Below, in pieces: positions 1 through 25,017 of a stretch of DNA of 25,017 bases (position 1 is its first letter; each line of letters begins with the position of its first letter). A program made the translations under genes and the position numbers. The DNA is taken from IMG/VR virus record IMGVR_UViG_3300042885_001483, positions 1 to 25,017 of that record; one strand, 5' to 3'. This stretch comes from a virus. The notes below the pieces were generated by a model. The model ran no database searches, had not been told where the DNA came from, and saw only the letters and a list, made by a program, of their open reading frames with translations.

Positions 1-62
1 GGATTGCGGAATCCGGGGCCTTCGATGAGTTGCAGGGTTTCCAGATCAACGTGGAGCTTCAC
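1..62 (-). CDS. Probable tail-region protein, N-terminus only (cut by window edge)
   Basis: An open frame starts with GTG at 62 and runs off the left edge, giving 20 codons that begin VKLHVDLETLQLIEG. It is the next gene after the 653-residue tail protein, 24 bp beyond that gene's stop. A GTTGAC motif lies 14 nt upstream of the GTG, the same spacing as at other starts here, and a GGGG run lies between. The product is unknown; position suggests a tail tip or fibre component. Too little is visible to assign a family. Confidence 0.6.
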   Translation of the reverse strand, partial: MKLHVDLETLQLIEGPGFRN

Positions 63-76
63 GCTCGTGCCCCGCT

Positions 77-82
77 GTCAAC
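77..82 (-). promoter_or_regulatory. GTTGAC start-associated motif, site a
   Basis: Minus-strand GTTGAC, followed by A, 14 nt before the GTG of the partial gene at 62. It lies in the gap after the stop of the 653-residue tail gene. A second GTTGAC at 106-111 lies inside that gene's last codons. Confidence 0.6.
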
Positions 83-86
83 CGGA

Positions 87-2039
87 TCAAACGCCCGCGT
101 CATAGGTCAACCGGTGTCCCTCAAAGAACAAGCTCGTCCCGGACGCGGGTGGATTGAGCGTGATGCTTCCTGATTCGTTGCTCTCCTCGACTGCTGACAT
201 CGTGACTTTAGTCCAATCGCTGTTTGCAACTTTCCCCAACGGGTCCGGAGCATCGAATCCAACGATGAAGCGTCCCGACCATGCGAATGTCCCCTCACGC
301 CGGATCTTGGTGGCAGCTTGTTCCTTCGAGGTCGATCCGCTGAAGAACACGCTGTCGAACGCGTCTGGATTCTCCTGCGTCCAGTCCTGTCCGTTGATGC
401 TGAGTTGCCACTGACCAACCTCACGGGAAAGTTGCAGTCCGGTTTCTGCGTCGAACTCCTCGCTCCATTCCAGATCGGCCGAGCCGCTGATCGCCCCAAC
501 GCCACATGCACCCTCATGGGATTGCACGGTTCCCGGAGTGAGATGAAGTTTGAACGTGCGCTTCCGGTAGCGGTCGTTCGCGGTCTCCTCTGAATACACG
601 AGCGGTGCAAATCCAAACCGGGAACCGCTTCGCAATTTTATCGCCGCCAGCAGTAGGTAGCCCCCCACCACGTCGGGACCGATGAGGGATTCGGGGTTCT
701 TTTTTTCGGCGGGCTTGATCGGGGCGTCTCCCACCCGACCACCGTCGTCCCACGCGTCCCATGCAGTCTGCCACGCTTGAAGATCCTCCACGTATTGCGC
801 GTAGGCTTCCGCATCCGCCACTACCTTCCATTGCGTCTGGCCATCAATGGTGACTTCCTCCTCGATGCGAGCGACGCGGATTTCCCAGGCATCCTCGTCT
901 TGCTCAAGGGTGAGTGATGCCTGGAGCGTGGCTGCATCAGTCGTCAGCACATGGGTCTGGGTCGTCACCCATTCAGAACCGTTCTCGCCGTATTCGTAAC
1001 GTCCCGCCTGGATTGTCACCCGGTAGCACTTACCCGTGCGGCTCACGAGGGTGAGCTCGTTGGCTGCGCCGTCGCCCGTGTATGACATCAGACTGGAGAA
1101 TGCGTATGAGGAGACTGCCGACATTGGAAACGATGTGAGCGCCTCGGACTCCTGAAACACCCCGTGCCCATCCATCCACAAGTCGCCAATCGGATCAGAA
1201 AGCGCCATTTCCGCGTATCCGTCCCGGTAGATGGAACTGCCGACCGCCAGATTCGAGCCACCCGAATACACAGCCCCCTCGTGTTTGGAGCTTTCCCGAT
1301 GGATGACGGGAGCGTTCTTCCGACGAACCCGATTGATCCAGGTGGAAAACTGCCCGTTCCATTTGTCCCCCTCGTCACCGACCATGCCGTAGGGCTCCCC
1401 AGAAAACCACGGGCCCAGCGCCACCACGTCACCTCCGCCGATGATCCCAAGGTATCCGTCGCTCTCACTGCGGGTCGCTCCCTGGCCGATGTAGGAGTAG
1501 GTGCCGAGACCATTGCCCGTTGCATCGCGAAAGTCATCCGGTTCGCTCATCCACCGCTGCAACTCTCCCGCCAGCCACGCTTTGTCCACGGCCTCGGAGA
1601 GAGTGATCTCAATGTGAGCTGGAGGATCCTCGAACGCATCCTTCTGCTTCGCAGTGGTCGCAGTCCGGGTATGGGTCAGCCCGATGGTGTGGTTGCCGTC
1701 CTCCACCGTCTCGACCCGCACCTGGTTTGCGTCCTGATCGAACACGTAAGACCGAGTGAGCGTGCCGCTCCAATCATCCTCTTCCGACAGGTCCACCGAA
1801 GTGGATTTTCTGTAGGCAGCAAACCCACAGATCGGCTCGTCCTCAAGCGTGCCGTCCTCCTTGAACTCCCGGGTGTTCTTGAATTGGAGGTAGAAGTCGT
1901 CTCCGTGGAAACCGCGCGTTCGTGAGTTTGCGCTGCCTGCTGGAGCGATGAAAAACGGCGTGAGAGGCAGGCGGAACCACACTTGTTTGATCGGCACTGC
2001 CGGGATGGGCGGCATCAGGTCGTTTGCGCTGAAGTTCAT
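87..2039 (-). CDS. Large tail-associated protein, function unknown
   Basis: A 650-residue protein if started at the ATG at 2039; a TTG at 2048, overlapping the upstream stop as TTGA, would add three residues. I recognise no catalytic motif. The protein is acidic and rich in Gly, Ser, Trp and aromatic residues, which suits an extracellular beta-rich virion protein. It follows tape measure and two other tail genes, so a tail tip, baseplate hub or fibre-associated role is likely by position only. No signal peptide or clear membrane segment is seen. A degenerate motif, GCTGAC, lies 12 nt before the ATG. Its last codons encode HRLTY, as do the last codons of the upstream gene. Confidence 0.75.
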   Translation of the reverse strand: MNFSANDLMPPIPAVPIKQVWFRLPLTPFFIAPAGSANSRTRGFHGDDFYLQFKNTREFKEDGTLEDEPICGFAAYRKSTSVDLSEEDDWSGTLTRSYVFDQDANQVRVETVEDGNHTIGLTHTRTATTAKQKDAFEDPPAHIEITLSEAVDKAWLAGELQRWMSEPDDFRDATGNGLGTYSYIGQGATRSESDGYLGIIGGGDVVALGPWFSGEPYGMVGDEGDKWNGQFSTWINRVRRKNAPVIHRESSKHEGAVYSGGSNLAVGSSIYRDGYAEMALSDPIGDLWMDGHGVFQESEALTSFPMSAVSSYAFSSLMSYTGDGAANELTLVSRTGKCYRVTIQAGRYEYGENGSEWVTTQTHVLTTDAATLQASLTLEQDEDAWEIRVARIEEEVTIDGQTQWKVVADAEAYAQYVEDLQAWQTAWDAWDDGGRVGDAPIKPAEKKNPESLIGPDVVGGYLLLAAIKLRSGSRFGFAPLVYSEETANDRYRKRTFKLHLTPGTVQSHEGACGVGAISGSADLEWSEEFDAETGLQLSREVGQWQLSINGQDWTQENPDAFDSVFFSGSTSKEQAATKIRREGTFAWSGRFIVGFDAPDPLGKVANSDWTKVTMSAVEESNESGSITLNPPASGTSLFFEGHRLTYDAGV

Positions 2040-2044
2040 TTGCT

Positions 2045-2692
2045 TCAATAGGTCAGCCGGTGATAGGTGAGCTCTTTGCCAACACGAATTTCTCCTGCCC
2101 CCGATCCCGATTGGATCGAGGTGACGTGCTCGCTAACGACCAACGATCCGCCCCCCGACTGAGCAATGCTGTGAACGCCATCCGCAACGAAGACCATGCC
2201 AAGCGAAACGACCGCCGTATTCGGCCGGCTCTCACCGATTTCCCAGTCGGGCATCTTGTGAGAATCGTAGTTCGGGCCGGTAACAATCTCCCATCGGGTG
2301 ACGAGCAGTGAACCGGAGGTCCTCAACGTGGCCTTCGCAAAGAAGTAGGTAGTCGCCGAGACGGTGAACGAGGCATCCCAGTTCTCTGCGACCAGATTGT
2401 TGAGCGTGCCCCATTCGATGTAATACCGCTTGCTTGTCTCCTGCTGGCTTGGAGGTGTGGCGGATGCGGCGATGTAGGGCGGGCGTGACCCAATGATGGC
2501 GAGCGGAATGGATTTGGCCCCAGCGCCCCCCGCAGCGGAGGGCTTTACGCGGAAGGTGAAGCCTGCCGTGGTTGAAACAATTTCGGTCCCTGGTCCCGGG
2601 CGCGGCGTGCGGGCTTCCAAGGCCTCGATGAGCAGGTTCCAGTCCTTGGCAAGGATCGGGTTGCCGGGGCGTTTTTTCGATGGCAGGCGCAT
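2045..2692 (-). CDS. Tail-region structural protein, function unknown
   Basis: 215 residues, starting with ATG four nucleotides after the stop of the preceding gene. The N-terminus (MRLPSKKRPGNPILAKDWN) is basic and proline-rich. The middle contains Gly/Ala-rich stretches and short beta-type segments. There are no cysteine clusters, membrane segments or catalytic motifs that I can name. It sits third after the tape measure gene, where siphoviruses encode distal tail and tip parts. The assignment rests on this context; the family is not recognised. Confidence 0.7.
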   Translation of the reverse strand: MRLPSKKRPGNPILAKDWNLLIEALEARTPRPGPGTEIVSTTAGFTFRVKPSAAGGAGAKSIPLAIIGSRPPYIAASATPPSQQETSKRYYIEWGTLNNLVAENWDASFTVSATTYFFAKATLRTSGSLLVTRWEIVTGPNYDSHKMPDWEIGESRPNTAVVSLGMVFVADGVHSIAQSGGGSLVVSEHVTSIQSGSGAGEIRVGKELTYHRLTY

Positions 2693-2696
2693 GGCT

Positions 2697-3419
2697 TCAG
2701 AGGTTGTAAATGTCTTCGTCCCAGCCCCCAGCGTCGGAGGAAATCCATTCGCGCTCGATCCGGTAAGAGTTACCTTCCTGACTTTGGCTCACACTGTTGA
2801 GCAGCCAAGTGCGACCGTCTGATAGAGTCGGCTGTCGCCCATCCGGGTTGTCGATCTGACCGATCTTGCGCACGTCGCTGGATGCCGCCGATGTCCGTCG
2901 CACCGTGGATTGCCGCCAGACAACCTTCGGCGAGTAATAGGAGGTTTGCCCCCGTAGGATCTTTTCCAATGCCTTCTTTCCAAGCTCGCTGGTCACCTTG
3001 TCCTTGTAGGAACTGCCGGACGAATCTTTGTCCTTGCCACTGCTGATCGCCTGCAGCGCCTCCTTCTCCTCGTCGGTGAGATCGCGAAACTTCTTGTGAG
3101 AGAGCAAGGGCTCCTCGGACAAGGACAGGCCGAGCGAATAGGTCGTCTTCGCTGGGTCGCTCGTGGTATTGTCAGTCCCCGCGTAGTTGCAGGTGATCTG
3201 GGCGATGTCACCTTCAGAAACCTGAGCCGTAGCGGAATCCACCCACATGAAAGGAATGTCCGAATGGGGAGTCCCGGGACGCGGCATCACCTGGGTGATC
3301 GAATTGCGATGGCAGAGGAAAACCTGGGTGGCCGTCCACTTGCCCTCGCGATCCACCGCCACCGAATAATCCGGCTGCGGGTAAAGTTTGCCCGGTTGAA
3401 TGGAAACGTGTCTCGGCAT
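2697..3419 (-). CDS. Minor tail-region protein, function unknown
   Basis: 240 residues, ATG start, directly downstream of the tape measure gene. A GTTGAC motif that provides the tape measure stop (GGT TGA C) lies 17 nt before the start. The sequence is hydrophilic, with a Lys/Ser/Asp-rich linker near residues 120-145 between two folded-looking halves. In lambda-like phages this place holds minor tail proteins M/L or distal tail proteins, but I see no motif that lets me choose. Confidence 0.7.
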   Translation of the reverse strand: MPRHVSIQPGKLYPQPDYSVAVDREGKWTATQVFLCHRNSITQVMPRPGTPHSDIPFMWVDSATAQVSEGDIAQITCNYAGTDNTTSDPAKTTYSLGLSLSEEPLLSHKKFRDLTDEEKEALQAISSGKDKDSSGSSYKDKVTSELGKKALEKILRGQTSYYSPKVVWRQSTVRRTSAASSDVRKIGQIDNPDGRQPTLSDGRTWLLNSVSQSQEGNSYRIEREWISSDAGGWDEDIYNL

Positions 3420-3436
3420 CTTGGCCAGGACTTGGC

Positions 3437-3442
3437 GTCAAC
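3437..3442 (-). promoter_or_regulatory. GTTGAC start-associated motif, site b
   Basis: The motif overlaps the tape measure stop codon and lies 17 nt before the ATG at 3419. No Shine-Dalgarno sequence is visible in between (the last bases before ATG are GGCCAAG). Confidence 0.6.
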
Positions 3443-5120
3443 CGAATGCGGAACCGTAGGTGCCGGTGCCGGGTTTCATGCGTTCGCTCATGTCCCGGAG
3501 AATCCGGTTCGTCTCGCTGGTCAGCTTGTTGTTCTCCCGCTGCGCGTCGAGGGTGCCGGACGAATATCCACCGCCGCCGACTTTACCGAGCGACGTGACG
3601 ATGGGAGCCAATGTGGAGGCTGACGTGCTGACGGCCGCGGGCGTGTTGGCTGTCTTGACCTTCGCCGCAGAAGTCGCGGCCTGTTTCACATCCTCTGGCT
3701 TCGGAAGCGCCTCCCGGATGGTGCCAAGGACGTTGTTCATGCCCTCCCTCAGTCCAGTCGTGTCGATCACCTCGGCGGTGTTGGAGAATACGTCGCCGAA
3801 GCGGGCGGAGATGTTTTCGCCGGCCTCTTTGAGCCTGAGTCCCACCTTGGCGGCGAGCGGTCCAAGCTGGTCGCCCGCATCACTGAATCGCGCCGCAGCT
3901 TCGGCATCGAGAATGCCCGCCGATTCGCGCAAGGCTCCTTGGGCGGAGTTGATAGATTCACCCTTCCCGAACAACTCGGCCAGCGGGCGAGCGATCTCGA
4001 TTGCTTCGGCGATTCCTTTTTGGAGGAAGCCGACGGCGCTGAGAAAGATCCCGATCAGCGCATTGCCCATGCCCTTCCAGAAGTCGGCAGTGGTGAGGAC
4101 CTGGAAGTAGGTGATGGCCGTCTTGAAAATCTCCACGATGTATTGCCCAGCAGCCGCAATGGTGGCGCGGAGCGTGGCCCACAGGAAATTCACGCTCATG
4201 GCAAACCCGAGCTTCAACGATGATCCGACAAGGTTGATGAACTGGCCGCTCTTGAACACGGCGATGACGTATTGCAAGGCGTCTCGGATTTTGTTCCCTG
4301 CCTCCGCCGCAAGCGGAGCGAGTTTCTGGGCAAGGGCGATGGCCTGTTCAACCAGGGGCCGGATCGCATCGTTGATTGGCGTGCCGAGTGTCAGGAAGAC
4401 CTCGTTGATCGTGTCCTTGAGGGTGGAGAACAAGCCGTTGGTCGTCTTGCTTTGCGCCTCCATCATGCCCGAGAACTTTCCGCCCTGCGCGGTCATGTCG
4501 ATGAACGCCCGCTCGATGTTGGGGAATCCGACCTTGCCGGACTCCACGAGCTTCTTCACCTCGGAGTCCGACACGCCGAACTGCTTCGCGAGCTCTCCGA
4601 TGATCGGAATCCCCCGGCCAGTGAGCTGGTTGATGTCCTCAGCGAAGAGCCGCCCCTGGACCCGTGCTTTGCCGTAGAGCTCGGCGATCTCGTTGACCGG
4701 TGCCTGCACGCCCGCCGACACGTCGCCAATGCGGGCGAGAGTCGCGGCCACCGTGTCAGAACCTTCACCAAAGGCGATGAGCTTGCGGCCGGCATCCGCG
4801 AGTTCAGGGAACTCGAACGGCGTCTTTGCCCCAAGTTCACGGAGTTGCGCGAGAGTTTGCTCCGCCTTGCCCGCATCCCCAATCAGGGTCGCAAAGGCCA
4901 CTTTTGTTTGCTCGAAATCTGCGGCGGAAGTAACCGCCTTCATTCCTGCGGCTAGTGCTACGCCGCCACCAGCGAGTGCTGCCCCGAGCCCGACTTTCAA
5001 CCCAGCGGCGGTGAGGCTTGCCATCTTTTTGGCAGATGCGGAAACGAGCTGGGTGGCACCCGCCATGGACCGCTGCAACGCGGAGATGTCGGCTCCAAGG
5101 GTGACGGTCAGGGCGCTCAT
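3438..5120 (-). CDS. Tail tape measure protein
   Basis: 560 residues. The N-terminal region (about 1-240) matches the tape-measure domain style: MSALTVTLGADISALQRSM, a Gly/Ala-rich hydrophobic segment near 40-62, then an AADFEQTKVAFATLIGD block typical of this family. The middle holds long hydrophobic helices (about 290-370), and the C-terminus is Ala/Thr/Ser-rich. Tape measure proteins set tail length and line the tail tube before DNA ejection. At roughly 1.5 angstrom per residue it would imply a tail near 80-90 nm, quite short. The start ATG overlaps the stop of the frameshifted chaperone as ATGA, and GTTGAC lies 14 nt upstream. Position after the G/GT gene pair is the standard siphovirus order. 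Confidence 0.92.
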   Translation of the reverse strand: MSALTVTLGADISALQRSMAGATQLVSASAKKMASLTAAGLKVGLGAALAGGGVALAAGMKAVTSAADFEQTKVAFATLIGDAGKAEQTLAQLRELGAKTPFEFPELADAGRKLIAFGEGSDTVAATLARIGDVSAGVQAPVNEIAELYGKARVQGRLFAEDINQLTGRGIPIIGELAKQFGVSDSEVKKLVESGKVGFPNIERAFIDMTAQGGKFSGMMEAQSKTTNGLFSTLKDTINEVFLTLGTPINDAIRPLVEQAIALAQKLAPLAAEAGNKIRDALQYVIAVFKSGQFINLVGSSLKLGFAMSVNFLWATLRATIAAAGQYIVEIFKTAITYFQVLTTADFWKGMGNALIGIFLSAVGFLQKGIAEAIEIARPLAELFGKGESINSAQGALRESAGILDAEAAARFSDAGDQLGPLAAKVGLRLKEAGENISARFGDVFSNTAEVIDTTGLREGMNNVLGTIREALPKPEDVKQAATSAAKVKTANTPAAVSTSASTLAPIVTSLGKVGGGGYSSGTLDAQRENNKLTSETNRILRDMSERMKPGTGTYGSAFG

Positions 5121-5760
5121 GATCCTGCATCAGCGTCAACCGACTGACTCCACCTGAGTCGAAGCAACGCAAGTTGGTCTCCTAAATCCAATCCGGTAGT
5201 AGTGGATTGGCTCCACTCCGTCCGTACCCCATTCCGCCGCAGTAGGCAGTGCTGATACTGCGCCAACCGTGCCAACGGCATGAACAGGATCCGTTCCTCG
5301 GGCCAACCGGTTTCGGCAGCGATGGCGAATACCTGGGCGGCTAGGAAGCCGGGTTCGTCACAGGGAGGGGCTTTTTTCCGCCGAGGTCTCCCATGGTTTC
5401 GACCTGTGCCGCCTCCAGCTCCCGGCTTTGTTCTTCGAGGCTCTTGAGCGCGGTCTGAAAGTCGGTCGGGGTGAGTCCACCGCAGAAGATCAGTGCCGCT
5501 TCTCGGAATCCTTGGGCGTTGAACGAAGCTCGCACCACCTCGGGCCAGGGTGCGCAGTGGGTGAAGACAAATCCCATGATGGCCGAAGTAAATTCGGTTG
5601 TGCCGTCCGCAGGCATTTCACCTTTGACCAGCGGGTTCTCGGTGCGGAGAAGCACGTCGTAGCTTGCCAGATTTAGCGGGCGCATGGAGTGTCCGGCAAT
5701 GATGGTCTCCACGTTGTGGAAGGAAGCGGAGAGCAGTTTCTGGCGTTCAAGGTCATTCAT
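5117..5760 (-). CDS. Tail assembly chaperone, -1 frameshift fusion product (lambda gpGT-like)
   Basis: Reading as the join 5760-5371 then 5371-5117, ribosomes slipping -1 at A AAA AAG would make a 214-residue protein: 130 residues shared with the short chaperone, then 84 new ones starting APPCDEPGFLAAQ. The second frame has no stop for 84 codons and no early start codon, so it is reached only by frameshifting or is otherwise unexplained. It ends in TGA overlapping the tape measure ATG (ATGA). In lambda, gpG and gpGT coat the tape measure protein and recruit tail tube subunits; order, size and overlap fit that system closely. Confidence 0.85.
5135..5140 (-). promoter_or_regulatory. GTTGAC start-associated motif, site c
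   Basis: 14 nt before the tape measure ATG. It lies inside the frameshifted chaperone reading frame, encoding Val-Asp, so it is not merely a stop codon context. Confidence 0.55.
5341..5760 (-). CDS. Tail assembly chaperone, short form (lambda gpG-like)
   Basis: 139 residues in the zero frame, ATG start six nucleotides after the previous stop. It is helical and acidic at the C-terminus (LKSLEEQSRELEAAQVE), then reaches GGKKPLP at the slippery site, and stops nine codons later at TAG. No sequence family name is certain. Its role is inferred from its place between tail tube and tape measure genes and from the frameshift architecture. The short form should be the more abundant product, as in lambda. 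Confidence 0.82.
   Translation of the reverse strand: MNDLERQKLLSASFHNVETIIAGHSMRPLNLASYDVLLRTENPLVKGEMPADGTTEFTSAIMGFVFTHCAPWPEVVRASFNAQGFREAALIFCGGLTPTDFQTALKSLEEQSRELEAAQVETMGDLGGKKPLPVTNPAS
5371..5377 (-). other. Programmed -1 ribosomal frameshift site A AAA AAG
   Basis: In the chaperone frame the codons are GGA AAA AAG CCC, giving the heptamer A AAA AAG, a classic bacterial -1 slip site known from dnaX. A Shine-Dalgarno-like GGGAG ends ten nucleotides upstream, the spacing reported to stimulate slipping in dnaX. A small GGCT-TCCT-AGCC hairpin follows about 20 nt downstream and contains the zero-frame stop. Confidence 0.85.
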
Positions 5761-5766
5761 AGGATC

Positions 5767-6168
5767 TCAGAGGTATTTGAGGAAAAGGTCTTCAGTGGCA
5801 GGTGTGGCATCGAGCGGGATGAAGGCGATCTTGCCACGGCGTCTCACGCAACCGAGCGGCACGTCCTGCTTCACCTTGTCCACCAGGCGCTGGCGGTTCA
5901 TGAGCGCGCACTTGATGTAGGCGAACGGGTGCTCCGGGTTGGCCAGGTGCCAAGCCTCGTCGTTCCACGCTTCGATGAGTTCCTTGGTCTGGAAACGATT
6001 GTCCGCGCTTTGTGGCTCGAAGAACCAAACGGTGCGCTCGCCATGAATGCCATCGCCGACGACTCGGACGAACGGTTTCTCGGCGAGCGGAATGCCCACT
6101 GCCGTCAAGGCTGAGGCGAGGCAGGTGTTGCTGGTGGCGGTGGATGAAATGTGGGTGATGGCGTTCAT
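5767..6168 (-). CDS. Small tail-module protein, function unknown
   Basis: 133 residues if started at the ATG at 6168 (MNAITHISS). An upstream in-frame start at 6210 would overlap the tube gene and has no better signal. The C-terminal half (ANPEHPFAYIKCALMNR to the end) is basic and well structured. No motif is recognised. It lies between the tube-like and chaperone genes, a place often holding an extra tail protein in siphoviruses. Confidence 0.7.
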   Translation of the reverse strand: MNAITHISSTATSNTCLASALTAVGIPLAEKPFVRVVGDGIHGERTVWFFEPQSADNRFQTKELIEAWNDEAWHLANPEHPFAYIKCALMNRQRLVDKVKQDVPLGCVRRRGKIAFIPLDATPATEDLFLKYL

Positions 6169-6196
6169 ATCGGTATCTCGTTCGGAAAAGTTTGGT

Positions 6197-6577
6197 TCAC
6201 GCGCCGCCACCAGAGGTCACCAGCGGATAGTTGGTGGCGGTGATGTCGATCTTCTCGAAGTCCTCGTTGTTGAGGGCGCGGCTGATCTGCTTGATGATCG
6301 TGGTGCCGCCACTGGATTGCATGTGGGCGGGAATCGCATTCGTGAGAGCCAGAGCCGCACCAATTTTCCCTGCGAACGGTCCCGTTTTCTTCACCAAGCC
6401 GGACAGCTTGATCTCGGCCTTCTCCTGATAGAGTGCGAGACCGATGATTTCACCGCCCTTGTCCAAAACGGTCTTCTCCTGGTTGGAGTAGTCGAAGGAA
6501 AGGTCGGTGATGATGATTCCGGTTTCATCCTGGGGAATGCCCCAGTTGCCGGTGGTGCCAAGGAAAGTCGCGGCCAT
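6197..6577 (-). CDS. Probable tail tube (major tail) protein
   Basis: 126 residues, ATG start. The protein alternates short beta-type segments (GIIITDLSFDYSNQEKTV, EIIGLALYQEKAEIKLSG) with small loops and a Gly-rich tail, in keeping with a compact tube protein. The order U-like, this protein, chaperone pair, tape measure is the lambda order U-V-G-T-H, which is the main reason for the call. A GTTGAC motif is 17 nt upstream and there is no Shine-Dalgarno sequence before the ATG. It is shorter than lambda gpV, which carries an extra Ig-like domain. Confidence 0.65.
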   Translation of the reverse strand: MAATFLGTTGNWGIPQDETGIIITDLSFDYSNQEKTVLDKGGEIIGLALYQEKAEIKLSGLVKKTGPFAGKIGAALALTNAIPAHMQSSGGTTIIKQISRALNNEDFEKIDITATNYPLVTSGGGA

Positions 6578-6594
6578 TTGACCGCGTGCGGCGT

Positions 6595-6600
6595 GTCAAC
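6595..6600 (-). promoter_or_regulatory. GTTGAC start-associated motif, site d
   Basis: 17 nt before the ATG at 6577. The leader ends in GGTCAA next to ATG, so TTGAC and GTCAA can pair around a 12-nt loop directly in front of the start. Confidence 0.6.
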
Positions 6601-6633
6601 CCACTCGACACAAATTGGAAAATCAATAGGGTC

Positions 6634-6648
6634 GGATCGTTCCGATCC
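6634..6648 (-). other. Short perfect hairpin in intergenic leader
   Basis: GGATCG, three-base loop, CGATCC: a six-base-pair perfect stem just downstream (minus strand) of the longer hairpin. It is not followed by a T run, so it does not look like a classical terminator. Confidence 0.5.
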
Positions 6649-6707
6649 ATCTGGGCGGAGGCATGTCGGTTCTATGTCATGAGGGAGCCGACAAACTCCG
6701 CCCAGAT
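6649..6707 (-). other. Long two-tier hairpin between tail genes
   Basis: Perfect 12-bp inverted repeat ATCTGGGCGGAG (6649-6660) with CTCCGCCCAGAT (6696-6707). Nested within it is an 8-bp stem (6665-6672 with 6685-6692, one G-U in RNA) closed by a 12-nt loop. It begins three bases after the stop of the U-like gene and occupies most of the 132-bp gap before the tube gene. It could be a processing or mRNA-stabilising structure, a weak terminator or a REP-like repeat. Confidence 0.65.
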
Positions 6708-6709
6708 TT

Positions 6710-7141
6710 TCACACCGCAGACACGATCGCTTCGTAGCTGAGAACTGATTCACGCCCCCGAGACTCGTCCGGTGTAGTCACGCTTTCCCGTTCTAGCAGG
6801 TCGTGGAGCACGAAGGTGTCTGAATCCAATGCTCCTTGGATCGTCGCCTTGCCACCGAGCAATGCCACCAGCTTTCCTGCCCATTCTGCGTGCGTTTCGG
6901 CTGGCGTGTCGTCCACTTGGGAAAACAGATGCACATCGAGTTTCACCCGTGCGGAGTGCGGCATTGCAGGAATCGGCTTCGCTTCCGAGGGATTGAGGAC
7001 CACGCACGGGCGGGTGCGGATTTCATCACGTCTGGCGACATGAATTGGCAGGGCGGTTGAATCAGGAAATTCCTCGGGCCGGTTGGCGTCGATCCACTCG
7101 GCCAAGAGTGATGAGAGGCGGTCTTCGATCAGGTTGGGCAT
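6710..7141 (-). CDS. Probable tail terminator / minor tail protein U-like
   Basis: 143 residues, ATG start. The layout is an N-terminal helix (LIEDRLSSLLAEWIDAN), then beta strands with RTRPCVVLNPSE and RVKLDVHLFSQVDD, then a helix and strand, which fits the small alpha/beta fold of tail terminators and completion proteins. Its place between the Z-like gene and the tube gene matches lambda U. GTTGAC lies 17 nt upstream, overlapping the upstream stop codon. Fold assignment is by eye only. Confidence 0.62.
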   Translation of the reverse strand: MPNLIEDRLSSLLAEWIDANRPEEFPDSTALPIHVARRDEIRTRPCVVLNPSEAKPIPAMPHSARVKLDVHLFSQVDDTPAETHAEWAGKLVALLGGKATIQGALDSDTFVLHDLLERESVTTPDESRGRESVLSYEAIVSAV

Positions 7142-7158
7142 CTTGACCGACGAGGCGA

Positions 7159-7164
7159 GTCAAC
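7159..7164 (-). promoter_or_regulatory. GTTGAC start-associated motif, site e
   Basis: It provides the stop of the Z-like gene (AGT TGA C) and lies 17 nt before the ATG at 7141. As at site d, the leader ends in GGTCAAG, complementary to TTGAC, around an 11-nt loop. Confidence 0.6.
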
Positions 7165-7942
7165 TTGCTTTGCGCATCGAACGATTCACTTTGTCATTGA
7201 TCTTCGTCAACGACGTGGACAACGCCTTCCGCAGCCGCCCTGCAGCCACTTGGAGCGCAAGATTGATTCCGGTGTAGGTGGAAACCTCTTCGATGTAATC
7301 GAGATTGTTGATGAGCGTGACCGAAGCCTTGTCGCCGGTCTTTACGGTGGCTGTCCCAGGGGAAAGCTTGTGACGGGTCACCCATTGAACGGATCCACGA
7401 ACCCGACCGCCGATGGCCTTCGCCGCATTGATCCAGGTGCCTTTGGCAAAGCCGACGCGCTTCTGAATCTTGGCGATGTAGGTATCGAGCGCCTTGCTGC
7501 TTGTGACGATCTGCTTGGGTTTGTCGCCACCCAGTTGCCCCCACTTGTGAAGCTTTGGATCGAGACGCCCGACGGTTAGATCCTTCCAGCCGGAGCTCGA
7601 CGACCGAAGCGCAGTTTCCGCCCTGGAGAATCGCCGGTTCTGGATGTTCGACCAAAACCTGTCTGCCGCTCCCGGGTCGGACTTGCGGATTTCCTCGAAG
7701 GCGGCGGAAGGCAGAGCGAACACGCCGCTGATGTCCTTGGCCACCGCACGCTCGCCCAACTTTTTTGCCTTCTCCAAGAATCCAAACGGCCGCGTATTGC
7801 GTGCCAGTTCGACGGCGAGTCCGCGGGCTTCCTGCTTCACCAGGGATTCCATGGTGCGGCCCACCTTTTCCGGATAGCGATTGAGCAACCTCGCCACGTC
7901 GCTGCCGCCCTTCATCTTGGCAGTAAAACGCACGTCACTCAT
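7160..7942 (-). CDS. Probable minor tail protein Z-like
   Basis: 260 residues from the ATG at 7942 (MSDVRFTAKMKGGSDVARLL); the open frame extends 55 codons upstream but that part lies antiparallel to nothing useful and inside the preceding gene. The N-terminus (KGGSDVARLLNRYPEKVGRTMESLVKQ) resembles the opening helix of Z/HK97-gp10-type head-tail proteins. It is strongly basic and ends KVNRSMRKAS. The start overlaps the preceding gene by eight bases. In lambda, gpZ is needed to attach tails correctly to heads. Confidence 0.62.
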   Translation of the reverse strand: MSDVRFTAKMKGGSDVARLLNRYPEKVGRTMESLVKQEARGLAVELARNTRPFGFLEKAKKLGERAVAKDISGVFALPSAAFEEIRKSDPGAADRFWSNIQNRRFSRAETALRSSSSGWKDLTVGRLDPKLHKWGQLGGDKPKQIVTSSKALDTYIAKIQKRVGFAKGTWINAAKAIGGRVRGSVQWVTRHKLSPGTATVKTGDKASVTLINNLDYIEEVSTYTGINLALQVAAGRLRKALSTSLTKINDKVNRSMRKAS

Positions 7943-8246
7943 CGGTGGTGGAGAGGCTGAGGATGAGCAAGGGCGAGCGCGGATGACTGGAAACCTGCGA
8001 GATCCGGTATTCGGAACCGTCCACCTCGATGCGTTCACCGAACTTGGGCAGTGGTCCTGCGAAGGCCAATTTCGGCACGCGCAGGCTGAGATCGGGAGAA
8101 TCAACAAATCCCCCCATGTCGATCTGCTGTTCGCGCTTCACCCGGCTTACAAGCACGAGCAGGTCGATGCCCTTCCACCGCGCTTTCACTCCATGCTCTG
8201 ATAGAAGCTGCCGTAGGTCAGCGAGGATTTCCGATTCTAGGCTCAT
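7935..8246 (-). CDS. Probable head-tail joining protein (FII-like)
   Basis: 103 residues, ATG start. The C-terminal half has FGERIEVDGSEYRISQVSS followed by a strand PLLILSLS, the pattern of the small beta-barrel head-tail attachment proteins such as lambda gpFII (about 117 residues). Its position directly after head genes and before Z-like and U-like genes supports this. The gene begins just after a strong terminator and carries a TTTGAC variant of the start motif 14 nt upstream. Confidence 0.65.
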   Translation of the reverse strand: MSLESEILADLRQLLSEHGVKARWKGIDLLVLVSRVKREQQIDMGGFVDSPDLSLRVPKLAFAGPLPKFGERIEVDGSEYRISQVSSHPRSPLLILSLSTTDE

Positions 8247-8260
8247 GCCAATGCTGCGCT

Positions 8261-8266
8261 GTCAAA
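8261..8266 (-). promoter_or_regulatory. Start-associated motif variant TTTGAC, site f
   Basis: 14 nt before the ATG at 8246. The T run of the terminator merges into the motif (ATTTTTGACAGC), so transcript end and start signal abut. Confidence 0.5.
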
Positions 8267-8304
8267 AATGAAACACCCTCTCCCGATTTCCCGAGAGAGG
8301 GTGT
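8264..8304 (-). terminator. Strong intrinsic terminator after the head genes
   Basis: Stem ACACCCTCTC / GAGAGGGTGT (10 bp perfect, 8295-8304 with 8273-8282), extended by a TCGG-GAAA-TCGG top that can form a GNRA-type tetraloop with two G-U pairs. A T-rich stretch TTCATTTTT follows on the minus strand. It lies 31 bp after the stop of the 171-residue head gene. Confidence 0.85.
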
Positions 8305-8334
8305 CCCATGAACCACATCCGCCGATGTTGGAGA

Positions 8335-8850
8335 TCAGGAGTATTCGCCTGCCACCAGATTGATGCGGCAGGCTGCGGTGCCATCGAGTTCGATGAGGGC
8401 GGGCCCCTCGTTCGCGGCGAAGACCGTGGGAGCGTTGACTTCTTTGGTCGCGGCACCGACCGGCACCTGGCCGCGAGTCGCCATGAGCGAGACCGTGTCA
8501 CCGGAGGCCAGTGCAAGGCCGAGGTTGGCGCTCAGGGTGATCGTGCCGGCCACAGCATCGACCGAGGAAATGACTCCACGCACGCCGGTTCCGGTGGCAT
8601 TGGAGAACAGAACCACCACATCGTTCGCAGCGGCACCGATGTAAGGAGGCGCGTTGATGACGGTCTGGTTGGCAGCACTGGCGGCCGTGACGGTTGTCAC
8701 TCGCGACTGCGAGCGGAAGGTCAGGAACGATGCCGCCTTGTCGGAGGTGGCGCTCGCATACTGGACACGGACACGGTCGAATCCGCTGGCGGGGACGACT
8801 ACATGGCTGAGAGTGGATCCGGCATTGCCGGTAAAGCTAAAAGGAATCAT
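8335..8850 (-). CDS. Probable capsid accessory/decoration protein
   Basis: 171 residues, ATG start. It is rich in Ala, Thr, Val, Gly and Ser with almost no Lys, and made of beta-type segments (SHVVVPASGFDRVRVQY, NDVVVLFSNATG, GTITLSANLG). No catalytic motif is seen. It follows the major capsid gene and precedes the terminator and head-tail joining gene, where lambda-like phages keep decoration or head completion proteins. The specific role is a guess. The leader before its ATG contains TCTAACCAACATC and no Shine-Dalgarno sequence or GTTGAC. Confidence 0.65.
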   Translation of the reverse strand: MIPFSFTGNAGSTLSHVVVPASGFDRVRVQYASATSDKAASFLTFRSQSRVTTVTAASAANQTVINAPPYIGAAANDVVVLFSNATGTGVRGVISSVDAVAGTITLSANLGLALASGDTVSLMATRGQVPVGAATKEVNAPTVFAANEGPALIELDGTAACRINLVAGEYS

Positions 8851-8883
8851 GGCGATGTTTTGCTAGATGTTGGTTAGAATGGC

Positions 8884-9777
8884 TCAGGCTTTGACGAGGC
8901 GCTTGAGGGCGTCGCTCTTGCCCAACGTGAAGCCGTAGAGGCACTCGATGGTGACGAACACCTTGTTGGCACGGGTGTCGGTGAATCGCAGGTAGCCGAA
9001 GGTCATGCCGGTCTGCGGGTCGGTGACAGCACCGGCTTGCTGGTATTCGGCGACGGGCTGAAGGTAGCGCATCGCCACGGCAACCGCGCTCGGGTGAACC
9101 GCAAATCCAACAAGCTTTTCCGCATGGTCGGCCGGGATGACCACCGTTTCGTGGAGATCGAATCCGGCGAGGCGCTTGATGAGACCCTCGGTGACGCCGG
9201 GGGCGCTGAGGTTCAGGTTGAAGCTCTTGGCCACCACGTCGTCAGCAAGCAGGTTGGTGTAGTAACCAGCGTCGAGCACGAGCGAGCGAGGCGCGGCAGG
9301 CATCTTCGCCTCCCCGCACTTCTCGCGGGCTTCAAGGACCTTCTTGTAATTGAAGTTGGTCGCAGCAACAGCGGCGAGTGGAGCACCGAAGTTCGCCTGG
9401 GTGATGACCGACATGATGTCGAGCAGCACATCCTGGGCGAGTTGTTGGGCAGCTCCAGCCACCAAAGTGTCGAGCAGGTCCATTGCGGTTTCAGACGCCT
9501 CGCGGGCGGTGACGTGGACCGTCTTGAACTTGTGACGGTTGAGCGTCACCGGGATGGTGGTGACGGTCGAATCGGCGTTGGCGGTGTAGTCCCCGGCGAA
9601 GTCGCTCGAACCGGTGGGAGCGCCGACCAGCGGGACGCGGACGGTGTCGCCCTTGTCGGCCTGCTGAGGGCCGAAGTTGGTGGAGAAAGAGGACACGGGC
9701 ATCAGGTTCGCCATGAAGGGCATTAGCGCCTTCTGGGCGACCTTGATGTCTTTGACGTTAGTGAGAGTGTTGGGCAT
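8884..9777 (-). CDS. Major capsid protein
   Basis: 297 residues, ATG start nine bases after the protease/scaffold stop. The sequence has features common in HK97-fold or P22-like coat proteins: an N-terminal helix, a GDTVRVPLVG strand, a long central helix (ASETAMDLLDTLVAGAAQQLAQDVLLDI), and a C-terminal region with DPQTGMTFGYLRFTDTRANKVFVTIECLYGF. It lies directly after protease and scaffold, the universal place for the capsid gene. No HK97-type N-terminal delta domain is evident, which agrees with a separately made scaffold. Confidence 0.85.
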   Translation of the reverse strand: MPNTLTNVKDIKVAQKALMPFMANLMPVSSFSTNFGPQQADKGDTVRVPLVGAPTGSSDFAGDYTANADSTVTTIPVTLNRHKFKTVHVTAREASETAMDLLDTLVAGAAQQLAQDVLLDIMSVITQANFGAPLAAVAATNFNYKKVLEAREKCGEAKMPAAPRSLVLDAGYYTNLLADDVVAKSFNLNLSAPGVTEGLIKRLAGFDLHETVVIPADHAEKLVGFAVHPSAVAVAMRYLQPVAEYQQAGAVTDPQTGMTFGYLRFTDTRANKVFVTIECLYGFTLGKSDALKRLVKA

Positions 9778-9786
9778 GGCTGTCTA

Positions 9787-10239
9787 TCAGGCTTGGTGTT
9801 TGAGAATGAGGGCTTGTTGTTCGGGCGTGAGTTTCCGCCAGAAGGCGGTTTGCGCGGCCGGGTCGGTGATCGCGGCGAACTGCGCATGGAGGTCGGCGGC
9901 CTGGGTGGCATCGCCTGCGGGAGTGACGCGGGCTGGAAGCGTGGTGCCGGTGGATGCGACGACGCGGGCGACCTCGGTCTGGACGCGGGTGTCAAAATCG
10001 GCCTGCGACGACTGGAGGTCGGTGACCTGTTTGCGCAGCGTGGTGACATCGGCGGTTGCCGTGTCGCGTTCGGCCTTGAGCGTGTCGATTTCGGCAGTGA
10101 GCAACTCGACCTCACCTCGCAGGGAATCCGCATTGGCTGACGCCTCATTGAGAAGTTGGGTCTGTGCTTGATAATCCCGCTGAAGGTCAGAGACCTGGGT
10201 GCGGGCTTCTAGTAGTAGGTCTTCGGGAGCGGTGCTCAT
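9787..10239 (-). CDS. Nested scaffold protein (lambda Nu3-like), in-frame internal start
   Basis: The last 150 codons of the protease gene can be read from an internal ATG at 10239 (MSTAPEDLLLEARTQV). This part is separate in character from the protease: a long coiled-coil-like stretch (about residues 10-90, repeated Leu with Glu, Gln, Asp) followed by a Pro/Ala linker and a helical basic C-terminus (RKLTPEQQALILKHQA) like capsid-binding tails of scaffolds. Lambda makes Nu3 in exactly this way within gene C. A GTTGAC motif stands 15 nt before this ATG although it is in the middle of an open gene, which supports real internal initiation. Confidence 0.75.
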   Translation of the reverse strand: MSTAPEDLLLEARTQVSDLQRDYQAQTQLLNEASANADSLRGEVELLTAEIDTLKAERDTATADVTTLRKQVTDLQSSQADFDTRVQTEVARVVASTGTTLPARVTPAGDATQAADLHAQFAAITDPAAQTAFWRKLTPEQQALILKHQA

Positions 10240-11058
10240 CGCCCGTGCTCCCGTGTCAACCGCCGCGTGATAGATGCGAAGACGGCGCATGGCTTCGGCA
10301 CGATCCGGGACCATGCCAGCAAGGTTGTGTCGCTGGGCCTGCTTGCCGCTGAACGTCTGGCCTTCCATCGCGTCGGCAGGAATGGCGCGTCCCCTGGCAA
10401 GCACGGCGGCATGAAACTCCCCGGCGATTTCCGCGAGGTTAGAACTGATAAGTTCGCGCTGGTCGTCAGTGAGCGGAGTGCCCGGCGCGCCCATCGCTTT
10501 GTATTTGCCGACGGAAAAGACCTCGACCTTGATGCCCGCCTTATCGAGGGCGGCACTGTTGTCGATCACCGCCTGCACGACGCCGATGGATCCGACTTGC
10601 GCGGATGGCGTGGCGTAGATGGCCCGGGCCTGGCTTGCCACCCAGTAGGCGGCAGAACACATCAGCCCCGACGAGAACGCATAGACTGGCTTTTGTTCGT
10701 TCAACGAGGCGACCGCCGCCGCGAGTTCCGGCGTGCCGGCCACGGTTCCACCAGGTGAGTCGATGTTGAGAAACACCGCCTTGATGTCGTCGCGCGCACC
10801 AGCCTCACGGAGTGCAGCGCCGATGTCCTCGGAACCGGTGGCACCAAAGAACACACGGGCGAACAGATCGGCCTTGCGAAGGATAGGACCTTCAATGGCC
10901 ACAACGCCGATGCCATCCTCGACGGATAGGAGTGAACTGGACGGCTGATGATTGGGAAGTGATCCACCGCGATCCACAAGGCCCCGCAGCGATGCGGCCA
11001 TGGATTGCAGGGCATCAGGCTGGATGAGCCACTCGCGATGATGAAGAACCGGATTCAC
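9787..11058 (-). CDS. Prohead protease, S49/SppA family, with C-terminal scaffold (lambda gpC-like)
   Basis: 423 residues, GTG start at 11058 overlapping the portal gene by 44 bases. The N-terminal 270 residues are an S49 serine peptidase: IDSPGGTV near 99-106, the nucleophile Ser in LMCSAAYW (about residue 135), the QVGSIGVV segment (about 154-161), and the GKYKAMG block with the likely catalytic Lys at 185-187. The remaining 150 residues form the scaffold described separately. In lambda-like heads, this enzyme cuts the scaffold and portal during maturation. GTTGAC lies 14 nt before the start, within the portal gene. Confidence 0.92.
   Translation of the reverse strand: MNPVLHHREWLIQPDALQSMAASLRGLVDRGGSLPNHQPSSSLLSVEDGIGVVAIEGPILRKADLFARVFFGATGSEDIGAALREAGARDDIKAVFLNIDSPGGTVAGTPELAAAVASLNEQKPVYAFSSGLMCSAAYWVASQARAIYATPSAQVGSIGVVQAVIDNSAALDKAGIKVEVFSVGKYKAMGAPGTPLTDDQRELISSNLAEIAGEFHAAVLARGRAIPADAMEGQTFSGKQAQRHNLAGMVPDRAEAMRRLRIYHAAVDTGARAMSTAPEDLLLEARTQVSDLQRDYQAQTQLLNEASANADSLRGEVELLTAEIDTLKAERDTATADVTTLRKQVTDLQSSQADFDTRVQTEVARVVASTGTTLPARVTPAGDATQAADLHAQFAAITDPAAQTAFWRKLTPEQQALILKHQA
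10255..10260 (-). promoter_or_regulatory. GTTGAC start-associated motif, site g (internal)
   Basis: In frame within the protease gene (Val-Asp of AAVDTGARAM), 15 nt before the nested scaffold ATG at 10239. Confidence 0.6.
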
Positions 11059-12475
11059 GCCCGGTCGTCGGTGTCAACGCCGAGCCGGAAGGCTTCCAGA
11101 GCATCTCGACGGGCACACCGTATTTGAGGGCGGTGTCGAGGATGAGTTTGGCATCGCTGGCGCGGCGTTCGATTTCCTCGCCGAAGTCGGCACCGAGTTC
11201 CTGGAAGTGATCGGATAGGGTCTTGAGTCCCATCTCCACGTCGGCGCGGTTCTGTTGGGCTTCGCGTCCGGCGTCCACCGTCACGCGCTTTGGAGGCACG
11301 GAGGAAATCTTCCACCATTCCGCAATAGGCGGCAGAAGTCCGCGGGCAATCGCATCGCCAATGACGTAGGCCCACACCGGGCGGATCAGGCGGCGTTCGA
11401 GGATCATCTGGCGGAACGAGAATCGACGATCCGCCTTGGCAACGATCAAGCGCACACCCGCGCCGCCGACTTTGCTCGAATCCGCAGCGAACTCGAAGGG
11501 GATCATCCCAAGCGCGGAGTCACGCCGCAGGTGTTCCAGGAAGCCGGTGAATGTGGGCGACGGACGGTTCGACTGGAAGCTGTCGAGCGATTCGTCGGGT
11601 TTGAGTGCCACGAGCTTGCCTCCGACGATGCGCTGAAGGGAGACCGGGTCACTTGGATCATTGCTAGTGCCCGCACCACCCACCACGAAGTCACCGTTAT
11701 CGTCGATCTCACCACGGGCCGTTTTGAGGACGCGGGAGACGTCGGCATTGTCCTTCACCGCATGCTTCTCCAACGCGAGGAGTTCCATTTCGTCGAGGAC
11801 GTGGTTGATGGAATGCTGGATCGTCGGATGACTGCGCACTCCCCCCGCCCATTCGGGCTCGTGGATGTGCAGGATGGCCTCGGCCGGGAGATCGCGGGTT
11901 TTGCTGCTGTCTTCCAACACCCGATAGAAAACCGGAGCGCCCCAGGTATCGAGTCCCACACCGTCGATGGTATCCTTTGATCCGTAATCATCACCAATGC
12001 GGTGGGATTCGATCAACTGGATGCGCGGTTCACCTTCAGCATCGCGGGTCTTGTGGACAAAGTATTCGCCGTCGATGTCCATGCCACGGCATACAAGCGC
12101 TTGGCATTCCTCGAACGAGAACCGGCGCGTCACCTCGCAGCGGGCCGACCACAGAGCGAAGTAGGCTTCAGCGGCACGGTTCCATTCCGGCTTGGGCGAT
12201 TGCGCCTGGACGCGGATACCGTCGCCGGTCGAGTAAATCGCCATGTTGGCGACCAGCTCCCGCATGAAGCCGCTGTTCTTGTGCATGTAGCGGGACTTCC
12301 GGACCAACTCGGTGCGGACACCCGGTGTGAGTTCATTGCGTGCGTCGGTGGGTGAAGCTCCAGGCACCATGCCACGACGTGGCGACCAGTTGGCGGCCTC
12401 AAACGGAGATCCCCACGCCTTCGGCACAAGGACGGGCGGCAACAAGCGCATCGCGATATGTTTGAGACTGGTCAT
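11015..12475 (-). CDS. Portal protein, lambda gpB family
   Basis: 486 residues from the ATG at 12475, which overlaps the gpW-like stop as ATGA; the open frame extends 30 codons further but the overlap decides the start. Features of lambda-type portals are present: an N-terminal region with RNELTPGVRTELVRKSRYMHKNSG, the VANMAIYSTGDGIRVQ strand, FEECQALVCRGMDIDGEYFV, and HIHEPEWAGGVRSHPTIQHSINHVLDEMELLALEKH near the middle. It forms the dodecameric DNA entry ring of the head. The C-terminus is Ser/Thr-rich and overlaps the protease start. Confidence 0.93.
   Translation of the reverse strand: MTSLKHIAMRLLPPVLVPKAWGSPFEAANWSPRRGMVPGASPTDARNELTPGVRTELVRKSRYMHKNSGFMRELVANMAIYSTGDGIRVQAQSPKPEWNRAAEAYFALWSARCEVTRRFSFEECQALVCRGMDIDGEYFVHKTRDAEGEPRIQLIESHRIGDDYGSKDTIDGVGLDTWGAPVFYRVLEDSSKTRDLPAEAILHIHEPEWAGGVRSHPTIQHSINHVLDEMELLALEKHAVKDNADVSRVLKTARGEIDDNGDFVVGGAGTSNDPSDPVSLQRIVGGKLVALKPDESLDSFQSNRPSPTFTGFLEHLRRDSALGMIPFEFAADSSKVGGAGVRLIVAKADRRFSFRQMILERRLIRPVWAYVIGDAIARGLLPPIAEWWKISSVPPKRVTVDAGREAQQNRADVEMGLKTLSDHFQELGADFGEEIERRASDAKLILDTALKYGVPVEMLWKPSGSALTPTTGRESGSSSSRVAHPA
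11073..11078 (-). promoter_or_regulatory. GTTGAC start-associated motif, site h
   Basis: 14 nt before the GTG of the protease gene at 11058, inside the portal reading frame (codes for part of Ala-Leu-Thr). Confidence 0.6.
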
Positions 12476-12732
12476 TTCGGGAGATAGCCGGAGACGAATG
12501 ATGCGGTGGCGATGCGGGGTTTTCCGTAGGTGGTCGGATCGAGCACACGGAGCGCGTGACCGCATTCCTCAAGCACCTGATCGACCGGCATGGTGAACTG
12601 TTTGGCGGTGGAAGTATCCGCGTCGTTCCAGTTCATGATCGTCTTGCCTTCGAGGAGCAGGTCCTTTGCCCGCTTCTGGATGGCGAGCACTTCGGAAACA
12701 GTGAATCCGGTGATGAAGAGTCCGCGAGCCAT
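12472..12732 (-). CDS. gpW-like head-tail joining protein
   Basis: 86 residues, ATG start. The sequence (FTVSEVLAIQKRAKDLLLEGKTIMNW, then TMPVDQVLEECGHALRVLDP) forms two helices around a short beta hairpin, in keeping with the small gpW family. The gene lies between lysis genes and the portal, and lambda W lies between terminase and portal. Length is close to lambda gpW (68 residues) plus a short tail. Coupled to the portal by ATGA. GTTGAC is 14 nt upstream; no Shine-Dalgarno sequence is seen. Confidence 0.68.
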   Translation of the reverse strand: MARGLFITGFTVSEVLAIQKRAKDLLLEGKTIMNWNDADTSTAKQFTMPVDQVLEECGHALRVLDPTTYGKPRIATASFVSGYLPK

Positions 12733-12746
12733 GCACGGCGGCGGGT

Positions 12747-12752
12747 GTCAAC
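12747..12752 (-). promoter_or_regulatory. GTTGAC start-associated motif, site i
   Basis: 14 nt before the ATG at 12732, two bases after the endolysin stop codon, so it is not part of that stop. Confidence 0.6.
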
Positions 12753-12754
12753 GG

Positions 12755-13333
12755 TCAGGCAATCTGTTCGCCGTTCTTCCGACGCCGACGCGCCTCCGCA
12801 AGGGTGATTCCGGTCTTGAGTTGCAGGTGTGGAGTGTCCTGTGGGCTCTTCCAGCGTCCGCCCCATTCGAGCCCGAGTTCCTCGCCGATCATTCCGCAGC
12901 GTTCCATCAGTGGGCTTTCCCATTGTGGTTTGCCGTTGGTGTCGAAGACAACGAAGTCCCAGGCCACGCCGAAGTTGTGCCACGAATAGCCGGGCATGGC
13001 GTTGGTGACCTTGGGGCCGGGCTTTGTCCGGCCTTGCGCGTAGAGACCGGCTTGATCGTCATAGCTCCGCAGCCCGCAGATCACCTTCACGTTGATTCCC
13101 TCAGCGCGGCATTTTGCCAGCCACTCGCGGGACTTCACTTGTGCGCTGGGCGTGAGGGTGGCGATGTTCGCCTCGGATCTGGGATCAATGATGGCACTGG
13201 ATGGGATGGCCGCTGGTGTGGCGGCATCAATCCCAAGTCTGGATGCCACGGCCTGAGCGGTCTGATTGCCCGGAACGCCATCGGCTGCGATTCCCAGGAA
13301 TTTCTGGATTCTTGTCCAAAGCGTCGCACTCAT
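12755..13333 (-). CDS. Endolysin: peptidoglycan L,D-peptidase, M15 family
   Basis: 192 residues, ATG start. The N-terminus (residues 4-35, IQKFLGIAADGVPGNQTAQAV) resembles a shortened peptidoglycan-binding repeat. The catalytic part is a VanY/M15-type zinc peptidase: GLRSYDDQAGLYAQGRT near 87-103, SWHNFGVAWDF with zinc ligands His119 and Asp126, and a third ligand His169 in TPHLQL. It would cut peptide cross-links during lysis. No signal peptide is seen, so release should depend on the neighbouring membrane protein. Starts 26 bp after that gene without GTTGAC. Confidence 0.9.
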   Translation of the reverse strand: MSATLWTRIQKFLGIAADGVPGNQTAQAVASRLGIDAATPAAIPSSAIIDPRSEANIATLTPSAQVKSREWLAKCRAEGINVKVICGLRSYDDQAGLYAQGRTKPGPKVTNAMPGYSWHNFGVAWDFVVFDTNGKPQWESPLMERCGMIGEELGLEWGGRWKSPQDTPHLQLKTGITLAEARRRRKNGEQIA

Positions 13334-13359
13334 GATGGGTGGCTACTTGGGGGCCAGAC

Positions 13360-13737
13360 TCACTTGCCGGTGCGGGGCTCGACGATGATTTCAAAACGGC
13401 CATCCGGATGAACCGTGATGCGCCCGTCCTTGTTGATGAATTCACCCTGCACGGCTGGCGGCGTAGTGCAGGACACGACGAACGGAAGGGTTAGAATTGC
13501 GAGCGCAAAACCGAACAAGCCGAGGTTGAAGGACTTGTTCGGTTTGCCGTCGTCGAAGAGATCTCCAAGCACGACGACGAGTTCCTTCACGGCGAGCGCG
13601 GCGGGACCGACGGCGAGCAGGTATTTCGCGGTGGCGGGATCGAAGAGTTGGGCGATGCCGGCCAGATCGAGCGCGGCGAGAGTCGAGAGACCGGAAGCCA
13701 CTGCGGTGAGAAGTCGGAGGATGGTGACGTTGTTCAT
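13360..13737 (-). CDS. Probable holin with a second, lipobox-like membrane segment
   Basis: 125 residues, ATG start. A hydrophobic N-terminal region (about 5-27 and 38-60) and a second strong hydrophobic segment (about 72-92, LFGFALAILTLPFVVSC) suggest a small inner-membrane protein. Placement directly before the endolysin supports a holin role. The second segment ends in VVSC followed by TTPP, which looks like a lipoprotein signal (lipobox) inside the protein; the polar tail after it (GEFINKDGRITVHPDG) would then be periplasmic, like a short outer spanin. The holin call is by context. GTTGAC is 17 nt upstream with a GGGGAG Shine-Dalgarno-like run. Confidence 0.7.
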   Translation of the reverse strand: MNNVTILRLLTAVASGLSTLAALDLAGIAQLFDPATAKYLLAVGPAALAVKELVVVLGDLFDDGKPNKSFNLGLFGFALAILTLPFVVSCTTPPAVQGEFINKDGRITVHPDGRFEIIVEPRTGK

Positions 13738-13754
13738 GACTCCCCGTCGGAGCT

Positions 13755-13760
13755 GTCAAC
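13755..13760 (-). promoter_or_regulatory. GTTGAC start-associated motif, site j
   Basis: 17 nt before the ATG at 13737. The leader between has CTCC and GGAG that can pair, with GAC/GTC outside, again a hairpin at a 17-nt site. Confidence 0.55.
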
Positions 13761-13774
13761 GGGCACTGCCGCTT

Positions 13775-14443
13775 TCAAATTCCCAAAGGCAACTGGGCTG
13801 GTGCAATGAGCCGATTGCCCTTCCGAATATTTTCAGCTGCCCAGCACGGTCGGAGGTTCAGATAGTTAAAGCAGACAGACTGCTGCCTAGGATCGGTTAG
13901 ATCAAACTTCGAGCAGGGAATGATGTGGTCGATGTGCCAATCGCCATAGTTTCCCCAGGACATGCCACGCTTGAACTGCTTTTCAAGGTGTCGGCAGAGT
14001 TCAGAAATACTTGCACCTGTCAGTTCAATGGCGGATTTGTTTCTCTTGCATCTGCTTGCCCTGACCAAGTCAGCCAACCTCGCTCGGAGGTGACTTTTGA
14101 TTGCAAATTCAGGATCGGACTTTTTCCGTTTCCGCGCGTGTTCCCGCTGCTGCTGTCTTAGTTTCAATCTCGATTCTTCGTCTTGAACGCGTTTTCGATA
14201 GGCTCGCAAGGAAGCTTCACGAACTTTTTCACGGCCCTCAGCGGCTTGAACCAGACGGTGATAGTAATCCCTCCCGACCTTCCTGCGCTTATCGTCGAAC
14301 TGTGTTCCGTCGTTTCGCCTTTTGCGGGCGTATTGCTTGGAGTATTCGGCCTGCCGCTTTGCCCACTCGGGATCGTCCCTGCGTTTTCCCTTTCGCCATT
14401 CACGAAGTCGATTGTTTTTCTTCTCGCGCTGTTCGGGAGTCAC
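13775..14443 (-). CDS. HNH endonuclease next to terminase
   Basis: 222 residues, GTG start. The C-terminal third carries the HNH core: WHIDHIIPCSKFDL (His170, Asp172, His173), then NYLNLRP and WAAENIRKG. The N-terminal 120 residues are very rich in Arg, Lys, Gln and Glu, likely a helical DNA-binding arm. Base composition is visibly lower in G+C than in flanking genes. It overlaps the terminase gene by 44 bases. HNH proteins beside terminase assist packaging in some cos phages (HK97 gp74 is the studied case); a free-standing homing-type nuclease is the alternative. Confidence 0.85.
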   Translation of the reverse strand: MTPEQREKKNNRLREWRKGKRRDDPEWAKRQAEYSKQYARKRRNDGTQFDDKRRKVGRDYYHRLVQAAEGREKVREASLRAYRKRVQDEESRLKLRQQQREHARKRKKSDPEFAIKSHLRARLADLVRASRCKRNKSAIELTGASISELCRHLEKQFKRGMSWGNYGDWHIDHIIPCSKFDLTDPRQQSVCFNYLNLRPCWAAENIRKGNRLIAPAQLPLGI

Positions 14444-16256
14444 TTCCCGGCGTTGCTGTCAAGTCCCGCCCGCTTGCCGCTTCTCTACCCACGATCTTCA
14501 ACATGGTCGCCCCAACAACCTGAAGACATTCCGCATCAAACAGGTGGTTAGGCCGTGAGCCGATCTGCTTCCACATCCACTGGCCTTTTTCCTTCACCCG
14601 CTGCTCACTCTCCATCTGGGCGAGGTAGTCGTCGTCGATGTCGTCGGGCACCTCCCACGTTGGGCCTTGAGCCGGATCCTGATTGCGACGCAGGCGAGCC
14701 AGGGTGTCCTTGATGTTGAGGTTGCTCCAGTAGTGGACATGGCACGACTGTTTATGCGACAGCACCACCTTGCGCCGGGGCGAGTAGAATCGTTGGACGG
14801 TTTTGCCGTCGCGTCCCTTGTGAGCATAGACCGGGCGGCGGTCTCCGATAAGTGCGACCCAACCGCGCTTGGCGCACTCGCGATAGACGTCGTAAGTCGC
14901 ATAGCCGGCGTCCAGGAACACGAGGCTCGAATGCACGCCGAAGCGTTCCTGAATCACGTCGATGTCCGTGAAGGTCAGAATGCGCTCATTCCACATCAGG
15001 CGGCTTGATCCCTCAGCCGACCAGGAGCGGACCACCAGGAACAAGTGATCCATCTGGCAGTCCACCGTGATGAAGCGCAGTGGGATCAGGCCGGTGCGTT
15101 CGGGCAACGGGGCAGCGAGAATGCGACCGGTCTTCGGATCGATCGCGCCTTCCTCTTCCCAGGTCTCACCGCGCTTGTATCCGGACTTGGTGATTTCGAG
15201 TTTGTAGTCCTCGACGTATTCGCGCCATGGCAGGCCGAGGCGCTTCTGATAGAACTGCTGGAGCAGCGAAACGTCTCCCTTCCGTGCAGCCGACTTCGCC
15301 CGCAGGTAGAGTTCGGCCAACTGTCCCCAGCTCATTGCGCACAGCGCGTTCCAGTGGAAGCCGACGTTTTCCTTTGATGCCTTTGGATTCTTCGCCACGA
15401 AGGCACCGGTGGCATTGAGTTCGCGGCGGGTGCGCTCGCCATCGCTGAAGTAGTGGTTGCACGATTCGCAGCGCAAAGCGGTGGTGCGCCGGACTTCGTC
15501 GAAATCCCAATCGCCGAATTCATCCCTGGCCGACTTGCTCCACTCGACGCATTCCCACTTGAACGGCTGGCGGTGACCGCACTCGGGACAGGCAAACGTC
15601 CACTCGCGTTGGTCGGTGGTGAGGAATTTCCGGTGGGTGTCGTCATCCTCCTCTCCGCCTTGGCTCATGAAGATGCACTTGCCAAGCCAGCCGAATGCGG
15701 TGACGCGGGCCTCGGCTTCCGCCATGTGACCTTCTGGCCATCGCCAGGTTTCATCGCCGACCAACCAGCGAATCGAACGGCGCTGCAGGTTGGTCTTGTT
15801 GTGCGCCCCGAGAATCCAGAGCACCATGCCATTGTTGAAATGGATGGCGCTGTTCTTGCGCTTGTGGCGATGAATGCCGGTGGGCATGAGCCGCGCTACC
15901 GGCTGGCATTGGTCGAAGAGTTTCTGGAGTCGCGCTTCGGAATAGTCGCGGGCGTCTTCGTCCGTCTGGTCAAGCCAGAGCGTCGGCCCGGGCAGGTTGG
16001 CGATGATGTAGCAGAGCGTCAGCTCCGGGGCCGTGGTCTTTGATGACTGGACCGACGCGATGATCGAAACCAGGCGCACACGGGGATCGACCAAGGTCTC
16101 CATCACCTCGCGAATCCATGGCGAGTTTTCCGACCGGAATCGGCCTGGGTTGGGCGAATACGGAATGCCCTCGATGTGATCCTCACACCACTCCCACGGA
16201 GGCCTTCTGTCAGGCGGTTGCCACGCCTCTCGCCAAATTTCCTTCAGGACATTCAC
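14400..16256 (-). CDS. Terminase large subunit, GpA family
   Basis: 618 residues from the GTG at 16256; an in-frame GTG at 16271 adds five residues. I prefer 16256 because GGAAGG lies just before it and the GTTGAC spacing (15 nt) matches other genes. ATPase domain: a Walker A-like SVQSSKT (about 68-74) and Walker B LVGDE (about 165-169). A zinc-ribbon-like pair CPEC (about 223-226) and CESC (about 263-266) follows, as in GpA enzymes. The nuclease half has ITVDCQMDHLFL and later FLDAGYATYDVY and NHLFDAE acidic positions. With the small subunit it cuts and pumps DNA into the prohead. Confidence 0.95.
   Translation of the reverse strand: MNVLKEIWREAWQPPDRRPPWEWCEDHIEGIPYSPNPGRFRSENSPWIREVMETLVDPRVRLVSIIASVQSSKTTAPELTLCYIIANLPGPTLWLDQTDEDARDYSEARLQKLFDQCQPVARLMPTGIHRHKRKNSAIHFNNGMVLWILGAHNKTNLQRRSIRWLVGDETWRWPEGHMAEAEARVTAFGWLGKCIFMSQGGEEDDDTHRKFLTTDQREWTFACPECGHRQPFKWECVEWSKSARDEFGDWDFDEVRRTTALRCESCNHYFSDGERTRRELNATGAFVAKNPKASKENVGFHWNALCAMSWGQLAELYLRAKSAARKGDVSLLQQFYQKRLGLPWREYVEDYKLEITKSGYKRGETWEEEGAIDPKTGRILAAPLPERTGLIPLRFITVDCQMDHLFLVVRSWSAEGSSRLMWNERILTFTDIDVIQERFGVHSSLVFLDAGYATYDVYRECAKRGWVALIGDRRPVYAHKGRDGKTVQRFYSPRRKVVLSHKQSCHVHYWSNLNIKDTLARLRRNQDPAQGPTWEVPDDIDDDYLAQMESEQRVKEKGQWMWKQIGSRPNHLFDAECLQVVGATMLKIVGREAASGRDLTATPGSDSRTAREEKQSTS
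14458..14463 (-). promoter_or_regulatory. Start-associated motif variant CTTGAC, site k
   Basis: 14 nt before the GTG at 14443, inside the 3' end of the large terminase gene. Confidence 0.5.
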
Positions 16257-16271
16257 AGTCCTTCCGCCCAC

Positions 16272-16277
16272 GTCAAC
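16272..16277 (-). promoter_or_regulatory. GTTGAC start-associated motif, site l
   Basis: 15 nt before the preferred GTG start of the large terminase gene; the alternative GTG at 16271 would directly abut the motif, which argues against that start. Confidence 0.55.
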
Positions 16278-16283
16278 GGCGGG

Positions 16284-16895
16284 TCAGCTCTCGTGAAGAC
16301 AGAGAAGCACCTCATCAATCGCCTGGCGGCATTCTCGCTGGATGCCCGTGGCGTCGAGCCCTGATAGGATCGGCGGAAGCTCGTTTTCAAATTTGGCCCG
16401 GAGGATGGATGTCGCTTGGGCGACCAAACCGATCCATTCGCTTTTCACCTGATGGATCGGAACGAATTCGCCCTTTTTCACGGCGATGCGGAGTTCCCGC
16501 TCCTCGACCTCAGCGAGCAACTTGCGGGCCTTGAGTGCCTCCTCATTTCCGACCGGCACCTTGCCCGCTTTCAAGCCGCGCAGCCGAACGAACTCACGCC
16601 AGTCGGCCACCGGCCAGAGCCCGTTGGAGAGCGGCTTGGGAGCGCCCTCCATCTTCTGCCAGGTGGTGAGCGTTCTGCGAGTCACGCCCAAAACGGCCGC
16701 GAGCTCGACTAGGGTTTTCGCATAAGCGAGCGATTCCTCACTGCCGGCCGCCCGGGACTCGATACGCGCACGTTCAGCGACGGTGAGAGGTTTGCCTGCC
16801 GCCACTTTGCGAACGACGTTTTGAAAATCCGCATCGAGGATCTTCTCAGCGACATCGGCGGGCAGCACGGGTGATGTCGAATTCCCGTGGCTCAT
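16284..16895 (-). CDS. Terminase small subunit (Nu1-like)
   Basis: 203 residues from the ATG at 16895, which overlaps the upstream stop as ATGA; an in-frame ATG at 16943 adds 16 residues inside the previous gene. A winged-helix or HTH-type DNA-binding region lies near residues 65-95 (VELAAVLGVTRRTLTTWQKMEG), followed by a long helical region (EALKARKLLAEVEERELRIAVKKGEFV) as in Nu1/Terminase_2-type proteins. It would recognise the packaging site on phage DNA. Its stop is 27 bases before the large subunit start, in the normal small-large order. Confidence 0.87.
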   Translation of the reverse strand: MSHGNSTSPVLPADVAEKILDADFQNVVRKVAAGKPLTVAERARIESRAAGSEESLAYAKTLVELAAVLGVTRRTLTTWQKMEGAPKPLSNGLWPVADWREFVRLRGLKAGKVPVGNEEALKARKLLAEVEERELRIAVKKGEFVPIHQVKSEWIGLVAQATSILRAKFENELPPILSGLDATGIQRECRQAIDEVLLCLHES

Positions 16896-17614
16896 GGTTT
16901 CACAGCTACCCATCCCGCAAAGTTCAGATGCCGCCAGAAGCAATCGACCGAAGTGAAGCCTTCCTGATGGAGAAGTTCCTCATTCCAGCGGGCGGTCACC
17001 GGCACCAGCACGCCTTCCAGCGACATCCGCTTCCGGTCGATCTGGCTGTCAGAATATCCATTCTCCCGCTTGATGTTGAGGAAGAGATTCACGAACGCCT
17101 CGTCGAGCTTTGCTGTCGCTCCAAGGACCTTCTCCACGAGGATGAAGGCCCCGCCCGGAGCGAGCGACTCGAACACGCGGCGGATGATCTGCTGGCGGTA
17201 TTCGATGGGGGTGAACTGGAGCGTGAGCACCGAGAGCACGAGGCTGGAAGTCACACCTGGGAACTCGCGGCGAAGGTCGGCAGACTGGATGGTGACGCGA
17301 TTGCCGTGCTGGTGATAAGCGAAGTTCTCTCGCGCCGCCTCGATCATCGGCTCGCTGATCTCCAGGCCGATGTAATCGTTGGCCGCACCGAAGTTGGAAA
17401 CGAACGGCAACAGCGCCTGGCCGCGAGAACATCCCATGTCGATGATGGCCGTGCCGGGTTGCACGAAGCGGCGACCCACCTCAAAGGTCACCATGCGCAT
17501 CGCGTTGTATTGCGGGATGCTCCGCTGGAGCATGTCGTCGAACACCGCAGTCACTTCCTGATCGAACTGCCAGGCACCACGGGGGATCACCTCATCACGT
17601 TGGGCTTCACTCAT
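16892..17614 (-). CDS. CmoA-like SAM-dependent enzyme
   Basis: 240 residues, ATG start. It resembles CmoA (247 residues in E. coli), the carboxy-SAM synthase used for cmo5U34 in tRNA. Matching stretches are FDQEVTAVFDDMLQRSIP (17-34), the SAM motif DMGCSRGQAL (59-68), LTLQF (130-134), a KRENGYSDSQI block (182-192) and KRMSLE (195-200). In E. coli CmoA an Arg in the matching KR segment contacts the carboxylate (from memory); it seems kept here. No cmoB is visible in the window. Whether it makes carboxy-SAM or is a plain methyltransferase is open. Coupled by ATGA to the small terminase gene; GTTGAC is 15 nt upstream. Confidence 0.8.
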   Translation of the reverse strand: MSEAQRDEVIPRGAWQFDQEVTAVFDDMLQRSIPQYNAMRMVTFEVGRRFVQPGTAIIDMGCSRGQALLPFVSNFGAANDYIGLEISEPMIEAARENFAYHQHGNRVTIQSADLRREFPGVTSSLVLSVLTLQFTPIEYRQQIIRRVFESLAPGGAFILVEKVLGATAKLDEAFVNLFLNIKRENGYSDSQIDRKRMSLEGVLVPVTARWNEELLHQEGFTSVDCFWRHLNFAGWVAVKP

Positions 17615-17629
17615 GCCCGCGTGGCGGAT

Positions 17630-17635
17630 GTCAAC
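17630..17635 (-). promoter_or_regulatory. GTTGAC start-associated motif, site m
   Basis: 15 nt before the ATG at 17614, overlapping the stop of the HAD-like gene (CGT TGA C). Confidence 0.6.
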
Positions 17636-18083
17636 GCGGCAGCCGCTTTACGATCCGCGTCCCTTCGGTCAGGCAGGTTCCTTCCGCCGTCACCCAGAAG
17701 CACGGGATGGAGAACCGGGCATACATCTCCCGGGTCCGTGGGTTGCTCTCAATCGCGAGGTAGCGCGCTTCTTCTCCATGGATCGGGAACACATCCTTCT
17801 TCAGCAGGTGTTCCTTGATCGCCGGTGGATTCCACCAGCCCTTCGGCGCGAAGCACGCGTCCTGGGGTCGCCAGCCAGTTTGCTCCTCGATGCGGTCAAG
17901 CGTTTTGGCCGTCCACGTTTCCGGGCGGGCGGTGATGAGAATGACGGTGTGAGGCCGCACGAGCTCCACCAGCCATTGCCGGTATTGCTCGTTGGCAAGC
18001 CGCTTCTCCATGCGCTCAGGCGTGGTGCCGCGTGCCGGATTATTGGCTACCAGCGTGTAGTTGAGATCCAGTAGTACGATCAT
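17631..18083 (-). CDS. HAD-superfamily-like protein
   Basis: 150 residues from the ATG at 18083 (MIVLLDLNYTLVANNP), overlapping the previous stop as ATGA. HAD motif I is DLNYT at 6-10, motif II is the Thr of LITARPE (about 51), a Lys follows in PPAIKEHLL (about 90), and motif IV is AIESNPRT (about 110-117). Motif I has Asn where phosphatases usually have a second Asp (DxD), so phosphatase activity is doubtful. It may act on nucleotides or nucleic acid ends, as phage HAD proteins do. Grouped with modification genes. Confidence 0.75.
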   Translation of the reverse strand: MIVLLDLNYTLVANNPARGTTPERMEKRLANEQYRQWLVELVRPHTVILITARPETWTAKTLDRIEEQTGWRPQDACFAPKGWWNPPAIKEHLLKKDVFPIHGEEARYLAIESNPRTREMYARFSIPCFWVTAEGTCLTEGTRIVKRLPR

Positions 18084-19594
18084 AGGGTAGTCTGAAGACG
18101 TTGAGAGAAGGCGTCCATGGCGCATTTCACGAGATCCATGCGGGTGCCGTCCGGGTAGGGCAGATCGAATTCGAACTCGATGGCCGAACGCAGTCTCCCC
18201 AGATCGACTGGACGCGCCGACGCGCAGGCCGCGTTGATGTTGTTGGAAAAATCAGCGACCTTCACCGAACGGAAGAACGGGCCGAAGAGATCGCGGAACT
18301 CGGACTCGGTGTGATACTTCTGGACCTTGGGTTTGTCCTGAAAATCGCCGATGCGGATGCCCGGTTCGTAGTCGAGGCGGAACGCGATGTTCCCGGCGTT
18401 GGACTCGTTCATGAACGCCTTGCCATTGACCTGCCGCCAGCCTGACTCGCCAGCGGACGAAGCGCAGGCATAGACCTTGGTGAACGGCTTGCAGAGAGCC
18501 GCGCACAGGCAGGCGATGTGTTCGCGGTCCTCGCGGAACGGCACGGAGTTCAGCACGCTCGCGATGAAGATGCTGGTCCATTCCTTGCCCGCGGCTACTT
18601 CCGCGAGGAATGCACGTGCCAGTTCTACGCTCTCAGCTTTGTTGATGCCCCCTGGGCCGAGGCGATAGGGCTCGAAGGGCGTGCAGTCGATACCAGCCTG
18701 GCGCAGGAGGAAGGTTTCCGTCAGGTGGCCGGCTCCGAAATCGAGGATGGTCGTGCCGTGTTCCTTCACCCAGCGAGCGCGGTCGGATGATTTGCCGATG
18801 TCGAAGTCCTTGCATGGCTTCGCACCATGGGTGGCGAAGATGAAGCCGTTGCCAAGTTCACGCCTCACGCGACGTGCGCGTCGGAACGAATTGAAGCGCA
18901 GCATGTCGGCGTAGCGCGTGTGGATGTCGAAGTCCATCGACAGCAGATTCATCATGGCCCGGGCGAATTCCGCTTCCTCCTCGGTGACGAACACGACTGG
19001 CGCGAAGGCCGCACCTTTTTCGGCCAGCATTTCCAGCCTGCCGATGCCGTTGATGACCGTGAGATCCTCGCGGCAGACGATGGGCATGAGGATGCCGTGG
19101 CGATGCAGAGTGCGGGCGAGGTTGCGAGCATACTGGATCCAGCGTCCTGAGTTCACCCGGCAGAGGTCCTTGACGGCGACTTCCGCGGGCTTGAGGCAGC
19201 GCAGGAATCCATCGCTGCCGACCTGTTTGTCGGGAATCCGGGCGGCGAGCGCCTGGATGTCGAGTGATTGAAGCTCGCTGGTGACCCGTCCGGGCGTGCT
19301 GTTGAAATCAAAGTCGTTGGTCGCCCGGTTGAACACGATGTTGAGTGCCTTGCGCTGTTCGAGGTCGAGCGCCTTGGTGCGGAACACTGGGACGTGCGTG
19401 GCACCCATGCGCGTTGCAACGAGGTGGCGTTGGTGACCGGAAAGGATCTCTCCCTCGGCATCGGCGAAGATCGGAGCGATGAAGCCGAGCTTGCGCAGCG
19501 ACAGCTCGATCAGATCAAGACGCTCGGCAACTGCAGACCGTGGGTTGTAAGTCGATGGCCTAACGGCGTCGATGGATTCGAGAGTGATGTTCAT
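18080..19594 (-). CDS. ParB-domain / methyltransferase fusion protein
   Basis: 504 residues, ATG start in ATGA overlap with the previous gene. Residues 1-75 are a ParB N-terminal type domain (RPSTYNPRSA, then EILSGHQRHLVA at 49-60). Residues about 140-215 hold a second ParB-like segment (GILMPIVCREDLTVINGIGRLEMLA). The C-terminal half is a class I SAM methyltransferase: motif I ILDFGAGHLTE (283-293), an acidic motif II in FEPYR (307-311), and a substrate region that I cannot identify. ParB-fold nucleotide-hydrolysing domains fused to or beside methyltransferases are frequent in phages. The target (DNA base, RNA or other) is unknown. Confidence 0.8.
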   Translation of the reverse strand: MNITLESIDAVRPSTYNPRSAVAERLDLIELSLRKLGFIAPIFADAEGEILSGHQRHLVATRMGATHVPVFRTKALDLEQRKALNIVFNRATNDFDFNSTPGRVTSELQSLDIQALAARIPDKQVGSDGFLRCLKPAEVAVKDLCRVNSGRWIQYARNLARTLHRHGILMPIVCREDLTVINGIGRLEMLAEKGAAFAPVVFVTEEEAEFARAMMNLLSMDFDIHTRYADMLRFNSFRRARRVRRELGNGFIFATHGAKPCKDFDIGKSSDRARWVKEHGTTILDFGAGHLTETFLLRQAGIDCTPFEPYRLGPGGINKAESVELARAFLAEVAAGKEWTSIFIASVLNSVPFREDREHIACLCAALCKPFTKVYACASSAGESGWRQVNGKAFMNESNAGNIAFRLDYEPGIRIGDFQDKPKVQKYHTESEFRDLFGPFFRSVKVADFSNNINAACASARPVDLGRLRSAIEFEFDLPYPDGTRMDLVKCAMDAFSQRLQTTL

Positions 19595-20247
19595 AGTCCG
19601 AGGCGGTTGCGGATTTCGTTGAGGACGCTTTCCTTGTCGAAACCGGCGTCCTGTTTCACGCGGTCACACCACGCGATGAATTCTTCCTGAGTGATGCGGA
19701 ATCGGTAGAGGCCGACCGCGACCGTGACGTCACTCTTGTCGAGTTCCTTGTCATGCCGGTCGTCCTCATCCTCGTCCTCGTCATTGCCGCCCGGATTGAG
19801 CAGGCCTTCGATGTCGGCAGGCTCGAAGCCCGCGAGGATCGTGTCGAAGTCGATGGACTTCCACTCGCTGGCGATCTTTTCCAGCTCGTTGAGATCGACC
19901 GTGGAAAGCTCGGCCAGCCTGTTGTCGGCTACCAGCACCGCAAGTTCATCGTTCTCGCTGGCGAAATCCTGATAGTCCACCGGCACGACCTCAACACCGA
20001 GATGCCTTGCGGCCATCAACCGACCGTGGCCGGAAACGATCAGTCCAGTGAGATTGGAAACGGTAATCGTTTGCCGCCATCCGAAATAGCGGATGTTTTT
20101 GGCGAGCAGTTCGATCTGCCGCTGCGGGTGCGTGTTCGGGTTGCGCGGGTTTGGTTTCAGCTCACCGACCGGCACGAGCTTGTCGAAGCTGCACCACACT
20201 TCGATGCCATTGGCGAGGGTCCGTGCTTTTGGGGTGTCATCCGTCAT
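19591..20247 (-). CDS. ParB-like nuclease-domain protein
   Basis: 218 residues from the ATG at 20247 (MTDDTPKARTLANG); the frame is open 25 codons further but the AAA gene stop and the motif spacing fix this start. A ParB N-terminal domain spans about 25-120: LKPNPRNPNTHPQRQI, then LIVSGHGRLMAARHLG, then ADNRLAELS, the set seen in phage ParB-type proteins often paired with DNA methyltransferases. An acidic run (GGNDEDEDEDD, about 153-163) separates a C-terminal helical part. GTTGAC is 16 nt upstream. It overlaps the next ParB-containing gene as ATGA. Confidence 0.85.
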   Translation of the reverse strand: MTDDTPKARTLANGIEVWCSFDKLVPVGELKPNPRNPNTHPQRQIELLAKNIRYFGWRQTITVSNLTGLIVSGHGRLMAARHLGVEVVPVDYQDFASENDELAVLVADNRLAELSTVDLNELEKIASEWKSIDFDTILAGFEPADIEGLLNPGGNDEDEDEDDRHDKELDKSDVTVAVGLYRFRITQEEFIAWCDRVKQDAGFDKESVLNEIRNRLGL

Positions 20248-20263
20248 CGTCGCTTTGGATGGT

Positions 20264-20269
20264 GTCAAC
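20264..20269 (-). promoter_or_regulatory. GTTGAC start-associated motif, site n
   Basis: 16 nt before the ATG at 20247, overlapping the stop of the AAA+ gene (TGT TGA C). It is the most upstream copy in the leftward series. Confidence 0.6.
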
Positions 20270-20930
20270 ACTCGCTGGCATCCAGCCAGGATTCCAAATC
20301 GGCGAGCGCGGCCCGGACGCATCCACCACTGCCGACAGCGATCCGCAGTGAGGTCGCTTCATCGACGGGCCAGTGGCTGCGCAGCATGGCGGCAATGTCC
20401 TCGGTGCTCGGAGCCGCGAGCTTGATCGACTGGAAGCGTGTCTGGAACCGCTCGGTGAGCAGGTCGAGTTGCAGGTTGCTGGTGCCGATCACGGCCCGCC
20501 CCGGAGGCAAGCGGTCGAGGTAGCTCAAGAGCAGGTCCTGTGCATCCCGCGTGCAGCGGTCCATCTCGTTGATGATCTTCACCGAATACACTCCAAACAG
20601 GGAGCTCGTGGCAAGGTTGCCCATCCACTGCTTCACGGTTTCGACGGTGACGAGCTTGCCGTTGAACTCCTCGACAGCGAAGCGTGTGCCGGCCAATGCG
20701 TCGGCTAGCATGTCGGCGATGCTGGTCTTGCCAACACCGGGCGGGCCGTAGAGCAGGATCTTCACCGGAACTGTTGGATTGTGGTAGAGCCTCTTCCCCT
20801 TGGCGACGAGGCGAGCTGCAACTGTGGCGGCGGGACCGCAGAGGTCACCGGGTCCGGTAGGTCGCCACGCCAGCGGTGGGCTTGTGGGGTTTGGCTGCGG
20901 GGTTGGGAGAATCTTCAAGGATCGTGACAT
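20265..20930 (-). CDS. AAA+ ATPase, clamp-loader / RuvB-like
   Basis: 221 residues from the ATG at 20930 (MSRSLKILPTPQP), one base after the previous stop; the longer open frame would cover that gene. Walker A is GPPGVGKTS (62-70), the Walker B region is VKIINEMD (117-124), with the acidic pair changed to Glu-x-Asp, sensor 1 is IGTSN (148-152), and RFQTRF (161-166) offers arginine-finger candidates. The order matches a short clamp-loader-type AAA+ domain with a small lid. Phage proteins of this kind may load replication or packaging factors; the client is unknown. Confidence 0.88.
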   Translation of the reverse strand: MSRSLKILPTPQPNPTSPPLAWRPTGPGDLCGPAATVAARLVAKGKRLYHNPTVPVKILLYGPPGVGKTSIADMLADALAGTRFAVEEFNGKLVTVETVKQWMGNLATSSLFGVYSVKIINEMDRCTRDAQDLLLSYLDRLPPGRAVIGTSNLQLDLLTERFQTRFQSIKLAAPSTEDIAAMLRSHWPVDEATSLRIAVGSGGCVRAALADLESWLDASEC

Positions 20931-20931
20931 A

Positions 20932-21084
20932 CTAATATGGGGTGCGGTTGGTGATAGCTTTGGCGACGGCCACTGCGCCTTTGCGGTAGAGGGTGACGGC
21001 GAGCAGTTCGCCATCGACCATCACCGACCAGTAGCGCGTGACGTAGCCATCGGGTTTGCGGTATTTTTCGACTGCGATTATCAT
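20932..21084 (-). CDS. Small hypothetical protein (50 residues)
   Basis: 50 residues from the ATG at 21084, which overlaps the upstream stop as TGATG. Content is basic with aromatic residues: MIIAVEKYRKPDGYVTRYWS, then two short strands (VDGELLAVTLYRKG). The frame runs 23 codons further upstream inside the previous gene. Not recognised. The tight overlaps on both sides support it as a real gene. Confidence 0.6.
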   Translation of the reverse strand: MIIAVEKYRKPDGYVTRYWSVMVDGELLAVTLYRKGAVAVAKAITNRTPY

Positions 21085-21419
21085 CAGAAATTGTAGTCGT
21101 GGAATTGGTGGCGACCGGGGATGACCCGTTCGCCGTTGGTGGTGCGAAACCATCTGTCCTTGCGGAGGCTTGCGCGGTGAACCATCCCGTCCGGGTTTGG
21201 CTCATAGGCATAGCGCTGCTCGGAGTTGTTCACGCAGTGGCCGGCAAATCCGCCAGGGATGAACTCGGGTTTCCAATCGTCGAGGACGGCGGTGTCCTGC
21301 TGCATCCAGACGGTCTTGCCGCTCGGACTGATTCGGATCACCGTGCAGGCAGTTCGGTCAGAGTAGTGGCAAATCGTCGCGCCGTCACCGACGGTCGGGT
21401 TCCAGTCTGGTGCGCTCAT
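21084..21419 (-). CDS. Conserved phage hypothetical protein
   Basis: 111 residues from the ATG at 21419 (MSAPDWNPTVGDGATICHY), in ATGA overlap with the preceding stop. The pattern VGDGATICHYSDRTACTVI, SPSGKTVWMQQD, GGFAGHCVNN and the closing GRHQFHDYNF is familiar from phage and plasmid hypothetical proteins, as far as I recall, with no known function. It is beta-rich and compact. It lies among early small genes before the AAA+ protein. Confidence 0.72.
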   Translation of the reverse strand: MSAPDWNPTVGDGATICHYSDRTACTVIRISPSGKTVWMQQDTAVLDDWKPEFIPGGFAGHCVNNSEQRYAYEPNPDGMVHRASLRKDRWFRTTNGERVIPGRHQFHDYNF

Positions 21420-21934
21420 TTGTTCCAGCCCTCCCTGCGGATGCGGGTTTTCAGCGTGTTGGGCGAAAGGCCGAAGTGATCGGCGGTCTGCTTCACGCTG
21501 CGGCATTCCTCCCAATGGGCCCGGACCTGCGACCAGTGGTCGTCGCCATGGCCGGGATTGCCGACCTTCTTCGCGGGTTTGGATGCCTTTGCCTTGGTTG
21601 GCTTTGTTTCCGCTGGCGTTGGTTCGGGCTCAGCCGCATCGGCGAACGCGTCGTAACGTCCCGGGCTGGCCTCGGGTTCTGGGCGGGTAATCGGCACGAC
21701 GTTCGCAGCGGCTGCTACGTTGTTGCCATCGCCTCCAGCAAGGATCTCCGCGACGATCTCGCGGATCAGCGGCACCGGGATTTCGGTGATGGTGAAGACC
21801 AGTCCGTTGAGCGTCTTGCGCCCGATGGACTGCTTGAGGAATTTCAGAGCTTCGCCTCGGGTGCGGCCCTGGTAGCGGCCTTCGAATACGTTGGTTTCCT
21901 TGTCGTCGCAGACGATCCAATACAGTTTGTTCAT
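21416..21934 (-). CDS. Hypothetical protein with C-terminal helix-turn-helix
   Basis: 172 residues, ATG start. The N-terminal 80 residues form an alpha/beta domain (MNKLYWIVCDDKETNVFEG, then LVFTITEIPVPLIREIVAEIL). A Pro/Ala/Lys-rich linker covers about 100-130. The last 40 residues (VRAHWEECRSVKQTADHFGL, then SPNTLKTRIRREGWNK) read as a helix-turn-helix, so DNA binding is likely. Candidate regulator of late genes, though no target is shown. Its leader (AACCAACCAAATAACATC) lacks both a Shine-Dalgarno sequence and the GTTGAC motif. Confidence 0.72.
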   Translation of the reverse strand: MNKLYWIVCDDKETNVFEGRYQGRTRGEALKFLKQSIGRKTLNGLVFTITEIPVPLIREIVAEILAGGDGNNVAAAANVVPITRPEPEASPGRYDAFADAAEPEPTPAETKPTKAKASKPAKKVGNPGHGDDHWSQVRAHWEECRSVKQTADHFGLSPNTLKTRIRREGWNK

Positions 21935-21938
21935 GATG

Positions 21939-22181
21939 TTATTTGGTTGGTTGTGGGTTGTGGTTGGTGACGTTGCCGTCGGTGTCGATCCGGACGCTGA
22001 AGACCAGCAGTCCGGTTTTGGTTTGCTTGGCGAAATCAGCTTGGAACTCGCGGGCGTGGAGTCCGGCCATCGGATCGACCGGCAGGATGCGCCGGGCGGT
22101 GAAGCCGTTTTTCTCGAATCCGCGAATGCCTTGTTGCATCGCCTTGGTCAGGTAGCTGTCAGTGCATGATGCTGTTGTCAT
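21939..22181 (-). CDS. Small early hypothetical protein (80 residues)
   Basis: 80 residues from the ATG at 22181 (MTTASCTDSYLTKAMQQG), chosen because a GAGGG sequence lies five bases upstream and because the duplicated leader ends here. The frame is open far upstream but that part overlaps the DUF2786 gene; a second candidate ATG at 22253 overlaps that gene's stop as ATGA. The C-terminal half (GLLVFSVRIDTDGNVTNHNP) looks like a small beta domain. Function unknown. Confidence 0.65.
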   Translation of the reverse strand: MTTASCTDSYLTKAMQQGIRGFEKNGFTARRILPVDPMAGLHAREFQADFAKQTKTGLLVFSVRIDTDGNVTNHNPQPTK

Positions 22182-22183
22182 AG

Positions 22184-22237
22184 CATCCCTCATCTGCCTG
22201 TCTGATCGGGCACGTCCATGTCTTTTTTCGTCTTTCT
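22184..22237 (-). repeat. Duplicated leader element, copy A
   Basis: 54 bp, identical at 49 positions to copy B at 23143-23196, both directly upstream of a start codon on the minus strand. Ends with GCAGATGAGGGATG, giving the ribosome site of the 80-residue gene. A UGCC/GGCA stem with an inner loop is kept in both copies. Confidence 0.8.
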
Positions 22238-22249
22238 GTTGGATGGTTT

Positions 22250-22951
22250 TCATGATGGAAGCGGGCGGTTGATTTGGATGGTCCGGCCTTTGGTTTCCCC
22301 GGCGACATAGCTGCCGGAATGCAGGCGGCGTGAACGGGTGTTGCGATTGCGGAGCTTGCCGTAATTGTCCTCGACGTAGCGGGTGATGACCGCCTGCTGG
22401 TCCACCACGACTAGTCCGTATGCCTGGCGCTGGTCGCTGGCATAGGATTGCTCGGCGCGTTGTTTCGCCGCCTTGAGTTCGGCGTTCAGTCCGTCGCGCA
22501 GGCCCCGGTAGTAGGATGCCTTGTCGGGATTGGCGTGGGTCCGTTTGAATTCGTTCCAACAGCGAAAGAATGTCTGGCGCAGGTAGTGGAAGGCATAGAT
22601 CGCAAAGTCGATGTCGGCCGCAGCGCCGATGATGTCCACCGGAGTTCCCCGGCCATCGGGCATCAGGATTGTCTTCACGTTGAAGTGCGACTGGAGCAGC
22701 GACAGGATCATGATGTCAGCCGGGTTGAGGGTCTTCGGCAGATCTACCTTGCCCTTGTTGACGGTGAAGGAAGCGCCGCCGGATTCGCCGCGTTCCATGC
22801 GGAGCAGCGCCGAGTCGATGTTGTGGCGGGTCATCAATTCCTGCGCCTTGGCCAGCGCCACCTTGGCTTCGTTCTCCGTGGAGCCGCGTGAGCGGTCGGC
22901 CAGTCGGAGGAGCTTGCGGATTTTATCGAGGATGTCGTTTTGGTTTCTCAT
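22250..22951 (-). CDS. DUF2786-type protein
   Basis: 233 residues, ATG start. The N-terminus matches the DUF2786 pattern: ILDKIRKLLRLADRSRGSTENEAKVALAKAQELMTRHNID in pieces, near residues 7-46. A middle region (about 65-135) follows with strands and helices, and the C-terminus is Arg-rich. Such proteins are common in phages, plasmids and related elements; biochemical role unknown. Leader ends CTAACCAAACCAACC directly before ATG, without a Shine-Dalgarno sequence. Confidence 0.82.
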   Translation of the reverse strand: MRNQNDILDKIRKLLRLADRSRGSTENEAKVALAKAQELMTRHNIDSALLRMERGESGGASFTVNKGKVDLPKTLNPADIMILSLLQSHFNVKTILMPDGRGTPVDIIGAAADIDFAIYAFHYLRQTFFRCWNEFKRTHANPDKASYYRGLRDGLNAELKAAKQRAEQSYASDQRQAYGLVVVDQQAVITRYVEDNYGKLRNRNTRSRRLHSGSYVAGETKGRTIQINRPLPS

Positions 22952-22971
22952 GGTTGGTTTGGTTAGAAAAT

Positions 22972-23142
22972 TCAGCGGAAAGTCATTTCATCGGCTGCGA
23001 TCTCACGGATGGCGTAGATCTCTGCTCCGGTTTTCTCGATCCAGGCGTTCAGTGCCTCGATGCTCTTGAAGGTCTTACGCCAGGGAGTGGACTTCATTCC
23101 TTTTACTCCGTGGGCTTCAATGGATAGGATGTTTGCTTTCAT
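22972..23142 (-). CDS. Small first gene of the leftward series (56 residues)
   Basis: 56 residues from the second of two adjacent ATG codons (23142; the first is at 23145), with GAGGG just upstream at the end of leader copy B. The sequence MKANILSIEAHGVKGMKSTP continues with WRKTFKSIEALNAWIEKTGA and ends MTFR. It resembles small conserved phage or plasmid hypothetical proteins in my memory. It is the first leftward gene beyond the divergent control region and so probably early expressed. Confidence 0.7.
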   Translation of the reverse strand: MKANILSIEAHGVKGMKSTPWRKTFKSIEALNAWIEKTGAEIYAIREIAADEMTFR

Positions 23143-23196
23143 CATCCCTCATCTGCCAGTCTGAGTGGGCACGTCTATGTCATTTTTCGTCTTTCT
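23143..23196 (-). repeat. Duplicated leader element, copy B
   Basis: Second copy of the 54-bp leader, with five base differences from copy A. In this copy CTCA (loop) and TGAG (just before GGATG) are also complementary, so together with UGCC/GGCA a small pseudoknot next to the ribosome site can be drawn. Confidence 0.8.
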
Positions 23197-23228
23197 TTCG
23201 GAAACGTTTTTATCCCGATGACACCGAC

Positions 23229-23263
23229 TTGGCATGCGTCTTGAGTCACATAATCCATGCCAA
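23229..23263. promoter_or_regulatory. Operator-like palindromic repeat, unit 1
   Basis: 35 bp: TTGGCATG, 19 bases, CATGCCAA, with TGAGTCA in the centre. Identical to unit 2 at 30 of 35 positions, all differences between the arms and the centre. Likely binding site of a dimeric regulator. Confidence 0.75.
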
Positions 23264-23298
23264 CTCGGCATCCTTCGGATTGTCCCATTTTCTAACGC

Positions 23299-23333
23299 TT
23301 GGCATGAATCATGAGTCACACGATCCATGCCAA
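23299..23333. promoter_or_regulatory. Operator-like palindromic repeat, unit 2
   Basis: Same 35-bp layout as unit 1, starting 70 bp later in the same orientation. Arms TTGGCATG and CATGCCAA and the central TGAGTCA are fully kept, which suggests selection on these parts. Confidence 0.75.
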
Positions 23334-23410
23334 CGTAATGTTTTTCCATCTTTCGTTGTCTAACTCCACTTAGCCATAGACGTGAGGTGGCACCATGGCA
23401 GATATTAACC

Positions 23411-24217
23411 ATGACAACGCCGACCATGTCCCGCCGCTTCGGAGTCGAGATTGAATTCCTCTCCACCATCACCAAAGAGCAAGCCGTCATGAGCCTGAGA
23501 GCCGCAGGCATTCGAGTCGAATCCACTCACTACACTCACGACACCACGCCCTATTGGAAGGTCGTCACTGATGGTTCCTGCGGGCTGGAGCTCGTCTCAC
23601 CAGTCCTCGAAGGTGAAGCCGGTATCGAGGAAGTTAGAATCGCCGCCGCCGCACTCGAAGCCGCCGGAGCCAAGGTGGACAAGCGATGCGGACTTCATGT
23701 CCACTTCGATGCCCGCTCGATGAATCTCAAAGCGGTGAAGAACCTCTTCAAACTCTGGATCAAATTCGAGGATGTTCTGGACGCGTTCCAGCCGCAGTCC
23801 CGCCGGGGGAACACGAACACCTACTGCCGCACGAACCTCGAAAGCGGAGTCTCCGACAGCGAAGACCACAGAGGCCAATGCTCTCGGGTCTTCCGCAAGA
23901 TCGACGCCTGCAAGAACATGGATCAGATGAAGCAGCTCTACCCCTGCCGCTATCGCAAGCTGAACGTCCAATCCTACTTCCGCCATCAGACGCTGGAGGT
24001 CCGTCACCACTCGGGAACGACCGATCCCGCCAAGATCACCAACTGGGTGCGACTGATGGCCCGCCTATTCGACGCCGCCGAGGCCGCCGCTACGGTCCGC
24101 AACCGCCCGGTGGATACCGGCCTCGGGATGAACCGCATGAAGTGGTTCTTCCAAGCCATTGACGCCAAGGGCCTCACCAAATTCTACACCGAGCGGGCAA
24201 AGAAGCTCGCTGCCTGA
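23411..24217 (+). CDS. Amidoligase-family protein
   Basis: 268 residues from the ATG at 23411; GTG at 23387 and ATG at 23426 are alternatives. Features of the amidoligase (glutamine synthetase-like COOH-NH2 ligase) family: RRFGVEIEFLS at the start, DGSCGLELVSPVL (about 53-65), CGLHVHFDARSMNL (about 92-105), and TLEVRHHSGTTDP (about 193-205). The family is predicted to form amide bonds with ATP, often on peptides or cell-wall-like targets; phages carry several types. First gene of the rightward series. No Shine-Dalgarno sequence, ACC directly before ATG. Confidence 0.85.
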   Translation: MTTPTMSRRFGVEIEFLSTITKEQAVMSLRAAGIRVESTHYTHDTTPYWKVVTDGSCGLELVSPVLEGEAGIEEVRIAAAALEAAGAKVDKRCGLHVHFDARSMNLKAVKNLFKLWIKFEDVLDAFQPQSRRGNTNTYCRTNLESGVSDSEDHRGQCSRVFRKIDACKNMDQMKQLYPCRYRKLNVQSYFRHQTLEVRHHSGTTDPAKITNWVRLMARLFDAAEAAATVRNRPVDTGLGMNRMKWFFQAIDAKGLTKFYTERAKKLAA

Positions 24218-24225
24218 TTTTCACC

Positions 24226-24504
24226 ATGCCAAACGAAACCATGAACACTGAATACCACACCATCGACGGGGCGACCTTCACGGCCATCGACCCGAGTGAA
24301 CTGATGACCAAGCTCCGGCAGGACAGCTTCAACCCGGAAGCCGACCTGCCGTCCTACTGTCGCGCCACCGCCAGGGCGTCCAAGATGCAGACCGGCAAAC
24401 CGCACCGCGCCTGGCCCCCCAAGGCGCTGGTCGAAGACATGCTTGCCTCCGGACTGATCGCCACCGGCAAGCGTCACCCAGAATGGGGAACCACCAACGA
24501 CTGA
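24226..24504 (+). CDS. Small hypothetical protein
   Basis: 92 residues, ATG start eight bases after the amidoligase stop (a second ATG lies five codons in). The sequence has no hydrophobic segment and contains YCRATARASKMQTGKPHRAW and a short C-terminal helix (KALVEDMLASGLIATGK). Not recognised. Same strand and close spacing suggest one transcript with the amidoligase gene. Confidence 0.6.
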   Translation: MPNETMNTEYHTIDGATFTAIDPSELMTKLRQDSFNPEADLPSYCRATARASKMQTGKPHRAWPPKALVEDMLASGLIATGKRHPEWGTTND

Positions 24505-24510
24505 ACGACC

Positions 24511-24789
24511 ATGGCATACCGAATCATGGAACCACGCTTCCCGCTGGGGCAGACCGTGGCGACTCCCGGAGCAATGGCGCTGGAGATCGACCTTGCGTCC
24601 TACATGCGCCGTCACCACTGCGGTGACTGGGGCGACCTCTGCGACGAGGACAAGCAGGCGAACGAAGAGGCTCTCTCAGAGGGCTTTCGAATCCTGAGTT
24701 GCTATCAGGTGGGCAACGGTCGGCGAATCTACATCATCACCGAGGCGGATCGCAGCTCGACGTGCATTCTCCTGCCCGAGGAGTATTGA
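24511..24789 (+). CDS. Small conserved mobile-element protein
   Basis: 92 residues, ATG start seven bases after the previous stop. The pattern FPLGQTVATPGAMALEI, GDWGDLCDEDKQANEEAL, GFRILSCYQ and IYIITEADRSSTCILLPEEY is, from memory, a widespread small protein of plasmids, phages and genomic islands without known function. Ends in EEY. Its 3' end overlaps the convergent nuclease gene by about 53 bases. Confidence 0.78.
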   Translation: MAYRIMEPRFPLGQTVATPGAMALEIDLASYMRRHHCGDWGDLCDEDKQANEEALSEGFRILSCYQVGNGRRIYIITEADRSSTCILLPEEY

Positions 24790-25017
24790 TCCACGCAACG
24801 ATTCGCTCGATGAAGTCGAGTTCGAGCTGACGTTCGGTCAGGCGAATGACCGTCCAGTCTGCCAATACAGCTTCGAGGTATTTCTCGGCATCCTTGGCGT
24901 AGCCTGCTCCGCGGTTGTGCCGGCCACCCTTCGCCATGAAGATTCCGCCCTCGATCTCGATCAGCGTTCGGCTTTCGAGGTGTGCGAAATCAGCGCGCCA
25001 CCGACGGGAAGGATGGA
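24737..25017 (-). CDS. PD-(D/E)xK-type endonuclease, 5' part missing at window edge
   Basis: At least 92 codons open from the right edge to the stop at 24737; the true start lies outside. The visible part reads RRWRADFAHLESRTLIEIEGG, then GGRHNRGAGYAKDAEKYLEA and ADWTVIRLTERQ. The Asp in RADF and the Glu residues in IEIEGG fit the PD-(D/E)xK core of small phage nucleases (DUF559/VRR-like). An internal ATG at 24937 would lose the catalytic residues and is unlikely as start. Such enzymes process phage replication or recombination DNA. Convergent with the 92-residue protein gene. Confidence 0.75.
   Translation of the reverse strand, partial: HPSRRWRADFAHLESRTLIEIEGGIFMAKGGRHNRGAGYAKDAEKYLEAVLADWTVIRLTERQLELDFIERIVAWINTPRAGECTSSCDPPR

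Follow-up and report, generated by a model that had tools for sequence, protein, structure and literature searches.

Two 35-bp palindromic units in the divergent region between the late operon and a short amidoligase operon of a temperate phage are very probably sites for a phage-made regulator of the late genes and not a classic dormancy switch. In the reading that we favor, to which we give a probability of roughly 0.55, they are operators for a dimer of a phage-encoded early protein and control the divergent late and amidoligase promoters, probably by activation. Within this reading, protein binding, activation instead of repression, and the identity of the protein are what we infer. The window analyzed here is an entire IMG/VR record of 25,017 bases. 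Its host genome was located separately, and gene calls beyond the listed open reading frames were made with a simple codon-usage script.

An exact scan of the window for TTGGCATG-N19-CATGCCAA returned exactly two matches, and the pattern did not occur in 100 dinucleotide shuffles of the window. Unit 1 (TTGGCATGCGTCTTGAGTCACATAATCCATGCCAA, 23229-23263) lies on the late-operon side and unit 2 (TTGGCATGAATCATGAGTCACACGATCCATGCCAA, 23299-23333) on the amidoligase side; both are putative operators. They are separated by a 35-bp spacer (23264-23298) and stand 70 bp apart from start to start, exactly as the earlier note had described. Each unit is built from two inverted 16-bp half-sites (TTGGCAYRNNKYNTGR) about a 3-bp centre, which occupy 23229-23244 (+) and 23248-23263 (−) in unit 1, and 23299-23314 (+) and 23318-23333 (−) in unit 2. 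By itself, the arm octamer is ordinary in the window, with 7 exact copies and 31 copies at up to one mismatch against 22.5 expected. What stands out is the pairing of two arms at a fixed gap.

Conservation of the arms in relatives, a point that the earlier note had left to be checked, was confirmed: the unit was found with up to two mismatches in 40 of 49 related viral contigs, and a reversed control pattern in none of them. Relatives keep the 35-bp length, the arms and the core. From all loci we collected 69 distinct units, mutually related and not independent as sequences, which yield the half-site given above. Among them T14, G15, C21 and A22 are invariant, and arm positions 1-6 are conserved at 94-100% (positions 2-6 at 98-100%); half-site position 7 is C or T, and position 8 is mostly G or A. 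The central TGAGTCA that had been reported as conserved is indeed present, but the core that relatives share is TG-N5-CA, found in all 69 distinct units, with TGAGCGTCA, TGAACGTCA and TGGGTGCCA as alternative versions. All 13 distinct unit pairs show a spacing of 70-71 bp. The unit is single in some relatives; many have a degenerate unit 2 with one half-site left, and a few carry a 37-bp version in which both half-sites persist and the centre is longer by two bases. In the same region of the distant relatives L095, L097 and L101 there are 6-9 copies of TTGGCAY in varied arrangement, where 0.03-0.2 would be expected. An extra perfect palindrome, ATTCGGAGCGCTCCGAAT, is located midway between the units in L005 and several relatives, and traces of it are visible in the window.

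A complete prophage that is 98% identical over nearly all of the window was found in a Verrucomicrobia MAG (contig G049:C6, RDYP01000021.1), and the unit-adjacent DUF2786 gene has relatives of at least 90% identity in Verrucomicrobiales MAGs. This prophage contains four exact half-sites in all, every one in the control region described here. In 18 host genomes, the unit is essentially confined to the prophage, apart from a few isolated matches at two mismatches; the reversed control pattern matches one of these 18 genomes. Across 384 genomes of the class, the unit (up to one mismatch) was present in two, and both pairs are prophage copies. The scattered identical host copies that had been raised as a possible objection were found in neither set of genomes, and we rejected scattered REP-like genomic repeats as an explanation. 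With the unit restricted to prophages, neither a multi-target host regulator nor a repeat family is likely. An exact scan of IMG/VR with the pattern, whose spelling is window-specific, gave no match, and neither did blastn against named phages.

The 98%-identical prophage begins with leftward genes for ImmA/IrrE and an XRE repressor, followed by an early operon that encodes an ATPase, a nuclease, a helicase, a primase and two proteins, RegA and RegB. Then come the amidoligase operon in the opposite direction, the two units, and the late genes for a small ORF, DUF2786, an HTH protein, an AAA ATPase, ParB-like proteins, terminase, portal, capsid and tail, after which excisionase and integrase close the order. 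This gene order, from ImmA/IrrE and XRE to excisionase and integrase, indicates that the phage, of which the window is a fragment, is temperate and carries the units between its late and amidoligase operons. The leftward genes, previously taken to be early, therefore form the late operon, which runs from the small ORF and DUF2786 to terminase, portal, capsid and tail. In the window, its first gene is the small ORF (22972-23145, minus strand; 56-57 aa, no family match) and its second a DUF2786/DUF7168 protein (phrog_421; 22250-22951, minus strand), while the terminase large subunit (GpA; 14400-16271, minus strand) marks the operon as late and structural. The distance from unit 1 to the first ATGs of this operon, which contains terminase and capsid, is 83-87 bp. 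The rightward genes in the window are the short amidoligase operon, which meets the end of the early operon and opens with the amidoligase gene (PF12224; 23426-24217, plus strand; the start may be 23411). An HNH-like ORF, recognized by eye at 13775-14443 beside the terminase end, is missing from the 98%-identical prophage, which has a 1.8-kb insert elsewhere (G049 80092-81533).

On each side of the divergent region, a second shared element, CATRGAC-N14-TGGCAGAT, stands 8-22 bases before a start codon, and we refer to it as the leader. One copy (CATAGAC-N14-TGGCAGAT; 23151-23179, minus strand) precedes the first late gene, 8 bp before the ATG at 23142 and 49 bp from unit 1. A copy of the same spelling (23375-23403, plus strand) precedes the amidoligase gene (ATG 23411 or 23426) and is 41 bp from unit 2, and a third leader (22192-22220, minus strand) lies without a unit within the late operon, before the gene at 21939-22181. 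In the window both sides have CATAGAC; most relatives have CATGGAC. Six phages without the unit, L150, L153, L208, L218, L219 and G032, have the leader as well; it is older and wider than the unit. The first five of these have a short divergent region, and their lack of the unit implies that, across the wider group, late transcription can do without it. Related forms of the leader occur in the distant L163, L178 and L180. The L163 dyads 71 bp apart, considered as an equivalent architecture in other letters, proved to be the two leader elements of that phage.

Gaps between unit and leader cluster at 30-31, 40-41, 49-51 and 57-58 bp, about one helical turn apart, with 57-58 and 66 bp as exceptions to the steps of about 10 bp. 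A ligase gene inserted in G003/G017 comes with a unit and a leader of its own at the same distance. These shared distances, together with the ligase's own unit and leader, suggest that unit and leader form a promoter-type module. The leader is a putative promoter, and may be the promoter itself, or else a 5' control element or RNA leader; no sigma-70-type promoter was found near the units and no such consensus at the leader. In L003, L005, L017 and L021, a DNA ligase gene lies between the two units, and in L021 the ligase 3' end joins on within the centre of an old unit 2, as if by recombination there. The proposal of operator-like sites at a divergent control region thus holds for these units, which are kept in relatives, confined to prophages and placed upstream of start-proximal leader elements.

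We propose that a dimer of a phage-encoded DNA-binding protein would occupy the paired half-sites of each unit, and that the units would control two divergent promoters, one for the late operon and one for the amidoligase operon. The regulator, most likely made from the early operon, would activate the late side at the early-to-late switch, in the manner of P2 Ogr or Mu Mor/C. The best candidates for it would be RegA, with a sigma-region-4-like HTH, and RegB, which is ParB-HTH-like. Activation of late and accessory transcription is favored by the position of the site upstream of the late operon and its absence from the repressor region, as well as by a leader tens of bases away with hints of helical phasing and by the regulators that end the early operon. 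Late activators are often encoded at the end of an early operon.

The RegA and RegB genes (L241:10319-10867 and L241:10864-11469, both with relatives in L123-L202) are adjacent at the end of the early operon, which in the 98%-identical prophage is just past the end of the window. RegA has a helix, TRAAVSKRC, that is nearly invariant in dozens of Verrucomicrobia phages, and it gave weak Foldseek matches to sigma region 4 and KorA (all Foldseek E > 0.02). The top Foldseek matches of RegB were ParB/Noc/Spo0J DNA-binding structures, with a probability of 1.00 and a best E of only 0.029, and it matched HTH_ParB weakly (E 0.024); the protein has about 20 residues before the helices and is without the CTPase domain. 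PDB sequence searches with RegA and RegB returned nothing significant.

Most unit-bearing contigs that span their region contain RegA and RegB. As exceptions to this co-occurrence run in both directions, we rejected the pair as proven binders: L213 and L214 have a unit with no RegB and a different RegA-like HTH protein, L044 is without RegA and RegB at the usual place, L068 keeps the unit with strongly diverged RegA and RegB, and L093, L094 and L216 have both proteins with the unit absent. A third small early protein likewise shows no consistent association with the unit. At L216:3976-4005, a different dyad, GGTTCAATTCCACTATCCAAATTGAACC, is found where the 35-bp unit would be. By position and fold only, RegA and RegB are the leading candidate binders. 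The late-operon HTH protein (21416-21934, minus strand), which the earlier note had named as a possible binder, occurs in unit-plus and unit-minus phages alike, with an unchanged recognition helix in phages lacking the unit. Nothing singles it out, and we rejected it as a specific binder. The other suggestion made there, a binder outside the window, proved right as far as the candidates go, with RegA and RegB just beyond its end. A bolder and rather doubtful version of our reading is that the early RegA/RegB pair, present in dozens of Verrucomicrobia phages and KorA/KorB-like in combining a sigma-region-4-like HTH with a CTPase-less ParB-HTH, switches on all late genes. If true, RegA/RegB would represent a new type of late switch, with one divergent region, 35-bp bipartite dyads and a shared start-proximal element.

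The main alternative to activation is repression. It is possible, although on the unlikely side, that the units are repressor operators that silence the late and amidoligase operons in the lysogen or serve autoregulation, perhaps with the late-operon HTH protein or RegB as the repressor. Repressors typically use palindromic dimer sites in divergent regions, looping could occur between paired sites at a fixed 70-71 bp, and the RegB fold resembles the ParB/KorB group, whose plasmid member KorB is a repressor. However, the units lie 31-58 bp upstream of the leader elements without overlapping them, several relatives use one unit for both sides, so that looping between two units is unneeded, and the late-operon HTH protein is the same in phages that lack units.

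We also considered a replication origin or partition site, iteron-like or parS-like, as the intergenic position, the repeated half-sites and the ParB-HTH-like RegB might suggest. The fixed distance from unit to leader, which includes the inserted ligase gene, makes this very improbable, as do units that persist where the replication module has been swapped (L213 and L214, which have other primases) and the existence of phages without units.

Even less can be said for lysis/lysogeny operators of a CI-type repressor, although the phage is temperate and the dyads lie between divergent genes, and we rejected this reading. In the 98%-identical prophage, the XRE gene (63432-63797) heads the early operon about 10 kb from the units (73615-73719), and the XRE and ImmA/IrrE pair has a divergent region of its own with different dyads: TGTGTGAGGACTCTCACACA in G003/G013/G017, and TGTGTGAAAATTTCACAC and TGTGAACGTTCACA in G049. 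These dyads differ between repressor variants, whereas the 35-bp unit stays constant, and no TTGGCAY half-site was found in the repressor/early intergenic region of G049. CI/Cro-type operators resemble the units in being short dyads in a divergent phage region, but they adjoin the repressor, between it and the divergent early operon, which the units do not. Of the two roles put forward in the earlier note, early-to-late control is thus the one favored, and a lysis/lysogeny switch is not supported. The XRE/ImmA locus was also located at L110:4744-5378 and L241:3790-4080, and its dyads, of the form TGTGTGAG-N4-CTCACACA or of the TGTGTGAA type, are likely the immunity operators of the phage group. 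BREX-like genes (BrxC-, BrxB- and BrxA-like by eye; L240:14847-19887) adjoin the repressor end of the G049 prophage, and other relatives have methyltransferase-like genes in that place.

RNA hairpins, such as an attenuator, a terminator or RNA-protein sites, are similarly implausible. Each unit can be folded as RNA, with z about −3 to −6. Yet at Y7, R8 and Y12 each half varies on its own, which produces T.G as well as C.A combinations. In the oriented units, A.C mismatches outnumber G.T mismatches, by 31 to 22 in unit 1 and by 26 to 17 in unit 2. Since G.T would be acceptable in an RNA stem and A.C disfavored there, A.C mismatches at least as common as G.T fit DNA half-sites. Furthermore, the pairs 9-27, 10-26 and 13-23 are mostly unpaired, the TG/CA that would fall in the loop never varies, what is preserved in the 37-bp variants and in single half-sites is the sequence and not the stem, and we obtained no Rfam match and no terminator call. 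Overlapping sigma-54 promoters have next to nothing in their favor: the half-site TTGGCAYG-N5-TG resembles a −24/−12 element (TTGGCACG-N4-TTGC in the consensus), with which the arm and the TG agree, but at position 16 the −12 C is C in 4% of half-sites and A in 59%, the G being present, and neither strict inverted pairing nor a unit spacing of 70-71 bp is expected for promoters.

Returning to operators for an early phage protein, we found no description of transcription control in Verrucomicrobia phages in the literature searched. The units provide a sharply defined, lineage-specific putative operator at the divergent control region of the late genes, separate from the repressor locus and with two testable candidate regulators named. 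The early-to-late switch of this freshwater prophage group thereby becomes accessible to ordinary binding and reporter assays.

Late activation of the P2 Ogr type uses 18-bp TGT-N12-ACA sites, and in Smp131 a single dyad position serves the divergent late promoters PP' and PO' (4398-4381 / 4381-4398) (PMC3931495). There, as proposed here, dyads for a phage activator lie upstream of late operons. The units differ in sequence (TTGGCAYR-N19-YRTGCCAA), in their length of 35 bp instead of 18 bp and in their bipartite half-sites, and P2 has four such control regions where this phage has one. As the unit does not match TGT-N12-ACA, we rejected membership in the P2 Ogr family; no zinc-finger Ogr homolog was identified in this phage. 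The Mu Mor site at the middle promoter spans 16 bp, with two inverted repeats of 5 bp centred at −43.5 (PMC4390567). It is a dimer site that lies upstream of a weak promoter or takes the place of part of it, for an activator from the preceding transcription phase, as we propose here. The unit is longer, with four predicted contact blocks. A further likeness, by weak Foldseek matches, links the side-by-side genes of RegA and RegB to KorA/KorB of RK2 and the ParB HTH family, RegA resembling KorA and sigma region 4 and RegB resembling ParB/Noc/Spo0J; RegB differs in being without the CTPase domain, and the matches all have E > 0.02. The unit sequence presumably differs from parS and from the KorA and KorB sites. 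Taken together, the unit belongs to a well-known kind of control element and has a recognition sequence not described before.
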